DNA of 64,000 nucleotides from assembly GCF_000498475.1 (NCBI RefSeq), contig NZ_AVBI01000001.1, positions 62,001-126,000 of the forward strand, in the 5' to 3' direction. The number at the start of each line of letters is the position of its first letter. Position 1 is the stretch's first letter. Below are positions 1 through 64,000 of this stretch, piece after piece. This stretch comes from Flavobacterium cauense R2A-7. Its GTDB lineage: Bacteria > Bacteroidota > Bacteroidia > Flavobacteriales > Flavobacteriaceae. A program made the position numbers and the translations under genes. A model generated the notes under the pieces. It searched no databases. It worked only from the letters and a program-made list of their open reading frames with translations, and had not been told where the DNA came from.

Positions 1-94
1 TTATATTATCGCAAAGTTCCACTCTGTCGGCTCCGCCTTGCTGAGCAATTAGTGCCGATTCGGAATTAAAACAAGCTATTTCTAATTTTCCCAT
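1..94 (-). CDS. cutC: CutC family protein, N-terminal fragment (runs off left edge)
   Basis: Only the first 31 codons are inside the window. The minus-strand ATG overlaps the TAA of the upstream glycosylasparaginase by one base (TAATG). The visible residues include an ACFNSESALIAQQGGADRVE segment, which matches the first strand and helix of the CutC TIM barrel (family pattern CxxSxxSAxxAxxGGAdRiELC). CutC is named for copper homeostasis in E. coli, but that role is disputed. Here the tight overlap with glycosylasparaginase and a GH20 hexosaminidase argues for a link to glycan catabolism. The family call is fairly safe despite the short fragment; the function is not. Confidence 0.8.
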   Translation of the reverse strand, partial: MGKLEIACFNSESALIAQQGGADRVELCDNI

Positions 95-1122
95 TATCGT
101 AAAAAGTAATCGGCGTCAATTAATTTATTTCCGGTGTCGTCGTATTTCGCATAATTGAATCCGCCCTGAACGCAATACGCTCCGTGTTCGCCTTTTTTGT
201 TCAACGCGATAAATCCTACCTGAATGTCTTTCAGATTTTTATTTCTGTTTTTGGTCAGTTTCACAATTCTGGCAACAGCTTCTTCACAGGCTTTTTGCGG
301 CGATTTCCCTTGACGCATCAGTTCCACCACCAAATGACAACCCGCGATTCGGATTACTTCTTCCCCATGACCAGTTGCGGTTGCGGCACCGATTTCGTTA
401 TCGACATACAATCCCGCTCCGATAATCGGCGAATCACCTATGCGTCCGTGCATTTTATACGCCATGCCGCTCGTAGTACAGGCACCCGACAAATTTCCGT
501 GAACGTCCAATGCAATCATACCGATAGTGTCGTGATTTTCGATATTCGCAATCGGCTTATAATTGCTGGTTTTGAGCCATTCTTTCCATTCTTTTTCGGA
601 AGCTTCCACCAACAGGTTTTCTTTTTTATGACCTTGTGACAAAGCAAATTGCAAAGCGCCTTCACCAACCAACATTACGTGTGGCGTTTTTTCCATCACG
701 GCTCTGGCTACCATAATCGGATGTTTGATATGCTCCAAGCAAGCCACTGAACCGATATTAGAAAATTCGTCCATGATACAGGCATCCAATGTTACTCTTC
801 CGTCACGGTCTGGTCGTCCGCCGTAACCTACACTGCGCTCGTTCGGATCGCCCTCAGGAATCTTCACTCCGGCTTCTACTGCATCCAATGCGCGTCCGTT
901 ATTTTTTAATATTTCCCAAGCCGCATTGTTCGCCGGAATTCCAAAATTCCAAGTGGAAAGAACGATTGGTTTAGCTCCGCTCCGTTCGCCAGTAGCTCGG
1001 GTTTTTACTTTTCCGGATGGAACAACAATTTCTTCTTCCTCCGTTTTCCCACGAAAACCGTTCAATGCTACCGCTACTGAAGCGATGGCGGTTGTCTTTA
1101 TAAAATTTCTGCGGTTTGCCAT
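94..1122 (-). CDS. N4-(beta-N-acetylglucosaminyl)-L-asparaginase (glycosylasparaginase)
   Basis: 342 residues. It cleaves the GlcNAc-Asn bond left at the end of N-glycoprotein degradation and belongs to the Ntn-hydrolases. The precursor is expected to cut itself before the nucleophilic Thr: the HDTIG motif is at residues 197-201, making Thr199 the predicted mature N-terminus of the beta chain. Downstream, GACTTSGMAYKMHGR and GAATATGHGEEVIR are the family's substrate-pocket segments. The N-terminus has a twin-arginine-like RRNFIK stretch followed by a short hydrophobic run, suggesting Tat export to the periplasm. The gene lies 12 bases after the GH20 gene and overlaps cutC by one base, so the three read as one operon. 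The protein closely resembles the well-studied enzyme of Elizabethkingia (Flavobacterium) meningosepticum, as far as memory of that sequence allows. Confidence 0.95.
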   Translation of the reverse strand: MANRRNFIKTTAIASVAVALNGFRGKTEEEEIVVPSGKVKTRATGERSGAKPIVLSTWNFGIPANNAAWEILKNNGRALDAVEAGVKIPEGDPNERSVGYGGRPDRDGRVTLDACIMDEFSNIGSVACLEHIKHPIMVARAVMEKTPHVMLVGEGALQFALSQGHKKENLLVEASEKEWKEWLKTSNYKPIANIENHDTIGMIALDVHGNLSGACTTSGMAYKMHGRIGDSPIIGAGLYVDNEIGAATATGHGEEVIRIAGCHLVVELMRQGKSPQKACEEAVARIVKLTKNRNKNLKDIQVGFIALNKKGEHGAYCVQGGFNYAKYDDTGNKLIDADYFLR

Positions 1123-1134
1123 ATTCTTATTTTT

Positions 1135-3402
1135 TTATTCCACCATGATTTCATCCACGAAGAGCCAACAATCCGAACCGGCGCCTGGTTTTCCCTCAGG
1201 AATTTTACCCGCATTGGGTGCAATGACCTTGATGTATTTGGTTTTTTGTTTATCGAATTCGATGGTTACAATACCTTTCATTTTACGGATCTCTTCAGCA
1301 GTAATTTTCTTTATCGATTGGAATGTTTTTCCGTCTTTGGAAACCAGCACTTCAATGTATTTTGGATAGTGAATCCAGCTTCCGTCGTTGGTTAACACAT
1401 CCACTGTTACTTTTGAAACGCATTGTTTTTTTCCTAAATCGATGGTAGCATTCAAATCTTTTCCCCAGAAACCAATCCAGTCACGACCGTATTTTTCCAT
1501 GTTGCCGCGCATACCGTCTACTAAAGTAAAACTTCCACCAATTCCGTAATTCTCATGCGGTTGGTTAACCAAACTGATTTTCTTTCCTGTCGATTTGCTA
1601 ATGAAAAACGGCTGCTCGATAACCGCACTTTTTTGCTTGCCGTTTTCAAAATAAGCTGCTTTTATGGTTTGGTTTTTCGTTACCAAAATGGATTCCGTGT
1701 ATTTTTTGGAATTGGCGGTCGGATTCGTTCCGTCAGTAGTAAAACAGATTCCGGGATTTGCCGATTTCAAAGCAAAATCGACTCCTTTTCCTTTTTCGGA
1801 CGGACTCACTTTGGAAGTCACTTCAAATAATGCCCGACTGTAATTGATTCCTTTTGTATCGTATACTGAGAAATGCTGAATCAACCGGTTTTGAAAATTC
1901 TGGTATTTTGAAGCATCAGAAGTTCCCCAAACCACTTCAGCCAAAGCCGCCATTCTCGGCATAATCATGTATTCAACATGTTCCGGCGTATTGATGTATT
2001 CGGTCCAAACATTCCCTTGTGCGCCTAAAATATATTTTGCTTCTTCAGAAGTCAGTTCTTTTGGCGTGGGTTCTAAGGAATACACTTTTTCCACGGTCGT
2101 ATAACCGCCGATTGCCACCGGTTCGTTCTTCGGTTCACCCTGATAATGATCGAAATAGCAATGGGAACCCGGGGTCATTACCACAAAATGTTTTTGTTTG
2201 GCTGCATTGATACCGCCTTCGGTACCACGCCAACTCATTACGGCTGCGTTAGGTGCTAATCCGCCTTCGAGAATTTCATCCCACCCTATTATTTGACGCC
2301 CTTTTCCGTTGACAAATTTCTCGATGCGTTTAATGAAATAACTCTGAAGTTCGTGTTCGTCTTTTAAGCCTTCTTTTTTAATTAGTGCCTGACAGTGCGC
2401 GCAATTCTTCCAACGAACTTTCGGACTTTCATCACCACCGATATGAATGTATTCGGAAGGAAATAACGCAATCACTTCGGATAAAACAGCTTCTAAAAAC
2501 TGAAACGTACTTTCTTTCGGGCAAAGCACATCGTCCAAAACACCCCATTGCATCGCCACATCAAACGGTCCCCCGGTACAAGACAATTCGGGATAAGAAG
2601 CCAACGCGGCCACTGCATGACCCGGCATTTCAATTTCGGGAACTACGGTGATATGGCGTGCTTTTGCATACGCTACAATTTCTTTTATTTCTTCTTGGGT
2701 ATAAAATCCGCCGTATTTTTTATTGTCAAATTGCTGATCGTTATAATGTCCGACCATTGAGCCTTTTCGCCAGGCACCGACTTCCGTTAATTTCGGGTAT
2801 TTCTTGATTTCAATGCGCCAACCCTGATCGTCGGTTAAATGCCAATGAAAGGTATTCATCTTATACATCGCCAGATAATCAATGTATTTTTTGATGAAGT
2901 CTATTGGAAAGAAATGACGACAAACATCCAAATGCATACCCCTCCAAGCGTATTTTGGTTCGTCTTTAATTTCGAGAGTCTGGATTTTCAGTTCTTCCTT
3001 ATTGGTAACAGGAAGCAATTGCTGTAACGTCTGAAACGCATAAAACAATCCTAAATTACTTTTGGCATTGATTCTAATTTGAGTCGTGCTGACATTGAGT
3101 TCATACGCTCCGTTTTTCACATCATTGGGATTTTCTACCAGAATCTGAAGCGTATTTAGCGGGCTTTTAGAATTGGTGGTCGTTATCAGTTCGAAACCGT
3201 AATTGGTTTTCAGAAACTCATTGAACAATCTGATTTCGTTATTGCTTTCGGAATTTCCGATAAGGATTAATGTTCCTTGGTTTAACGTAAAACTCCCTTC
3301 TTTTTGAATCAGTGATTTCGGTTGCGGAATTAACGGCAATTGATTTTGGGCAAAACCAACCGTTGCTATTAAAAACAAAAAAAGGACAAATAATCTTGGC
3401 AT
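1135..3402 (-). CDS. Beta-N-acetylhexosaminidase, glycoside hydrolase family 20
   Basis: 755 residues with a signal peptide ending near FAQ (residues 17-19). Order of domains: GH20b domain (about 22-150), a GH20 (beta/alpha)8 catalytic barrel (about 150-500), then a chitobiase/FN3-like segment and a discoidin-like C-terminal domain (about 600-755) likely to bind sugar. The catalytic pair is in HIGGDES, Asp324-Glu325, as expected for substrate-assisted catalysis through the 2-acetamido group. WRGMHLDVCRHFF and HWHLTDDQGWR are further family signatures. It should release terminal GlcNAc or GalNAc in the periplasm. First gene of the operon with glycosylasparaginase and cutC. The TAnnTTTA-like element just upstream is weak, so I do not call a promoter. 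Confidence 0.93.
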   Translation of the reverse strand: MPRLFVLFLFLIATVGFAQNQLPLIPQPKSLIQKEGSFTLNQGTLILIGNSESNNEIRLFNEFLKTNYGFELITTTNSKSPLNTLQILVENPNDVKNGAYELNVSTTQIRINAKSNLGLFYAFQTLQQLLPVTNKEELKIQTLEIKDEPKYAWRGMHLDVCRHFFPIDFIKKYIDYLAMYKMNTFHWHLTDDQGWRIEIKKYPKLTEVGAWRKGSMVGHYNDQQFDNKKYGGFYTQEEIKEIVAYAKARHITVVPEIEMPGHAVAALASYPELSCTGGPFDVAMQWGVLDDVLCPKESTFQFLEAVLSEVIALFPSEYIHIGGDESPKVRWKNCAHCQALIKKEGLKDEHELQSYFIKRIEKFVNGKGRQIIGWDEILEGGLAPNAAVMSWRGTEGGINAAKQKHFVVMTPGSHCYFDHYQGEPKNEPVAIGGYTTVEKVYSLEPTPKELTSEEAKYILGAQGNVWTEYINTPEHVEYMIMPRMAALAEVVWGTSDASKYQNFQNRLIQHFSVYDTKGINYSRALFEVTSKVSPSEKGKGVDFALKSANPGICFTTDGTNPTANSKKYTESILVTKNQTIKAAYFENGKQKSAVIEQPFFISKSTGKKISLVNQPHENYGIGGSFTLVDGMRGNMEKYGRDWIGFWGKDLNATIDLGKKQCVSKVTVDVLTNDGSWIHYPKYIEVLVSKDGKTFQSIKKITAEEIRKMKGIVTIEFDKQKTKYIKVIAPNAGKIPEGKPGAGSDCWLFVDEIMVE

Positions 3403-3435
3403 TGTTGTTTGTGTGTTGTTTCGGTAAATTTAGTA

Positions 3436-3480
3436 AAATAAAAAAGTTCCATCTCATTTTTAATCACGAGATGGAACTTT
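3436..3480 (-). terminator. Intrinsic terminator of hppA
   Basis: A 13-bp perfect stem (arms 3443-3455 and 3468-3480, AAGTTCCATCTC type) with a 12-base loop. On the minus strand it is followed by a T-rich run (3436-3445). It lies 19 bases after the hppA stop and just before the GH20 gene, so it separates the two transcription units. Confidence 0.8.
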
Positions 3481-3499
3481 TATTATCACAAAAAACGTT

Positions 3500-6229
3500 C
3501 TATTTGTCCCTAAATGCTGCAATTTTCGCATCTACTTCGGCGGCAGTACCTTCAAAAGTTTCCACTTTTTCCGTTTCCTTACCGTTTTCAACCGTTGTGA
3601 TTTTTACCGTTGCTTTGGTTTTTCCGTTATTGGTTTCTTTTTCAACGGAAATACGTTTCATCATTTCCTTTTTCATTGCTCCTTTTTCGGCACAACATTT
3701 CATTTTACAGTCGCCTCCTTTGAACTTTCCGTTGGCATCGTAATGGGACATGCACATGGCTTTTTCTTCCGGAGAACAGCCCATTTCGTCACACATTTTC
3801 GCACATTCGTCTTTGGTCATAGTGGCACATTTTGACATGTCGCATTTCATCCCTTTTCCGCCGATGAATTTTCCACTTTCGTCATAATGCGACATACACA
3901 TGGCTCTTTCGTCTTCGGAACAACCCATTTCATCACACATTTTGGAGCATTCGTCTTTGGTCATGGTAGCCATTTTAGACATATCGCATTTCATACTCTT
4001 GCCTTCACACATTTCTGTTTTGGCACAACATGCCTCTTTGCCTGCTCCGGCAGTATGTCCGCCTCCTAAAATCGGCGCCATTACCAATCCGATTAAACAC
4101 GTTAATTTGATTAAAATATTCATCGATGGTCCTGAAGTATCTTTGAACGGATCCCCAACCGTATCTCCGGTAACCGCCGCTTTGTGCGCATCAGAACCTT
4201 TATACGTCATTTCACCGTTAATCATTACACCCGCTTCAAACGATTTTTTAGCATTATCCCAAGCACCGCCGGCATTGTTTTGGAAGATCGCCCAAAGCAC
4301 ACCAGAAACAGTAACTCCGGCCATATAACCACCCAACATTTCGGCAATTAATTGATTGTTATCAGCATACACCAATTTCCCTAAAAGTACAATTGCGATT
4401 GGGAAACCAATGGTTAAAATTCCCGGTAACATCATTTCGCGTAATGCCGCTCTTGTGGAGATTTCTACACATTTCCCGTATTCCGGTTTTCCAGTACCTT
4501 CCATGATTCCCGGAATTTCCTTGAATTGACGACGTACTTCATAAACCATATCCATCGCGGCTTTTCCAACGGAATTCATCGCTAAAGCGGAGAAAACAAC
4601 TGGAATCATTCCACCCACAAATAACATTGCTAAAACCGGCGCTTTAAAAATATTAATTCCGTCGATTCCCGTAAACGTTACATAGGCTGCGAATAATGCT
4701 AAGGATGTTAATGCTGCCGATGCAATCGCAAACCCTTTTCCGGTGGCTGCTGTTGTATTTCCTACCGAATCTAAAATATCGGTGCGTGTTCTTACTTCTT
4801 TTGGCAATTCGCTCATTTCGGCGATTCCACCTGCGTTATCCGAGATTGGTCCGAAGGCGTCAATAGCCAATTGCATAGCCGTAGTCGCCATCATTGCTGA
4901 AGCTGCCAAGGCTACTCCGTAGAATCCTGCAAAAGCATACGATGCCCAAATTGCTGCTGCGAACAATAATACCGTTGGGAAAGTCGAAATCATTCCGGTT
5001 GCTAAACCCGCAATTACGTTGGTTCCGGCACCCGTTGAAGACTTTTGCACGATTGCTAAAACCGGTTTCGTTCCTAATCCTGTATAATATTCAGTTACCG
5101 AAGAGATTACACCCCCAACCGTTAAACCAACGATGGTAGCATAAAATACTCTCATGGATGAAATGTCTTTTAACCCTTCTCCGTAGAATTCCATTTTCAT
5201 GGTTTCGGGTAACATGTATTGTACTAAGAAGAAACAAGCCACCAAGGTTAATCCGATAGAAACCCAGTTTCCTACGTTTAAAGCGCCTTGTACTTGTTTT
5301 TCTTTGGCATCATTGCTTGAGATTTTCACCAACATGGTACCAATAATCGAAAACAAAATTCCGAATCCGGCAATCGCCATTGGTAATAAAATTGGTCCAA
5401 TACCTCCGAAAGCATCCTGAAGATTGCCTCCCATATCTTTGATAACATAATTTCCAAGCACCATAGCCGCTAAAACCGTTGCCACATACGAACCGAACAA
5501 ATCGGCACCCATACCTGCCACGTCGCCTACGTTATCCCCAACGTTATCCGCAATGGTTGCAGGGTTACGCGGATCGTCTTCCGGAATTCCGGCTTCTACT
5601 TTTCCAACCAAATCCGCACCGACATCGGCTGCTTTGGTATAGATACCTCCCCCTACACGGGCAAACAAAGCAATAGATTCCGCTCCAAGAGAAAATCCTG
5701 CCAAAGTTTCCAATACTACGGTCATGTCTTCGGTTGAAGTCCATGCTCCGCCCATGAAATAATTGAAGAAGAAAATAAAGAAAGAGGTTAACCCCAATAC
5801 TGCTAAACCGGCTACGCCAAGCCCCATTACGGTTCCGCCGCCAAAAGAAACTTTTAACGCCTGTGGCAAACTGGTACGGGCGGCCTGAGTGGTTCTGACA
5901 TTGGTTTTCGTTGCGATTTTCATCCCCATGTTTCCGGCCAAAGCTGAAAAGATGGCGCCGAAAACGAAAGCGACCACTATTAATATATGTGTAGTTGGCA
6001 CTATAAAAGAAATCGCTGCTAAAGCAATACTTGCCCCAACAACGAAAAGTGCTAATAATCGGTATTCTGCTTTAAGAAAGGCTAACGCTCCTTCGTAGAT
6101 GTGATCTGAAATCTCTTTCATCTTTCCATCTCCTGCATCCTGCTTTAAAACCCAACTCCTTTTGACTGCCATAAAGGCGAGCCCCAACAATGCCATTATC
6201 ACCGGCACGTAAATCATCATTGATTCCAT
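3500..6229 (-). CDS. hppA: Membrane ion-translocating pyrophosphatase with Cys/Met-rich repeat tail
   Basis: 909 residues; the family core is usually about 670-770. It couples PPi hydrolysis to ion pumping across the inner membrane. The core (to about residue 725) shows about 16 hydrophobic segments and the PPi/Mg site GGGIYTKAADVGADLVGKVE, followed by NVGDNVGDVAGMGADLFGS. GNTTAATGKG has Ala where K+-independent enzymes have Lys (GNTTKA), so K+ dependence is predicted; whether H+ or Na+ is pumped I cannot decide. After PILGGG comes a tail of about 185 residues: ACCAKTEMC, two 48-residue repeats (746-793, 794-841) rich in Cys and Met, a KMKCC stretch and a small charged domain. M-PPase C-termini face the periplasm, so the tail is probably periplasmic and may bind metal. 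It follows ppa but is separated from it by a terminator. Confidence 0.95.
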   Translation of the reverse strand: MESMMIYVPVIMALLGLAFMAVKRSWVLKQDAGDGKMKEISDHIYEGALAFLKAEYRLLALFVVGASIALAAISFIVPTTHILIVVAFVFGAIFSALAGNMGMKIATKTNVRTTQAARTSLPQALKVSFGGGTVMGLGVAGLAVLGLTSFFIFFFNYFMGGAWTSTEDMTVVLETLAGFSLGAESIALFARVGGGIYTKAADVGADLVGKVEAGIPEDDPRNPATIADNVGDNVGDVAGMGADLFGSYVATVLAAMVLGNYVIKDMGGNLQDAFGGIGPILLPMAIAGFGILFSIIGTMLVKISSNDAKEKQVQGALNVGNWVSIGLTLVACFFLVQYMLPETMKMEFYGEGLKDISSMRVFYATIVGLTVGGVISSVTEYYTGLGTKPVLAIVQKSSTGAGTNVIAGLATGMISTFPTVLLFAAAIWASYAFAGFYGVALAASAMMATTAMQLAIDAFGPISDNAGGIAEMSELPKEVRTRTDILDSVGNTTAATGKGFAIASAALTSLALFAAYVTFTGIDGINIFKAPVLAMLFVGGMIPVVFSALAMNSVGKAAMDMVYEVRRQFKEIPGIMEGTGKPEYGKCVEISTRAALREMMLPGILTIGFPIAIVLLGKLVYADNNQLIAEMLGGYMAGVTVSGVLWAIFQNNAGGAWDNAKKSFEAGVMINGEMTYKGSDAHKAAVTGDTVGDPFKDTSGPSMNILIKLTCLIGLVMAPILGGGHTAGAGKEACCAKTEMCEGKSMKCDMSKMATMTKDECSKMCDEMGCSEDERAMCMSHYDESGKFIGGKGMKCDMSKCATMTKDECAKMCDEMGCSPEEKAMCMSHYDANGKFKGGDCKMKCCAEKGAMKKEMMKRISVEKETNNGKTKATVKITTVENGKETEKVETFEGTAAEVDAKIAAFRDK
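3707..3994 (-). repeat. Two in-frame 144-bp coding repeats in the hppA tail
   Basis: Units 3851-3994 and 3707-3850 encode 48-residue copies beginning MKCDMSK and containing TMTKDEC, KMCDEMGCS and AMCMSHYD. The second copy has two extra Cys. The DNA copies differ at many synonymous third positions while the Cys, Met and acidic residues are kept. This suggests an old duplication held by selection, not a fresh expansion. Confidence 0.9.
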
Positions 6230-6280
6230 AAATTTGTTTTGGTATTTGGTTAATATATTCGTAAATATATAGAAACAATA

Positions 6281-6322
6281 ACAAATAAAAAAGCAATACT
6301 CTCTTCAGAATATTGCTTTTTT
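6281..6322 (-). terminator. Intrinsic terminator of ppa
   Basis: A 12-bp perfect stem (6287-6298 with 6311-6322, core GCAATA/TATTGC) and a 12-base loop, followed on the minus strand by a run of T. It lies 22 bases past the ppa stop and upstream of hppA, so hppA must have its own promoter or depend on readthrough. Confidence 0.75.
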
Positions 6323-6344
6323 TATAAAATTTTAGGAAATCGTA

Positions 6345-6875
6345 TTATTTAATACTGAATAACCCGGCAGGTTTATTTTCTAAAGCATTGAAACGATCCA
6401 CGCATTCTTTTAAAATTCGTTTAGCATCGTTTACATCTCCCCATCCTTCTACATCAACTTGTTTGTTTTCCAAATCTTTGTAAACCTGGAAGAAGTGCTC
6501 GATTTCTTTTACCAAGTGTGGGTTCATGTCTGACAAATCGTCCAATTTATTCCAGATAGGATCTGAAACCGGCACACAGATGATTTTTTCATCCGGACCT
6601 TTATCATCGGCCATGTGGAAAACTCCGATAGGCTTCACTTCCATTACACATCCAGGGAAAGTTGGCTCGTTTACCAAAACCAATACATCCAACGGATCAC
6701 CGTCTAATGCTAAAGTTTCAGGAATAAAACCGTAATCGGCAGGATACATCATCGATGAAAATAACATTCTGTCGAAACGCATTCTTTTTAATTCGAAATC
6801 GTACTCGTATTTATTTCTGCTTCCTCTTGGAATTTCGATTAAAACATCGAAAGTTTTTACTTTATCAGCTGTCAT
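6345..6875 (-). CDS. ppa: Soluble inorganic pyrophosphatase, family I
   Basis: 176 residues, normal for the hexameric bacterial family. It hydrolyses PPi to two phosphates in the cytoplasm and so pulls biosynthetic reactions forward. The metal-binding signature DGDPLDVLV is present, preceded by EIPRGSRNKYEYD (the Lys/Glu/Tyr active-site segment) and YPADYGFIPETLALDGDPLD. The ATG at 6875 fits the family N-terminus and lies about 30 bases after a strong Bacteroidota promoter. Its neighbour is the membrane pyrophosphatase, so two routes of PPi disposal, one wasting and one conserving the energy, sit side by side. Confidence 0.96.
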   Translation of the reverse strand: MTADKVKTFDVLIEIPRGSRNKYEYDFELKRMRFDRMLFSSMMYPADYGFIPETLALDGDPLDVLVLVNEPTFPGCVMEVKPIGVFHMADDKGPDEKIICVPVSDPIWNKLDDLSDMNPHLVKEIEHFFQVYKDLENKQVDVEGWGDVNDAKRILKECVDRFNALENKPAGLFSIK

Positions 6876-6905
6876 TATTTTAAACTTTTACATTTTTTGA
6901 GGGTG

Positions 6906-6936
6906 CAAAAGTAGGACAAAAACAACTGACTTACAA
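6906..6936 (-). promoter_or_regulatory. Bacteroidota-type promoter of ppa
   Basis: On the minus strand, TTG (6934-6936), 20 bases, then TACTTTTG (6906-6913). This is an exact match to TTG-N17-23-TAnnTTTG. The -7 box sits in the 14-mer CCTACTTTTGCACC, which recurs exactly in the purH promoter. Confidence 0.7.
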
Positions 6937-6984
6937 GTAATTTTACCGTTAAAAAAACAGATTTAGCAATATGATAACGAAGTT

Positions 6985-7587
6985 TTAATACGGTTGTTTC
7001 CGTCCTCTTTTCTGTAGGTAATAATGCCAAAGAAAAAAAGTAGCTGCCGAACGGTGTGGCTTCCAGTTTTCCGCATAAACGGCCATCGCCTCCTTATCGT
7101 GAATGTCAAAAAGTTCTTTAATCGTATTCACCACTGCAATATCGCCCAGCGGAATAATATCCGGTGATTGCAGGCAAAACATCAGATACACATCGATCGT
7201 CCAATGGCCGATACCTTTGATTTTAATCAACTCCGCACGAACGGTTTCGGCATCCAGATCTGACAGCCCTTCAACATCGAGAGCCCCTTCAAGAATTGCT
7301 TCTGATAAGGCTTTCAGGTAGTTTGTTTTTTGTCTGCTGACGCCACAACTGCGAAAATCTTCATCGGAAAACACCAACACCGTTTCGGGTGAAAAATCGG
7401 GAATTGCGGCTTTAATTCGGTTAAATGTAGCTTTGGCTGAATCAATCGACACCTGTTGCTCCAATATCAGCAGACAAAGCGTTTCGAATCCCGGCGGGCG
7501 TTGTACGAAAGTCGGCTCGCCATACAAATCGACGATACTTTGGAATTTCTGTTCACATTTAAGAAGATATGCAATGGCGTTTTTCAT
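6985..7587 (-). CDS. DNA-3-methyladenine glycosylase II-like (HhH-GPD) protein
   Basis: 200 residues. It is a base-excision enzyme of the AlkA/HhH-GPD superfamily that removes alkylated purines from DNA. The helix-hairpin-helix (about 119-131, IKIKGIGHWT) is followed by the catalytic Asp132 in IDVYLMF, and PLGDIAV is the usual following segment. It is shorter than E. coli AlkA (282), lacking the N-terminal TBP-like domain, like many compact bacterial versions. The ATG overlaps the stop of the upstream DUF5686 gene by one base (TAATG), so the two are translationally coupled although functionally unrelated. Confidence 0.88.
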   Translation of the reverse strand: MKNAIAYLLKCEQKFQSIVDLYGEPTFVQRPPGFETLCLLILEQQVSIDSAKATFNRIKAAIPDFSPETVLVFSDEDFRSCGVSRQKTNYLKALSEAILEGALDVEGLSDLDAETVRAELIKIKGIGHWTIDVYLMFCLQSPDIIPLGDIAVVNTIKELFDIHDKEAMAVYAENWKPHRSAATFFLWHYYLQKRGRKQPY

Positions 7588-10067
7588 TAGAAATAGAATC
7601 CGAATGACCCTTTAACTCCGAATTTATTGGCATCCGGCAAATTCAGATAACTGCCTCTCCAGCAGAAATCCAATCGAAAACATTTGAAAATATTCCCCAC
7701 TCCCGCGTGGTATTCCCAATATCCGTTTACCGGAGCACGGTATTCCAATCCGGAAGCATTAAGTGCAATATTTTGATCCGAAACAGAACCATACACTCCT
7801 TTTACACCAACAATTTCCCTCCAATTCAATTTTCGCAACAACGGTACTCTTGAAAACAAGCGGCCGTTAAAATGATGTTCTAAGTGAATCGAAGCGTATT
7901 CATCGGCAACGAATTCATAATAATTCATCAGGTTGTACGTGTTTTCAATCTGGAAATACGATTGGTTTCCGGGAATAACCCCCATCAAGCCCAACGGTAC
8001 TTTTCCGAAAATCTTACCGGTTTCAAAGGTTGGAAACAAGCGCCCGAAGCCACCGATCAATATTGGATGACGGTAATAGAACTGTAATTTCTGATACGAG
8101 AAATCACTGTCAAAAACCCCTTTCATGCCATGACTGTAATTCACAAAAACCCTTGGGAAATTATAATCCACCACCATTCGTTCCACTCCATGACCTACTG
8201 TTTTTCGTTTCGGGGTATAATCCACCATTAAATTAATATCGGCTTGTTTGACCTGACTCTGAATTCCTCCGTTAGCATCAAAATAATCCAGACTGAATTT
8301 TGACCAAGCCGATTTCAACGTACGATACGTTAAACCTGTCTGAATTGTCAGGTTTTTTACCGGCTCCATCTGTAGGGAAAGCATCGATAAATTAATCGAT
8401 GAAAGTTTGTCGTTATTTCCGCTTGAAAACAAAGTACTTGAAGCAAAACTTCTTCCCAAGACATCGTTGGTAGCCGTCAAACTCACTCCCAACTGTTCGA
8501 TATCCCTTCTGTTTCCGCCCGAAAGAATCAAACGGTTTTTCTTATTTAGAAGCCATTTTCCGGAAATGCCGTATTTAAACTGATGATCGTTAAAGCCGTA
8601 AGCCGTATAGCCTTCGATACGCCACATATCATTGGACCCGAAATAGGTTCTTCCACCCGCGCGCAAACGCATTCCTTCTACATTATTGTAGCCGTAAGAG
8701 GAAAATATCGGCCCGTAGTCCATCTTTAATTTCGGAATTTCGATGTAACCACTGGCTAAAATAGTCGCAACATTATAGATTCGTTTGAATTTCGGAATCG
8801 TGTTTAAAGTATCTAAAAGTCCGTAAACACTTTTCTCGTTTTTATTCAGGTTTTCAAAGCGGTTTTCCTCCCAAAATTCATCGGTTTTATTATACGCTTC
8901 GCTGTCATAATTGTCTACTTCCTGTTTGTAGAATTTATCATCTTTAGGAATATTGAATTTATGATTTCGCACTAAAGTGGTACGCTTTCCGTAAACTCCT
9001 TTTGATTTTTCTTTTTTGGAGAAACTGAAATCCGACATCATGTGATCGCGTTTCAACAGGAACACCGAATCGTTCAATACCTCAAATTCCTGTTCGATAT
9101 AAATTTCCTTTACCCAGTTGATGTTGGCACTTTTGCTGGCTTCCATGTTGATTTTCTTGATGGCCCATGTAGAATCATTTACCCAAAAATCCCCTTTAAA
9201 AGTCAGCTCGTTTTTTCTTCTCGGATAGTAAATAATATTGTAACACCATTTGTTGTCGATATAAGCACTGTCGGACAACACGTAATTGTATACATTGATT
9301 CCCGTGCGCGATAACGGACTCACGAAATCCTTATCGAAGAACTTCAGGTAATTGTTGTAAATATCGTAATCGGCATACAAATCTTTGATAAAAGTACTCA
9401 CACCATCGCCGGTACCTAAGCCCGAATTTTTATTCGCTTTTACGATTTCTTTCTTTTTCCCGTTAGTATTATCGGCGTAGACTTCACTCAACGTTTCATT
9501 GATAAAAATAGGCAGAAAGGCTTTCCCGGTTACTCTGGAGGTATCGATTCGGTCCCAGATAAATTCCATTCCTTTGAAAATCTTATTGGCTTTGAAAGCA
9601 CTGTCGATGGAATTCAGGTCAAATTCTACTTTTTCGTATTTATCGTATTGGTACTGATTGAACATATTCAGTCCGTTTTTCTTTTTACGCGCCCATATTT
9701 TTCGGAGAATATCAATGGCCGGATTGTTCTTTTTGGAGGTTTTCCCGGTGTAAATTTTCACTTCCTGAAGCTGATTATCCGGTTTGATCTGAATTTTCAT
9801 TTCCAAATCCACCGCTTTTACAAGCGTAATTTCCACGGCTTTATATCCTACAAACGAAGCCACTAACGTTTTATATGTTTTATCCGATTGCAGGTAAAAA
9901 CGTCCGTTCTCATCGGAAACCACACCTTCGGTAGAACCTTTAAAATACACGTTGGCATACCCCATCGGCTGGTTGTTTTCATCATAAACCACCCCGCCCA
10001 CTTTGGTTTGCGCCATCATGTTCACAAATGATAAAACGAAACTTAAAAACAGAAATAACTTCTTCAT
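7587..10067 (-). CDS. DUF5686/carboxypeptidase-regulatory-like outer-membrane protein
   Basis: 826 residues. Signal peptide (1-19, ends MMAQ), then a carboxypeptidase-regulatory-like beta-sandwich (about 20-105: TKVGGVVYDENNQPMGYANV), as at the start of SusC-like receptors. The rest matches the Bacteroidota family DUF5686, predicted to form an outer-membrane barrel: alternating polar/apolar strands, ending in a terminal aromatic (GSFGFYF). The role is unknown. It lacks a recognisable TonB plug domain, so I do not call it a TonB-dependent receptor. It starts just after the pdhB terminator and overlaps the downstream glycosylase gene. Confidence 0.85.
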   Translation of the reverse strand: MKKLFLFLSFVLSFVNMMAQTKVGGVVYDENNQPMGYANVYFKGSTEGVVSDENGRFYLQSDKTYKTLVASFVGYKAVEITLVKAVDLEMKIQIKPDNQLQEVKIYTGKTSKKNNPAIDILRKIWARKKKNGLNMFNQYQYDKYEKVEFDLNSIDSAFKANKIFKGMEFIWDRIDTSRVTGKAFLPIFINETLSEVYADNTNGKKKEIVKANKNSGLGTGDGVSTFIKDLYADYDIYNNYLKFFDKDFVSPLSRTGINVYNYVLSDSAYIDNKWCYNIIYYPRRKNELTFKGDFWVNDSTWAIKKINMEASKSANINWVKEIYIEQEFEVLNDSVFLLKRDHMMSDFSFSKKEKSKGVYGKRTTLVRNHKFNIPKDDKFYKQEVDNYDSEAYNKTDEFWEENRFENLNKNEKSVYGLLDTLNTIPKFKRIYNVATILASGYIEIPKLKMDYGPIFSSYGYNNVEGMRLRAGGRTYFGSNDMWRIEGYTAYGFNDHQFKYGISGKWLLNKKNRLILSGGNRRDIEQLGVSLTATNDVLGRSFASSTLFSSGNNDKLSSINLSMLSLQMEPVKNLTIQTGLTYRTLKSAWSKFSLDYFDANGGIQSQVKQADINLMVDYTPKRKTVGHGVERMVVDYNFPRVFVNYSHGMKGVFDSDFSYQKLQFYYRHPILIGGFGRLFPTFETGKIFGKVPLGLMGVIPGNQSYFQIENTYNLMNYYEFVADEYASIHLEHHFNGRLFSRVPLLRKLNWREIVGVKGVYGSVSDQNIALNASGLEYRAPVNGYWEYHAGVGNIFKCFRLDFCWRGSYLNLPDANKFGVKGSFGFYF

Positions 10068-10074
10068 AGAATTG

Positions 10075-10111
10075 TAAAAAAAAACTTCATCAGCAAATTA
10101 CTGATGAAGTT
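10075..10111 (-). terminator. Intrinsic terminator of pdhB
   Basis: An 11-bp perfect stem (10083-10093, AACTTCATCAG; 10101-10111) with a 7-base loop. On the minus strand it is followed by eight or more T. It ends pdhB transcription immediately before the DUF5686 start codon. Confidence 0.8.
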
Positions 10112-10128
10112 CAAATATAGTCATTTTA

Positions 10129-10160
10129 TTAATTGTCAATTATCAATTGATAATTATCAA
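10129..10160. repeat. AATTGTCAATTATC word-repeat spacer
   Basis: About 32 bases made almost only of the near-palindromic words AATTGTC, AATTATC and AATTGAT. A closely similar spacer lies between fbaA and accD (24631-24690). The function is unknown. Confidence 0.6.
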
Positions 10161-11141
10161 TTATTTTTTATACATCACTTTTTTAACCGCCTTGATTACA
10201 TCGTTAGCATTAGGCAACCATTCTTTCAACAAAGTTGGAGAATACGGCGCCGGAGTATCGGCAGTTGTGATTCTTTGTACCGGCGCATCCAAATAATCGA
10301 AGGCTCTTTCCTGAACCATATACGTGATTTCTGAAGCCACCGATGCAAACGGCCAAGCCTCTTCCAAAACCACCAATCTATTTGTTTTTTTCACCGAATT
10401 GATAATCGTTTCGTAATCCATCGGACGAACCGTTCTTAAATCTACGATTTCACAAGAAATACCTTCTTTAGCCAATTCCTCAGCTGCCGCTAACGCTTCT
10501 TTGATGATTTTTCCGAAAGACACAATCGTTACATCGGTTCCTTCGCGTTTGATATCGGCAACTCCTAACGGAATCGTGTAATCGCCTTCCGGCACTTCCC
10601 CTTTATCACCATACATTTGTTCCGATTCCATGAAGATTACCGGATCGTTATCACGGATAGCTGCTTTTAATAATCCTTTAGCATCATATACCGTTGATGG
10701 CACCACTACTTTTAATCCCGGAGTATTTGCAAACCAGTTTTCGAAAGCCTGAGAGTGTGTTGCCCCTAACTGACCAGCCGAAGCTGTCGGTCCGCGGAAC
10801 ACCATTGGCATAGGAAACTGTCCGGCCGACATCTGACGCATTTTTGCCGCGTTATTGATGATCTGGTCGATTCCCACCAACGAGAAATTAAACGTCATGA
10901 ATTCCACAATTGGGCGGCAACCGTTCATCGCTGAACCTACTGCAATTCCGGCGAAACCTAATTCGGCAATTGGGGTATCGATAACTCTTTTTGGTCCGAA
11001 TTCATCCAGCATTCCTTTCGAAGCTTTATAGGCTCCGTTATATTCCGCTACTTCTTCACCCATTAAATATACCGATTCGTCGCGACGCATTTCTTCGCTC
11101 ATCGCCTCACAAACCGCTTCTCTAAACTGTATCGTTCTCAT
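10161..11141 (-). CDS. pdhB: Pyruvate dehydrogenase E1 component, beta subunit
   Basis: About 326 residues from the ATG at 11141. An in-frame TTG lies six codons upstream, but MRTIQFREAVCEAM matches the family start. It is the beta half of the thiamine-diphosphate E1 heterotetramer, which decarboxylates pyruvate and passes the acetyl group to lipoyl-E2. GEEVAEYNGAYKASKG and DTPIAELGFAGIAVGSAM are the TPP-side signatures, and VVLEEAWPFASVASEI is typical of the C-terminal transketolase domain. The alpha and E2 genes are not adjacent, so the complex is encoded at separate loci. The upstream side opens on the 21-bp repeat array. Confidence 0.94.
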   Translation of the reverse strand: MRTIQFREAVCEAMSEEMRRDESVYLMGEEVAEYNGAYKASKGMLDEFGPKRVIDTPIAELGFAGIAVGSAMNGCRPIVEFMTFNFSLVGIDQIINNAAKMRQMSAGQFPMPMVFRGPTASAGQLGATHSQAFENWFANTPGLKVVVPSTVYDAKGLLKAAIRDNDPVIFMESEQMYGDKGEVPEGDYTIPLGVADIKREGTDVTIVSFGKIIKEALAAAEELAKEGISCEIVDLRTVRPMDYETIINSVKKTNRLVVLEEAWPFASVASEITYMVQERAFDYLDAPVQRITTADTPAPYSPTLLKEWLPNANDVIKAVKKVMYKK

Positions 11142-11307
11142 GTATTTTTCTTTATCCAAAAATTATTGAAAGGCAAAAATAAAAATTTTATGTTACTTAT
11201 TAGTTATATGTTAGGGATTAAGGTGAATTTATTTTGTTTTACCATTATAATGTTCGATACAAATTCATTTAACTGCCAAAGTTCCCACTGAAATTTGTTT
11301 CGCCTGT

Positions 11308-11690
11308 GTTCTGCACTGACTTGCCTTTCATCTGCATTGAGCTACTTTTCTTCTGCATCGACCTACTTATCTTCTACATTGACTTGCTTGTCTTCTGCAT
11401 CGACCTACTTCTTGTCTGCATTGCCTCACTTTCCTTCTGCATTGCTTTGCCTTTCTTCCGCATTACCCTTTCGAATTCATTTTCTGTCACGATGCATTCA
11501 TTTTCTGTCACGATGCATTTATTTTTTACCGTATTGCATTCATAACTTACCTTACCGTATTCATTATCTGACTCGGCGCATTCACTACTTGTAGTATCGC
11601 AATCATGATTTGCTTTCCCGCATTCCTTTTCTGGCTCGACGCAATTATAATTTCACCCAACGCACTCTTTTTTTAAACTGTCGCCCTTCT
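11308..11690. repeat. Degenerate tandem array, exact 21-bp period, 18 units
   Basis: GCA-type cores recur at 11313, 11334, 11355, 11376, 11397, 11418, 11439 and 11460. After one 34-base step they recur at 11494, 11515, 11536, 11557, 11578, 11599, 11620, 11641, 11662 and 11683. Apart from that step every spacing is exactly 21 bases although unit sequences diverge strongly. Units 11477-11497 and 11498-11518 are identical. The plus strand is pyrimidine-rich. The array fills the middle of the 743-base gene-free region between divergent pdhB and etfB. The flanks (11142-11307, 11691-11884) are AT-rich with no gene or clear promoter that I can support. Plus frames stay open across the array because 21 is a multiple of three, but no coding signal is seen. 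Confidence 0.9.
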
Positions 11691-11884
11691 ATTCAAAAAA
11701 ACCAAACTTCACCACTGAAAATTCTGCAATCAAATCGCGTTTCAAAACTTCACTTTTGCGTTTAATCAGAATATTTTCGCTATTCCCTGATAATTTCACA
11801 TTTATTATGCGTGCATACTATTTTATTGAAAATATTTCCTTAAATTCGTCCCTCGAAAATAATCAACTTTATAACCTTATAAAA

Positions 11885-12631
11885 ATGAAAATATTAGTTT
11901 GCATCAGCCACGTGCCTGATACTACTTCAAAAATTAACTTCATTAACGGAGATTCGGAATTTGACACTAATGGTGTTCAGTTTGTAATCAACCCAAATGA
12001 TGAGTTCGGTTTAACCAGAGCCATTTGGTTCAAAGAACAACAAGGTGCTAATGTAACTGTGGTAAACGTAGGCGGTACCGATGCAGAAGCAACTTTAAGA
12101 AAAGCGTTAGCCATTGGTGCTGACGAAGCAATCCGCGTAAACGCAAACCCTACTGACGGTTTCTTCGTGGCTAAGCAATTGGCAGAAGTTGTAAAAAACG
12201 GCGGGTACGATTTAGTGATTGCTGGTAAAGAATCGTTAGACTACAACGGTGGAATGGTTCCGGGAATGCTGGCTGCCTTAACAGGAGCAGATTTCGTAAA
12301 CTCTTGTATCGGATTGGACATCAACGGAACAACTGCAAAAGCGGTTCGTGAAATTGACGGTGGTAAAGAAACCATTGCTGCGAACTTACCGTTGGTAATC
12401 GGCGGACAAAAAGGTTTGGTGGAAGAAAAAGACCTTCGCATCCCGAACATGAGAGGTATCATGACGGCCAGAACTAAAGCGTTAACGATTTTAGAACCGG
12501 TTGGAGCGGACAACACTACAAAAGCAGTGAAATTCGAAAAACCGGCAGCAAAATCAGCCGTAAAATTGGTGAACGCGGATAACTTAGACGAATTAATCAA
12601 CTTATTACATAACGAAGCGAAAGTAATTTAA
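11885..12631 (+). CDS. etfB: Electron transfer flavoprotein, beta subunit
   Basis: 248 residues from the ATG at 11885. A longer in-frame start 129 bases upstream adds a non-homologous tail and is rejected, because MKILVCISHVPDTTSKI is the family start. EtfB binds AMP and, with EtfA, carries electrons from acyl-CoA and other dehydrogenases to the quinone pool. NPNDEFGLTRAI, ALAIGADEAIRV and DLVIAGKESLDYNGGMVPGM are characteristic. It sits directly before etfA with a 71-base spacer made of short repeated words. The ETF-quinone oxidoreductase is not in the window. Confidence 0.95.
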   Translation: MKILVCISHVPDTTSKINFINGDSEFDTNGVQFVINPNDEFGLTRAIWFKEQQGANVTVVNVGGTDAEATLRKALAIGADEAIRVNANPTDGFFVAKQLAEVVKNGGYDLVIAGKESLDYNGGMVPGMLAALTGADFVNSCIGLDINGTTAKAVREIDGGKETIAANLPLVIGGQKGLVEEKDLRIPNMRGIMTARTKALTILEPVGADNTTKAVKFEKPAAKSAVKLVNADNLDELINLLHNEAKVI

Positions 12632-12699
12632 TTACGAATTGAAAATTACGAATTACGTTTTTTTCAATCTTTTAAATCTTTCAATTTTTAAATAAAACA
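12632..12699. repeat. Word-repeat spacer between etfB and etfA
   Basis: The spacer holds AATTACGAATTGAAAATTAC and AATTACG words, then a second set (TTCAATC, TTAAATC, TTTCAAT, TTTTAAAT). It is low-complexity, with no ORF or hairpin of note. It resembles the word-repeat spacers near 10.1, 24.6 and 25.7 kb. Confidence 0.5.
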
Positions 12700-12702
12700 A
12701 AT

Positions 12703-13671
12703 ATGTCAATTTTAATATACGCGGAATCCGCAGAAGGAAAATTTAAAAAAGTAGCTTTCGAGTTGGCTTCTTATGCTAAGAAAGTTGCAGAAATGATGGG
12801 AACAACGGTTACAGCCGTTACGGTAAACGCAGGCGATGTTTCCGCTTTATCAAAATACGGAGTAGACAAAGTATTAAAAGTAACTAATGATAAATTAGCG
12901 TCTTTCAATGCCAAAGCTTACGCAGATGTTGTAAAACAGGCGGCTCAGAAAGAAGGAACCAAAGTGGTAATCCTTTCTTCAACAACCGATTCTTTATACT
13001 TAGCGCCACTTGTAGCTGTTGGGTTGAATGCAGGATATGCTTCTAACGTAGTGGCATTACCGGAAAGCACTTCGCCTTTCACTGTAAAAAGAAACGCGTT
13101 CTCTAACAAAGCGTTCAACATTACAGAAGTAACTACCGATGTAAAAGTTTTAGGAATTGCTAAAAATTCTTACGGTGTTTTCGAATCGGCTTCTTCTTTA
13201 ACGGAAGAAGATTTCACACCATCTTTAAACGATGCTGATTTCTCTGTTAAAATCGAATCGGTAGAAAAAGTAACCGGAAAAGTAACCATTGCCGATGCTG
13301 AAATCGTGGTTTCTGCAGGTCGCGGAATGAAAGGCCCTGAAAACTGGGGCATGATTGAAGAATTGGCTTCCGTTCTTGGTGCAGCAACAGCTTGTTCTAA
13401 ACCGGTATCCGATTTAGGATGGAGACCTCACAGCGAACACGTAGGACAAACCGGAAAACCGGTAGCGGCAAACTTATACATTGCCATTGGTATTTCTGGA
13501 GCGATCCAGCACATTGCCGGAATCAACTCTTCTAAAGTAAAAGTGGTTATCAACCCGGATGCTGAAGCACCTTTCTTCAAAGTAGCGGATTACGGAGTTG
13601 TAGGAGATGCTTTCCAAGTTGTTCCGCAACTAATCGAAAAATTAAAAGCTTTTAAAGCAGCGCAGCACTAA
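12703..13671 (+). CDS. etfA: Electron transfer flavoprotein, alpha subunit
   Basis: 322 residues, the normal size. It carries the FAD of the EtfAB heterodimer. The N-terminal domain (about 1-180) is the nucleotide-binding-like half. The C-terminal FAD domain starts near VSAGRGMKGPENWGMIEELA and contains DLGWRPHSEHVGQTGK, YIAIGISGAIQHIAGI and VINPDAEAPFF, the standard FAD-binding run. It is co-directional with etfB and followed by an intrinsic terminator, so etfBA is a two-gene unit. Confidence 0.95.
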   Translation: MSILIYAESAEGKFKKVAFELASYAKKVAEMMGTTVTAVTVNAGDVSALSKYGVDKVLKVTNDKLASFNAKAYADVVKQAAQKEGTKVVILSSTTDSLYLAPLVAVGLNAGYASNVVALPESTSPFTVKRNAFSNKAFNITEVTTDVKVLGIAKNSYGVFESASSLTEEDFTPSLNDADFSVKIESVEKVTGKVTIADAEIVVSAGRGMKGPENWGMIEELASVLGAATACSKPVSDLGWRPHSEHVGQTGKPVAANLYIAIGISGAIQHIAGINSSKVKVVINPDAEAPFFKVADYGVVGDAFQVVPQLIEKLKAFKAAQH

Positions 13672-13690
13672 AATTCTGCATACCTTTTAA

Positions 13691-13728
13691 AAAAAACCAT
13701 CTTATTTTTTTAAGGTGGTTTTTTTATT
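13691..13728 (+). terminator. Intrinsic terminator of etfBA
   Basis: A 14-bp stem with one G-U pair (13691-13704 with 13711-13724, AAACCATCTTA/TAAGGTGGTTT), a 6-base T loop and a T-rich tail, 19 bases after the etfA stop. Confidence 0.85.
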
Positions 13729-13909
13729 TTTTGAAGCGAAAGTTTTTCGTTTCTTTGCAATACACTATCTGACTTTGACTCTCATTTCTTACTTTTAAAG
13801 AAGATACACCGATTCAATAAGGAGATAGACGCAATTGTATTCTAATTTTATACTTTTTAAATATAATTGCCGTAAATTAGTACTATCCGTAGCAATTAAC
13901 AAACAAAAA

Positions 13910-13934
13910 CTTTGTGCCTTAGGGCCTTAGTGGC
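13910..13934 (+). repeat. Short degenerate repeat TTTGTGCC/TTAGGGCC/TTAGTGGC
   Basis: Three successive degenerate 8-mers end eight bases before the start of the bifunctional nuclease gene. From memory, variants of this phrase occur upstream of genes in many flavobacterial genomes. It could be a 5'-UTR element, but nothing in the sequence proves it. Confidence 0.45.
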
Positions 13935-13942
13935 TAAAAAAC

Positions 13943-14572
13943 ATGAGCTTAGTAAAACTAACTATAAAGGGAATTTCATACAGCCAGACTCAAAATGGCG
14001 CGTACGCATTGATTTTAAATGAAGTTGATGGCGAAAGAAAACTACCCATTGTTATTGGCGCTTTCGAAGCACAATCCATTGCGATTGCTTTGGAAAAGGA
14101 AATTCGTCCGCCAAGACCCTTAACACACGACTTATTTAAAAACTTCGCCGATCGTTTTGATATCGTGGTAAAACAGGTAATCATCCACAAATTGGTTGAC
14201 GGTGTTTTCTTCTCCAGCATTATCTGTGAAAGAGACCGTATCGAAGAAATTATCGACGCCCGTACTTCTGATGCGATTGCCTTGGCTCTACGCTTTAATG
14301 CTCCGATTTTTACTTATAAAAACATCTTGGACAAAGCGGGAATCTATCTAAAAATCAATCCTACAGAAGAAGGAAAACACCCTGAAGAGAGCGATGATCC
14401 GTTAACCAGCCCGGAAACCTTCGGATTGGTAGGCGAAGAAAAGGTAACAGGAGAATCCTATACACAATATTCCTTAGCCGAATTATACGAATTACTCGAG
14501 GCCGCCGTTCAGAATGAAGATTATGAAAAAGCTGCCAAAATTCGGGACGAAGTATCTAAAAGAGAATCATAG
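13943..14572 (+). CDS. Bifunctional nuclease (DUF151) family protein with C-terminal UVR motif
   Basis: 209 residues. The N-terminal DUF151/BFN domain (about 1-135: LPIVIGAFEAQSIAIALE, RPLTHDLF, ARTSDAIALALRFNAPI) belongs to a family with reported RNase/DNase activity in plants and a solved Thermotoga structure. The C-terminus (about 170-205: YELLEAAVQNEDYEKAAKIR) is a UVR/UvrB-UvrC interaction motif, the helical hairpin that UvrB and UvrC use to contact each other. That suggests a protein partner or a link to nucleic-acid repair. It lies 77 bases upstream of thyA in the same direction. The biochemical role is unproven. Confidence 0.85.
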   Translation: MSLVKLTIKGISYSQTQNGAYALILNEVDGERKLPIVIGAFEAQSIAIALEKEIRPPRPLTHDLFKNFADRFDIVVKQVIIHKLVDGVFFSSIICERDRIEEIIDARTSDAIALALRFNAPIFTYKNILDKAGIYLKINPTEEGKHPEESDDPLTSPETFGLVGEEKVTGESYTQYSLAELYELLEAAVQNEDYEKAAKIRDEVSKRES

Positions 14573-14649
14573 TCCGACAGCAGTTTTCCTGTGGCAGTAA
14601 ACAACAACCATTCGAATAACCAAATAACCGCAGCAACGAAGCAACAACA

Positions 14650-15474
14650 ATGAAGCAGTATTTAGATTTAGTAAAGCACGTTTTAGAAAACGGAAATCAG
14701 AAAGGCGATAGAACCGGAACGGGAACCAAAAGTGTTTTCGGGTATCAGATGCGTTTTGACTTGAGTGAAGGGTTTCCGATGGTAACTACCAAAAAACTGC
14801 ATTTAAAATCGATTATTTACGAATTGCTTTGGTTTTTGAAAGGCGACACCAATATCGCTTATTTAAAAGAAAACGGTGTAAAAATCTGGGACGAATGGGC
14901 CGATGAAAACGGCGATTTGGGTCCGGTATACGGTTATCAGTGGCGCAATTGGAATGGCGATGAAGTCGATCAGATTAAAGAACTTATCGAAATCCTAAAA
15001 CGCAATCCGAACAGCCGTCGTATGTTGGTTTCCGCTTGGAATCCTTCGGTTTTACCCGATGACAAAAAATCATTTTCCGAAAATGTTGCCAACGGAAAAG
15101 CCGCTTTGCCTCCGTGTCATGCCTTTTTCCAATTCTATGTGGCCGATGGAAAACTATCCTGTCAGTTATACCAAAGAAGCGCCGATATTTTCTTGGGCGT
15201 TCCGTTCAATATCGCTTCCTATGCCCTGTTTACCATGATGGTGGCTCAGGTTTGCGATTTGCAACCGGGTGAATTCATCCATACTTTTGGTGACGCACAC
15301 ATCTACAACAATCATATGGAGCAGTTGGAACTACAACTTTCCCGTGAACCGAAACCGCTTCCGAAAATGATTTTGAATCCGAATGTAAAAGACATCTTCG
15401 CATTTCAGTTTGAGGATTTCACATTAACCGATTACGATCCGCACCCTCACATTAAAGGGCAGGTGGCGGTTTAA
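14650..15474 (+). CDS. thyA: Thymidylate synthase
   Basis: 274 residues, close to E. coli ThyA (264). It methylates dUMP to dTMP with 5,10-methylenetetrahydrofolate and releases dihydrofolate, which the folA product encoded 2.2 kb downstream re-reduces. The nucleophile Cys156 is in [22 protein letters not shown] is the phosphate/folate loop and [20 protein letters not shown] the dUMP-binding run. The spacer before it (14601-14649) is low-complexity CAA/AACC-rich with no promoter that I can support, so it may be read through from the upstream gene. Confidence 0.97.
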
Positions 15475-15484
15475 ATTTCCCAGC

Positions 15485-16456
15485 ATGAAACCCGTAATCA
15501 AATTTTTTCTGCTTTTCTTGATTTGTACCAATCTTTTATACAGTCAGGAAGCTGTAGAAGTTGAGCATTTCGGGAAAAATCCGGGCAATTTAAAAATGTT
15601 TGTTTACAATCCTGTTCCAACAGAAACTACCAAAAAACCTTTGGTAATCGTTCTGCACGGTTGTACCCAAAATGCAAAAGAAGTTGCGGAATTAACCGGT
15701 TGGGACAAACTGGCAAAGAACAACAATTTTGTAGTGCTCTATCCGCAGCAAAAATTCATCAACAACCCGAATTCGTGCTTTAACTGGTTTAGGGAAAGCG
15801 ATGTTGAAAAAGGAAAAGGCGAATGCGAATCGATTTTTGAAATGATTCAATACGCAAAAATCAACTACAATATTGATTCTGATAAAATCTACATAACCGG
15901 ACTTTCCGCCGGAGCTTGCATGTCCATGGCAATGCTGGCAACTCATCCGGAAATTTTTCAAAGTGCCTCTGTTTTTTCAGGTGGCGGCTATAAAATTGCA
16001 ACTGGTTTTTTTGATGCCTTGCAAGCCATGTCGGGTAAAAAAAATTACACTCAGAACGAACTTACCAAAGTAATTAAAGAGCAGAATCCAGAATACAAAG
16101 GCGCTTACCCTACGCTTATCATTTATCATGGGAAAGATGATGGTCTTGTTAATTATAAAAACGCTTCGGTTGTTGTCAGTCAGTGGGCAGGTATTCAAAA
16201 CATCGACACCATCCCTGATAAAACAGAAAATTCCTTTATGGGCATTAACGACATCTGCAGAAAAGAATTTCAAGACTCAGCCGGCCATCCTAAAATAATT
16301 TTGTACGAAGTTGCCAATTTAGGACATAAATTACTGATAAACCCAGGAGAAAAAGAAGAGGAAGGCGGAAAAAAAGGCCGCTCTTCTGTAGAGAAAGGTT
16401 TTCATTCCACTTATCAGACCGCCAAAGAGTTCGGTTTGCTCACGTTAAAACCATAA
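15485..16456 (+). CDS. Secreted alpha/beta-hydrolase, PHB-depolymerase-type esterase
   Basis: 323 residues with a signal peptide (1-20, ends LLYSQ). The esterase PHB-type family fold is shown by LVIVLHGCTQNAKEVAELTGW (oxyanion loop), FVVLYPQQ, the nucleophile elbow GLSAGA, an acidic residue in YHGKDDGLVN and the His in NLGHKLL. Relatives include poly(3-hydroxybutyrate) depolymerases, feruloyl esterases and acetylxylan esterases; substrate cannot be inferred. Three Cys-containing segments (CFNW, GKGECES, DICRKE) could form disulphides in the periplasm. It starts 10 bases after thyA, so the two may be co-transcribed although unrelated. Confidence 0.85.
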   Translation: MKPVIKFFLLFLICTNLLYSQEAVEVEHFGKNPGNLKMFVYNPVPTETTKKPLVIVLHGCTQNAKEVAELTGWDKLAKNNNFVVLYPQQKFINNPNSCFNWFRESDVEKGKGECESIFEMIQYAKINYNIDSDKIYITGLSAGACMSMAMLATHPEIFQSASVFSGGGYKIATGFFDALQAMSGKKNYTQNELTKVIKEQNPEYKGAYPTLIIYHGKDDGLVNYKNASVVVSQWAGIQNIDTIPDKTENSFMGINDICRKEFQDSAGHPKIILYEVANLGHKLLINPGEKEEEGGKKGRSSVEKGFHSTYQTAKEFGLLTLKP

Positions 16457-16634
16457 CACTTATTTGTACGCAGAAAATTTATCAATCGGTTGAGAATTAA
16501 AAAGCAGCTTAAAAATTACGATTGAATTACAACCAAAAAAGCCTCAAAATCATTGAAAAACTTTCCCATATAAGCAGATAATTTGCTAACTTTAATCGGA
16601 TTACGTGAAATCCCTGTTAAAACAGAAACCATTT

Positions 16635-17240
16635 ATGAAAACACTGAATCAGAAAAAAAACTTTGTCCAACGGGAAGTCAGACTTACGGATTCAAAGATT
16701 TTCTGCAGTGTAACACGATTTGGAAATACAAACGAAATAGACATTCCTTTTGAAAATATTGACGGGGAAAAAGTGTCGCACAAAACAGCCAACCTTTATT
16801 TTTTATTGCTGGCTTTCGGATGTTGTGTTACTGCAATTCTCATCTCAACTGCGTCATTTAAAGCAACTCATATTCAGGATTTAGCTGCCGGAACAGGCTT
16901 TTTCCTGGCGCTATCATTTTTCATATTGTATTGGTTTTCCCGTGCCGATTTCTGGCAAATCAAACTCAGTGACGGCAACAGCATCCTGATCCACAAAAAA
17001 ATTCCAAACGAAAAAACCGTCACCCTTTTTATCGACGAAATCATCAAAGCACGCAACAGCTATTTGAGAGAAAATTATGCAACGATTGATGAAAATCTGG
17101 ATTATGAAAGTCAACTTAACAATTTCAAATGGCTCAAATCCATCAAAGCTATTTCAAAAGAAGAATACGATAAAAAATATTCCGAATTAAAAAAAACCAT
17201 TAACCCTTCGGATATGAATATCGGGTTTAACAAAGCCTGA
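16635..17240 (+). CDS. Hypothetical membrane protein with SHOCT-like C-terminus
   Basis: 201 residues from the ATG at 16635; an in-frame GTG ten codons upstream (16605) is possible. Visible parts: a polar N-terminal strand-rich region (about 1-60), two adjacent membrane segments (roughly 65-85 and 95-110), a further polar domain, and a C-terminal short helix pair LKSIKAISKEEYDKKYSELK that resembles the SHOCT oligomerisation motif (about 165-185). The layout resembles PH-like bacterial membrane proteins. I do not recognise a specific family and assign no function. Intergenic DNA on both sides suggests it is transcribed alone. Confidence 0.65.
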   Translation: MKTLNQKKNFVQREVRLTDSKIFCSVTRFGNTNEIDIPFENIDGEKVSHKTANLYFLLLAFGCCVTAILISTASFKATHIQDLAAGTGFFLALSFFILYWFSRADFWQIKLSDGNSILIHKKIPNEKTVTLFIDEIIKARNSYLRENYATIDENLDYESQLNNFKWLKSIKAISKEEYDKKYSELKKTINPSDMNIGFNKA

Positions 17241-17269
17241 TTCCCCAAAAAAACGAAAAGATTTTTTTA

Positions 17270-17297
17270 TTGTTATCAGTCATTTTTTTTATCTTTA
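17270..17297 (+). promoter_or_regulatory. Candidate promoter of the 2TM-folA unit
   Basis: TTG (17270-17272), 17 bases, TATCTTTA (17290-17297). One mismatch from TAnnTTTG, correct spacing, and 19 bases before the ATG at 17317. Confidence 0.5.
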
Positions 17298-17316
17298 ATT
17301 CCGTAAAAATGAATTT

Positions 17317-17655
17317 ATGGAAATCAATCAACACGAACTGTATGAGTACGCCAGACAGCGTTTAAGACAGAAAAAACACCTGTATTTTCATTTTGTTTTG
17401 TTTTTTGTCGGCAGCCTTTTCATGATTACCGCCAATAAACTTCTCGGCATACGACCCGATATTGACTGGTATCCTTGGGGAATTACCATTTGGGCATTTT
17501 TATTTATCCTGCATTTCATCCGGGTTTTCATTACCGACAGTTTCATGAACAAAAAATGGGAACGCGCCCAGATTGACAAACTGATTATGAAACAGGAACG
17601 GAAATTGGAACAAATCGAAAAAGACTTCAATAAGAAAAACAACATTACCGAATAA
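17317..17655 (+). CDS. 2TM domain-containing small membrane protein
   Basis: 112 residues. A basic amphipathic N-terminal helix (HELYEYARQRLRQKKHLYFH), two membrane segments (about 25-45 and 55-75) separated by a DIDWYPWG turn, and a charged C-terminal helix (WERAQIDKLIMKQERKLEQI). This matches the 2TM domain family common in Bacteroidota, whose role is unknown; in some proteins the domain is fused to LytTR regulators. The stop overlaps the folA start by one base (TAATG), so the two are translationally coupled. Confidence 0.8.
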   Translation: MEINQHELYEYARQRLRQKKHLYFHFVLFFVGSLFMITANKLLGIRPDIDWYPWGITIWAFLFILHFIRVFITDSFMNKKWERAQIDKLIMKQERKLEQIEKDFNKKNNITE

Positions 17656-18140
17656 TGATTACAATAATCGCTGCCGCTGCAGCAAACAATGCTCTGGGAA
17701 AAGACAACGATTTGATTTGGCATTTACCCGATGATTTCAAACGATTCAAACAAATTACGACCGGTCATTTTATCGTAATGGGAAGAAAAACCTTTGAAAG
17801 TTTTCCGAAACCTTTACCGAATCGTACCCATGTAATTATAACACGCCAAGAAGACTACACCGCTCCCGAAGGTTGTATTGTGGTGAATTCATTAAAAAAA
17901 GCAATAGATACTTGTCCGAAAGACGAAGATATTTTTATAATAGGCGGAGGAGAAATATACCAACAATCAATGAGTATTGCCGATAAAATAGAACTTACAA
18001 GGGTTTTAACCACTCCGGAAGCCGATACTTTTTTCCCGGAAATAAACCCTGAAGAATGGGAACTGGTTTTTGAGGAATTTCATCCCAAAGACGAAAAACA
18101 TGCTTTTGACTATACTTTTCTGACTTACATCAGGTTATAA
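17655..18140 (+). CDS. folA: Dihydrofolate reductase
   Basis: 161 residues, as in E. coli (159). It reduces dihydrofolate to tetrahydrofolate with NADPH, serving ThyA and purine synthesis. NNALGKDNDLIWHLPDDFKRFK contains the Met20-loop Trp and the catalytic acidic residue (LPDD). HFIVMGRKTFES and FIIGGGEIYQQ are the NADPH-binding motifs. It is translationally coupled to the 2TM protein upstream and shares the neighbourhood with thyA. The target of trimethoprim. Confidence 0.97.
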   Translation: MITIIAAAAANNALGKDNDLIWHLPDDFKRFKQITTGHFIVMGRKTFESFPKPLPNRTHVIITRQEDYTAPEGCIVVNSLKKAIDTCPKDEDIFIIGGGEIYQQSMSIADKIELTRVLTTPEADTFFPEINPEEWELVFEEFHPKDEKHAFDYTFLTYIRL

Positions 18141-18177
18141 AAAGAAAAACATCCCGATAATGACTACCGGGATGTTT
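18141..18177 (-). terminator. Hairpin terminator between folA and the convergent small gene
   Basis: A 10-bp perfect stem (AAACATCCCG 18147-18156; CGGGATGTTT 18168-18177) with an 11-base loop. A T-rich tail follows on the minus strand, so it best terminates the minus-strand gene. The plus-strand tail is weak, but it may also stop folA. Confidence 0.65.
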
Positions 18178-18216
18178 CAACTAACAAACTAAAAATGTAT
18201 CTAACCTACTATCGGA

Positions 18217-18534
18217 TTATTCGGGGAAAAGTACCTGAAAACATAAAATAAAAATTACCACTGTTAACAATAAACCTGATATGAATATAATAACATTGGC
18301 AAATTTGTGAGAATACATCTCAAAAAAGCCTCTAATACCAAATACCACAAAAGTACTAAAGACAAAAAAAACTAAAATTTCCAAAAACAAATTTAACCCA
18401 AAGAACGTTTGCGGCACCCCTGATTCAGCAGCGCTAAAAAAAGAACTGCTGTTGATACTTTCCACCAGAACCAATGAGACTACAAGTGCCAGTAGAACCC
18501 ATTTAATTTCCGATACCAAAAGTTTAGAAAACAT
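18217..18534 (-). CDS. Hypothetical three-helix membrane protein
   Basis: 105 residues from the ATG at 18534; a TTG twelve codons upstream is less likely. It has three clear hydrophobic segments (about residues 10-26, 45-65 and 78-100) and short loops without catalytic motifs. It has no recognisable family. It is divergent from menG across a 220-base gap that contains a perfect 20-bp palindrome, and convergent with folA. It looks like a stand-alone gene; existence is likely because of clean membrane periodicity and a terminator behind it. Confidence 0.6.
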   Translation of the reverse strand: MFSKLLVSEIKWVLLALVVSLVLVESINSSSFFSAAESGVPQTFFGLNLFLEILVFFVFSTFVVFGIRGFFEMYSHKFANVIIFISGLLLTVVIFILCFQVLFPE

Positions 18535-18613
18535 ATTCAGCCTGTTTGTAACTAGATTGTAAAATTGCAACGAATTACAACACCAAACAATCGCTAAATT
18601 CTTGTATTTTTCA

Positions 18614-18633
18614 CCTCACTAAATTTAGTGAGG
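18614..18633. promoter_or_regulatory. Perfect 20-bp palindrome, candidate operator
   Basis: CCTCACTAAATTTAGTGAGG is identical to its reverse complement, with no loop, in the divergent region between a small membrane gene (start 18534) and menG (start 18755). It lies about 95 bases upstream of the menG -7 box. Continuous dyads of this kind are typical binding sites of dimeric helix-turn-helix regulators. No regulator gene is adjacent. Confidence 0.55.
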
Positions 18634-18728
18634 CCATTAGTTTGTTTCTTTCATAATGTATAAGAACATTCCTCTAAGGGAATTAAATTTACAACTATTT
18701 CACAAGATGAATATGATAAAGAATATAT

Positions 18729-18736
18729 TATCTTTG
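18729..18736 (+). promoter_or_regulatory. -7 box of menG
   Basis: TATCTTTG matches TAnnTTTG exactly, 18 bases before the start codon. I see no convincing TTG element at the expected distance upstream. Confidence 0.5.
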
Positions 18737-18754
18737 TACAAATTAATTTAATCG

Positions 18755-19486
18755 ATGAACGACAACATTACCCCCTATAAAGCTTCCAATCTTGGTAAAA
18801 AAGAGCAAGTTACACAGATGTTTGATACCATATCGGGCAACTATGACAACCTCAACCGTGTGATTTCTTTCGGGATTGATGTGAAATGGAGAAAAAACGT
18901 TCTGAAGCTCATCGCCGAAAAAAATCCTTCCACCATTTTGGACATTGCTACCGGAACCGGAGACCTTGCCATTTTGATGACAAAAACTAATGCCGAAAAA
19001 ATTATCGGGTTGGACATTTCAGCCGGAATGCTGGAAATCGGAAAACAGAAAATCGTTCAGCAACATCTGGAAAACAAAATTGAGATGGTTTTGGGCGATT
19101 CCGAAAAAATTCCGTTCGACGATAATTATTTCGATGCCATCACCGTAGCGTTTGGTGTCCGTAATTTTGAAAACCTTGAATTAGGATTGTCTGAAATTTT
19201 ACGCGTACTGAAACCCAACGGACGATTCGTGATTCTTGAAACCTCTGTACCTACTAAATTCCCTTTCAAACAGGGATATCATATATACACCAAAACCATC
19301 CTACCACTTATCGGCAAACTGTTTTCCAAAGACAAAGTGGCCTATTCCTACTTATCGGAATCCGCCTCTCATTTTCCTTTTGGAGAAGCCTTAAACAATA
19401 TTTTGCGAAAAGTTGGGTTTATAGATGTAAAAGACATGCCTCAAACCTTTGGAGTAGCAACTATTTATTCGGCTTCAAAAAAATAA
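18755..19486 (+). CDS. ubiE: Demethylmenaquinone methyltransferase (UbiE/MenG)
   Basis: 243 residues. A SAM-dependent C-methyltransferase that completes menaquinone by methylating demethylmenaquinone; Flavobacteriaceae use menaquinone, so the MenG role is the likely one. ILDIATGTGDLAI is SAM motif I and IIGLDISAGMLEIG its acidic loop. DNLNRVISFGIDVKWR and AFGVRNFENLELGLSEILRV are family signatures. An exact -7 box precedes it. porT begins one base after its stop, so the two genes form an operon, an order I recall from other flavobacteria. Confidence 0.95.
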   Translation: MNDNITPYKASNLGKKEQVTQMFDTISGNYDNLNRVISFGIDVKWRKNVLKLIAEKNPSTILDIATGTGDLAILMTKTNAEKIIGLDISAGMLEIGKQKIVQQHLENKIEMVLGDSEKIPFDDNYFDAITVAFGVRNFENLELGLSEILRVLKPNGRFVILETSVPTKFPFKQGYHIYTKTILPLIGKLFSKDKVAYSYLSESASHFPFGEALNNILRKVGFIDVKDMPQTFGVATIYSASKK

Positions 19487-19487
19487 C

Positions 19488-20192
19488 ATGAAGAAATTAT
19501 TTGTTTTACTTGTATTCATTGTTTCAGCAAACAGCTTTGGTCAAAAAGGACTTGGCATGTTTGGGAAAGATCCGATTATCAATCTGGAGAATTTCGACAA
19601 ACAAAGAGTACATTGGGGGTATTATTTAGGATTCAATTCTTACGATTTTAAATTCGACTACATCGAACCGGACAAAGATATTGAAGTACAAAGTACTACC
19701 GGATTTAACGTTGGGCTAATCGGAAACCTTCGCATAATGGAGTATATCGACCTGCGTTTCGAGCCCGGCTTGTATTATGCTCAACGAAATTTAACGTATC
19801 CGAACATCGAGGATTCGTTTGACCGACTGCGGGAAGTCAAATCCACATACATCCACTTTCCTTTATTATTGAAATTTTCTTCGAAACGAATCGGAAATAT
19901 TCGCCCGTATATAGTAGGCGGCTTGTCGCAATCGATGAATCTCGGCAGTAATTCAAAAGCGAAAGACGACAACTATAATGAACGCTTCCGAATGCAGAAA
20001 ATGACCTCGAACTACGAATTAGGCTTTGGAATCGACCTGTATTTCGAATATTTTAAATTTTCACCTTCCATTCGTGGGGTTTTCGGCTTAAAAGACGAAC
20101 TGATTCGCGACAATACGCCGGACAGTCCGTGGACCGGAAACGTGGCTTCCATGAAAACCAGAGGGATTTTCATTAATTTTGCATTTCATTAA
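19488..20192 (+). CDS. porT: PorT family outer-membrane protein of the type IX secretion system
   Basis: 234 residues: signal peptide (1-18, ends SFG) and an 8-strand-type outer-membrane barrel with alternating strands, ending in the aromatic-rich GIFINFAFH. The conserved N-terminal region RVHWGYYLGFNSYDFKFDY, the FEPGLYYAQRNL strand and the NYELGFGIDLYFEYFKFSPS run match PorT. PorT is needed for secretion by the type IX system of Bacteroidota, which carries gliding adhesins and extracellular enzymes. The stop shares the tetranucleotide TTAA with the stop of the convergent rRNA/tRNA methyltransferase gene. Confidence 0.88.
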   Translation: MKKLFVLLVFIVSANSFGQKGLGMFGKDPIINLENFDKQRVHWGYYLGFNSYDFKFDYIEPDKDIEVQSTTGFNVGLIGNLRIMEYIDLRFEPGLYYAQRNLTYPNIEDSFDRLREVKSTYIHFPLLLKFSSKRIGNIRPYIVGGLSQSMNLGSNSKAKDDNYNERFRMQKMTSNYELGFGIDLYFEYFKFSPSIRGVFGLKDELIRDNTPDSPWTGNVASMKTRGIFINFAFH

Positions 20193-20917
20193 GCCTCTCG
20201 CTTAAATTCGCTCAAAATTATTGCGGTAGCCGTTGCTACATTAAGACTTTCCGTTTGTTGTAAATCACCAAAACGCGGAATAGAAATACGGTATTTTGTC
20301 AGTTTTTCTATTTCCGATGAAATTCCGTTCGCCTCATTTCCCATCACAATAACGCCTTCATTGGGAAGTTTACTCTTATAAATATTTTCACCATCCATAA
20401 AGGTGCCGAAAACAGGAAGTTTTGTCCCTTTAATGAAATCCGCTAAATCCGTATACACGACATTAACACGTGTAATCGAACCCATAGTTGCCTGAACTAC
20501 TTTTGGGTTGTAAATATCTACCGTTTCTAAGGAACACACCACCTGCGTTATCCCAAACCAATCGCACAACCGCAAAATGGTTCCGAGATTTCCGGGATCG
20601 CGAACATCGTCCAAAGCAACAATCAGTCCGTTTTCACGAATGGGCGCTTCGGCAGGAATCTTAAACAATGCTAAACAATTATTAGCCGTGGTAAGTGCCG
20701 AAATCTTTTTCAGTTCAGCATCGGTAATTATCGAAATTTTATTTTTAGGAACGGTAGGAAAAACGGCATCGGTTACAAAAAGATGTTCCAACTCAAAATT
20801 GGAATTCAGCAATTCCTGTATTACCTTTATCCCTTCAGCAAAAAAGAGCTGCTGCTGTTTTCGGTACTTTTTTTGCTGTAAACTCGTTATTAGCTTTATT
20901 TGGTTTTTACTAAGCAT
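20189..20917 (-). CDS. TrmH/SpoU family RNA 2'-O-methyltransferase
   Basis: 242 residues from the ATG at 20917; the frame extends further upstream but overlaps the divergent tamL gene, and MLSKNQIKLITSL is the usual start. The N-terminal substrate-binding domain (about 1-85) is followed by the SPOUT knot with motif 1 DDVRDPGNLGTILRLCDWF, motif 2 VIVMGNEANGIS and motif 3 IPRFGDLQQTESLNVATA. It methylates a ribose of rRNA or tRNA; the exact nucleotide cannot be predicted. It is convergent with porT and divergent from tamL (37 bases between starts). Confidence 0.9.
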   Translation of the reverse strand: MLSKNQIKLITSLQQKKYRKQQQLFFAEGIKVIQELLNSNFELEHLFVTDAVFPTVPKNKISIITDAELKKISALTTANNCLALFKIPAEAPIRENGLIVALDDVRDPGNLGTILRLCDWFGITQVVCSLETVDIYNPKVVQATMGSITRVNVVYTDLADFIKGTKLPVFGTFMDGENIYKSKLPNEGVIVMGNEANGISSEIEKLTKYRISIPRFGDLQQTESLNVATATAIILSEFKREA

Positions 20918-20934
20918 AAAAAAACGTATTTTTG
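20900..20934 (+). promoter_or_regulatory. Candidate promoter of tamL
   Basis: TATTTTTG (20927-20934) is an exact -7 box, 20 bases before the proposed TTG start. A TTG at 20900-20902 is 24 bases upstream of it, slightly longer than the usual 17-23. Confidence 0.45.
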
Positions 20935-20954
20935 ACCTACCTTTTGTAATTGAT

Positions 20955-23516
20955 TTGAAAAAGAATTCACCAAAAATAGCACTATTATTTGTATTAGGTG
21001 CAATAATATACTCCTGTTCCCTTGTAAAAAGAGTACCGGAAGGAAAGCATCTTTTGACTAAAACCGAAATTTTAGTTAATGACAAAAAGACCAGTGATGA
21101 AATTATTGTCAATCAGCAATATCAAAAACCCAACAGTCATTTAATACTTGGTTTTCCGTTGCGTTTGCAGATGTACAATCTGGCCAGAAAAAATGCCGAC
21201 TCATCCTATCATGTTTGGCTGGAAAGAAAACCCAATCGTCATAAAAACCTAACCGCGGTATTATCCGAAAAGCAGGTAAACCGTCTCGGACAATCGTTTT
21301 TCGTTTCGGGATTGAGTAATTTTCTGAAAAAAAACGGCGAGGCTCCAGTTATTATCGACGAAAAGAGAACTCAAAAAACCAAAAACCGTTTTTTAAATTA
21401 CTATTTCAACAAAGGGTATTTCAAAACAAAAGTCAACTACAAAATTGACACTTTAAAAAACAAGCGTGGGCATATAACTTATACTATCGACACCGGAAAA
21501 CCTTACACCATTGACAGCATCGACTCTGAAGTAGAAACTCCAGCCTTGGATTCTTTATATCAGAAAATAAAAGGTGGTTCTCTAATCAAAACCGGAAAAC
21601 AATACGACACTAAAGATTTTGCCGACGAACGCAAACGCATTTCAACCTACTTCCGAAATAATGGTGCTTATCGCTTTCAGGAAACCAATATTTCCTATAA
21701 TGTAGATACCGTTAAAACGGATTACAAAGCCAATGTGGATATTCTTATCGAGAATCAAACGATAAAAAAAGGCGATTCCTTATTACAGGTTCCTTTCAAA
21801 CTCTACAAAATCAGCGAGGTAAATATTTTTACGGACAATACTTCGAGTCGAAACAAACTTAAAATTGCCGACAGTATTACCTATAAAAACTTCAATTTAT
21901 ACAGTTCCGACAAATTGGCCTACCGCCCAAAAGCGATTACCGATGCTATTTTTATCACCAAAGGAAGTACTTTCAGCGACAATAGACGACTGCTGACTTC
22001 CCGCGCGCTGAGCAACCTGAGGGTTTTCAGCTACCCTTCCATTGAATATGTGGAAGATGCAAAAGATTCGACAGGGACGTCATTAATCACTAATATTTAT
22101 TTAAGTCCGAGAAAAAAATACAGCTGGATTCCTTCCGTGGATTTCATGCATTCTAACATACAGGATTTCGGAATTGCCGGTAACATGACTTTTACCTGGC
22201 GAAACGTTTTCAGAGGTGCCGAAATTCTTGACATCTCCACAAGAGGGAACATCGGTTCTTCCAAAGACATGGCCAATCCGAATAACGTATTCTTTAATGT
22301 TTCCGAATACGGTGCCGACATTAAACTGACCATTCCGCGCATATTATTCCCGCTCAAAACTGAAAGGATTATTCCAAAAATCATGTTCCCCACTACCATT
22401 ACCAGTTTTGGTTTTACAAGACAGCGTAATATCGGTCTGGACAAAGAAAATTTTACCGGAATTATCAATTACAATTGGCAACCTAAAAAAAACAATACGG
22501 CACGATTAGACCTTATAAACATTCAGTATGTACGAAACATCAACCCGTACAACTACTTTAATGTTTACCGTTCTTCCTATTCGACGCTGAATGATTTTGC
22601 ACAAACGTATAACGTGAATCCTTCCTTTGTTGATGCAAATGGCAATCTGACGATTTCAGAAGGGGGTGCCGATAATTTCATCAATGATGTTATTCAGGGC
22701 AATACCGTATTAAATCCTGACGATTCAGCTTATAAAAACATACGCAGCATTAACGAAAGAAAAAAGAGACTTACAGAAAACAACCTTATTTTTGCCTCTA
22801 ATTTCACGTTTACCAAGTCCACCAAAACCGATTTATTGGACAACACCTTCAGTATTTTCAAAACAAAAATCGAATCGGCCGGAAATTTTCTAAACCTTTT
22901 ACACGGAATCAGTAAAGTACCATTGAACGCAAACGGTAAAAAAACCTTCCTGGATGTGGAATATTCACAATATATAAAAACCGAATTCGATTTCATCAAA
23001 CATTGGGATTTGGGAAGAAGAAACGTTTTTGCCACAAGAGGTTTCTTCGGAATTGCGATTCCTTATGGGAATTCCAACAGTATTCCGTTTTCAAGAAGTT
23101 ATTTCGGAGGAGGATCGAACGACAACAGAGCTTGGCAATCGTACGGTTTAGGACCCGGACGCAGCGGCGGCATCAACGACTTCAATGAAGCCAATATGAA
23201 AATTGCGTTAAGTGCCGAATACCGTTTAAATATTTTTGGAAAATGGAATGCAGCGTTGTTTGCTGATGCCGGAAACATCTGGAATGTTTGGGACAATGTG
23301 GAAGACAAGAACTATACCTTTAACGGCTTTAAATCGTTAAAAGATTTAGCATTGGGAACCGGAATGGGAATCCGTTATGATTTCAGCTTTTTCATTGGCC
23401 GATTGGACTTCGGCTTTAAAACCTACAACCCCGCCAAACCGGAAAGCGAACGCTGGCTGAAAGACGTACGTTTCGACAAGTCGGTCATAAATATTGGAAT
23501 TAATTATCCGTTCTAA
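20955..23516 (+). CDS. tamL: TamL, BamA/TamA-family outer-membrane lipoprotein
   Basis: 853 residues from a TTG at 20955. The longer open frame upstream overlaps the divergent methyltransferase and is rejected. With this start the N-terminus is a lipoprotein signal (KKNSPKIALLFVLGAIIYSC), Cys24 being the lipidated residue. POTRA-like repeats cover about 30-400 (for example the GHITYTIDTGKPYTIDSID segment). The Omp85 barrel with FGGGSNDNRAWQSYGLGPG follows and ends in IGINYPF. TamL is the Bacteroidota counterpart of TamA, thought to insert or service outer-membrane proteins with a TamB partner, which is not in this window. Confidence 0.85.
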   Translation: MKKNSPKIALLFVLGAIIYSCSLVKRVPEGKHLLTKTEILVNDKKTSDEIIVNQQYQKPNSHLILGFPLRLQMYNLARKNADSSYHVWLERKPNRHKNLTAVLSEKQVNRLGQSFFVSGLSNFLKKNGEAPVIIDEKRTQKTKNRFLNYYFNKGYFKTKVNYKIDTLKNKRGHITYTIDTGKPYTIDSIDSEVETPALDSLYQKIKGGSLIKTGKQYDTKDFADERKRISTYFRNNGAYRFQETNISYNVDTVKTDYKANVDILIENQTIKKGDSLLQVPFKLYKISEVNIFTDNTSSRNKLKIADSITYKNFNLYSSDKLAYRPKAITDAIFITKGSTFSDNRRLLTSRALSNLRVFSYPSIEYVEDAKDSTGTSLITNIYLSPRKKYSWIPSVDFMHSNIQDFGIAGNMTFTWRNVFRGAEILDISTRGNIGSSKDMANPNNVFFNVSEYGADIKLTIPRILFPLKTERIIPKIMFPTTITSFGFTRQRNIGLDKENFTGIINYNWQPKKNNTARLDLINIQYVRNINPYNYFNVYRSSYSTLNDFAQTYNVNPSFVDANGNLTISEGGADNFINDVIQGNTVLNPDDSAYKNIRSINERKKRLTENNLIFASNFTFTKSTKTDLLDNTFSIFKTKIESAGNFLNLLHGISKVPLNANGKKTFLDVEYSQYIKTEFDFIKHWDLGRRNVFATRGFFGIAIPYGNSNSIPFSRSYFGGGSNDNRAWQSYGLGPGRSGGINDFNEANMKIALSAEYRLNIFGKWNAALFADAGNIWNVWDNVEDKNYTFNGFKSLKDLALGTGMGIRYDFSFFIGRLDFGFKTYNPAKPESERWLKDVRFDKSVINIGINYPF

Positions 23517-23529
23517 GTATAGAAATTAT

Positions 23530-23537
23530 TATTTTTG
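23530..23537 (+). promoter_or_regulatory. -7 box of fbaA
   Basis: TATTTTTG, an exact TAnnTTTG match 25 bases before the fbaA ATG. No clear TTG partner upstream. Confidence 0.45.
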
Positions 23538-23562
23538 TCAACTGAAATAAAAACACAACACC

Positions 23563-24630
23563 ATGGCTCACAATATTAAACCCGGAGTAGCTACCGGAGA
23601 TCAGGTTCAGGAAATTTTTAATTATGCGAAGGAAAAAGGCTTTGCCTTACCGGCCGTAAACGTAACCGGATCAAGCACTATTAATGGCGTTATGGAAACG
23701 GCTGCCAAGCTTAACGCACCGGTTATCATTCAGTTTTCGAATGGTGGCGCTTCATTCAATGCGGGAAAAGGACTTTCAAACGAAGGACAAAAATCTGCAA
23801 TATTGGGTGGAATTGCCGGCGCGAAACACATTCACACTTTAGCCGAAGCATACGGTGCAACTGTAATTTTACATACCGACCATTGTGCGAAAAACCTATT
23901 GCCGTGGATTGACGGTTTATTGGATGCCAGTGAAGAACATTTCAAACAAACCGGAAAACCGCTATTCAGCTCCCACATGATTGATCTTTCGGAAGAACCG
24001 ATTGAAGAAAATCTTGAAATTTCTAAAAAATATTTAGAGCGCATGAGCAAAATGGGCATGACATTGGAAATCGAATTGGGAATTACCGGCGGTGAAGAAG
24101 ACGGTGTGGACAACTCTGATGTGGACAGTTCAAAACTATACACCCAACCAGACGAAGTAGCGTATGCTTATGAGGAATTGATGAAAATCAGTCCGCGTTT
24201 CACCATTGCCGCATCTTTTGGAAACGTACACGGTGTTTACAAACCGGGGAACGTAAAACTAACTCCGAAAATCCTGAAAAACTCTCAGGAATTTGTACAG
24301 CAGAAATTTAACACCGGTCACAATCCGGTTGATTTCGTATTCCACGGAGGTTCGGGTTCTACTTTGGAAGAAATCAGAGAAGCGATTTCCTACGGGGTAA
24401 TCAAAATGAATATTGATACCGATTTACAATTTGCGTTTACCGAAGGCGTACGCGATTATGTAACGGACAAAATAGACTATCTAAAAACACAAATCGGAAG
24501 TCCGGACGGACCAGATTCTCCAAATAAAAAACATTACGATCCGAGAAAATGGATTCGTGAAGGAGAATTGACCTTCAACAAACGATTAGAGCAGGCTTTC
24601 GCCGATTTAAATAACGTTAACACTTTGTAA
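23563..24630 (+). CDS. fbaA: Fructose-bisphosphate aldolase, class II
   Basis: 355 residues, the class IIA size. A zinc enzyme that splits fructose 1,6-bisphosphate into glyceraldehyde 3-phosphate and dihydroxyacetone phosphate, and works in reverse for gluconeogenesis. The zinc ligands are in HTDHCAKN, GNVHGVYK and VFHGGSGS. MGMTLEIELGITGGEEDGV is the family signature with the catalytic acidic residue nearby, and MNIDTDLQFAFT carries phosphate-binding residues. It has its own -7 box and is followed by a word-repeat spacer before accD. Confidence 0.96.
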   Translation: MAHNIKPGVATGDQVQEIFNYAKEKGFALPAVNVTGSSTINGVMETAAKLNAPVIIQFSNGGASFNAGKGLSNEGQKSAILGGIAGAKHIHTLAEAYGATVILHTDHCAKNLLPWIDGLLDASEEHFKQTGKPLFSSHMIDLSEEPIEENLEISKKYLERMSKMGMTLEIELGITGGEEDGVDNSDVDSSKLYTQPDEVAYAYEELMKISPRFTIAASFGNVHGVYKPGNVKLTPKILKNSQEFVQQKFNTGHNPVDFVFHGGSGSTLEEIREAISYGVIKMNIDTDLQFAFTEGVRDYVTDKIDYLKTQIGSPDGPDSPNKKHYDPRKWIREGELTFNKRLEQAFADLNNVNTL

Positions 24631-24690
24631 TTAACAATTGATAATTGACAATTAATAATTATCCATTGTCAATTATCCATTATACATTAA
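24631..24690. repeat. AATTGACAATTATC word-repeat spacer
   Basis: Sixty bases built from AACAATTGATAATTGACAAT-like words and TTGTCAATTATCCATTA, with self-complementary halves. It is the same vocabulary as 10129-10160. The spacer fills the gap between fbaA and accD without any promoter that I can recognise. Confidence 0.6.
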
Positions 24691-24694
24691 AATT

Positions 24695-25549
24695 ATGGCT
24701 TGGTTTAAAAGAACAGAAAAAGGAATTCAAACCGCAACTGAAGATAAAAAAGACGTACCGAAAGGACTTTGGTACAAATCACCAACCGGTAAAATTGTAG
24801 ATGCGGAAGAGTTGGCAAAAAATCTTTGGGTAAGCCCGGAAGACGGTTTCCATGTTCGTATCGGGAGTAAAGAATATTTCGAAATATTATTCGACAACAA
24901 CGAGTTTACGGAATTGGATGCCAACATCACATCAAAAGACACCCTTGGATTTGTCGATACAAAAAAATACAGCGACCGTTTGAAAGATGCAATGGACAAA
25001 ACCAAACTGAAAGATGCAGTCCGTACAGGCGTTGGAAAATCCAAAGGTAAAGACTTGGTGGTTTGTTGTATGGATTTTGCTTTCATTGGTGGATCGATGG
25101 GAGCTGTTGTGGGAGAAAAAATTTCCAGAGGAATTGACTATTCCATCAAAAACAACATCCCGTTCCTGATGATTTCAAAGTCAGGGGGTGCCCGTATGAT
25201 GGAAGCAGCGCAATCGTTGATGCAGTTGGCCAAAACTTCCGCAAAATTGGCACAGTTGGCAGAAGCCGGAATCCCGTATATTTCATTATGTACTGATCCT
25301 ACTACCGGAGGAACTACTGCTTCTTATGCTATGTTAGGCGATATCAACATTGCAGAACCGGGCGCTTTAATAGGATTTGCAGGACCACGTGTGGTAAAAG
25401 ACACGACCGGTAAAGATTTGCCGGAAGGTTTCCAAACGGCCGAATTCGTTTTAGAGCATGGTTTCCTTGATTTTATTACACCGAGAAAAGAGTTGAAAGA
25501 CAAAGTGAATCTGTATTTAGATTTGGTTTTGAATCAACCTATCCGATAA
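24695..25549 (+). CDS. accD: Acetyl-CoA carboxylase carboxyltransferase subunit beta, no zinc-ribbon cysteines
   Basis: 284 residues. The beta half of the carboxyltransferase that forms malonyl-CoA for fatty-acid synthesis. The crotonase-fold core is intact ([60 protein letters not shown]). The N-terminal segment aligns with the E. coli zinc ribbon ([27 protein letters not shown]), but all four Cys ligands are replaced (Ser, Thr, Ser and an acidic residue). The zinc site, linked to DNA/mRNA binding in E. coli, is therefore absent. It is followed by a strong terminator. Confidence 0.95.
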
Positions 25550-25552
25550 AAC

Positions 25553-25588
25553 AAAAATCCCGTCTGGCTTACTAGACGGGATTTTTTT
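25553..25588 (+). terminator. Intrinsic terminator of accD
   Basis: A 13-bp perfect stem (25553-25565 with 25574-25586, AATCCCGTCT/AGACGGGATT), an 8-base loop and a T-rich tail, 3 bases after the stop codon. Confidence 0.9.
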
Positions 25589-25618
25589 ATTTATTTTGAT
25601 TTTGTAAAACAGTGCAGT

Positions 25619-25691
25619 TGTCATTTCAAAGAAGTAGCAACATTTTCTAATGGTTCAAATTATGAGATTCTTCGACAGGCTCAGAATGACA
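25619..25691. repeat. Putative dispersed intergenic element with TGTCATT-like/AATGACA ends
   Basis: The 73-base stretch begins TTGTCATT and ends AATGACA, with GAGATTCTTCGACAGGCTCA inside. From memory, this phrase and its variants are scattered in the spacers of many Bacteroidota genomes. The ends are inverted (TGTCATT-like and AATGACA). Only one copy lies in this window, so repetition cannot be shown here. Confidence 0.45.
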
Positions 25692-25728
25692 AAAATACCG
25701 ATTTCACTCTGTACGCAACAGTTATAAA

Positions 25729-25764
25729 CTGCCGACTGATTACTAAATACTGATTACTGAACAC
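25729..25764. repeat. ACTGATTACT word-repeat spacer
   Basis: The words CTGCCGACTGATTACTAAAT and ACTGATTACTGAACAC form a low-complexity stretch just past the stop of the ABC permease gene. It has the same style as the other word-repeat spacers but a different vocabulary. Confidence 0.45.
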
Positions 25765-25769
25765 TTAAA

Positions 25770-27035
25770 TTACATCCCACTGCGAATCGCTTCCACAGGA
25801 TCCAGTTTGGATGCTGAAATAGCAGGTACAATTCCGGAAATCAATCCAATAAAGGCCGCTAAGGAAGTTCCAATCACCACGTTCCAGAAACCGAGTACGA
25901 ACTCAAAATCCAACGCTTTGGACAAACCTAACGCAATAACCCAAACCAGCAACATCCCCACAATCCCTCCTATTACGGAAAGAATAACCGCTTCAAACAA
26001 AAACTGGAAAAGGATAAAACGATTTTTGGCGCCTAAGGCTTTCTGAATTCCGATAAGATTGGTACGCTCTTTTACCGAAACGAACATGATATTGGCAATT
26101 CCGAAACCACCTACCAACAATGAAAATCCACTGATAATCCAGCCCACCAGATTCATCTGCCCTACAATGCCGTCAATCATTTCGGTAAAACCGGAAAGAA
26201 TATTGATGAAAAAATTATCCGGATCACTGGTTTTCAGTCCTCTGAAATTACGGAGTTTATAGGTTAGTTCGCCTTTAAACTCTTCGATATCGGTTCCTTT
26301 TTCGGGTTTTAGTTCGATTACCGGAGTTAAAGCATCGTTGTTGTCTCCGAAGATGCGTCGGAAATTATTGCTCGGAATGTACGCCCGGGTATCGTTACTC
26401 CCGAAAATGGACTCCCCTTGTTTTTTCATTACCCCAACCACACTGTAACGTTGTCCGTACAACCGAACGTCTTTACCAATAGGATTCATGTCGCCAAAAA
26501 GCGTATTGGCCACTTCACTCCCAATTACAATTACCCCCAATCCGGCATTGGATTCGGCTTCCGAAAAAAATCTTCCTTCGGCCACTTTAACGTCGTCGAT
26601 GACTTCAATTTCGTTGGTAGAAGGCACAATTTCAATGGCACTGGCCGTTTGTTTTTCAAATTTTATGTTTTCCCTTTTAGTAAAATACGCAAAACAACTC
26701 TTGTCCAAATGGGTTAAGGAACGACGCAGATGCAAATATTCGTCGTAGGTTACATTGGGAAACTGTCCGATTTTCCAATCCGGAACATCGGAAGGTCCGA
26801 AAGAATATTTAAACAGGTAGATGGTGTTTTTATCCAGTCCGCTCAAATCGCTTTTAATTTTCCGGTCCATTGAATCTACAGCCGTTAAAACCGCAATAAT
26901 GGAAAAAATACCAATGGTAACACCCAACAAAGACAGTAACGTACGCAACTTGTTGTTTCGAAGTGCGTTCATGGCAAAACTCAGACTTTCCTTTAAAAGT
27001 CGGACGTAAAGAATCGTATTGTTATGTTGGCTCAT
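25770..27035 (-). CDS. MacB/FtsX-type ABC transporter permease
   Basis: 421 residues. A membrane helix near residues 30-52 (LRTLLSLLGVTIGIFSIIAVL) is followed by a MacB-type periplasmic core domain (about 53-285) and a C-terminal FtsX domain with three helices (about 295-415). It ends in the usual SKLDPVEAIRSGM. The fold is that of type VII (mechanotransmission) exporters, which push lipoproteins, peptides or drugs out with energy from a separate ATPase. No ATPase or adaptor gene is adjacent, so its partner must be encoded elsewhere; the substrate is unknown. Confidence 0.9.
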   Translation of the reverse strand: MSQHNNTILYVRLLKESLSFAMNALRNNKLRTLLSLLGVTIGIFSIIAVLTAVDSMDRKIKSDLSGLDKNTIYLFKYSFGPSDVPDWKIGQFPNVTYDEYLHLRRSLTHLDKSCFAYFTKRENIKFEKQTASAIEIVPSTNEIEVIDDVKVAEGRFFSEAESNAGLGVIVIGSEVANTLFGDMNPIGKDVRLYGQRYSVVGVMKKQGESIFGSNDTRAYIPSNNFRRIFGDNNDALTPVIELKPEKGTDIEEFKGELTYKLRNFRGLKTSDPDNFFINILSGFTEMIDGIVGQMNLVGWIISGFSLLVGGFGIANIMFVSVKERTNLIGIQKALGAKNRFILFQFLFEAVILSVIGGIVGMLLVWVIALGLSKALDFEFVLGFWNVVIGTSLAAFIGLISGIVPAISASKLDPVEAIRSGM

Positions 27036-27125
27036 GGTATCCGGATTTTGATATGCTTTGAAAGCGAATGAATATTGGTATTAAAACCGACAAAAATGTT
27101 ACAGAAATTCAAGACAAATCGTAAA

Positions 27126-27214
27126 TAGCCCTGATGGGAATGTAAATCCTGTTATTGTGAGATTGTCCCGCAAGCTCGCACTAACAGATTGCAATGGACA
27201 GCAGGAAAATGGCC
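27126..27214 (+). ncRNA. Structured intergenic element, possible Flavo-1-like RNA
   Basis: Nested pairings: an outer GCC/GGC (27128-27130, 27211-27213) with CCTG/CAGG (27030s side 27130-27133 and 27202-27205), then AAT/ATT with CTGTTA/TAACAG (27049s side 27149-27154 and 27182-27187), and a tip stem TGTGAG/CTCGCA (27156-27161, 27075s side 27175-27180). The phrase AGCCCTGATGG plus ACAGCAGG recalls a frequent flavobacterial intergenic element that may be the Flavo-1 motif. It lies upstream of the purH promoter, so it is not in the purH leader. Orientation and function are inferred. Confidence 0.45.
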
Positions 27215-27271
27215 TCCAAAAAAGCCCAAACCAACCGCTCCAAAAAAATATAAAAAACTATGTTATAATGT

Positions 27272-27303
27272 TTTGAATCTTAAGTGTACAATACCTACTT
27301 TTG
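27272..27303 (+). promoter_or_regulatory. Bacteroidota-type promoter of purH
   Basis: TTTG (27272-27275), 20 bases, TACTTTTG (27296-27303), an exact consensus pair 22 bases before the ATG. The -7 box lies in CCTACTTTTGCACC, identical over 14 bases to the ppa promoter. Confidence 0.75.
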
Positions 27304-27325
27304 CACCTTTAAACACAACAACACA

Positions 27326-28852
27326 ATGAACACTGCAAAAACAATCCAATCCGCCTTAATTTCGGTATTTGACAAAGAAGGTTTAGAACCTATCGTAAAA
27401 AAATTACACGCCCACAACGTAACCATTTATTCTACTGGAGGAACAGAAGAGTTTATTAAAAGCTTCGGTATTCCGGTTGTGGCGGTGGAAGATGTTACTT
27501 CGTACCCCTCCATACTTGGCGGACGCGTAAAAACGTTGCACCCGAAAATCTTCGGTGGTATCCTGAACCGTCAGGACCATGAAGGCGATGTGGCACAAAT
27601 GGAAGAATACCAAATACCGCAGATTGATTTAGTGATTGTAGATTTATATCCTTTTGAAAAAACAGTAGCTTCCGGAGCGAGTGAAGCCGATATTATCGAG
27701 AAAATCGACATCGGTGGGATTTCCTTAATCCGTGCAGCGGCGAAAAATTTTAAAGATACCGTTATCGTGGCTTCGGTTAACGAATATGCTTTGTTCCTTG
27801 ACATGATTACCAACGGAAACGGCGCAACAACATTGGCGGAAAGAAAATTACTGGCAACCAAAGCCTTCCACGTTTCTTCGCACTATGACGGCGCTATTTT
27901 CAATTACTTCAACTCAGACGAAACCGTTTACAAAGCGAGTATTGCTGACGGCCAGGTGTTACGTTACGGAGAAAACCCGCACCAGAAAGGATTTTTCTTT
28001 GGCGAATTTGACAAAATGTTCAATAAAGTCCACGGAAAAGAGCTATCTTACAACAACCTATTGGATGTGGATGCGGCAGTGAATTTAATGAACGAGTTTA
28101 AAAACGATAAAGCCACTTTTGCGATTTTAAAACACAACAATGCTTGTGGTTTAGCTACAAGAAACACAGTTAAAGAAGCGTATTTGGATGCTTTGGCGGG
28201 TGATCCGACTTCGGCTTTCGGAGGTGTTTTGATTTCCAATTCAAAAATTGACGAAGCGGCTGCAGAAGAAATCAATAAGTTGTTTTGCGAAGTGGTGATT
28301 GCACCGGCGTATGACGAAAAAGCGATTGCAATTTTAGAAGAAAAGAAAAACAGAATCATCCTGATTCAGAACGAGGTGGAATTACCTACAAAACAAGTGA
28401 GAACTTGTCTTAACGGTTTGTTAATTCAGGAAAAAGACAATATTACAGACAATAAAGAACATTTAAAAGTCGTTACTCATACAGCTCCGACAGTACAGGA
28501 AATCGATGATTTGCTGTTTGCATCCAAAATCTGTAAACACACCAAATCCAATACGATTGTTTTCGCTAAAAACGGACAATTGCTAGCTTCCGGAACCGGG
28601 CAAACTTCAAGAGTGGATGCCTTGCGTCACGCTGTTGAAAAAGCAAACGCCTTTGGTTTTGATTTGAATGGTGCCGTAATGGCAAGTGATGCGTTCTTCC
28701 CATTCCCGGATTGTGTGGAATTGGCGAAAAATGCAGGAATTACTGCGGTAATCCAACCGGGTGGTTCCATAAAAGACGAATTGAGTATCAACTATTGCAA
28801 CGAAAATAAAGTTTCGATGGTATTTACCGGAATTCGCCATTTTAAACATTAA
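27326..28852 (+). CDS. purH: Bifunctional AICAR formyltransferase/IMP cyclohydrolase
   Basis: 508 residues from the ATG at 27326; an in-frame start 42 bases upstream would overlap the promoter and is rejected. It performs the last two steps of IMP synthesis. The N-terminal MGS-like cyclohydrolase domain (about 1-150: ALISVFDKEGLEP, STGGTEEFIKS, LGGRVKTLHPKIFGGIL) is followed by the AICARFT domain (LRYGENPHQKG, LKHNNACGLA, DAFFPFPDCVELA, GGSIKDE). The enzyme uses 10-formyl-tetrahydrofolate, tying it to the folA/thyA folate cycle nearby. The mre operon follows in the same direction. Confidence 0.97.
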   Translation: MNTAKTIQSALISVFDKEGLEPIVKKLHAHNVTIYSTGGTEEFIKSFGIPVVAVEDVTSYPSILGGRVKTLHPKIFGGILNRQDHEGDVAQMEEYQIPQIDLVIVDLYPFEKTVASGASEADIIEKIDIGGISLIRAAAKNFKDTVIVASVNEYALFLDMITNGNGATTLAERKLLATKAFHVSSHYDGAIFNYFNSDETVYKASIADGQVLRYGENPHQKGFFFGEFDKMFNKVHGKELSYNNLLDVDAAVNLMNEFKNDKATFAILKHNNACGLATRNTVKEAYLDALAGDPTSAFGGVLISNSKIDEAAAEEINKLFCEVVIAPAYDEKAIAILEEKKNRIILIQNEVELPTKQVRTCLNGLLIQEKDNITDNKEHLKVVTHTAPTVQEIDDLLFASKICKHTKSNTIVFAKNGQLLASGTGQTSRVDALRHAVEKANAFGFDLNGAVMASDAFFPFPDCVELAKNAGITAVIQPGGSIKDELSINYCNENKVSMVFTGIRHFKH

Positions 28853-28858
28853 TTTTAT

Positions 28859-28866
28859 TATTTTTG
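28859..28866 (+). promoter_or_regulatory. -7 box of the mreB operon
   Basis: TATTTTTG, an exact TAnnTTTG match 41 bases before the mreB ATG and just past the purH stop. No clear TTG partner is seen. Confidence 0.4.
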
Positions 28867-28907
28867 TAGGCTAATTATTTATAAATAAATTAAACCCTCT
28901 TTTGAGT

Positions 28908-29936
28908 ATGGGATTTTTTGATTTCATGACCGAGGACATCGCGATTGACCTTGGAACCGCAAATACCTTAATCATTCATAATGACAAGGTTGTTATTGAC
29001 AGTCCGTCTATTGTTGCCCGTGACCGCATCACCGGTAAGATCATTGCTGTCGGTAAGGAAGCGAACATGATGCAGGGTAAAACCCATGAGAACATCAAAA
29101 CCATTCGTCCTTTGAAAGATGGGGTTATTGCTGACTTCGATGCGTCGGAGAAAATGATTAGCATGTTTATAAAAAGCATTCCTGCCTTAAAGAAAAAAAT
29201 GTTTACACCGGCACTTCGTATGGTCGTTTGTATTCCATCAGGGATTACCGAAGTGGAAATGCGTGCGGTAAAAGAATCGTGTGAGCGTGTAAACGGAAAA
29301 GAAGTATACTTAATCCACGAACCGATGGCTGCGGCTATCGGTATCGGGGTTGACATCATGCAGCCGAAAGGAAACATGATTGTAGATATCGGAGGGGGTA
29401 CCACAGAAATTGCTGTTATCGCATTAGGCGGTATCGTGTGTGACAAATCGGTTAAAATTGCCGGTGACGTGTTCACAAACGACATCATCTACTACATGAG
29501 AACGCAGCACAACCTTTTTGTTGGGGAAACTACCGCTGAAAAAATTAAAATTGCCATCGGTGCTGCCACAGAAGATCTGGACACACCGCCGGATGAAATG
29601 GAAGTACAAGGACGTGACTTGTTAACCGGAAAACCAAAACAGGTAAACGTTTCCTACCGTGAGATTGCCAAAGCGTTGGACAAATCGATTCAGCGTATTG
29701 AAGATGCGGTAATGGAAACCTTATCCCAAACGCCTCCGGAATTAGCAGCAGACATCTACAACACTGGTATTTATCTTGCAGGTGGAGGCTCGATGTTACG
29801 AGGACTGGACAAGCGAATTTCACAAAAAACCGACCTACCGGTGTATATTGCTGAAGACCCCCTAAGAGCAGTAGTACGCGGAACCGGAATGGCATTGAAA
29901 AACCTACAAAAATTTAGAAGTATTCTTATCAAATAA
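28908..29936 (+). CDS. mreB: Rod shape-determining protein MreB
   Basis: 342 residues from the ATG at 28908 (MGFFDFMTEDIAIDLGTAN); a TTG two codons upstream is less likely. An actin-fold ATPase that polymerises under the inner membrane and steers the elongasome. Phosphate 1 DLGTANTLI, phosphate 2 IVDIGGGTTEIAVIALGG and adenosine motif LAGGGSMLRGLDKRI are intact; the N-terminal FFDFM stretch fits the membrane-binding helix. It opens the run mreB-mreC-mreD-mrdA-rodA, a complete rod system. Confidence 0.97.
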   Translation: MGFFDFMTEDIAIDLGTANTLIIHNDKVVIDSPSIVARDRITGKIIAVGKEANMMQGKTHENIKTIRPLKDGVIADFDASEKMISMFIKSIPALKKKMFTPALRMVVCIPSGITEVEMRAVKESCERVNGKEVYLIHEPMAAAIGIGVDIMQPKGNMIVDIGGGTTEIAVIALGGIVCDKSVKIAGDVFTNDIIYYMRTQHNLFVGETTAEKIKIAIGAATEDLDTPPDEMEVQGRDLLTGKPKQVNVSYREIAKALDKSIQRIEDAVMETLSQTPPELAADIYNTGIYLAGGGSMLRGLDKRISQKTDLPVYIAEDPLRAVVRGTGMALKNLQKFRSILIK

Positions 29937-29947
29937 AGAAATAATAC

Positions 29948-30775
29948 ATGCAGCAAATAATTAATTTTATATTTAAAAACAGCAATCGATTGCTGTTTTT
30001 GCTGCTTTTGATAACCTCGTTAACACTGACTATTCAGTCGCATTCCTACCATCGAAGCCAGTTTGTAAGTTCGGCTAACGATGTAACGGGCGGTGTATAC
30101 CAACGCATCAACAATGTGAAGGAATACTTTAATCTGCGCACACAAAACGACAATCTGGCAAAAGAGAATGCTTATCTGAAACAATTGCTTTACAACAAAC
30201 CCGATACGGTTATCGCTTCCACCGAACTGATTCCGAGAGGATATGAAGACATTAAAGTAATCCAATCCAAAGTCATCAACAATTCCTTCAACGTTCCTGA
30301 AAATTACATCACCATCAACAGCGGAAGCAAAGACGGCATTAAATCCGATATGGGTGTGGTCAACAGTCTGGGGATTGTGGGTATCGTTGAAAAAACCTCT
30401 AAAAATTACGCTACGGTTCAAAGCATCCTGAATATTAAATCACAGATTAATGCCAAGATTAAAAAATCAAATCACTTTGGTTCCTTAATCTGGAATGCTA
30501 AAAATGTGGGCTATGCACAATTAATTGATGTGCCTCGATTGGCGACCGTTCGAAAAGGAGATACGATTGTAACCGGCGGACGTTCGGTAATCTTTCCTGA
30601 AAACATTCCAATTGGAAAAATCGACCGTATCTTCATCGACAAAGCTACAAACTACTATACCATTAACGTCCGTTTATTCAACGACATGACAAATCTGGGT
30701 CACGTGTATGTAATCGAAAATGTAAAACGCAAGGAAATCATTAAATTAGAAGAAGAAACAAAACCAGATGAATAG
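29948..30775 (+). CDS. mreC: Rod shape-determining protein MreC
   Basis: 275 residues: one N-terminal membrane helix (about 12-32), a coiled coil (about 55-85, NLRTQNDNLAKENAYLKQLL) and two beta-rich domains in the periplasm (about 90-265). MreC joins MreB and MreD to PBP2 and is thought to switch PBP2 into its active state. GSKDGIKSDMGVVNSLGIVG and VRKGDTIVTGGRSVIFPENIPIG are conserved loops. It overlaps mreD by 8 bases. Confidence 0.94.
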   Translation: MQQIINFIFKNSNRLLFLLLLITSLTLTIQSHSYHRSQFVSSANDVTGGVYQRINNVKEYFNLRTQNDNLAKENAYLKQLLYNKPDTVIASTELIPRGYEDIKVIQSKVINNSFNVPENYITINSGSKDGIKSDMGVVNSLGIVGIVEKTSKNYATVQSILNIKSQINAKIKKSNHFGSLIWNAKNVGYAQLIDVPRLATVRKGDTIVTGGRSVIFPENIPIGKIDRIFIDKATNYYTINVRLFNDMTNLGHVYVIENVKRKEIIKLEEETKPDE

Positions 30776-31274
30776 TACCTTTCTCCTAAATACTTTCCGA
30801 TTTGTGGCGCTGCTTGCCCTTCAGGTTGTTCTGTTTAACAACATCAACTTTCTGGGGTATGTCAATCCGTTTCCCTACATTCTGTTTATCATTTTATATC
30901 CTGTAAACGGTAACCGAGCAGGACTATTGGTCGCCAGCTTCCTGTTGGGACTCACCATGGACATGTTTTCCAATTCGGGAGGCGTTCACGCTACGGCTTG
31001 TCTTGTTTTAGCCTACTTGCGCCCGTACATATTCAAATTTGCCTTCGGTATCAGTTACGAATATCAAACGGTAAAAATTGCCGATAAAATGTCGCCGGAA
31101 CGCTTCACTTTTATCCTTATTGCGGTTTTAATTCACCATTTGGTGCTGTACCTTTTAGAAATCTTCCGATTTAATTTCTTTTGGGAAATTTTATGGCGAA
31201 CTTTGTTATCAACTTTGTTTACCTTATTACTTTGCATCATAAGCATCTACTTAATTAAGCCAAGCAAACGATGA
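30768..31274 (+). CDS. mreD: Rod shape-determining protein MreD
   Basis: 168 residues with five or six membrane helices, the standard MreD size and topology. It is the integral membrane partner of MreC. FPYILFIILYPVNGNRAGLL and FLLGLTMDMFSNSGGVHATA are recognisable. Sequence is weakly conserved in this family, so the call rests on topology plus position. Start overlaps the mreC stop by 8 bases and its stop overlaps the mrdA start (ATGA). Confidence 0.9.
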   Translation: MNSTFLLNTFRFVALLALQVVLFNNINFLGYVNPFPYILFIILYPVNGNRAGLLVASFLLGLTMDMFSNSGGVHATACLVLAYLRPYIFKFAFGISYEYQTVKIADKMSPERFTFILIAVLIHHLVLYLLEIFRFNFFWEILWRTLLSTLFTLLLCIISIYLIKPSKR

Positions 31275-33292
31275 GAAAGCTTTTTTTACCCGGTTTGATT
31301 GTTGTTACGGCAGTGCTGTTAATAGCAAGGCTTTTCTATTTGCAGATTCTCGACGATTCCTTTAAAATCAAGTCGGACAACAATGCCATTAAAATAGTGT
31401 ACGATTATCCGGAACGCGGCTACATTTACGACCGAAACGGAGAATTATTGGTAGCCAACCAACCTTCCTATGACATCATGGTCATTCCAAAGGATATCAA
31501 AAACCTTGACACTTTAGAATTTTGTACTATCCTCAATATCACTAAAGAAGATTTTATCAAGAAAATTGAGAAAGCAAAAATCTACAGTCCGCGTTTGCCT
31601 TCCGTATTTCTGCCCCAACTGAACAAGATGGAATATGCTGCTTTTCAGGAAAAAATCAGAAAATACGAAGGGTTTTATATTCAGAAACGTTCTTTAAGGG
31701 ATTATCAGGTGAATGTAGGCGCCAACGTTTTCGGCTATATCACTCAGGTAAACGACGCCATCATCAAAAAACATCCTTACTACAAAAGCGGGGATTTGAT
31801 TGGTATGCAGGGCGTGGAACAGACCTATGAAGAAATTCTGCGCGGAATTAAAGGGGTTAAGTACCGTCAGCGCGACCGTTTCAACAAAGACATCGGTCCG
31901 TATAAAGAGGGGATTTACGATACAATTGCCGTTCAGGGAAAAGACATTACCCTGACGTTGGATGTCGAGCTTCAGAAATACGGTGAAGCCCTAATGAAAA
32001 ACAAACGCGGCGGAATTGTAGCAATCGAACCTAGAACCGGTGAAATATTGGCTTTAGTGACGGCTCCGTCTTATGATCCTGCCATTTTGGTTGGAAGAGA
32101 ACGCTCTAAAAACTATACAGCTTTATACAACGACTCCATTTCCATGCCTTTGTTTGACAGGGGGTTATTGGCGGAATACCCTCCGGGTTCTCCCTTTAAA
32201 ATCTTAACCGCACTGGTTGGCTTACAGGAAGGCGTTATAGACGAAAAAACACAGTTTGTTTGCAATCACGGTTTCTCCTATGGTCGCGGATCCTTTATGC
32301 GCTGTCACTGCGGTGGTGGAGTTAGGGATTTGCATGTAGGTATTTACAAATCCTGTAACGCCTATTTCGGGAACGTATATAAAAGAACGATAGACAAGTT
32401 TCAAAAACCAAGATATGGTGTTAATGCCTGGAGTGGCCATTTAAAGAGTTTTGGACTGGGGAATTTCATGGGCTACGATCTGCCGCCAGGAAGAAAAGGA
32501 CACATCCCAACCTCTAATTACTATGATCGCTGGTATCCAAATGGCGGTTGGAGAAGTACTACCATTATTTCCAATTCCATCGGACAAGGAGAGGTTCTGA
32601 TGACTCCGATTCAATTGGCCAACATGATGGCTACCGTTGCCAATGAAGGGTATTATTATACACCTCATATCATCAAAAAAATCAAAGGACAGCCCATCGA
32701 TAAAAAATTCCGAACCAAACACATAACAACCATAGACAAGCAATACTTCAAACCTATTATTAACGGTTTGTTTGACGTTTACAACTTGGGTACAGCATAC
32801 GGTTCGCGTGTGGAAGGAATAGAAATATGCGGAAAAACGGGTACCGCTGAAAATTTCACCAAAATTAACGGCAAACGAGTACAGCTGCAAGATCATTCGG
32901 TTTTTGTTGCTTTTGCTCCAAGAATTAATCCGAAAATAGCAATCGCCGTGTTAGTAGAAAACGGACATTACGGTGCAACATGGGCCGCCCCAATAACCAG
33001 TTTGATGATTGAAAAATACATCAAGAAAGACACCATAACAAGAGTTGATTTAGAACGCCGTATGATGGAAGGCAGTCTGCAGGCAGAATACGACAAAGTT
33101 GTTAATGGCTTTTACTTTGAACCAAAAGACAAGAAAAAGGATTCAAAAGAAAAAACCGAAGTAACGGAAAAAAATAAAGGCGATAAAAAAACAGGTACTC
33201 AAAAAGAAGACAAAAAAGACGATTCGCAAAAAAACAATGCGAATATAAAAGTGACTGCAACGGATAATAAACAGAAGCCTAAAAACAAATGA
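31271..33292 (+). CDS. mrdA: Penicillin-binding protein 2 (elongasome transpeptidase)
   Basis: 673 residues. Membrane anchor (about 5-24), pedestal domain (about 50-230), then the class B transpeptidase domain. Active-site Ser307 and Lys310 are in PPGSPFKI (most PBP2 read STFK), the SCN motif is in KSCNAYFGN, and KTG is in CGKTGTAEN. A Cys/His cluster RCHCGGG lies near the metal-binding region known in some PBP2. After about residue 612 comes a 60-residue Lys/Asp/Glu-rich tail, predicted disordered and periplasmic. It crosslinks lateral wall peptidoglycan with RodA. The gene overlaps mreD and rodA by ATGA. Confidence 0.95.
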   Translation: MRKLFLPGLIVVTAVLLIARLFYLQILDDSFKIKSDNNAIKIVYDYPERGYIYDRNGELLVANQPSYDIMVIPKDIKNLDTLEFCTILNITKEDFIKKIEKAKIYSPRLPSVFLPQLNKMEYAAFQEKIRKYEGFYIQKRSLRDYQVNVGANVFGYITQVNDAIIKKHPYYKSGDLIGMQGVEQTYEEILRGIKGVKYRQRDRFNKDIGPYKEGIYDTIAVQGKDITLTLDVELQKYGEALMKNKRGGIVAIEPRTGEILALVTAPSYDPAILVGRERSKNYTALYNDSISMPLFDRGLLAEYPPGSPFKILTALVGLQEGVIDEKTQFVCNHGFSYGRGSFMRCHCGGGVRDLHVGIYKSCNAYFGNVYKRTIDKFQKPRYGVNAWSGHLKSFGLGNFMGYDLPPGRKGHIPTSNYYDRWYPNGGWRSTTIISNSIGQGEVLMTPIQLANMMATVANEGYYYTPHIIKKIKGQPIDKKFRTKHITTIDKQYFKPIINGLFDVYNLGTAYGSRVEGIEICGKTGTAENFTKINGKRVQLQDHSVFVAFAPRINPKIAIAVLVENGHYGATWAAPITSLMIEKYIKKDTITRVDLERRMMEGSLQAEYDKVVNGFYFEPKDKKKDSKEKTEVTEKNKGDKKTGTQKEDKKDDSQKNNANIKVTATDNKQKPKNK

Positions 33293-34545
33293 AAAACCAA
33301 AGTGTAATCAACAATATCGACTGGATTACCGTTATTATTTATACCATCCTGGTTATCATGGGATGGATGAATATTTATTCTGCTTCTTTACCGATTGAAG
33401 AAACTTCCTTTTTCGATTTGTCTCAGACTTATGGAAAACAAATGCTTTTCATCATTTTGGCAATTCCTTTGATTTTTGTAATCCTCTCCATGGATGCTAA
33501 AATATTTGAAAAATATTCCACTGTTTTTTACATTCTCGGCATCTTTTCACTTTTGGGATTGTTTGCATTTGGTAAAACCATCAAAGGGCAAACCAACTGG
33601 TATCAGTTCGGGGGTTTTGGTTTTCAGCCTTCTGAATTTGTTAAAACCGCAACGGCTTTGGTATTGGCGAAATTGGTAAGTGACACCCAAATCAATTTAA
33701 AAAAATTCAAACACCAACTTTTTGCGTTATCTGTTTTCTGCTTCCCTATTTTACTTATTATGATGCAACCCGATGCAGGAAGCGCCATGATTTTTCTCTC
33801 CCTGATTTTTGTACTCTATCGCGAAGGCTTACCCAGCTGGTATTTATGGACCGGATTTATAGGGATTGCACTTTTTATATTGGCATTAGTGGTAAAACCG
33901 ATATTTCTCATCGGATTTGTTTTGCTGGTTATGATTATTCATTTCATCCTAAACACCCGAATTACTAGAAATCCAATTATTTACGGAATTATATTTGTCT
34001 TAATTACCGGAATGGTTTTATCAGTGGATTATGTTTATGAAACCGTTCTGGAGCCACATCAGAAAGACCGAATCAATGTATTAATTGGTGAAGATGTAAA
34101 CATGCAGAAAGAAGGATACAATCTAAACCAATCGATGATCGCCATTGGTTCCGGAAGCTGGCTTGGAAAAGGTTATTTGGAAGGCACTCAAACCAAAGGA
34201 GGCTTTGTACCGGAGCAACACACCGACTATATTTTCACAACCGTTGGTGAAGAATGGGGTTTTGTGGGGGCATCGGTAGTTATTTTTCTGTTTGTATGTT
34301 TATTTCTGCGGATTATTTACCTCGCCGAACGACAAAAAACAAAATTCAGTAGGATTTACGGGTATTGTGTCGCCACTTATTTGTTCACCCACTTTTTTGT
34401 AAACATTTCAATGCTTATCAAACTATTCCCTACCATTGGGGTTCCGTTGCCTTTCTTTTCGTATGGAGGTTCCAGTTTGTGGGCCTTTACGATTATGCTT
34501 TATATTTTTATCAAGATGGATGCCAACAAAGTAAACGAATGGTAA
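33289..34545 (+). CDS. rodA: Peptidoglycan glycosyltransferase RodA
   Basis: 418 residues with ten membrane helices, SEDS family. It polymerises lipid II into glycan strands in complex with PBP2, encoded just upstream with an ATGA overlap. FGGFGFQPSEFVKTATALVLA (conserved loop), LLIMMQPDAGSAMIFLS and the catalytic-side Asp-containing periplasmic loop GFVPEQHTDYIFTTVGEEWGF are SEDS signatures; VPLPFFSYGGSSLW is the C-terminal hallmark. It ends one base before the convergent nuclease gene. Confidence 0.96.
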   Translation: MKNQSVINNIDWITVIIYTILVIMGWMNIYSASLPIEETSFFDLSQTYGKQMLFIILAIPLIFVILSMDAKIFEKYSTVFYILGIFSLLGLFAFGKTIKGQTNWYQFGGFGFQPSEFVKTATALVLAKLVSDTQINLKKFKHQLFALSVFCFPILLIMMQPDAGSAMIFLSLIFVLYREGLPSWYLWTGFIGIALFILALVVKPIFLIGFVLLVMIIHFILNTRITRNPIIYGIIFVLITGMVLSVDYVYETVLEPHQKDRINVLIGEDVNMQKEGYNLNQSMIAIGSGSWLGKGYLEGTQTKGGFVPEQHTDYIFTTVGEEWGFVGASVVIFLFVCLFLRIIYLAERQKTKFSRIYGYCVATYLFTHFFVNISMLIKLFPTIGVPLPFFSYGGSSLWAFTIMLYIFIKMDANKVNEW

Positions 34546-34546
34546 T

Positions 34547-35356
34547 TTAGAAACTCCATTCTTTATAATCACTTGTTTTTTCCAAACGATTTTCTGAGGC
34601 ATCCGGAAGCTTGGGAAAGAAATCAATGCCTGTCATTTTTTCGATAAGATCCACTTCCACTACAAATTCATATAAGGGTTTTTCCGAATCTTGGTGTGGC
34701 ACTAAAAAACCTATCATTTTTTTAGTGTCTTTGGTCATCAGTATTTTGTAAAAATAATTGGGTACCGCAACCTTTTCCTGACCAATCGTTTTTAAATTAT
34801 CACTTAAAACACCGCCGGTTACCACGTAAAGTCCATTGTATTTTTTTGCCCAATAGCGGGTTTTCTGCTCCAGACGATTCCAAATGCCATCATTAAAATC
34901 ATGACGCTGTGGTGAAATATTAGAAGTATAAAATGTTTCTTCAAAAGCTTTGTACGAACTTTTCCTGTCGCCGGCCGGACACAAATGTCCTTTGTCATAA
35001 CCCGATTTTTTATAGTTCCTCCAATCGGCGGAATGTGTTTTCACTTTCGGATCATCAATAAAAAAGGGACGGTTGAAATTACGATTGGAAAAATCCTGCT
35101 CCGTTAAAACATAGGCAACCCATTCTGATTGTTCAAATTCTTCCGAATACGAAAAAGCAAATCCTTCCCGCTGCACTACAACTCCGGTAGTAGAAGTTGG
35201 AAAAAAATCAAAAGAAGCCGTAACTGAAGGCGCTACAGTTTCGATTGAAGGCTGCAATACTTCATTTGGTGCAGTTTCATTTTCCTTGCAAGAAGGGAAA
35301 ATAATAAACAAACCCAACACAGCTTTAAAAATCAGTTTTCTCTTATTTATCTTCAT
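34547..35356 (-). CDS. Exported lipoprotein DNA/RNA non-specific endonuclease (NucA/NucB type)
   Basis: 269 residues from the ATG at 35356 (a TTG seven codons upstream is also open). The N-terminus is a lipoprotein signal with lipobox FPSC, so the enzyme is probably tethered to a membrane on the outside. The beta-beta-alpha-metal core shows GYDKGHLCPAGDRK, a DRGH-type active site with Lys in place of Arg, and SNISPQRHDFNDGIWNRLE with the metal-binding Asn. It is likely a nutrient- or DNA-scavenging nuclease. Convergent with rodA and alone in its transcription unit. Confidence 0.9.
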   Translation of the reverse strand: MKINKRKLIFKAVLGLFIIFPSCKENETAPNEVLQPSIETVAPSVTASFDFFPTSTTGVVVQREGFAFSYSEEFEQSEWVAYVLTEQDFSNRNFNRPFFIDDPKVKTHSADWRNYKKSGYDKGHLCPAGDRKSSYKAFEETFYTSNISPQRHDFNDGIWNRLEQKTRYWAKKYNGLYVVTGGVLSDNLKTIGQEKVAVPNYFYKILMTKDTKKMIGFLVPHQDSEKPLYEFVVEVDLIEKMTGIDFFPKLPDASENRLEKTSDYKEWSF

Positions 35357-35384
35357 CCTAACGTATATATGATTCAATATTTCT

Positions 35385-35392
35385 TAATTTTG
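35385..35392 (+). promoter_or_regulatory. -7 box of the coiled-coil protein gene
   Basis: TAATTTTG matches TAnnTTTG, 44 bases before the ATG at 35437 and in the divergent gap. No TTG partner at the right spacing. Confidence 0.4.
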
Positions 35393-35436
35393 TAAAGGTA
35401 TTAAATCAGAAATGAAGTATATTAAAATTTAGAACT

Positions 35437-35940
35437 ATGAGAAATAAAATCATCCTTGCCATAGCAATTTGCGGATTTCAGTTTGGATTCGCACAAGAAG
35501 TAGTAAATGAAACCACTCCAAAACCTATTGACAAGGTAGAAGCGGAAAAAAAAGCAGCCGATGAAAAAGCAAAAGCTCTTGAAGCGGAAAAAATCGAAAA
35601 AGAGCGCATTCAGATTTTGAAAGATGCTGAAAAGCAACGAAAAGAAATGGAGCGTGAAAACCAAAAAATGGAGAAAGAGCTGAAAAAAGCAGAAAGAGAA
35701 AAAGAAAAACTGGACAAAGCCAAACGCAACGTTGAAAAAGCAAAGGACAAATTGGAAGACAGCAAAAAAGATCTTTCCAACGCACAGGAAAAATTCGACA
35801 AACAGATGCGCAAAGGAAAGCTTGATGCAGAAAAAGAATTGAAAGCCAGGGAAAAACTTTTAAAACTGAGCAACAAACAAAAAGAACGTCAGTTGGATTT
35901 GGAAAAAGCACAAATGAAACTGGACAAATTATTGAAATAA
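35437..35940 (+). CDS. Exported coiled-coil protein of unknown function
   Basis: 167 residues: a signal peptide (1-19, ends GFAQ), a short linker, then an almost unbroken charged helix (about 35-167) rich in Lys, Glu and Ala with heptad spacing of Leu. It has no Cys and no catalytic motif. Coiled-coil periplasmic proteins of this kind are common in Flavobacteriaceae. Function is unknown; the composition suggests a structural or cell-wall-associated role. It has its own -7 box and a perfect 15-bp hairpin terminator, so it is a monocistronic gene. Confidence 0.75.
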   Translation: MRNKIILAIAICGFQFGFAQEVVNETTPKPIDKVEAEKKAADEKAKALEAEKIEKERIQILKDAEKQRKEMERENQKMEKELKKAEREKEKLDKAKRNVEKAKDKLEDSKKDLSNAQEKFDKQMRKGKLDAEKELKAREKLLKLSNKQKERQLDLEKAQMKLDKLLK

Positions 35941-35942
35941 CA

Positions 35943-35975
35943 AAAAAAGCCATTCAGAATCTGAATGGCTTTTTT
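35943..35975. terminator. Bidirectional terminator between the coiled-coil gene and prc
   Basis: A perfect 15-bp stem (35943-35957 with 35961-35975, AGCCATTCAG/CTGAATGGCT), a 3-base loop, with A and T runs on either side. It serves both convergent genes. Confidence 0.92.
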
Positions 35976-35992
35976 GTTATGGGGAAGGCTTC

Positions 35993-38164
35993 TTATTTCA
36001 CTTCCGCCAATTTATTTTTCTTGTCTTTAATATTAATGTTTCCTTTCATTACCGGAGTGGATTTCATATCGGAAAGGATGTTTAACGCTTCTTCCACATA
36101 CACGTCGCTGGCAAGACTTTCATGCCATCTTTCTCTCTTTTGAGCCAAAAGCGTATCTTTTTTGAAAATTTCCTGCTCATAAGGCAAAGAAGTGAATTTC
36201 AAATTGCTTTTATAATCAACCAACGCTTTGAATTTCTTAGCCGTTGCTTCCACCGCATTTTCTTCTTCTCTGAATTTTTTATAGTTCAGACTGTAGGTAT
36301 TTACATCCTTACGTTCGTTAATCCATTTTGCGTTTTCATCAATTAATTTAAATTGTTCGCTGTTGGCCATTCGCGCTTTACTTTTGGCAATAACGTCGTC
36401 AAAAGTTGCGTTTTTGGCAACCTTATAAGAGGCTTCATCAATTTTATCCCAAGGCATCGCGTTTTCCACATCACGTTCTCCCATTTCGATATACGAATAA
36501 CGATCCGGCATAACGATATCACTCAACACCCCTTCTCTTTGGGTAGAACCGCCGTTAATTCGGTAGAATTTCTGTGTAGTAGTCTTTAATGCGCCCAAAT
36601 CTCCGAAAGAACTGCTTCTTACAAACTGATTCAAATCGATTAAATTCTGAACCGTACCTTTACCATAAGTATGTTTACTTCCAATCACGATACCGCGTTT
36701 GTAATCCTGAATGGCTGCCGCAAAAATTTCGGATGCCGAAGCCGAGAAGTTGTTCACCATCACTACTAAAGGTCCATCCCATTGCACGCGGGAATCTTTG
36801 TCGTACAAAACGTCTTTCTTTTTACCGGCAGATTTTACCTGAACAACCGGTCCGTCTTCGATAAACAAACCAACCATATCCACTACGGTTTGAAGCGATC
36901 CGCCGCCGTTGTCACGCAAATCCATTACGATACCTTCAACGCCTTGTGCTTTCAGCCTTTCGATTTCCTGCGCCACATCTTTAAAAGCATCGCGTTTGTC
37001 TTTATTTTCGAAATCGATATAGAATTTCGGAAGATAAATGATTCCGAATGTTTTACCGCCTTCTTTCACGACACTTGATTTCGCGTACGTTTCTTCCAGC
37101 TCTACCACTTCACGAATGATTGAAATCACTTTAATGGTACCGTCTACTTTTTTAACCGTCAAACGTACCTCAGTTCCTTTTTTACCTTTAATCTTTTTAA
37201 CAACGTCATCCAAACGCATTCCAACCACATCAACAGGTTCTTCACTGCCTTGAGCAACCTTCATGATTAAATCGCCTTGCTCCAGTTGTTTGCCTCTCCA
37301 AGCAGGTCCGCCGGGAATCAGTTCTGAAATTTCAGTGATGTCGTTTTTCTTTTGCAAACGCGCACCGATACCTTCCAAAGTTCCGCTCATACTGATGTCA
37401 AACTTGTCTTTTTCTTCCGGAGCGAAATAAAAGGTATGTGGATCAAAACGTTCCACGATTGAATTCAGATAAATGGAAAACCAGTCATTTCTATCCAATT
37501 CGCCAACGAAATCGAAATAATCGTTCAATGATTTCAGAGTCGTTTCACGGGAATCTTCTTCTAGTTCCGCAAAGGTTTTCTCTTTATAATTCGCGTCTTT
37601 TTTCTTTTTATCCTCTTCCAGCTTCAGTTTGTCTGTTATGGAAGACAAAACCGATAATTTCAACTGTTTCTCCCAACGCGTTTTCAACTCCGCTTTATTT
37701 TTAGAGAACGGCATTTTATCATAATCTGTATTGATATTATCTTCCTTATTGAAATCCAGAGGTTTGTCTAAAATTTCTTTGTAAATTTTTCTGGATTCGG
37801 CCATGCGCTCTAGCAAACGGGAATAGGTTAAATCAAAGAATTTAAGATCTTTGCTTTTAATCATATCGTCAATCTGAGTTTCGTATTTCTTAAACTCATC
37901 AATATCCGATTGCACGAAGAATCGTCTGGAAGGATCTATACCATTAATATATTCCTTATACACACTTTTTGAAAACGCATCATCCATTACTATAGGATCG
38001 TAATGCCCTTTTTCCAAAACAAAAGTCAGCAGCTCTAATAAAAGTCGGTCTTTTTCGGGGTCTTCTTTTTTGTTAGGCACAAAACTCCACAGTATTGCTG
38101 ATAAAGCAGTTATCAACAACACAATCTTATAATTTCTCTTCATAAATTGCCAAAAAGTATTCAT
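35993..38164 (-). CDS. prc: Tail-specific carboxy-terminal processing protease (Prc, S41)
   Basis: 723 residues with an N-terminal membrane anchor (about 11-30) facing the periplasm. N-terminal Prc helical domain, PDZ domain (about 250-335, with GIGARLQKKNDITEISELIPG), S41 protease domain and the C-terminal DUF3340 region. The catalytic dyad is Ser in NNFSASASEIFAAA and Lys in HTYGKGTVQNL. It degrades proteins from their C-termini and in E. coli controls murein hydrolases. Convergent with the coiled-coil gene and divergent from surE. Confidence 0.95.
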   Translation of the reverse strand: MNTFWQFMKRNYKIVLLITALSAILWSFVPNKKEDPEKDRLLLELLTFVLEKGHYDPIVMDDAFSKSVYKEYINGIDPSRRFFVQSDIDEFKKYETQIDDMIKSKDLKFFDLTYSRLLERMAESRKIYKEILDKPLDFNKEDNINTDYDKMPFSKNKAELKTRWEKQLKLSVLSSITDKLKLEEDKKKKDANYKEKTFAELEEDSRETTLKSLNDYFDFVGELDRNDWFSIYLNSIVERFDPHTFYFAPEEKDKFDISMSGTLEGIGARLQKKNDITEISELIPGGPAWRGKQLEQGDLIMKVAQGSEEPVDVVGMRLDDVVKKIKGKKGTEVRLTVKKVDGTIKVISIIREVVELEETYAKSSVVKEGGKTFGIIYLPKFYIDFENKDKRDAFKDVAQEIERLKAQGVEGIVMDLRDNGGGSLQTVVDMVGLFIEDGPVVQVKSAGKKKDVLYDKDSRVQWDGPLVVMVNNFSASASEIFAAAIQDYKRGIVIGSKHTYGKGTVQNLIDLNQFVRSSSFGDLGALKTTTQKFYRINGGSTQREGVLSDIVMPDRYSYIEMGERDVENAMPWDKIDEASYKVAKNATFDDVIAKSKARMANSEQFKLIDENAKWINERKDVNTYSLNYKKFREEENAVEATAKKFKALVDYKSNLKFTSLPYEQEIFKKDTLLAQKRERWHESLASDVYVEEALNILSDMKSTPVMKGNINIKDKKNKLAEVK

Positions 38165-38328
38165 TACTATTTTTCACTAAATTACATAAAAAACAAAGCG
38201 TCTTTCTTAATGTTCCAATAATTTTTTGTTAAAGATTCTTTTATGTTGTTAAAACCTTAAATCAAATATTGTACCAACATAAATTTAGAAAATGCTTACT
38301 TTAGCGAATGTAAAAAAATATTGCCACA

Positions 38329-39093
38329 ATGAAACAAAAACCTTTGATATTAGTGACCAACGACGACAGTATCGTCGCGCCGGGAATCCGTGCTTTAATT
38401 GAAGTAATGAAAGAAATCGGTGAGGTTATTGTAGTCGCACCCGACAGTCCGCAATCCGCCATGGGACATGCTATTACCATCAATAATACACTACATATCG
38501 AAAAGGTTACAATCGATCCAAGCCTGGAAAACGAATACAGCTGTTCCGGAACGCCGGTGGATTGTGTTAAAATTGCCGTGCATGAAATCCTGAAACGAAA
38601 ACCCGATTTGTGTGTTTCCGGCATCAATCACGGATCAAATTCATCCATTAACGTAATTTATTCGGGAACGATGTCGGCCGCCGTGGAAGCCGGTATTGAA
38701 GGTATTCCGGCCATTGGATTTTCCTTATTGGATTTTAGTTGGAATGCCGATTTTGAACCCGTTAAACCGTATGTAAAGAAAATCGTCATGGAAGTTCTGG
38801 AAAAAGGACTACCGGATGGCGTTATTTTAAACGTGAATCTTCCGAAAACAGAAATTAAAGGTATCAAAGTCTGTCGTCAGGCGAAAGCCGTTTGGGAAGA
38901 ACGATTTGACAAGCGAACCAACCCGCAAGGCAAAGAATATTATTGGCTTACCGGAGAATTTGTAAATCTCGACAAAGGAGAAGACACGGATGAATGGGCT
39001 TTAAAACACGATTATATTTCCATTGTTCCGGTACAATTTGACCTGACCGCGCATCATGCCATTCAGCAGTTGAATACTTGGGAGTTGCAATAA
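38329..39093 (+). CDS. surE: 5'/3'-nucleotidase SurE
   Basis: 254 residues. A metal-dependent phosphatase acting on nucleoside 5'- and 3'-monophosphates and exopolyphosphate. The metal site TNDDS (Asp12, Asp13) and SPQSAMGHAIT, CSGTPVDCVK and SGINHGSNSSINVIYSGTM segments are intact. The C-terminal strand HDYISIVPVQFDLTAHHAI fits the family. It is first of a run with a small membrane protein and lpxB (gaps 28 and 2 bases). A TTG-N25-TACTTTAG upstream is too irregular to call a promoter. Confidence 0.95.
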   Translation: MKQKPLILVTNDDSIVAPGIRALIEVMKEIGEVIVVAPDSPQSAMGHAITINNTLHIEKVTIDPSLENEYSCSGTPVDCVKIAVHEILKRKPDLCVSGINHGSNSSINVIYSGTMSAAVEAGIEGIPAIGFSLLDFSWNADFEPVKPYVKKIVMEVLEKGLPDGVILNVNLPKTEIKGIKVCRQAKAVWEERFDKRTNPQGKEYYWLTGEFVNLDKGEDTDEWALKHDYISIVPVQFDLTAHHAIQQLNTWELQ

Positions 39094-39121
39094 TTACGAA
39101 TCAGAAATAAGAACAACCGTT

Positions 39122-39394
39122 ATGAATAAAAAAGACCTCTTTATAGGAGTACTGATAGGATTGCTCACCGCTTCCTTAGGCTGTATTTTATTTTTATACC
39201 TTTTCACCGAAGCCCGTTCGCTATCCGACTTGCAAATGGTTCGTGCACAGGGTCTAATGGGGAAACTCATTACGCTCGGCGCCATTTTTAACCTGATTGC
39301 TTTCTTCATTTTATTGAAATTTGAAAAAGAACTCATGGCAAAAGGCATTATTTTGGCCACCATTATTTTGGCAATACTAACGGTAATTCTGTAA
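39122..39394 (+). CDS. Small hypothetical membrane protein between surE and lpxB
   Basis: 90 residues, three hydrophobic segments (about 5-27, 44-62, 70-90) with a short cytoplasmic-type basic start (MNKKDLF) and a polar connector around 28-42 (TEARSLSDLQMVRAQG). It has no known motif. The gap to lpxB is two bases, so it is translated with it and may help in LPS or membrane biogenesis; that is inference from position only. I recall a similar small gene beside lpxB in other flavobacteria. Confidence 0.7.
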   Translation: MNKKDLFIGVLIGLLTASLGCILFLYLFTEARSLSDLQMVRAQGLMGKLITLGAIFNLIAFFILLKFEKELMAKGIILATIILAILTVIL

Positions 39395-39396
39395 CC

Positions 39397-40509
39397 ATGA
39401 AATACTATATTATAGCTGGAGAAGCTTCCGGCGATTTGCACGGTGCCAATCTGATGAAAAACATCTTCAAACACGATCCTCAGGCCGACATCCGTTTTTG
39501 GGGCGGTGATTTGATGCAGCAAACCGGCGGTACTTTAGTAAAACATTACCGCGATTTAGCGTTTATGGGATTTGCCGAAGTAGTGATGAATCTGAAAACC
39601 ATTCTCAACAACATCAAAATCTGTAAAGCTGACATTCTGGCTTTTCAACCCGATGTCATCATTTATATCGATTACCCCGGATTCAATATGCGCATTGCCG
39701 AATGGGCCAAAAAGTTGGGCATCAAAAACCATTATTACATTTCACCGCAAATTTGGGCCTGGAAAGAAAGCCGCATCAAAGCCATCAAACGCGATGTCGA
39801 TAAAATGTACGTGATCTTACCTTTTGAAAAGGATTTTTATGAAACAAAACATCATTTTCCGGTAACTTTTGTAGGACATCCGCTGATTGACGCTATTCAT
39901 AACCGCACCAAAACCAATCCGGAAGTTTTCAAAAAAGAAAACGGTTTAGATGAAAGACCAATTATTGCATTGCTTCCGGGAAGCCGTAAACAAGAAATTG
40001 CCAAAATGCTCTCGCAGATGCTTTCCGTGATAAAAGATTTTCCGGAGTATCAGTTTGTAATTGCGGGTGCTCCGAGTCAGGATTATTCCTTTTACCAGCA
40101 GTTTTTAACCAACGATCAGGTGCATTTTATTTCAAACAAAACCTATGATTTGCTAAGTGTTGCTCATGCTGCATTGGTAACATCCGGTACCGCAACACTC
40201 GAAACTGCGCTATTCAAAGTTCCGGAAGTGGTTTTATACAAAGGAAACTGGATTTCCTATCAGATTGCCAAAAGGATCATCACCTTAAAATACATTTCGC
40301 TGGTTAATTTGATTATGGACCAAGAAGTGGTAACCGAGTTGATACAGGACGACTGCAATCCGAAAAGAATTAAAGCCGAATTACAGAAGCTGTTACAAAC
40401 GGAAAGTCGCACCAAACTTCTGAAAAATTACGATTTATTGGAAGAAAAACTGGGTGGTGAAGGCGCAAGTGAAAAAACAGCACAGCTGATTATTACTGCT
40501 TTAAAATAA
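39397..40509 (+). CDS. lpxB: Lipid-A-disaccharide synthase
   Basis: 370 residues, the normal size. A GT19 glycosyltransferase joining UDP-diacyl-glucosamine and lipid X to the tetra-acyl disaccharide 1-phosphate of lipid A. YYIIAGEASGDLHGA is the LpxB N-terminal signature; IDYPGFNMRIAEWAKK, YYISPQIWAWKESRI and LLPGSRKQEIAKM are conserved blocks; SGTATLETALFKVPEVV is the UDP-binding end. It works peripherally at the inner membrane. Confidence 0.96.
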   Translation: MKYYIIAGEASGDLHGANLMKNIFKHDPQADIRFWGGDLMQQTGGTLVKHYRDLAFMGFAEVVMNLKTILNNIKICKADILAFQPDVIIYIDYPGFNMRIAEWAKKLGIKNHYYISPQIWAWKESRIKAIKRDVDKMYVILPFEKDFYETKHHFPVTFVGHPLIDAIHNRTKTNPEVFKKENGLDERPIIALLPGSRKQEIAKMLSQMLSVIKDFPEYQFVIAGAPSQDYSFYQQFLTNDQVHFISNKTYDLLSVAHAALVTSGTATLETALFKVPEVVLYKGNWISYQIAKRIITLKYISLVNLIMDQEVVTELIQDDCNPKRIKAELQKLLQTESRTKLLKNYDLLEEKLGGEGASEKTAQLIITALK

Positions 40510-40561
40510 ATTATGTAAGATTTTTCTTTTTTATATTGCTTTTTTGCGTACATTCGACCGC

Positions 40562-42583
40562 ATGAAAGTAATGAAATTTCCTATAATACCAATAGCCCTG
40601 TTTTTCGTATTGGGCATCGTTTCCCATTTTTATTGGAAACCTCCCTTAATGTGGCTTGTGGTTACGACAAGCGTAGCGCTTTTAATTTTCGGATTCCTTT
40701 TTTGGACATCGAAAAAACACTTCATCCAAAAAAATCATTTTGGAATCGGCACCTATTTCGTGTCGTTTTCAATTGGAATACTGACACATGCGCTGCATTT
40801 CGAACCCGGATTCAAGAATCATTACAGTCATTTTCTCACCGAAAACAATACGCTGCAAGGCACTATCGCAGAGCGATTGAAACCCAATGCCTTTTCCGAA
40901 AAATACTATTTCAGGATTTCTAAAATAGACAAAAAAGCAGTTTTTGGGAAAATCCTCTTAATGGTTCCTAAAAAAGAACTCCCAAAACAATTTCATGCTG
41001 GAGAAAAAATCACCATTTTAACAGCATTACAACCCATTACGAAATCCTCCAATCCCTATCAGTTTGATTATGCCGCTTATCTGGAAAGACAACAGGTCTA
41101 TCATCAGCTCAATTTAAAATCGGGGAATCACATTAAAAACGGAATCGTTCACAACTTTGATTATTATGTTGAACGGTACAGAAGTACGCTTCTCAACAGT
41201 TTCAGCATACATCATTTTTCGTCGGGAACAGAAAATATTATACGGGCCTTATTGCTTGGACAACGGCAGGATATGGATATCGAAACGTCTGAAAACTATA
41301 CCAATGCCGGTGTGATTCATATTTTAGCGATTTCCGGATTACACATCGCCATTTTATACGCCATGTTATTGTTTTTGCTCAAGCCACTACAGCGTTTTCG
41401 AAATGGGAAACTGCTACAATTCGTAAGCATTTTAGCATTTTTATGGTTGTTTGCAATTCTCTCAGGTTTATCAGCTTCCGTGGTGCGTTCCGTAGTGATG
41501 TTTAGTTTTGTGAGTTTGGGATTGTACCTGAACAAATCGGGTAATATTTACAACATTCTGACAGTTTCAATGTTAGTGATGTTGCTTTTCCAACCGGATT
41601 TTCTTTTCGATGTTGGGTTTCAGCTGAGCTATATTGCCGTATTTGCCATTGTGTGGTTGCAGCCGTTCTACAAATCAGTAAAACCATCCCGATACAAAAT
41701 CGTGAATTATTTTGTCGATGTGCTCGTGATTTCCTTTGTGGCGCAACTTGGTGTTTTGCCTTTGAGTTTGTATTATTTCAATCAGTTGCCGCTCTTGTTT
41801 TTTATGGCAAATTTGGTGGTTATTCCGCTTTCTAGTTTTGCTCTGATCTTGGGAATCATTGTACTTGTTTTCAATTTCATTGCGCCAGCATTGGCTATTG
41901 TATTGGGGAAACTGCTTTCTGTATTCATAGAAATCATGAATCAATACATTGCCTGGATTGCTTCTTTCAAAGAATATGTAATCAAAGACATTCCGTTTTC
42001 TTTTTCACTGCTGCTTGTCTCCTACCTTGCTTTAATAGGATTTATTCTTTGGCTGTACAAAAAACGATTTTCAAGATTGATTTTCTTTTTACTTACGGCA
42101 ATTGCTTTGCAACTTTCCTTACTAAGCACTTTCAGTGAAACCAAAAAAGAAAATCAATTTGTGATTTTCAACAATAAAAAAAGCACGTTGATTACCGAAA
42201 AAAACAACCAAACGATTTTAGTATACACCAACGACAGTCTGCCGCTACAAAACAAAAATCTCATCGCCTACAACCGCGGCAAATTCAATCGACAAATTGA
42301 AATACGTCCGTTGCAGAATGTTCTGGTGTACAATGATAAGAAAATATTGATTGTGGACAGTATCGGCGTTTTTACCACGAAACAAAAACCGGATATTGTA
42401 CTGCTCACCCAATCCCCAAAAATCAATCTGATTCGGTTAATCAATAACGTGCATCCGAAAGCAGTCATAGCAGACGCTACAAATTACAAAAGTTATGTAA
42501 AACGATGGAAGGCAACTTGTGAAAAAGAAAAAATCCCTTTCCATGCCACAGCCGAAAAGGGATTCTATACGATTGAAAATTAA
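40562..42583 (+). CDS. comEC: ComEC/Rec2-family DNA uptake channel, degenerate C-terminal domain
   Basis: 673 residues from the ATG at 40562 (an in-frame TTG six codons upstream is less likely). Two N-terminal membrane helices, an OB-like DUF4131 domain (about 60-180), then the Competence domain with about nine helices and the signature HILAISGLHIAILYAMLLFL. It should carry one strand of imported DNA across the inner membrane. The C-terminal region (about 530-673) resembles the beta-lactamase-like nuclease domain in position, but the HxHxDH metal motif is missing. Channel function is likely; nuclease activity from this protein is not. The stop codon shares TTAA with the convergent thioredoxin gene. 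Confidence 0.9.
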   Translation: MKVMKFPIIPIALFFVLGIVSHFYWKPPLMWLVVTTSVALLIFGFLFWTSKKHFIQKNHFGIGTYFVSFSIGILTHALHFEPGFKNHYSHFLTENNTLQGTIAERLKPNAFSEKYYFRISKIDKKAVFGKILLMVPKKELPKQFHAGEKITILTALQPITKSSNPYQFDYAAYLERQQVYHQLNLKSGNHIKNGIVHNFDYYVERYRSTLLNSFSIHHFSSGTENIIRALLLGQRQDMDIETSENYTNAGVIHILAISGLHIAILYAMLLFLLKPLQRFRNGKLLQFVSILAFLWLFAILSGLSASVVRSVVMFSFVSLGLYLNKSGNIYNILTVSMLVMLLFQPDFLFDVGFQLSYIAVFAIVWLQPFYKSVKPSRYKIVNYFVDVLVISFVAQLGVLPLSLYYFNQLPLLFFMANLVVIPLSSFALILGIIVLVFNFIAPALAIVLGKLLSVFIEIMNQYIAWIASFKEYVIKDIPFSFSLLLVSYLALIGFILWLYKKRFSRLIFFLLTAIALQLSLLSTFSETKKENQFVIFNNKKSTLITEKNNQTILVYTNDSLPLQNKNLIAYNRGKFNRQIEIRPLQNVLVYNDKKILIVDSIGVFTTKQKPDIVLLTQSPKINLIRLINNVHPKAVIADATNYKSYVKRWKATCEKEKIPFHATAEKGFYTIEN

Positions 42584-43059
42584 TTGATTTTCTTGAGTTC
42601 TTCGATAACCTGATCAGCAGTTCGATAACCCACGATTGGAGATTTTACTTCGCCGGTTTTGTCAAAAACATACATCGAAGGATAACCTTGCACCTGCAAA
42701 AACATGGTGAATTCGTGTGCCGAATTACGTCCTTTTCTATTAGCATCATACCCCGGATTTGCATATTTTTTATCTTTATACGTCACTTCAAAATTACCTT
42801 CTCCGTTAAACTTCACCGGAAAGTAATTGGCATTGATATACTCTACGAATTTGGGATCGTGAAAAGTATTCTTGTCTAACATTTTGCAAGGTCCGCACCA
42901 ATCGGTGTACACGTCCATGAAAATGGGTTTTGCCTTTTTGGGTTTATCCTTCTGAAGTTTTAAGGCCTGATCCAGTGTCATCCATTTAATTTCAGCCTCC
43001 TGAGCCTGAACCGCTAAATTTCCGAGAACGAAAAGTACGGCAAATAGTATTTTTTTCAT
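42580..43059 (-). CDS. Exported thioredoxin-family protein (CGPC)
   Basis: 159 residues: signal peptide (1-20, ends VQAQ) and a thioredoxin fold with WCGPC (Cys55, Cys58) and the cis-Pro in VQGYPSMYVFD. The long insertion between the active site and cis-Pro fits the DsbD-gamma/thioredoxin_7 group. It probably acts as a periplasmic disulphide reductase or isomerase. It lies 4 bases after a paralogue with a different active-site pair (CGWC). Both follow the POT genes, which suggests a role in oxidative folding of secreted peptidases; that part is inference. Confidence 0.88.
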   Translation of the reverse strand: MKKILFAVLFVLGNLAVQAQEAEIKWMTLDQALKLQKDKPKKAKPIFMDVYTDWCGPCKMLDKNTFHDPKFVEYINANYFPVKFNGEGNFEVTYKDKKYANPGYDANRKGRNSAHEFTMFLQVQGYPSMYVFDKTGEVKSPIVGYRTADQVIEELKKIN

Positions 43060-43063
43060 CTTG

Positions 43064-43540
43064 TTATCCTTTTTTATTATTTGCTAAAATTTGATTGGCG
43101 CCGGAAATCCAGGCTTCCGGTCCTCCGGCTACATAACCGGTACTGCCCAATTGGGTGAAATTGGTTTTTCCTTCCTTGGTTTCCGAATTCACGAACCAAA
43201 CCGTTGGATATCCCTGAACGCGAAAAGCATTCTGTAAGGAATAATTTTGTTGCTGTAAAGACGGTTCTAACTGCTTGTTTCTTGGAAAATCCAGTTCGAC
43301 AAGTACCACATTGTCTTTAGCCCATTTCACAAACTCTTTCTTAAAAAAAACTTCTTTTTGCAAACGAATGCACCAGCCACACCAGTCACTTCCGGTAAAA
43401 AACAACATCAACGGCTTTTTCTCCTTATTGGAAATTGCCATTGCTTTATCAATATTGGTATGCCATGTTAGTTCGCTATCCTGAGCGCTAACAGCCAACG
43501 AACCGAAAGTAAGCAATAAAACTATAAGTATTTTTTTCAT
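43064..43540 (-). CDS. Exported thioredoxin-family protein (CGWC)
   Basis: 158 residues with signal peptide (1-20, ends AVSAQ). The active site is DWCGWCIRLQ (Cys54, Cys57), and VQGYPTVWFVN carries the cis-Pro. It shares the same layout and signal with its downstream neighbour, so the two are an old tandem duplication whose active sites have diverged, which would change redox potential or partners. It starts 53 bases after the stop of the first POT transporter gene. Confidence 0.88.
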   Translation of the reverse strand: MKKILIVLLLTFGSLAVSAQDSELTWHTNIDKAMAISNKEKKPLMLFFTGSDWCGWCIRLQKEVFFKKEFVKWAKDNVVLVELDFPRNKQLEPSLQQQNYSLQNAFRVQGYPTVWFVNSETKEGKTNFTQLGSTGYVAGGPEAWISGANQILANNKKG

Positions 43541-43592
43541 GGTGTTTTTTCGTTTTTTAACTGCTACTAAATAACAAAAATAATGCCGAAGA

Positions 43593-45098
43593 TTACTTAA
43601 CGTCTTGCATTAATTTTTTCACCAAAGGCGAAATTGCAATCAGAATCACTCCGGCTACCAATGCATAAATGGCCAATTGTTCGTAGCCGTCGGCATAAAC
43701 ATTTAGTTTGTCCAGGTTGGAAGCATTTTCAGAAGCCTCTGCAATGTTAGCCCCCAGCAATCCGGCAAAATATTGTCCGTAAGCACTGGCCAAAAACCAC
43801 ATTCCCATAATAACCGCCTGTGTTTTTTGCGGCGATAATTTGGTCATGGCACTCATCCCGATTGGCGAGAGGCACAATTCTCCAAAGGTAATGACAAACC
43901 AACCAAAGGTAAACAGATCCAGAGATGTTCTTCCAGAAGCGTCGGCAAAGAATTTGGTGTAATAAAACACATAAAAACCGCCGGCTAAGAAAAGGAATGC
44001 CAATCCGAATTTCACTACCGTATTGGGTTCAATTTTTCTTTTGTTCATCCAAAGCCAAACCATTCCGATTAAGGCCGCAAAGGCAATTACAAAAAGGGAA
44101 TTGGCAGAATTATTCACGCCATTCGGATCCAATTTGATTCCGGCTACAGTATTATCAAGATTGTTGGCCGCGAATAAACTTAAAGAACCACCACTTTGTT
44201 CGAAAAAGGCCCAGAAAAAAATAGAAAATATGATAAAAACCAAAGCAGCCATTAATTTCTTGTTTTCCGCTAAGGAAAAATTGCGCATTTCGTAGAACAA
44301 ATACAACAACGAAGCCGGGCCGATAACAAACATGAAATAATCCGTGTATTCTGTTTTGGCCACCATGGTCATAATAACCGGGATAATTACTAATGACCCC
44401 ACATAGGTTACCATTTCAAACGTTCTTTTTTTGGAAGGCTCCAAATGGTTTAAGGGAGAAAGTCCGATTTCGCCCATACTTTTCTGGGTTTGCGTAAAGG
44501 TAAGTAAGCTGACAATCATAACGATGGCAGCAAAACCAAACGCCACATTCCAACGCAAATGTTCCGGTATGTAAGAGGCAAACATATTTCCGTTCGCCAC
44601 AGCAATACAGATGTATCCTCCGATTAACGCCCCAAGGTTAACCCCCGCATAGAACAAGGAAAAACCAGCATCCCTTCTGTTGTCATCGTCTTTGTATAAT
44701 TTCCCCACCATGGTGGAGATATTCGGCTTGAAAAAACCGGTTCCGATAATGGTAAAACTGATTCCGAAGAAAAAGAATTGTTTTGGATCCAATGCCAGAA
44801 TAATACTTCCGACAATCATTAGCAATCCGCCCCAAAACAAGGACTTTCTGTAACCTAAAATCTTATCTGCAAACAATCCTCCGATAAACGTGAAGGCGTA
44901 AACAAATGCTTGTGTGGCGCCGTATTGTAAGTTGGCTGTTTTTTCATCCATCATCAATTGGCTAACCATAAAGATTACCAACATCCCGCGCATTCCGTAG
45001 AAACTGAAACGTTCCCACATTTCGCTGAAAAACAAATACCACAGTTGTTTCGGGTATTTTCCTTTAAAATTCTGAATCTCTTCTAATGTTGCACTCAT
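43593..45098 (-). CDS. Proton-dependent oligopeptide (POT) transporter 1
   Basis: 501 residues, 12-14 helices. An H+-coupled importer of di- and tripeptides. POT signature EMWERFSFYG (ExxERFxYY motif on helix 1), GFFKPNISTMVG (PTR2 signature), and GELCLSPIGMSAMTKLSPQ on helix 10. It lacks the large insertions of its two upstream paralogues and is the most canonical of the three. It overlaps none of them: only one base separates it from POT 2. It is downstream in the DPP IV locus, where it would take in the peptides that enzyme releases. Confidence 0.94.
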   Translation of the reverse strand: MSATLEEIQNFKGKYPKQLWYLFFSEMWERFSFYGMRGMLVIFMVSQLMMDEKTANLQYGATQAFVYAFTFIGGLFADKILGYRKSLFWGGLLMIVGSIILALDPKQFFFFGISFTIIGTGFFKPNISTMVGKLYKDDDNRRDAGFSLFYAGVNLGALIGGYICIAVANGNMFASYIPEHLRWNVAFGFAAIVMIVSLLTFTQTQKSMGEIGLSPLNHLEPSKKRTFEMVTYVGSLVIIPVIMTMVAKTEYTDYFMFVIGPASLLYLFYEMRNFSLAENKKLMAALVFIIFSIFFWAFFEQSGGSLSLFAANNLDNTVAGIKLDPNGVNNSANSLFVIAFAALIGMVWLWMNKRKIEPNTVVKFGLAFLFLAGGFYVFYYTKFFADASGRTSLDLFTFGWFVITFGELCLSPIGMSAMTKLSPQKTQAVIMGMWFLASAYGQYFAGLLGANIAEASENASNLDKLNVYADGYEQLAIYALVAGVILIAISPLVKKLMQDVK

Positions 45099-45099
45099 C

Positions 45100-46752
45100 T
45101 TAATTTATTCCTTTTTCTTTCATTACAGCATTCAAACGTTTCAGGATTGACAATCCCAACAAAGTGGCAAACAATAACAATAAACAGTTCACCAAAAAGA
45201 AATTGGCTTTGTTTTCATAATCATACCACATACTGGCCAATACACCCGATAGCTTATTCCCTATGGATATCGACAGGAAGAAACCTCCCATCATTAAGGC
45301 GGTTAATCGTGGCGGACTTAATTTGGAAACGATAGAAAGGCCCATCGGAGACAGACACAATTCGCCTATCGTAATCACGCCGTACGTTCCCACCAACCAA
45401 AGCGGAGATACTTTAACAGCGCCGTTACTTCCGATATAAACAGCAGCCACCATAAACAAACAGGACAATGCCGATATGAATAAGCCTAAAACAATTTTGG
45501 ATGGTGTGGAAGGTTCTTTTCCTTTTTTGCGCATGAACGCGAAGAAACCAACCACTAAAGGTGTCAGTAAAATAATCCAGCCCGGATTTACCGACTGGAA
45601 TAATTCGGTGTTAATTAACGAAACCTTTTGCTCTGGATTTTTCTCCAATTCGGCGCGTTGCTCATCGGAGATATTGGTAAAATACACGTCTTTCCCCTGT
45701 ACTTTTACAGGTTCTCCTGCCTCGTCTTTTTCTGCCTGGAACTGACTGTCGTATTTTTGAACTTCTTTCGTCTGGAAATCTTTCTGATCCACCAGATAAA
45801 TTCCTGCCAATGCCTTCTCGGTAGTTCCGGTTACCTGTCGGTCAGTATAATAATTGGCCCAACGTGTTAAGGCAGTACCGTTTTGTTTAAAAACTGCCCA
45901 AAACAACATTCCGACCGCAAAAATTGCCAATAAAGCCCCTAACGGCCGCTTGTCTTCGTGATTTGCTTTTAAATAGAGACGAACATAGAAAATGATAATC
46001 GGGATACACGCGAAAATAAACGCATCCGTAGAATCACTTTTGAAAATATTACCCGGAATCATCCATCCTAAGGCACCGCAAAGAATGGCCGGTAAAAACA
46101 CCACACCAAGAATTCGGCCCAAACTGATATCGCCTTCCTGAACCGGCTTCATTACATTGGCGCTTTCCAGATGTTTTCTTCCCAAAGTAAAAATGATAAG
46201 ACCAATGAACATTCCGATTCCTGCGGTTATAAAAGCAGCGCTCCAACCGTATTGGTTACGCATAAAAGCAGCAATGATATTACAGATGAAGGCACCGATA
46301 TTGATTCCCATATAGAAAATGTTGTATCCTGCATCTTTATTCGCTTTGTATTCTTCGGTTGAATATAAATTACCTACTAAGGTTGAAATACTGGGTTTAA
46401 AAAATCCGTTACCGATAATGATTAGTGCCATCGACACATAGAAAGCTGTCGTATTATGGAATCCTAATCCGATATACCCTAATCCCATCAGGAATCCTCC
46501 GAGATAAATGGCTTTAAAATAACCCAACACACGATCGGCTAAATAGCCTCCTAAAAACGGAGTCAGATACGTTAAGGCGATATACGTCCCGAAAATATCA
46601 TCGGCGTATTTATCGGAAAAAGCCAATCCACCGGTAGCAGCTGGGTCAATCATGTATAAAACAAAAATTCCGATAATCAAATAATATCCGAAACGTTCCC
46701 ACATTTCGGTAAAAAACAAAAACAATAATCCTTTCGGATGTTTATTTCTCAT
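45100..46752 (-). CDS. POT transporter 2, with periplasmic-side insertion
   Basis: 550 residues. EMWERFGYYLIIGIFV, GNGFFKPSISTLVGNLY and GELCLSPMGLSIVSKLSP show the POT/PTR2 family. Relative to POT 1 it has an insertion of about 80-90 polar residues in the middle (about 335-420: TGTTEKALAGIYLV through NPEQKVSLINTELFQ), between helices 7 and 8. This is presumably extracellular/periplasmic and could affect substrate capture. A terminator hairpin sits just upstream, so it probably starts a separate transcript from POT 3. Confidence 0.92.
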   Translation of the reverse strand: MRNKHPKGLLFLFFTEMWERFGYYLIIGIFVLYMIDPAATGGLAFSDKYADDIFGTYIALTYLTPFLGGYLADRVLGYFKAIYLGGFLMGLGYIGLGFHNTTAFYVSMALIIIGNGFFKPSISTLVGNLYSTEEYKANKDAGYNIFYMGINIGAFICNIIAAFMRNQYGWSAAFITAGIGMFIGLIIFTLGRKHLESANVMKPVQEGDISLGRILGVVFLPAILCGALGWMIPGNIFKSDSTDAFIFACIPIIIFYVRLYLKANHEDKRPLGALLAIFAVGMLFWAVFKQNGTALTRWANYYTDRQVTGTTEKALAGIYLVDQKDFQTKEVQKYDSQFQAEKDEAGEPVKVQGKDVYFTNISDEQRAELEKNPEQKVSLINTELFQSVNPGWIILLTPLVVGFFAFMRKKGKEPSTPSKIVLGLFISALSCLFMVAAVYIGSNGAVKVSPLWLVGTYGVITIGELCLSPMGLSIVSKLSPPRLTALMMGGFFLSISIGNKLSGVLASMWYDYENKANFFLVNCLLLLFATLLGLSILKRLNAVMKEKGIN

Positions 46753-46764
46753 AGTAGTTATATT

Positions 46765-46793
46765 AAAAAAGCCCGCAGCAATTGCTACGGGCC
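46765..46793 (-). terminator. Intrinsic terminator of the DPP IV-POT 3 transcript
   Basis: Stem GCCCGCAGCA/TGCTACGGGC (46771-46793) with one mismatch, followed on the minus strand by TTTTTT (46765-46770). It lies 30 bases after the POT 3 stop and 13 before the POT 2 start. Confidence 0.8.
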
Positions 46794-46822
46794 TGAAAGA
46801 TATAAAATATTTTCGAAATGAA

Positions 46823-48766
46823 TTAGATTACTCCATTCATCATTTTTTTCAATTTTGGTGATAAAATCGCTAAAATTACAGCAGCAATTCCACAAAGAAC
46901 AACGAATACCATGAAGAACTCAAATAAGTTATGAATGGTAAACCCAGCAAATGTTTTGTGTTCACATTTGATTAGTTTTCCACTTTCCATTTTACTTAAA
47001 TTTTCATCCGTAGGGAATTTTAATTTTGTTATGTCTATTTTAAATTTCTCTTTTGATTCTTGCTTTAATTTCTTTAATTCTTCCTGTTTTTTATCAAATT
47101 CTTTTCTTTGAGAATCAATAATTTTAGCATTTTCAGCTTGTAATTTTTCAAAATCTTTTTTCAGTTTCAAGTCATTACCAAAATTTGCTTCTGCTAAATT
47201 TGATTGTGCTAACAAGAATAATTCTTTTGTGGTTGGCTGGTATGTTTTATCTAATACTTTCTGTAAATCTATATTTTGTTCTTGAGCTACCACAAATTTG
47301 TCACCAGTTGCCGGCATAATTGCTCCTAATGAACCCGCTAAAGCATAACCAGCGGCATTAGCGATGAAGAAAACTCCATACAATAAAGAAGCAAAACGTT
47401 TTGGTGCTAATTTACCTACTAAAGATAATCCAATTGGAGATAAACAAAGTTCACCCATCGTTTGGATTAAGTATAATAACATTAACCATTTGATAGCTAA
47501 TAATCCAGAATTACCTAAATCCTTAACGTTATGTGCAATAATGAAATAACTCAAAGCAATTAAAGCCAATCCCATAGCTTGTTTCATTGGAGAAACGGGT
47601 TCTTTGCCTTTAGCTCTTAATTTATCCCACAATAAACTGAATGGTAACGCTAAAGCTACAACGAATAAACCATTGAAAATTTGCACCATTGATGGTGGCA
47701 TATTCCATCCAAAAATATTTCTGTCTGTTTGGTTGTCCGCTATAAAAGTAAGGGAAGAACCTGCTTGTTCGAATGCAGCCCAAAAGAAAATAATAAAGAA
47801 TGAAACGATATAAATTACCCAAATTCTTTGTCTTTCTACTTTGTTTTCAGCCGAACTCATAATCAAATACGCCAAAGCAATACCGGCAGAATAAATAAAC
47901 GGATATATAATTCCTTTAATTAATTGACCCATTTCCAAAGAGTTAACTCCGAATTCGCCAACTAACAAAAATCTGAACACAAAGAATAAAGCAACAAATA
48001 TTCCAATTGCAACACCAATAGCTTTTCCTGAAAATTTTGCGGTTTGAGTCTCTCCTTCTTCAAAATCTTCACTTGTATTGTGTTTTGGCAAACCACCAAT
48101 TGGTCTTCCTTCAGGAGTTACCACATATTTATTCTTAAGTATGAAAAATGTAACCGTTCCGATAATCATTGCTAATGATGCTGCCAAGAACCCCCATTTG
48201 AAAGCAAAAATATCCCTAACTCCAGTTTCAGCATCTTTAACATCACCTAAATAAGGACAGATAAATTGCCCTAAAAACGCACCAATATTGATACCCATGT
48301 AGAAAATTGTAAAAGCCGAATCCAATTTGCTTTTTTCTTGTTTAGGATATAAACTTCCTACCATGGAGGAAATATTCGGTTTGAAGAATCCATTTCCAAA
48401 GATGATAATGAATAACGCAATCCACATAAACAATTTTGCACCACCTAAATTAGATGAGAATGTTGAAGCACTCAAGAACAATAAAAACTGGCCAATTGCC
48501 ATTAGTGATCCCCCTACCAAAATACAGTTTCTGTTCCCTAAATATTTATCGGCAATAAAACCCCCTAACAATGGTGTTAAATAACACAATGCTAAAAAGC
48601 CACCATAAATAATTGCAGCATCGGCTTCTTTTATTAAGAGAGAATTTACCATAAACAATGTAAGTAACGCTCTCATTCCGTAGAAATTGAAACGCTCCCA
48701 CATCTCGGTTCCGAATAATACCCAAAGTCCTTTTGGATGTCCTTGTTTAACTGCTGTTTCGCTCAT
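46823..48766 (-). CDS. POT transporter 3, with C-terminal coiled-coil insertion
   Basis: 647 residues. EMWERFNFYGMRALL, GNGFFKPNISSMVGSLY and GELCLSPIGLSLVGKLAP place it in the POT family. Between the last two helices sits an insertion of about 120 charged residues (about 495-605, KDFEKLQAENAKIIDSQRKE, KKQEELKKLKQESKEKF) with heptad character, ending in KCEHKTFAGFTI. It is probably periplasmic and may form a coiled-coil contact. Its DNA is more AT-rich than POT 1 and POT 2. It follows the DPP IV gene by 34 bases and is likely co-transcribed with it. Confidence 0.92.
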   Translation of the reverse strand: MSETAVKQGHPKGLWVLFGTEMWERFNFYGMRALLTLFMVNSLLIKEADAAIIYGGFLALCYLTPLLGGFIADKYLGNRNCILVGGSLMAIGQFLLFLSASTFSSNLGGAKLFMWIALFIIIFGNGFFKPNISSMVGSLYPKQEKSKLDSAFTIFYMGINIGAFLGQFICPYLGDVKDAETGVRDIFAFKWGFLAASLAMIIGTVTFFILKNKYVVTPEGRPIGGLPKHNTSEDFEEGETQTAKFSGKAIGVAIGIFVALFFVFRFLLVGEFGVNSLEMGQLIKGIIYPFIYSAGIALAYLIMSSAENKVERQRIWVIYIVSFFIIFFWAAFEQAGSSLTFIADNQTDRNIFGWNMPPSMVQIFNGLFVVALALPFSLLWDKLRAKGKEPVSPMKQAMGLALIALSYFIIAHNVKDLGNSGLLAIKWLMLLYLIQTMGELCLSPIGLSLVGKLAPKRFASLLYGVFFIANAAGYALAGSLGAIMPATGDKFVVAQEQNIDLQKVLDKTYQPTTKELFLLAQSNLAEANFGNDLKLKKDFEKLQAENAKIIDSQRKEFDKKQEELKKLKQESKEKFKIDITKLKFPTDENLSKMESGKLIKCEHKTFAGFTIHNLFEFFMVFVVLCGIAAVILAILSPKLKKMMNGVI

Positions 48767-48800
48767 TTTATTGTTTTTGGTTAGTATTTAAAGTTGGTTA

Positions 48801-50972
48801 TTATAGTTTCTCTTTAATGAAATTCGTCATTTTTGTATACAATTGCAAACGGGTTTTACCACCGTAAATTCCGTGGTTTTTGTCCGGATAAATGGCCCAG
48901 TCAAATTGTTTGTTGGCTTGTACCAACGCTTCAATCATTTTCATGGTATTTTGCACGTGTACGTTATCGTCTGCCGTTCCGTGGATCAAAAGGAAATTTC
49001 CTTTCAGTTTACTCACGTGGTTGATTGGCGAATTGTTATCGTATCCTCCGGCATTCTCCTGTGGCGTTTGCATGTATCTTTCGGTATAAATACTGTCATA
49101 GTATCTCCAGCTTGTTACCGGAGCTACCGCAATTGCAGTTTTGAACACATCAGCACCTTGGAAAATACAGTTTGAGGCCATGAAACCACCGTACGACCAG
49201 CCAAAAATACCAATTCTGGATTTATCCACATAGGCATAAGACCCGAAAACTTTAGCGGCATCAATCTGATCTTCCACTTCGAATTTCCCCAATTCTTTTT
49301 GAGTACATTTCTTGAAATCAGCCCCTTTAAAACCAGTTCCGCGACCGTCCACACAAGCTACGATATACCCTTGTTGTGCCAACATCATAAACCAATAATC
49401 ATCGGATCCGTTCCAGTCGTTGTTCACTTGTTGCGAACCCGGGCCAGAATACTGATACATGAAAACCGGATATTTTTTAGTAGCATCAAAATCTTTTGGT
49501 TTAATCATCCAGGCATTCAACTTATGTCCTTTTTCGGTAGTCAGTTCGAAAAATTCTTTGGAAGGCAAATCATATTTTGTCAATTTCGTTTCCAAAGCTT
49601 CGTTGGACACGATAGTCTTAATTAGTTTTCCGGATTTTGTTTCGTGCAACGTGTGTTTTGGAGCATTTTTAGCACTGGAATACGAATTGATGAAGTATTG
49701 GAAATTCGGACTAAAAGTAGCTCCGTTCGTTCCTGTTTGTGTAGTTAAACGTGTTTTAGCACTTCCATTCAGCTTAATACTGTAAACATCTCTGTTGATT
49801 GAGCCGTTTTCGGTTGACTGGAAGAAAATCATACCCGTTTTTTCATCAAAACCGTAATACGAAGTCACTTCCCATTTTCCTTTGGTAACCTGATTTTTCA
49901 GTTTTCCGTTTTTGTCGTAATGATAAATGTGGTTGAAGCCGTCTTTTTCGGAAGTCCAGATGAAACTGTTATCCTTTAAGAACGTTAAATTATCAGTTAC
50001 ATCAACATACGCTTTGTCTTTTTCGTTCAAAACCACTTTTGTTGCTCCGGAAGTACCGTCCACAAACAACAAATCCAGATTGTCCTGGTGGCGGTTTAGC
50101 ACTTGAGCACTTAATGTATTGGCTTCGTTAGTCCACTCAATTCTTGCAATATAAAAATCGTTGTATTTGTCTAAATTGATTTTTTTTGTCGCTGCCGATT
50201 TTACATCATAAACGTGCAACGAAACCAAAGCATTTTTTTCACCTGCTTTTGGATATTTGAATACGTTTTGTGTTGGATACAATCCCTGATTGTACATATC
50301 CATTGAAAATTCCGGAACCGCGGTTTCATCGAAGCGGATGAATCCTATTTTATCGCTTGACGCATTCCAGTCGAAGGCACGCACAAACGAAAATTCTTCT
50401 TCATACACCCAGTCCGTAACCCCATTGATGACAGCATTTTTCTTTCCGTCAGTCGTGATTTGCGTGTGTTTTTTAGTCGTTAAATCATAAACATACAGAT
50501 TGTTCTGGTACACATATCCGATTTTATTTCCATCAGGTGAAAAGGTCGGTTCCTGTACTTTATACTCGGCTAATTTTGTCAATGATTTTGAAGCGATGTC
50601 GTAGATGAAATAATCGGCCACAAATGAATGGCGGAAAATCTGTTCGGAATTATTGGCAATTAGAATTTTCTTTTCGTCTTTGCTGAAAGTATAACTATCA
50701 ATCCCTTGTAATTCTTTGAAATCTTTGGAATCGATTAGTACCGATACTTTATTTAAGGTGGCAAAATCGTATAAATCAATTTGTGACGATCTTGTGGCAC
50801 GGTCAAAATTTAGCACCGTATACTGATTGGTATTCTTCATGGCCTCCAAAGCGGTCATTCCCTGTGTTCTGAAAGCTCCTCCCCAGATTTCTTCAAGGGT
50901 GATTTTTTGTTGCGCTACCGCCGATAAGGACGTTAACAACAATAAAAACAAACATTTAGTGATATTTTTCAT
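48801..50972 (-). CDS. Dipeptidyl peptidase IV (S9 family)
   Basis: 723 residues: signal peptide (1-20, ends SAVAQ), an eight-bladed propeller (about 40-470), then the alpha/beta-hydrolase domain. The nucleophile Ser593 is in GWSYGG, the Asp in HGTADDNVHVQN and the His in DKNHGIYGG. The DWVYEEEF motif, which binds the free amino terminus of the substrate, marks the DPP IV subgroup and not other S9 peptidases. It removes X-Pro or X-Ala dipeptides in the periplasm. POT transporters follow in the same direction. Confidence 0.95.
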   Translation of the reverse strand: MKNITKCLFLLLLTSLSAVAQQKITLEEIWGGAFRTQGMTALEAMKNTNQYTVLNFDRATRSSQIDLYDFATLNKVSVLIDSKDFKELQGIDSYTFSKDEKKILIANNSEQIFRHSFVADYFIYDIASKSLTKLAEYKVQEPTFSPDGNKIGYVYQNNLYVYDLTTKKHTQITTDGKKNAVINGVTDWVYEEEFSFVRAFDWNASSDKIGFIRFDETAVPEFSMDMYNQGLYPTQNVFKYPKAGEKNALVSLHVYDVKSAATKKINLDKYNDFYIARIEWTNEANTLSAQVLNRHQDNLDLLFVDGTSGATKVVLNEKDKAYVDVTDNLTFLKDNSFIWTSEKDGFNHIYHYDKNGKLKNQVTKGKWEVTSYYGFDEKTGMIFFQSTENGSINRDVYSIKLNGSAKTRLTTQTGTNGATFSPNFQYFINSYSSAKNAPKHTLHETKSGKLIKTIVSNEALETKLTKYDLPSKEFFELTTEKGHKLNAWMIKPKDFDATKKYPVFMYQYSGPGSQQVNNDWNGSDDYWFMMLAQQGYIVACVDGRGTGFKGADFKKCTQKELGKFEVEDQIDAAKVFGSYAYVDKSRIGIFGWSYGGFMASNCIFQGADVFKTAIAVAPVTSWRYYDSIYTERYMQTPQENAGGYDNNSPINHVSKLKGNFLLIHGTADDNVHVQNTMKMIEALVQANKQFDWAIYPDKNHGIYGGKTRLQLYTKMTNFIKEKL

Positions 50973-51079
50973 AAGATTGATGATAAAAAAACCCCCAATT
51001 TTAGTGAAAATTTATCAAATAGGTGCAATTTAATTTGTTAAAAGGAAAAAAGAAGTGTTTTTTACCGAATCAACTCATC

Positions 51080-51110
51080 GATTTTTTAAGTAGTTAATCG
51101 ATAAAAAATC
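51080..51110. promoter_or_regulatory. AT-rich inverted repeat in the DPP IV/sensor kinase gap
   Basis: Arms GATTTTTTA (51080-51088) and TAAAAAATC (51102-51110) with a 13-base spacer that includes a further ATCGAT. It is the only marked dyad in the 230-base divergent region between the peptidase gene and the kinase. Likely an operator or a leader hairpin of the kinase; no closer call is possible. Confidence 0.4.
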
Positions 51111-51202
51111 AAAATATTACAAAATATAAAGAAAACTATTGCTTTAATCGTTAAATTTATTGTAATATTCTGTTGCCAAAATATTGACTATAGCCTATCC
51201 CC

Positions 51203-54200
51203 ATGATTAAAAAATTAGCGTTTTTTACCTGTCTTCTTTTTGTATTCCAAAACGCTATTGGACAAGTTTTTGATTATGAGATTCTTAATCAAAAAAACGG
51301 ATTACCCTCCTCTTCAATTTTCTCCGTAATACAAGATAGTCGCAATTTAATCTGGATAGGAACCGATGGTGCCGGACTGGTTCGCTATGACGGAAAAAAC
51401 TTTGAAATCATCAATAAATCGGAGCGCTCTGAAGGTTTTGTGGTTACTGACATTGCGGAAGACAGCAATAAAAACATTGTCTTCGGCACAAAATACAGTG
51501 GTTTACTGGTCTATAACGGTCAGAAATTCATTAAAGATTTAGATTTCAGCAATTCCCCCATTACCGGACTTTATGTTCAAAAACTTTTGGCAACCCCTTC
51601 CGGTATTTATTGCTTCACGGAAAAAGAAGTTTTTCTTTTAAAAAAGGATTACTCGGTAAAAATCATTGCGCGCTTTACAACAGAATCCCTGACCATAAAT
51701 TCTGTTTTTGAATATGCCCCTTCCAGCTTTCTTTTAGGAACTAACGAAGGCATACTTCAGGTTGAAAAAAATCAGGTTTCAGCATTTGAAACAACCCGTT
51801 TTTCGGGATACAGTTGCATTGTATCAAACAAACCGAACGAAGCATTTATAGGCACATACAAAGGCGAACTTTTTAAAATAGGCTATAGAAAACCCAGCTT
51901 TGAAGTCAGTCTCGAAACCCAGATAACCTTACCAAACAAGGAGCCTTTTTTCATAAAAAAAATGCTGAAAGGACGCAGCGGATTCATCTGGTTAGCCGGC
52001 GAAAAAAAACAGGGACTGGCCATGTACATGAAAGGCTACACCAGTTTCATCAATGAAAGCAATGGTTTTACAGGGGAAAACACCCTGTGCATGTATCAGG
52101 TTAAAAGCGGGGATTTATACATCGGGACTTATGGTACGGGTTTGTTCCGAAGCAATTCGCAAACGTTTTACAGCTACAACAACATTCCGGAATTAAAGTC
52201 GCCCTACATCTTCTCGATCCTAACCACCGAAAAAGGGCTTTATGCCGGAATTTTAAACAGTGGCATCTATTATTTCGAAGGGGACGAATATTATGAACTC
52301 CGGTTGAAAAAAAAATACCTGAACGGAAAAGGCGCTTACAGCCTGTTCAGAAATGCTAAAAATGAGATTTTAGCCTGTACCGCAGATGGAATTTTTATAG
52401 TGGGTGAAGACCGACTAATCCCAACCCCCATAAACACTCAGGTTAAAAAAAATCTGCGCTTACAGATTCTTAAACAGGATTCCCTGCAACGGTATTTTGT
52501 GGGCACATCCGCCGGATTACTGGTTTTGGATAAAAATTTCAATCGGATTGCTTCCGTGGACAAAGTGGAAGAATTTTCGTTTTCCCTGCAAAACATCGGC
52601 AGTTTGGAGCAAATCGATAAAACGCACTGGTACATTGCAACCAATACCGGCCTTTACAAACTTAAGGAAACCGAAAAAAACGTTTTCTCCATCTCAAAAC
52701 CTATTATCGCTAAAAGTTTAAACAATTCTTGTAAGGACAGTCATGGCAATTTCTGGTTTAGCGGTTCGAATGCTTTGTATTTTGTAAAAAATGATTTTAC
52801 TAAAAAATACACAGTTGAAAACGGCTTAACTTCAACGTTGATATACACACTCTCAGCAGACAAAAACGCTAACATTTATTTGGGAACGAATCTGGGTATA
52901 GACAAAGTTACCATTACCCCGGAAGGAAAAATTACAAAAATTTACAACTACAATTCCGACAATGGCTTTGAAGGTTTGGAAACCAATTCCAGAGCACAGA
53001 CCACTGATGAATTTGGAAACATCTTTTTCGGTACGGCAAACGGCCTTTTTAAATATTTAACCAACTACATTCCGAAAACCAAAGAAGAACCCATTTTAAA
53101 GATTACGAATATTGATGTTTTAAATCAATCCAAAAACTGGAATGCAGAAAACAAATCTGACGATTTCTGGTTCAATATTCCCAAGCAGGGATACACCTTC
53201 GATTCGAGAGAAAATCAACTTACATTTAAATTCGGCGTAATTAATTACCGAAAAAATAATGAGGTTTATTATTCCTATAATTTAAAAGGGGTCGATGAAA
53301 ACTGGTCGTTACCCGACAAACTAAATGAGGTAACGTATTCGAACTTGGACCACGGCTCCTATACTTTTCAGGTGCGTTTGGTCGATAAACTCGGAAATTT
53401 CATAAGCGCTCCGACAACGTTTTCTTTTAAAATTGACACTCCGTTTTATTACCAATGGTGGTTTTTACTGCCCATTTTCTGTTTCATCGGGCTCTTCCTG
53501 AAATTAATTTTTGACAAAGCTTCCACCTACAACAAAGATTTCATAAAGAATTTTTCGGAAACCGAAGACGACAACAGAAGTATACGGACATTTTTTTTCT
53601 TTCTGGGTATTATTTTTCCGCTAACCGAAGTCATTAATCTCTATTTCATTAAAAGGGACAATTCTGAATTACTGATAAACCTGATTATCGGTATGCTCTT
53701 CATTGCGATTTATATCGGTTCCAAAAAATCAGATTTCCTGAACAAACACCTCCGAAAAATATTCATTTCGATTTTACTGATTTATTCTGCCCATGTTATT
53801 TTTAAAATTGCGACACAGCCTTTCGAATTGATTACGTATACCGAATTCTTATTGATTATTTTCTTCTCCTACAGTACCTTTAAGAACGTCAATCACTATG
53901 TGTTTTTCATTATTGCGCTTTTTATTGCGTTACTCATATTACTGTTAAACATCCAATCGGAAACCAAACAGATCATCACCCTAATCAACACTTCTTTTAT
54001 TGTATTGGTGATTAATTATGCGCGAAGAATTTCGATTTTAAACAACAATGACAAGGTTTTGTTTTCAAGCAGTATCATAAACAATTCCAACTCTTTAACC
54101 ATTGCAACCGACCGAAATGGCGAGCTGACCTTTTGTGGAAAATCGATTGAGAAAATTTTAGGCTATACACCGGAAGAAGTGATGGGTAAAAACTTCTGGC

Positions 54201-57200
54201 TCCTTACAAATGACATTGAATTTCAGGACGTCGATTACAATACCATTTATGTTCCCGATTCCATTTACACCCGAAAACTGCGTTGCAAAAACGGAGAATA
54301 CAAATACATTCAATGGACCGATCAAAAATACAGTGACAATCTTTTCGTCTCTAACGGACAGGACATTACCGGAAAAGTAATTGTAGAAGAACAATACCGC
54401 AATTTGGTACAATTTGCTTCGGATATTATTTTTGAAGTCGACAAATATGGTTATTTCACCTTTGTCAATCAATTTGCCGAAAAATCTTTGGGTTACCCTA
54501 CGGATTATTTCATCGGTAAACATTTTTCAAGCCTCATAAAACCGGAAAATGCTAAAAAAATTGAAGACTATTATTTCAAACAACGGGAAAACCAAACCGA
54601 ATTCGACATCATAGAGTTCCCAATTCTAAAAAGCAACGGCGAAGAAATGTGGGTTTCGCAAAAAGTAACCCTCAAAAAAGACGAAAACGGAAAAGTTAAC
54701 GGATATTCAGCCATTGTAAGGGATATTACAAAACTCAAAAAAATCGAACAGGAAGAAAGTTTCCGTTTGGAAAAAAGTTTCCGTTTGAATCAAACCCTGA
54801 ACGAACTGTCCACCTTAAACTTCTTAACGTACGGCAATCAGGAAAAGCTCATTGGTCATATTTTAAAAGAAGCAGCAATTGCGTTGGACATCAACAGGGC
54901 GAGCCTTTGGAATAAAACTGAAAAAAGTCTTGATGTGTTTTGCCTGTATATAAAAGATACCGATAGTTTTTCCAATGGAATTTCAATCAACAAAATCGAT
55001 TATCCGATTTATTTCGATGCCATCGAAAACCAGCCTTTTATTGTGGCATCCGATGCTAAAAACCATCCGCAAACCATAGAATTTCAGGATGTTTATTTTA
55101 AAAACTACGACATTCAGTCCCTGCTTGATTTCCCTATATATGTTTCCGGGGAATTAAAAGGAGTAACGTGTTATGAAAATACATCTGAAATCAGAAACTG
55201 GTCTACCGATGAAATCAATTTTGCGCGAACCGTTTCCGATATCATAGCATTGGCCATCGAAACCTTAAAAAGAAAATCAGCGGAAGAACTCATTATCTAT
55301 AAAAGTGAAATTCTATCCTCGATTGCCAAAACTACCGAGAAGCTGCTAAAAAGCAACAATCTGAATGATATATTTCACGAATCGATGGGCTATATTGGGG
55401 AAGCTACCAAAGTAGATCGTTTGTATTATTTCGAAAACGATACCACCACCAACCTTCTGAGTCAGCGTTTGGAATGGACCAGTAAAGAGGAACTGAAAGA
55501 AATCGACAACCCCGAGTTGCAGAATATCCCTCATGAGATGTATCCGGAATTCATGAAATCATTATTGCAGAATAAACCTTATCAATCCATAGTGCGGGAA
55601 ATTAGCGAAAGTGCCTTTAAAAAGATTCTGCAGAAACAAAAAATACTTTCGATTTTAATTCTGCCGATATTCATCAAACAAAACTTCCATGGTTTCATTG
55701 GATTTGACGATTGCTCTACCGAAAGAATTTGGGGTGCCGATGAAATAAACATTCTTCAAACCTTTACCAACAATATCGCTTCTACAATCGAACGCATCAA
55801 CAGTGAAAAAACGATTAAAGAAAGTGAGGAAAAATTCCGCCTGCTTGCCAATAACATACCGGCAACCGTATACCTGGTAAAATACAATAAGGAACGAACA
55901 AAGTTATTTTTGAATGATGAAATCGAAAAACTTACCGGATACAGCAAAGAAGATTTCTTTGAAGGCCGAATATCGTTATTCGAACTCTACCATGAGGAAG
56001 AAAGAGAACAGGTAACACGAGAAATTGAAAAATCGATTAAAAACGGGGTTCCGTTTCATATTTCCTGCCGTTTGGTAAAAAAGAACGGTGATATTGTATG
56101 GATTGAAGAATATGGTGAAGCCATCACCGTGGAAAACGAAATCTCCTATATTGAAGGCGTTGTCATTGAAACCACCGAGCGCAGAAAAATGCAGGATGCC
56201 ATCAAAGAAAAAGAAATCGCACAAGCCGCCAATAAAGCCAAAACACAATTTTTAGCCAACATGAGCCATGAAATCCGTACGCCACTTAATGGAATTATCG
56301 GATTCAGCAACCTGCTTTTAAAAACACATTTAAATTCCGTTCAGGAACAATACATGATTACAGTGAATCAATCTGCAGACGCCCTGCTCGAGATTGTAAA
56401 CGACATCCTGGATCTTTCCAAAATTGAGGCCGGAAAACTGGAATTGTACATTACCAAATCCAATTTGCATGAAATTGTAAATCAGGTTATCGATATGGTA
56501 AAATACTCCGCACATCAAAAGAAACTCGATTTAATCATTAATATTAAAGAAGACATCCCATGTCTTATATGGATTGACGAAATCCGATTGAAGCAAATTC
56601 TGGTTAACCTTCTTTCCAATGCCATTAAATTCACACAAGTAGGTGAAATAGAACTCGAAATCCAATACGAACCTTCAGCGCAGGATCGTACAAAAATGAA
56701 GTTCCTTGTAAAAGACACGGGCATTGGCATACGTCCGGAAAACCGTGAAAAAATATTTGAGGCTTTTTCACAGGAAGACAACTCCACCACCCGAAAATAC
56801 GGCGGAACAGGTTTGGGTATTCCTATTTCGGAATCGCTCCTACGTCTAATGAACAGCAAGCTGGAAATCGAAGACCGGCCAACCGGAGGCACCATCTTTT
56901 TCTTTACATTGGAACTGGACGCGCAACCATGCGATACATTAAGCATCTTAGACCACAACAAAATAAAAAAAGTACTATTAATTGATGACAATGAAAGCAA
57001 CTGTGAAGTTGTTGAGCGTATACTTCAGTACTATTCAATTGCAACGCTGACGAATAAAAATTATCAGAATGCTTACCAATACAATGACAAAGTCGATTTG
57101 TTTTTAGCCGATTACGAACTGATTGGGAAAAAAGGTCTTGAAGAACTTGCTAAATTTGAAAAACCAATCATTTTGATGCAAAATTCCAACGCCAACGAAA

Positions 57201-57727
57201 TTGATTTTCCGGAAAAAGCGCTGGTAAAACCCATCGTTAAACCAATAAAAATTCATGTTTTACAAAACACCCTAAATGAGATAAACAATCCGGAAGCAAA
57301 TACAAAACCAACCACTTCCGAAAACGAAGCGGTTCCTGCATTGATTAAAAATACGATCAAAATCCTTATTGTAGAAGACAATAAAATCAACATGCTGTTG
57401 TCAAAAACACTGGTAAAAAAAATCATTCCCAACGCAATTATATCAGAAGCCTATAACGGTATTGAAGCGGTAGAACAATTTGACATTCATCAGCCGGAAA
57501 TCATTCTGATGGACATTCAGATGCCATTAATGAACGGTTACGAAGCCACAAAAAAAATTCGGGAGAAAAATACCAATTGTGTCATCATTGCGCTTACAGC
57601 CGGCATTATCGAAGGAGAAGAAGAAATGTGCAAAACCATTGGAATGAATGATTATATCACGAAACCTATAAACAAGGAAATTCTGGAAAACACCTTGTTA
57701 AAATGGTCGAAAAAAGCTAAAAGTTAA
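51203..57727 (+). CDS. Giant hybrid two-component sensor kinase with propeller, Y_Y_Y, PAS/GAF and two receivers
   Basis: 2174 residues. Signal peptide (1-20); Reg_prop propeller (about 25-650); Y_Y_Y domain (about 675-745); membrane helix (751-770); a block of about six helices (796-940); PAS (966-1060); PAS (1065-1180); GAF (1195-1353); GAF (1370-1533); PAS (1540-1663); HisKA with His1689 in [11 protein letters not shown]; HATPase (1788-1903: [29 protein letters not shown]); receiver 1 (Asp1970, atypical sequence LADYELIG); receiver 2 (Asp2104 in [12 protein letters not shown]). There is no AraC output domain, unlike the classic HTCS regulators of glycan use, so the signal must pass to a separate protein. 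Divergent from DPP IV/POT. Confidence 0.95.
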
Positions 57728-57747
57728 TTTTTGAATCGCTGAAAACG

Positions 57748-57755
57748 TATCTTTG
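57748..57755 (+). promoter_or_regulatory. -7 box of the HMG-CoA reductase gene
   Basis: TATCTTTG, an exact TAnnTTTG match 27 bases before the ATG. A TTG at 57731-57733 is only 14 bases upstream, shorter than the usual spacing. Confidence 0.5.
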
Positions 57756-57782
57756 CATTCAAATGTATTCAACAAAAGTAAA

Positions 57783-59099
57783 ATGACGAAAGCGGTTAGC
57801 GGTTTTTCGAAGTTATCGAAAGAAGAAAAAATAAACTGGATTGCAGAAACACATTTTTCAAATCCGGAAGAGGCCATAAAAACGATTAAAAAATACTGGA
57901 ATTCCGATGCCGATTTACAAAAACTTCATGACGAATTCATAGAAAACACTATTTCCAATTTTTATTTGCCCTTGGGTGTGGCACCTAATTTTCTGATTAA
58001 CGGAAAAAATTACACGATTCCAATGGCCATAGAAGAAAGTTCTGTGGTCGCCGCAGCGTCCAAAGCCGCAAAGTTCTGGGCAAATAGGGGCGGATTTAAA
58101 GCTACCGTGCTGAATTCAGAAAAAATTGGTCAGGTGCATTTCATCTATAAAGGAAAAAAAGAAAATCTGGAGGAATTTTTCAAAACCATAAAACCAAAAT
58201 TCTTCACCGAAACCCAAAGCATCACTAAAAACATGCAAAAAAGAGGCGGTGGAATTTTAGATATTGAACTCAGAGACAAGACCTTTGACCTGGAAAATTA
58301 CTATCAACTTCACGCCACCTTTGAAACCAAAGACAGTATGGGGGCCAATTTCATCAATTCCTGTCTGGAACAATTCGCCAAAACGTTAAAACAAGAAGCA
58401 CTTCAATTTGAATTGTTTTCCGAAGATGAAAAAAACATTCAGGTCGTGATGAGTATTTTATCCAATTATGTCCCGAATTGCATTGTTCGTGTAGAAGTTT
58501 CCTGTCCGATTTCGGAATTAAAAGAAGACAAACACATCTCGCAGGAAGAATTTGCTGAAAAATTCGTGCGCGCCGTTAACATAGCCGAAATAGAGCCGTT
58601 TCGGGCCGTTACCCACAACAAAGGCATCATGAACGGTATTGACGCTGTGGTCTTGGCGACCGGTAACGATTTTAGAGCCGTAGAAGCCGGAGTTCATGCT
58701 TATGCTTCGAGAAACGGAAAATACACCAGTCTTTCCCATGCTAAAACAGAAAACGGAATGTTCAGTTTTTGGATGGAAATCCCATTGGCCTTAGGAACTG
58801 TGGGTGGATTGACCAATTTACACCCATTGGTAAAAGTAGCCATGGAAATGCTCGGAAATCCTTCTGCGCATGAATTAATGCAGATTGTAGCGGTAGCCGG
58901 TCTGGCACAAAACTTTGCCGCACTGCGCTCCCTGACAACAACCGGTATTCAACAAGGACACATGAAAATGCACCTGATGAATATTCTGAATCAATTCGAG
59001 GCGACGGAAGAAGAACGTAAAAAAGTGGTAAACCATTTTGAAAAAAACACGGTTTCCCACTCGGCCGTAGTGGATTATCTGGATGCCTTAAGAAAATAA
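57783..59099 (+). CDS. Hydroxymethylglutaryl-CoA reductase, class II
   Basis: 438 residues from the ATG at 57783; an in-frame TTG ten codons upstream falls inside the -7 box and is rejected. It reduces HMG-CoA to mevalonate. PMAIEESSVVAAASKAAKFW carries the catalytic Glu, TKDSMGANFINSCLEQ is the CoA site, THNKGIMNGIDAVVLATGND the catalytic Lys/Asp block, and GIQQGHMKMH the catalytic His. The class II type was named from degradative Pseudomonas enzymes, but in Flavobacteriaceae it feeds isoprenoid synthesis. Next to it is a GHMP kinase. Confidence 0.92.
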   Translation: MTKAVSGFSKLSKEEKINWIAETHFSNPEEAIKTIKKYWNSDADLQKLHDEFIENTISNFYLPLGVAPNFLINGKNYTIPMAIEESSVVAAASKAAKFWANRGGFKATVLNSEKIGQVHFIYKGKKENLEEFFKTIKPKFFTETQSITKNMQKRGGGILDIELRDKTFDLENYYQLHATFETKDSMGANFINSCLEQFAKTLKQEALQFELFSEDEKNIQVVMSILSNYVPNCIVRVEVSCPISELKEDKHISQEEFAEKFVRAVNIAEIEPFRAVTHNKGIMNGIDAVVLATGNDFRAVEAGVHAYASRNGKYTSLSHAKTENGMFSFWMEIPLALGTVGGLTNLHPLVKVAMEMLGNPSAHELMQIVAVAGLAQNFAALRSLTTTGIQQGHMKMHLMNILNQFEATEEERKKVVNHFEKNTVSHSAVVDYLDALRK

Positions 59100-59104
59100 G
59101 AACC

Positions 59105-60019
59105 TTGAAACAAACATTTTACAGCAACGGAAAATTATTAATTACGGGTGAATATACGGTTCTGGATGGAGCCATTGCTTTAGCATTGCCAACAAAATTC
59201 GGACAGTACCTCCATGTGGCCGACGGAGAAAACAAAACTTTTTCATGGAAAAGTTATGATAAAGACAGCAGTATCTGGTTTGAGGATGAAATTTCTTTTG
59301 AAGCCGTAAAAAACAAATCCCATAACAATTCAGAAAACACAATCCGTAATACTCTGATTGACATTTTACATCAGGCGTACCGACAAAATCCGGATTTTAT
59401 TGAAGCCGCCAAGGGCTATAAAATAACCACGGAATTGACCTTCCCAAGGTTTTGGGGCTTAGGGACATCATCCACACTGATAAACAATATTGCCCAATGG
59501 TTGAAAATTGATGCGTTTGAACTTTTACGGGAAAGTTTTGGCGGAAGCGGTTATGACATAGCCTGCGCACAAAATGACACCCCAATATTATACCATCTCG
59601 ATGGAGTAAAAATCGGTGTAGAACCGGTTTCTTTTCATCCTGAATTTGCAGAAAACATCTACTTTGTGTATTTGAACCAAAAACAAAGTAGTAAAACCGC
59701 AATAAACTCCTATCGGAATAAGCGTCAGAATATAGAAAAAATCATTCCTGAAATAAACAAAATTACAGCTGCGGCAGTAAAATCAAGCAACAGTAAAAAC
59801 CTCTCCGAAATATTACAAAGACATGAAATTATAATGAGTCATGTTTTGGAATTCCAAACCGTTAAAGAAGCTTTATTTCCCGATTTTAAAGGTTGTATAA
59901 AAAGCCTTGGGGCTTGGGGAGGTGACTTTGTAATGGTAATTTCCGAAGAAAACCCCAACACTTATTTTAAATCACGGGGATTTGACACAATCCTCCCCTA
60001 TGCCGATATGATAAAATAA
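59105..60019 (+). CDS. GHMP kinase of the GYDIA family, likely mevalonate-pathway
   Basis: 304 residues starting at TTG 59105; the first in-frame ATG is far inside the conserved core, so TTG is preferred. KLLITGEYTVLDGAIALALP is the GHMP N-terminal motif and FWGLGTSSTLINNIAQW is the ATP-binding loop. SFGGSGYDIACAQ (the GYDIA motif) defines this Bacteroidota subfamily. It lies six bases after HMG-CoA reductase, which strongly suggests a role as mevalonate or phosphomevalonate kinase. Which step is uncertain. Followed by a clean terminator. Confidence 0.85.
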   Translation: MKQTFYSNGKLLITGEYTVLDGAIALALPTKFGQYLHVADGENKTFSWKSYDKDSSIWFEDEISFEAVKNKSHNNSENTIRNTLIDILHQAYRQNPDFIEAAKGYKITTELTFPRFWGLGTSSTLINNIAQWLKIDAFELLRESFGGSGYDIACAQNDTPILYHLDGVKIGVEPVSFHPEFAENIYFVYLNQKQSSKTAINSYRNKRQNIEKIIPEINKITAAAVKSSNSKNLSEILQRHEIIMSHVLEFQTVKEALFPDFKGCIKSLGAWGGDFVMVISEENPNTYFKSRGFDTILPYADMIK

Positions 60020-60020
60020 A

Positions 60021-60047
60021 AAAAACGCTCCAAATTGGAGCGTTTTT
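60021..60047. terminator. Bidirectional terminator after the GHMP kinase gene
   Basis: An 11-bp perfect stem (60021-60031 with 60037-60047, ACGCTCC/GGAGCGT), a 5-base loop, and A and T runs on either side. It also ends the convergent PpiD gene. Confidence 0.88.
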
Positions 60048-60069
60048 TATTTATATAGTGTGAAGAATT

Positions 60070-62172
60070 TTATTGGAATTCCACTCTGTTATCTTCAATA
60101 TCTGCGGCACTTTTAAGTGCTGTGATTACTCTACCCGAAGCAGTTCCTTGGTTTTGAGACTTCAATTTAGTTACATAAGCAGTATAGTTTGGTAAAGCAG
60201 GAGCTTTAACCACAGCTTTAGTTCTAATCATGTATACTCCCATTTCACCATCAATCAATTTTGAGGTTTTACCCGCTCCTAAACCAAAAGCTTTACCAAC
60301 AACTTTTGGTTCAGAACCAACATTTGGAATTGAAGCGCCTTCTAAAGCGATTCCTGCAGCAGGAATAATGCTTGCACCTGATTTTTGAGCCACAGCTTCT
60401 AAAGTTGTTCCTGTCATTTTAGCTTTAATCAGTTCGGCTTTTTTCTTGTTTTTCAAAATAGGTTCAACTGCTCCTCTAGCCTGTTCAACAGACATTAAAC
60501 CAGATTCGTTAGTTGCTTTAAGTCTTGCAATAATATGTCCTTGCAGATTGTCAAATTTCTTAACATCTCCAATTTTAGTACCTTTGTTAAAGGCCCAAGT
60601 AACAACCCCTCTTTGACTTCCAACAGCTGGAAGATACTCATCCGTACCTTTAACGGTAGCAGGATTTACAGTCAGATTTGCTTCTTTTGCCACAGTTGCA
60701 AAATCTTTCTCGTTAGCATCCGCTTCAAATTTGGTCGCTTTAGTGTAGATTTGATCTGCAGTAGTTTCTGAAGGCTCGATTTTACGGGCGATTGTTGCCA
60801 AACGAACAGCATCGTATTTTGCATCCACTTTAATCACATGGTACCCGAATTCTGTTTCCACAATTCCAATGGACCCAACAGGATTGTTAAACAGATAATC
60901 ATTGAATGGTTTCACCATTTGACCTTTGGTAATATTATCGTAAGAACCACCGTTTTGTTTAGAACCGGTATCATCCGTATTAACCATTGCTAACATTGGG
61001 AAACTAGCCGGATTCGCTTTAACCTGAGCTAACAATTCCTCTGCTTTTGCTTTAGCTTCTTCTTTTGTTCTCTTTGCAGCAGCAGGAGCTTTACTTCCGG
61101 TGTAAGACAATAAAATATGGCTTGCCTTAGCCGTTGAACCCGCTTGTCTGCCTAACATTTTAGACAAACAATAGTAGCCATTGTAAATATAAGGACCGAA
61201 AACTTCACCTTGAGGCAAATTGAATAACTGCTCCTGATTTTCTAATGGTAAATCTTTTTTAGCAATATAAGTAGAATCAAATTTGATATCCGAATTTGCA
61301 TTAACAAATTCTTCTACATTGGCAGCTGCTTTGAAACCTGGTAAGGTATCGTTTTTACCTGTTTTATCATTATAAACCACTCTTCCGGACAATAAGCCGT
61401 TGATAGTAGTTTTCATTTCAGCCTCATCTTCTACAGACGGTTTATTTTCAATAAATACGAATTCAATATCTCTTGAATTTTCAGATTTATATTTTTTCTC
61501 ATTCTTTTTCATGTAATCCATGATTTCAGCATCAGAAACTTTAACCTGATCGTCTTTAATGGTAGAATATGCCACAGTTACGTAGTCGAAATCTACTTTA
61601 TCATTTTCTTTGGCGTAAGCTGCTTTTGCTTCCACTTTTGTAGTAACCAAACCAGACTTAATCATAGTGTAGTACATTTGCTCCAAAGCAAAATCCTGAA
61701 TGTTTTGCTCGTCTTTCAACCAAGCATTCCATCTTTCAGAATCGGAATTTTTTAATGTCGCTAAAAATTCATTGAATTTGTTAACGTCAAAAACACCGGC
61801 TGCATTTAAAAACTGAGGATTTTGAGCAATATTAGGATTTTGTTTGATTACGTTGATCAATTGGTCTTTTCCAATTTTCAAACCTAATTTTTCAAACTCA
61901 CCATTCAATAGAATCTTTTTAACTTCCTGTTCCCAAACTCCATTTGCCGCCTGAGTACCACTTACACCCTGACCGTTTTTCTCCGCTGCAGAAACTTTCT
62001 GTAAAAAATCCTGAGCCGAAATGTCTTCGCCATTAACGCTTCCTACATTTCTTGAAGTTTGATTAAAACCTCCGTTCTGGATCACATCACCAACAACGAA
62101 TGCCAATAAACAAAACCCAATTACTCCGATAAGTAATATGGAACGTTGTCTAATTTTTGATAAAACTGCCAT
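60070..62172 (-). CDS. ppiD: PpiD-like membrane-anchored peptidyl-prolyl isomerase/chaperone
   Basis: 700 residues. MAVLSKIRQRSILLIGVIGF plus a single helix (about 11-31) gives an inner-membrane anchor with the bulk in the periplasm, as in PpiD. The N-terminal SurA_N/trigger-like chaperone domain (about 40-340) is followed by a parvulin domain (about 345-460; ASHILLSYTG, GSYDNITKGQMV, EFGYHVIKV), then a further C-terminal domain. It helps folding of secreted and outer-membrane proteins. Downstream of lptC and a 58-residue membrane protein in the same direction. The DNA is rich in AT-ending codons compared with neighbours. Confidence 0.9.
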   Translation of the reverse strand: MAVLSKIRQRSILLIGVIGFCLLAFVVGDVIQNGGFNQTSRNVGSVNGEDISAQDFLQKVSAAEKNGQGVSGTQAANGVWEQEVKKILLNGEFEKLGLKIGKDQLINVIKQNPNIAQNPQFLNAAGVFDVNKFNEFLATLKNSDSERWNAWLKDEQNIQDFALEQMYYTMIKSGLVTTKVEAKAAYAKENDKVDFDYVTVAYSTIKDDQVKVSDAEIMDYMKKNEKKYKSENSRDIEFVFIENKPSVEDEAEMKTTINGLLSGRVVYNDKTGKNDTLPGFKAAANVEEFVNANSDIKFDSTYIAKKDLPLENQEQLFNLPQGEVFGPYIYNGYYCLSKMLGRQAGSTAKASHILLSYTGSKAPAAAKRTKEEAKAKAEELLAQVKANPASFPMLAMVNTDDTGSKQNGGSYDNITKGQMVKPFNDYLFNNPVGSIGIVETEFGYHVIKVDAKYDAVRLATIARKIEPSETTADQIYTKATKFEADANEKDFATVAKEANLTVNPATVKGTDEYLPAVGSQRGVVTWAFNKGTKIGDVKKFDNLQGHIIARLKATNESGLMSVEQARGAVEPILKNKKKAELIKAKMTGTTLEAVAQKSGASIIPAAGIALEGASIPNVGSEPKVVGKAFGLGAGKTSKLIDGEMGVYMIRTKAVVKAPALPNYTAYVTKLKSQNQGTASGRVITALKSAADIEDNRVEFQ

Positions 62173-62277
62173 TTCTTATTTAGTTAAATTTTTATTCAGT
62201 GGGCGAAAATACAATTATCTATTTAATAATAAAATAGTATTCTGAGTTTTTTACCCCTTACTTTAAATTATTTGTGG

Positions 62278-62454
62278 TTATTTCTGAATTTTATTGGAAA
62301 AATGTCTTCGAAAGAAAAACATAAAAATTGCCACAGCGGCAAAAAGGAAAACAACAATCGGGTTTTCATCCTGTTGCATCTTAACAATTCCCTCATAAAG
62401 GAACAATATTGCCATTACCAAATACAGATAATGCACGTATCTTAAAATTTTCAT
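62278..62454 (-). CDS. Small (58-residue) conserved-looking membrane protein
   Basis: ATG at 62454, TAA at 62278-62280. The protein starts MKILRYVHYLYLVMAILFLY and continues through a short polar turn (EGIVKMQQDENP) to a second helix IVVFLFAAVAIFMFFFRRHF. Two membrane helices with basic ends. The gap to lptC upstream is three bases and it lies 105 bases before ppiD, so it is probably co-transcribed with lptC. Homologues of this size and position are familiar to me in flavobacterial genomes, without a known function. It is too short for most ORF finders. Confidence 0.7.
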   Translation of the reverse strand: MKILRYVHYLYLVMAILFLYEGIVKMQQDENPIVVFLFAAVAIFMFFFRRHFSNKIQK

Positions 62455-62457
62455 TGT

Positions 62458-63015
62458 TTATTCTAATTTGGTTACTTCTCCGCTGCTTTTCTGCATATTG
62501 AAGACTTTGAAATCTTTACTGAAATCGACTCCTGGACCTTCCAAATAGCCGCCAGCCTCATCCGTATATTTAAAATGTTTTTCAGTAAAAAACCATTCGT
62601 TTTTCTGATCGTAATACAATTGCTCCGTCTGCAGTAATTTCCCGTCTGAGGAAGTGATTTTTACATTACCCTGCAAATCAATGATGTCAGTCTTGGCATA
62701 GGTAATTGCATAATCCGAATCGACAAAGCTTTTTTTCTGGTTTTCATCAAAAAGCGTTACATGAATTCCTTTTGGAAATTCGGTAAAAGGATATTTGGCA
62801 TTGGAATAATCCAACATTTTCGGACTCACCAAAATTGCTTTGATTTTTCCGGAATCGGTATATTTCAAATCAACATTATCAGCCTCACCCGAAGGCGAAA
62901 AAGCCACGGAATTGATTCGTTGCACCTCCTTAAAATTACTTTCGCATGAAAACAACAGGGCCACAGCAGAAACTACAACCAATGCTACCAAACTATCCTT
63001 AAGAAGTATTACCAT
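62458..63015 (-). CDS. lptC: LPS export protein LptC, lipoprotein form
   Basis: 185 residues from the ATG at 63015; a TTG fourteen codons upstream overlaps the preceding gene and is rejected. Lipobox LLFSC at about 19-23, so it is likely anchored by lipid and not by the transmembrane helix used in E. coli LptC. The periplasmic OstA-like beta-jellyroll has the signatures SPKMLDYSNAKYPFTEFPKG, ITYAKTDIIDLQGNVKITSSDG and QTEQLYYDQKNEWFF. It bridges LptB2FG and LptA in the LPS transport line. It begins 14 bases after the upstream barrel-protein gene. Confidence 0.88.
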   Translation of the reverse strand: MVILLKDSLVALVVVSAVALLFSCESNFKEVQRINSVAFSPSGEADNVDLKYTDSGKIKAILVSPKMLDYSNAKYPFTEFPKGIHVTLFDENQKKSFVDSDYAITYAKTDIIDLQGNVKITSSDGKLLQTEQLYYDQKNEWFFTEKHFKYTDEAGGYLEGPGVDFSKDFKVFNMQKSSGEVTKLE

Positions 63016-63029
63016 AATCAGAAAGTTGA

Positions 63030-64000
63030 TTAATCGTATTTCGGTTTCACAAACCAACGGTCGCTGAAAGACAATCCGATGTGGATATTAAAATAATTCT
63101 CCTGAATCAGCCCATTACTTGTAGTACCTCTTTTACCATATTCAAATCCTAAATTGATGTTCGAAATACTCGTTCCTACAGGAAATCCAAACCCAAAGCT
63201 CATACTTGTATCTCTGACAGACTGATTGTTTACTACTAAACCTGTATTTTCATGACGGAATCCCGCACGATACACAATGCGGTCGAAATAATTACGAAAT
63301 GAATTGTACTTCGGAATATAAAAGCCTCCCACGGCAAAACGAGCCGCTCCTTCATAGCCTAAATTAGGGATATTGCCTTGACTTGCTGCATCATTTTTCC
63401 CTTGAAAGGTCAACTCTGTTCCAACAAACCATTTTTTACTTTTACCGAAAGCGGTACCAAAAGACAATTTCGATGGCAGTTTAAACTCAGAATCTGCTAT
63501 TTCTATGTCTGTTCCTTCACCAATAAACTCGGTTCCGGTCACACTATATGTTACAGTAGAAACATTTCGGGTGTTATCCGACTTCAAGTTACTTTTTGGT
63601 GAAAAGGTAAAAGAACTCGACCACTCAAGGTTATTTTTCAATTTTGTATGATAATATAAGCCCATAGTCGCTGAAAAACCACTGTAAGTTGACTCGTTTT
63701 TAGTTCTGGATCCCAAAGCAATGGCAGGATCGGTAACAAAAACAATGGAATTCGTTTCTATTCCTCCAAAACTGTAGTTGATATCCATTCCAATACTTAG
63801 TTTCGGATTGATTTTATAAGCACCGCCCAAAAACACTTTGTTCAAACCGCCTTCACCTTTAAAAATTTTCGATTTAGGCAACCCATCTTCCGGATCAACT
63901 ATTGTATTGGCAACTTTATAACCAACAGCAGTGTAAGGCATTAAACCAAAACCGACACCTGCTCTTCCCAAAGGAATTCCAACCGCAAGATACCCCAATG
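63030..64000 (-). CDS. Outer-membrane beta-barrel protein (FadL-like), 5' end outside window
   Basis: The frame runs off the right edge, so the signal peptide and N-terminus are missing; 323 or more residues are visible. The sequence is a series of alternating strands with aromatic girdles (YSGFSATMGLYYHTKLKNN, LEWSSSFTFSPKS) and conserved turns such as ARFAVGGFYIPKYNSFRNYFD and YRAGFRHENTGLVVNNQS. It ends FNIHIGLSFSDRWFVKPKYD. I recognise the fold class and a likeness to OmpP1/FadL-like proteins next to lptC in flavobacteria, but substrate and role are unknown. The lptC start lies 14 bases after its stop. Confidence 0.75.
   Translation of the reverse strand, partial: LGYLAVGIPLGRAGVGFGLMPYTAVGYKVANTIVDPEDGLPKSKIFKGEGGLNKVFLGGAYKINPKLSIGMDINYSFGGIETNSIVFVTDPAIALGSRTKNESTYSGFSATMGLYYHTKLKNNLEWSSSFTFSPKSNLKSDNTRNVSTVTYSVTGTEFIGEGTDIEIADSEFKLPSKLSFGTAFGKSKKWFVGTELTFQGKNDAASQGNIPNLGYEGAARFAVGGFYIPKYNSFRNYFDRIVYRAGFRHENTGLVVNNQSVRDTSMSFGFGFPVGTSISNINLGFEYGKRGTTSNGLIQENYFNIHIGLSFSDRWFVKPKYD

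Follow-up and report, generated by a model that had tools for sequence, protein, structure and literature searches.

The array of diverged 21-bp units that separates pdhB from an etfB-like gene in Flavobacterium cauense R2A-7 is very probably a worn, composite member of a class of non-coding bacterial repeats, known from the literature, whose units have a constant length of 20-21 nt. We describe it within a window of 64,000 nucleotides, the whole stretch of DNA that was analysed (contig NZ_AVBI01000001.1, positions 62,001 to 126,000), and positions are those of the window unless another contig or locus is named. The units hold their register within blocks, arrays of the same families recur in the genome, arrays of this kind lie between genes with no preference for gene orientation, and relatives lack the array at this site. 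No codon, curvature or RNA-fold signature accompanies it. The best explanation overall, which we hold with moderate confidence, is that the array belongs to this class and combines turnover of whole units with a constraint that holds the units to one length. Close behind comes the alternative that mutation alone sets the unit size.

A composite array with a 21-bp register

Read on the minus strand, block A has ten core starts (11685, where the core is GGCG, then 11664, 11643 and so on to 11496) and block B has eight (11462, 11441 and so on to 11315). All steps within blocks are 21 bp, and the one exception among the 17 steps of the array is the 34-bp step at the junction. These positions confirm what a first-pass annotation of the window had described, namely 18 cores spaced 21 bp apart in two blocks of 8 and 10 with a single 34-bp step. 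Its wording that the cores are of GCA type applies to 15 of the 18; in the other three the TGC of the minus-strand reading is altered, to GGC at 11685, TAC at 11559 and TGT at 11378. It had also placed every core on one face of the helix. This alignment is valid inside a block and fails across the junction, because 34 bp corresponds to 3.24 turns of 10.5 bp.

The autocorrelation that had been suggested as a check supports the period. The window array has an identity of 0.623 at lag 21, the best of lags 3-129, compared with a mean of 0.300 (sd 0.026, maximum 0.388) at this lag in 2000 first-order Markov resamplings; the best value at any lag in 300 Markov resamplings was 0.42. Taken on its own, block B reaches 0.73 at lag 21 and 0.75 at lag 63, and block A reaches 0.61 at lag 21. 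Units match the consensus of their block at 0.70 in block A and 0.81 in block B. TRF reports 21-bp rows with 0% indels for 11309-11464 and 11475-11525 only, missing most of block A because divergence there is too high.

The pooled units of the array fall into two families, and we therefore regard the window locus as a composite array. Comparing families 1 and 2 by rotation gives 12 of 21 matches, which is equalled by 14% of shuffles and does not support a relation between them.

Table 1. Positions of the array, its neighbouring genes and arrays of the same unit families. G000 is the window's own genome.
Feature	Position	Strand	Description
pdhB	10161..11141	-	Pyruvate dehydrogenase E1 beta; NCBIfam NF008854 and NF006667 above cut-off
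Block B	11295..11462	-	8 diverged 21-bp units; family 1; pooled consensus TGCAGAAGAAAAGTTAGGCGT
Block junction	11463..11475	.	13 bp extra, giving a 34-bp step between cores 11496 and 11462
Block A	11476..11685	-	10 diverged 21-bp units; family 2; pooled consensus TGCGTCGAGGCAAAAAATGAA
Conserved etfB upstream region	11788..11884	+	Outside the array; contains near-palindrome TATGCGTGCATA
etfB-like	11885..12631	+	Electron transfer flavoprotein beta subunit; divergent from pdhB; ETF beta models E ~1e-21 to 1e-22
Family 1 array besides block B	G000 C19:313367-313580		Pooled units
Family 2 arrays besides block A	G000 C12:385281-385452, C19:44432-44666, C19:667886-668099		Pooled units

Related arrays elsewhere in the genome

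A BLAST search of the array region against its own genome returned two further arrays, and a search for five TGCR cores at 21-bp spacing, allowing up to 2 mismatches, located arrays on C6, on C12 and at three places on C19. Period-blind sampling of the same genome added a 21-bp array with a TTGATA core (L299:2930-3084), so that the window genome carries at least six further 21-bp arrays, five of them TGCR-cored and one TTGATA-cored. Four of the five further TGCR-cored arrays belong to the two unit families of the window (Table 1), and with L299 there are several families of the same length in one genome. T, G and C are present in 36, 35 and 33 of the 36 family-2 units and in 18, 18 and 17 of the 18 family-1 units, counts to be read with the knowledge that the units were located by that core. 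L299, in this genome too, carries TTGATA and not TGC.

Among the arrays we found a higher-order repeat of two units. End units agree with the consensus less well than inner units (0.736 vs 0.838), a wear that is perhaps partly set by the score threshold that delimits the arrays. The first-pass annotation had set the array apart from a recently expanded satellite. That distinction is not supported, in that worn edges, a higher-order repeat of two units and the dispersal of arrays from both families are satellite-like behaviour. The flanks of five arrays (a single side for L030; L029 left out) have no mutual similarity at E 1e-3, and plasmids gave no match to the array.

Two other repeats of the genome were seen along the way. 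A dispersed repeat of about 85 bp (L033:4757-4846) adjoins an array, and has many copies in the relatives G009, G011 and G013; window 27189-27250 matches it more weakly. At L302:9366-12540 (G000 C19:409366-412540) lies another repeat family, a cluster of repeats of 23-31 bp in which CTTCGAGAGCCT and CAGGCACC occur.

Distribution and turnover in the genus

A pattern of six TGCR cores spaced 21 bp, with at most 1 mismatch, matches 37 of 299 genomes of the genus, the window's own included. Among the matches listed, unit sequences vary between genomes and are often similar across the loci of one genome; within G010, G244 and G248, different loci carry different units. The reversed control, with RCGT cores, finds 17 of the 299 genomes, including 4 of the 80 used for the period contrast, which indicates that 21-bp arrays are not bound to the TGC core. 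In these 80 genomes, searched alike for each period, arrays of 21 bp occur in 11, of 20 bp in 1 and of 22 bp in 1. We examined loci in 7 of the 11 genomes positive for 21 bp. Two TGCR matches (L060 and L063) are coding and two (L056 and L059) are 7-bp repeats. At the 28 loci with both neighbours called by a simple frame caller, neighbouring genes are tandem in 18, convergent in 6 and divergent in 4, with no preference for a gene orientation. A match in G032 was rejected as a chance 27-bp match within a 171-aa frame.

Unit length is not absolutely fixed. G010 has arrays of 20 bp as well as of 21 bp, and their units are similar (on C1, e.g. at 855290, 1190012 and 2311780), so whole arrays can shift by one base. 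This genome is a natural case of a one-base period change spreading through arrays.

We also surveyed 60 stretches of 20 kb (1.2 Mb) without regard to period, in 8 genomes that are all positive for the TGCR pattern. The non-coding arrays comprise 2 each of period 21, 42, 22 and 23, 6 of period 8 (one or more of them a masked run) and single arrays of 11, 14, 31 and 46; coding-like arrays comprise 3 of period 21, 1 of 20 and 1 of 39. Period 21 and its double lead in this survey, whose sample is small. Beyond the genus, a seven-core scan of bacterial and archaeal genomes, in which 80 of at least 117 loci were listed and sorted by a rough frame test, gave 30 non-coding-like 21-bp arrays, 41 coding-like loci, 8 too close to the end of a stretch and 1 of short period. 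The 30 non-coding-like arrays among those listed are spread over several phyla, in agreement with the published breadth.

Sites turn over between relatives. In G009 no array is seen where the window genome has its C12, C19:313k and C19:668k arrays; for the C19:668k site the highest lag-21 identity reaches 0.50 over 84 bp, like that of unrelated loci. The flanks of the C19:44k site (L031) have no long match in 8 relatives. In G011, an AT-rich 21-bp array of unrelated letters follows an S9-peptidase-like gene (L212:1230-1420; identity 0.70 over 84 bp, with 0 of 1000 shuffles as high). The same gene carries a 21-bp array in the window genome, and the genes on the far side differ between the two genomes. 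The G011 array may be an old array whose letters have been replaced, or it may be a second landing there.

Comparison with known repeat classes

In the available text of PMC8161180, Subirana and Messeguer (IJMS 2021) describe non-coding bacterial tandem repeats with a constant length of 20-21 or 52 nt, whose sequences are variable and species-specific, with several families per genome and short kept motifs. The authors point to two helical turns and propose nucleoid proteins or small RNAs; in print the class is termed enigmatic and has no known function. Judged by that text, the arrays described here agree with the class in having a unit of 20-21 nt whose length is held, variable and genome-specific sequence, several families, non-coding placement and partly conserved sites. 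They may also resemble it in keeping a short motif among the units of one genome, with the qualification that here the units were located by that core. In contrast, the class is worked out for Bacillus in the available text, which mentions Flavobacterium 0 times, and the window locus differs from the class as described there by joining two unit families via a 34-bp step. In literature searches on tandem repeats and minisatellites of Flavobacterium and Bacteroidetes we found no description of these arrays; the parent paper of PMC8161180, a J Bacteriol 2020 survey known to us by citation, may contain them.

Other known repeats are less similar. According to the available text of two reports, repeats of F. 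psychrophilum are likewise tandem and several of them intergenic, but the VNTRs have units of 4-9 nt in a search limited to 4-10 nt (PMC4501049) and the satellite family has a unit of 69 nt (PMC6749651), not 21. BrickBuilt of Porphyromonas gingivalis, a 23-nt minisatellite inside a MITE as far as described in the available part of PMC4596501, also belongs to a member of the Bacteroidota and is dispersed and intergenic, with a tandem unit near two helical turns. However, BrickBuilt has a leader, a tail, terminal inverted repeats and a 23-nt unit in that description, whereas among the five arrays here no shared flanks were found. A MITE of this type was rejected, as a comparison of these flanks with one another at E 1e-3 gave no similarity and no MITE ends were found. 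Iterons of plasmid replication origins are direct repeats about two helical turns apart; they are few, nearly identical and located beside a rep gene, and their likeness to the 21-bp arrays is in spacing only.

Strictness of the register

Of the 341 steps scored across 32 loci, 334 measure 21 bp; 4 are 42 or 63 bp and 3 are off register (29, 35 and 35 bp), with both 35-bp steps found in arrays that carry a 7-bp sub-repeat. L048 and L061 had no seed in this scoring. From the base-change, unit, curvature and fold analyses we left out L056 and L059 (7-bp sub-repeats), L060 and L063 (long frame) and L035, the last because its unit translates to a protein-like heptad; L035 has no long frame around it and its 10 steps are all 21 bp. 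The 27 loci kept contain 340 units with at least 486 independent base changes, counted by column, and 1 off-register step, a tally that leaves out the window's own array with its one 34-bp step in 17. As the first-pass annotation had claimed for the window array, its spacing is kept while bases change; arrays in other genomes of the genus behave alike. Base changes show no overall transition bias (604 transitions vs 628 transversions).

One locus in G010 shows this in a single array. At L044:1494-1871, two kinds of unit follow one another with the 21-bp register unbroken throughout; the shared ending ATC is kept, the TGC core shifts by 2 bp, and about nine units past the scored chain are also in register.

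The loci were picked by a 21-bp seed pattern of six in-register cores, with 178 of the 340 units lying beyond six per locus, and such a seed favours in-register arrays, so that the evidence for a length constraint is good, not clean. In simulations of neutral arrays, 48-65% were without wrong-length units when indels were 2% of substitutions, 13-33% at 5% and 2-8% at 10%; 26 of the 27 observed arrays are free of an off-register step.

These figures bear on the alternative that survives best, a neutral minisatellite in which a mutational process (slippage or template switching in fixed steps) sets the 21 bp, with no binding partner and no selection on phase. We consider this less likely than not, if close behind the reading that we favour. 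Site turnover, worn ends and the two-unit higher-order repeat are what it would lead one to expect, as are the lack of an orientation preference and the lack of curvature, RNA and codon signals reported below. However, changes of unit length are nearly absent despite frequent base changes, and the same length recurs with unrelated units and across several phyla.

RNA folding

A repetitive transcript was among the candidates of the first-pass annotation. That the array gives rise to a repetitive small RNA, like the one suggested for repeats of the 52-nt class, appears quite improbable. The idea draws on the minus-strand fold of window 11300-11700 (z = -2.68, with 0 of 100 shuffles as stable), on two single outliers among the other arrays (L051, z -3.16; L036, z -2.17) and on the RNA-seq signal from 52-nt arrays of B. 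coagulans noted in the available text of PMC8625621. Against this, the plus strand of the same region has z = -0.88, the window blocks folded singly have z between -0.84 and 0.70, and 29 arrays average -0.38 and -0.19 on the two strands, with no general signal. An Rfam search of 10000-13000 gave zero matches up to E = 1.

The pdhB-etfB spacer and DNA curvature

The ETF beta model scores of the etfB-like gene all lie under the curated cut-offs. The array sits between the start-proximal blocks of the two genes, and both blocks are kept in 8 aligned relatives. The block beside the pdhB start (~11160-11190) lies outside the array and is start-proximal sequence kept in relatives. Upstream of etfB, the near-palindrome TATGCGTGCATA (11806-11817) is kept as TATGCRYGCATA in 8 of 8 aligned relatives, the alignment comprising 8 of the 21 relatives that have the pdhB-etfB pair; from its sequence it looks operator-like.

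We compared this spacer in 29 of the 37 relatives with a PdhB match, and 21 of the 29 show the divergent pair. From start codon to start codon the spacer is 743 bp in the window genome and 167-501 bp in these 21 relatives. The nearest relative by PdhB (G009, 99.7%) has a different upstream neighbour at pdhB.

Phased regulatory or curved DNA controlling pdhB and etfBA had been proposed for the array, with absence from relatives named in advance as grounds for dropping the idea. The location between two divergent starts, outside the conserved start-proximal blocks, is in its favour. However, the array is missing from the spacer in 21 of 21 relatives with the divergent pair, none of which has a lag-21 signal there (lowest shuffle fraction 0.085), and sister arrays occur between tandem and convergent genes too, for example on the 3' sides of enolase and ClpB genes in the window genome. 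Control of the two genes by the array is therefore very improbable. Our best reading is that the array is no pdhB/etfBA operator and that the space between the two divergent promoters is one place where its landing was tolerated.

Curvature argues in the same direction. Predicted with wedge parameters, the window array has a curvature of 63.6 degrees vs a window mean of 49.0, which is the 74th percentile of the window and is equalled by 11% of shuffles. Of 27 genus arrays, 14 exceed their shuffles (z above 1.64). Compared with column-permuted units, 29 arrays are average (mean rank 0.507; rank not above 0.05 in 2 of the 29; KS p = 0.90). Column-permuted repeats are equally curved; any 21-bp period yields such curvature. 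We accordingly rejected phased curved DNA, the curvature of the 29 arrays not being above that of repeats of equal period and composition.

Coding tests

That the array is a relic of a heptad-repeat protein gene (21 bp = 7 codons) is hardly credible: several arrays do have an open frame across units and some 21-bp arrays of the genus lie in a long frame (L060, L063), but 32 of 34 loci lie outside long frames, covering frames end near the array edges, no reading frame extends well past the window array, whose blocks contain stops, the three codon phases are conserved to a similar degree (1.39, 1.47 and 1.43 bits), and 20-bp and 22-bp arrays exist, whatever their coding state.

A possible reader of the 21-bp step

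Under the explanation that we favour, membership in the constant-length class with whole-unit turnover and a length constraint, arrays would grow, shrink and homogenise by whole-unit exchange or slippage, and selection would act against any unit of the wrong length, since some factor would be reading the DNA at intervals of two helical turns. The best candidate for this reader would be a putative DNA-coating protein that polymerises in 21-bp steps with a weak sequence demand. We infer a protein coating DNA in two-turn steps from the match to two helical turns, the prevalence of 21 over 20 or 22 bp and the indifference to sequence. That such stepping is what holds the unit length is a tentative proposal, to which we give somewhat less than even weight.

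A more specific version, which we think unlikely, is a candidate nucleoid protein of Flavobacterium and other bacteria that would assemble in strict 21-bp steps and be almost sequence-blind, with the arrays as its nucleation tracks. Selection would then see phase alone, so that 21 bp would be kept while letters are replaced; the unit switch in the G010 array L044 and the G011 array beside the S9-peptidase-like gene could be cases of this.

The genus supplies related genomes that allow occupied sites to be compared with empty ones, and a period of 21 bp with those of 20 and 22 bp. With such genomes available, and with curvature, RNA structure and coding set aside, the idea of a protein that coats DNA in 21-bp steps becomes directly testable by pull-down. 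If the arrays merely reflect a mutational habit, the fixed unit size would still call for an explanation.
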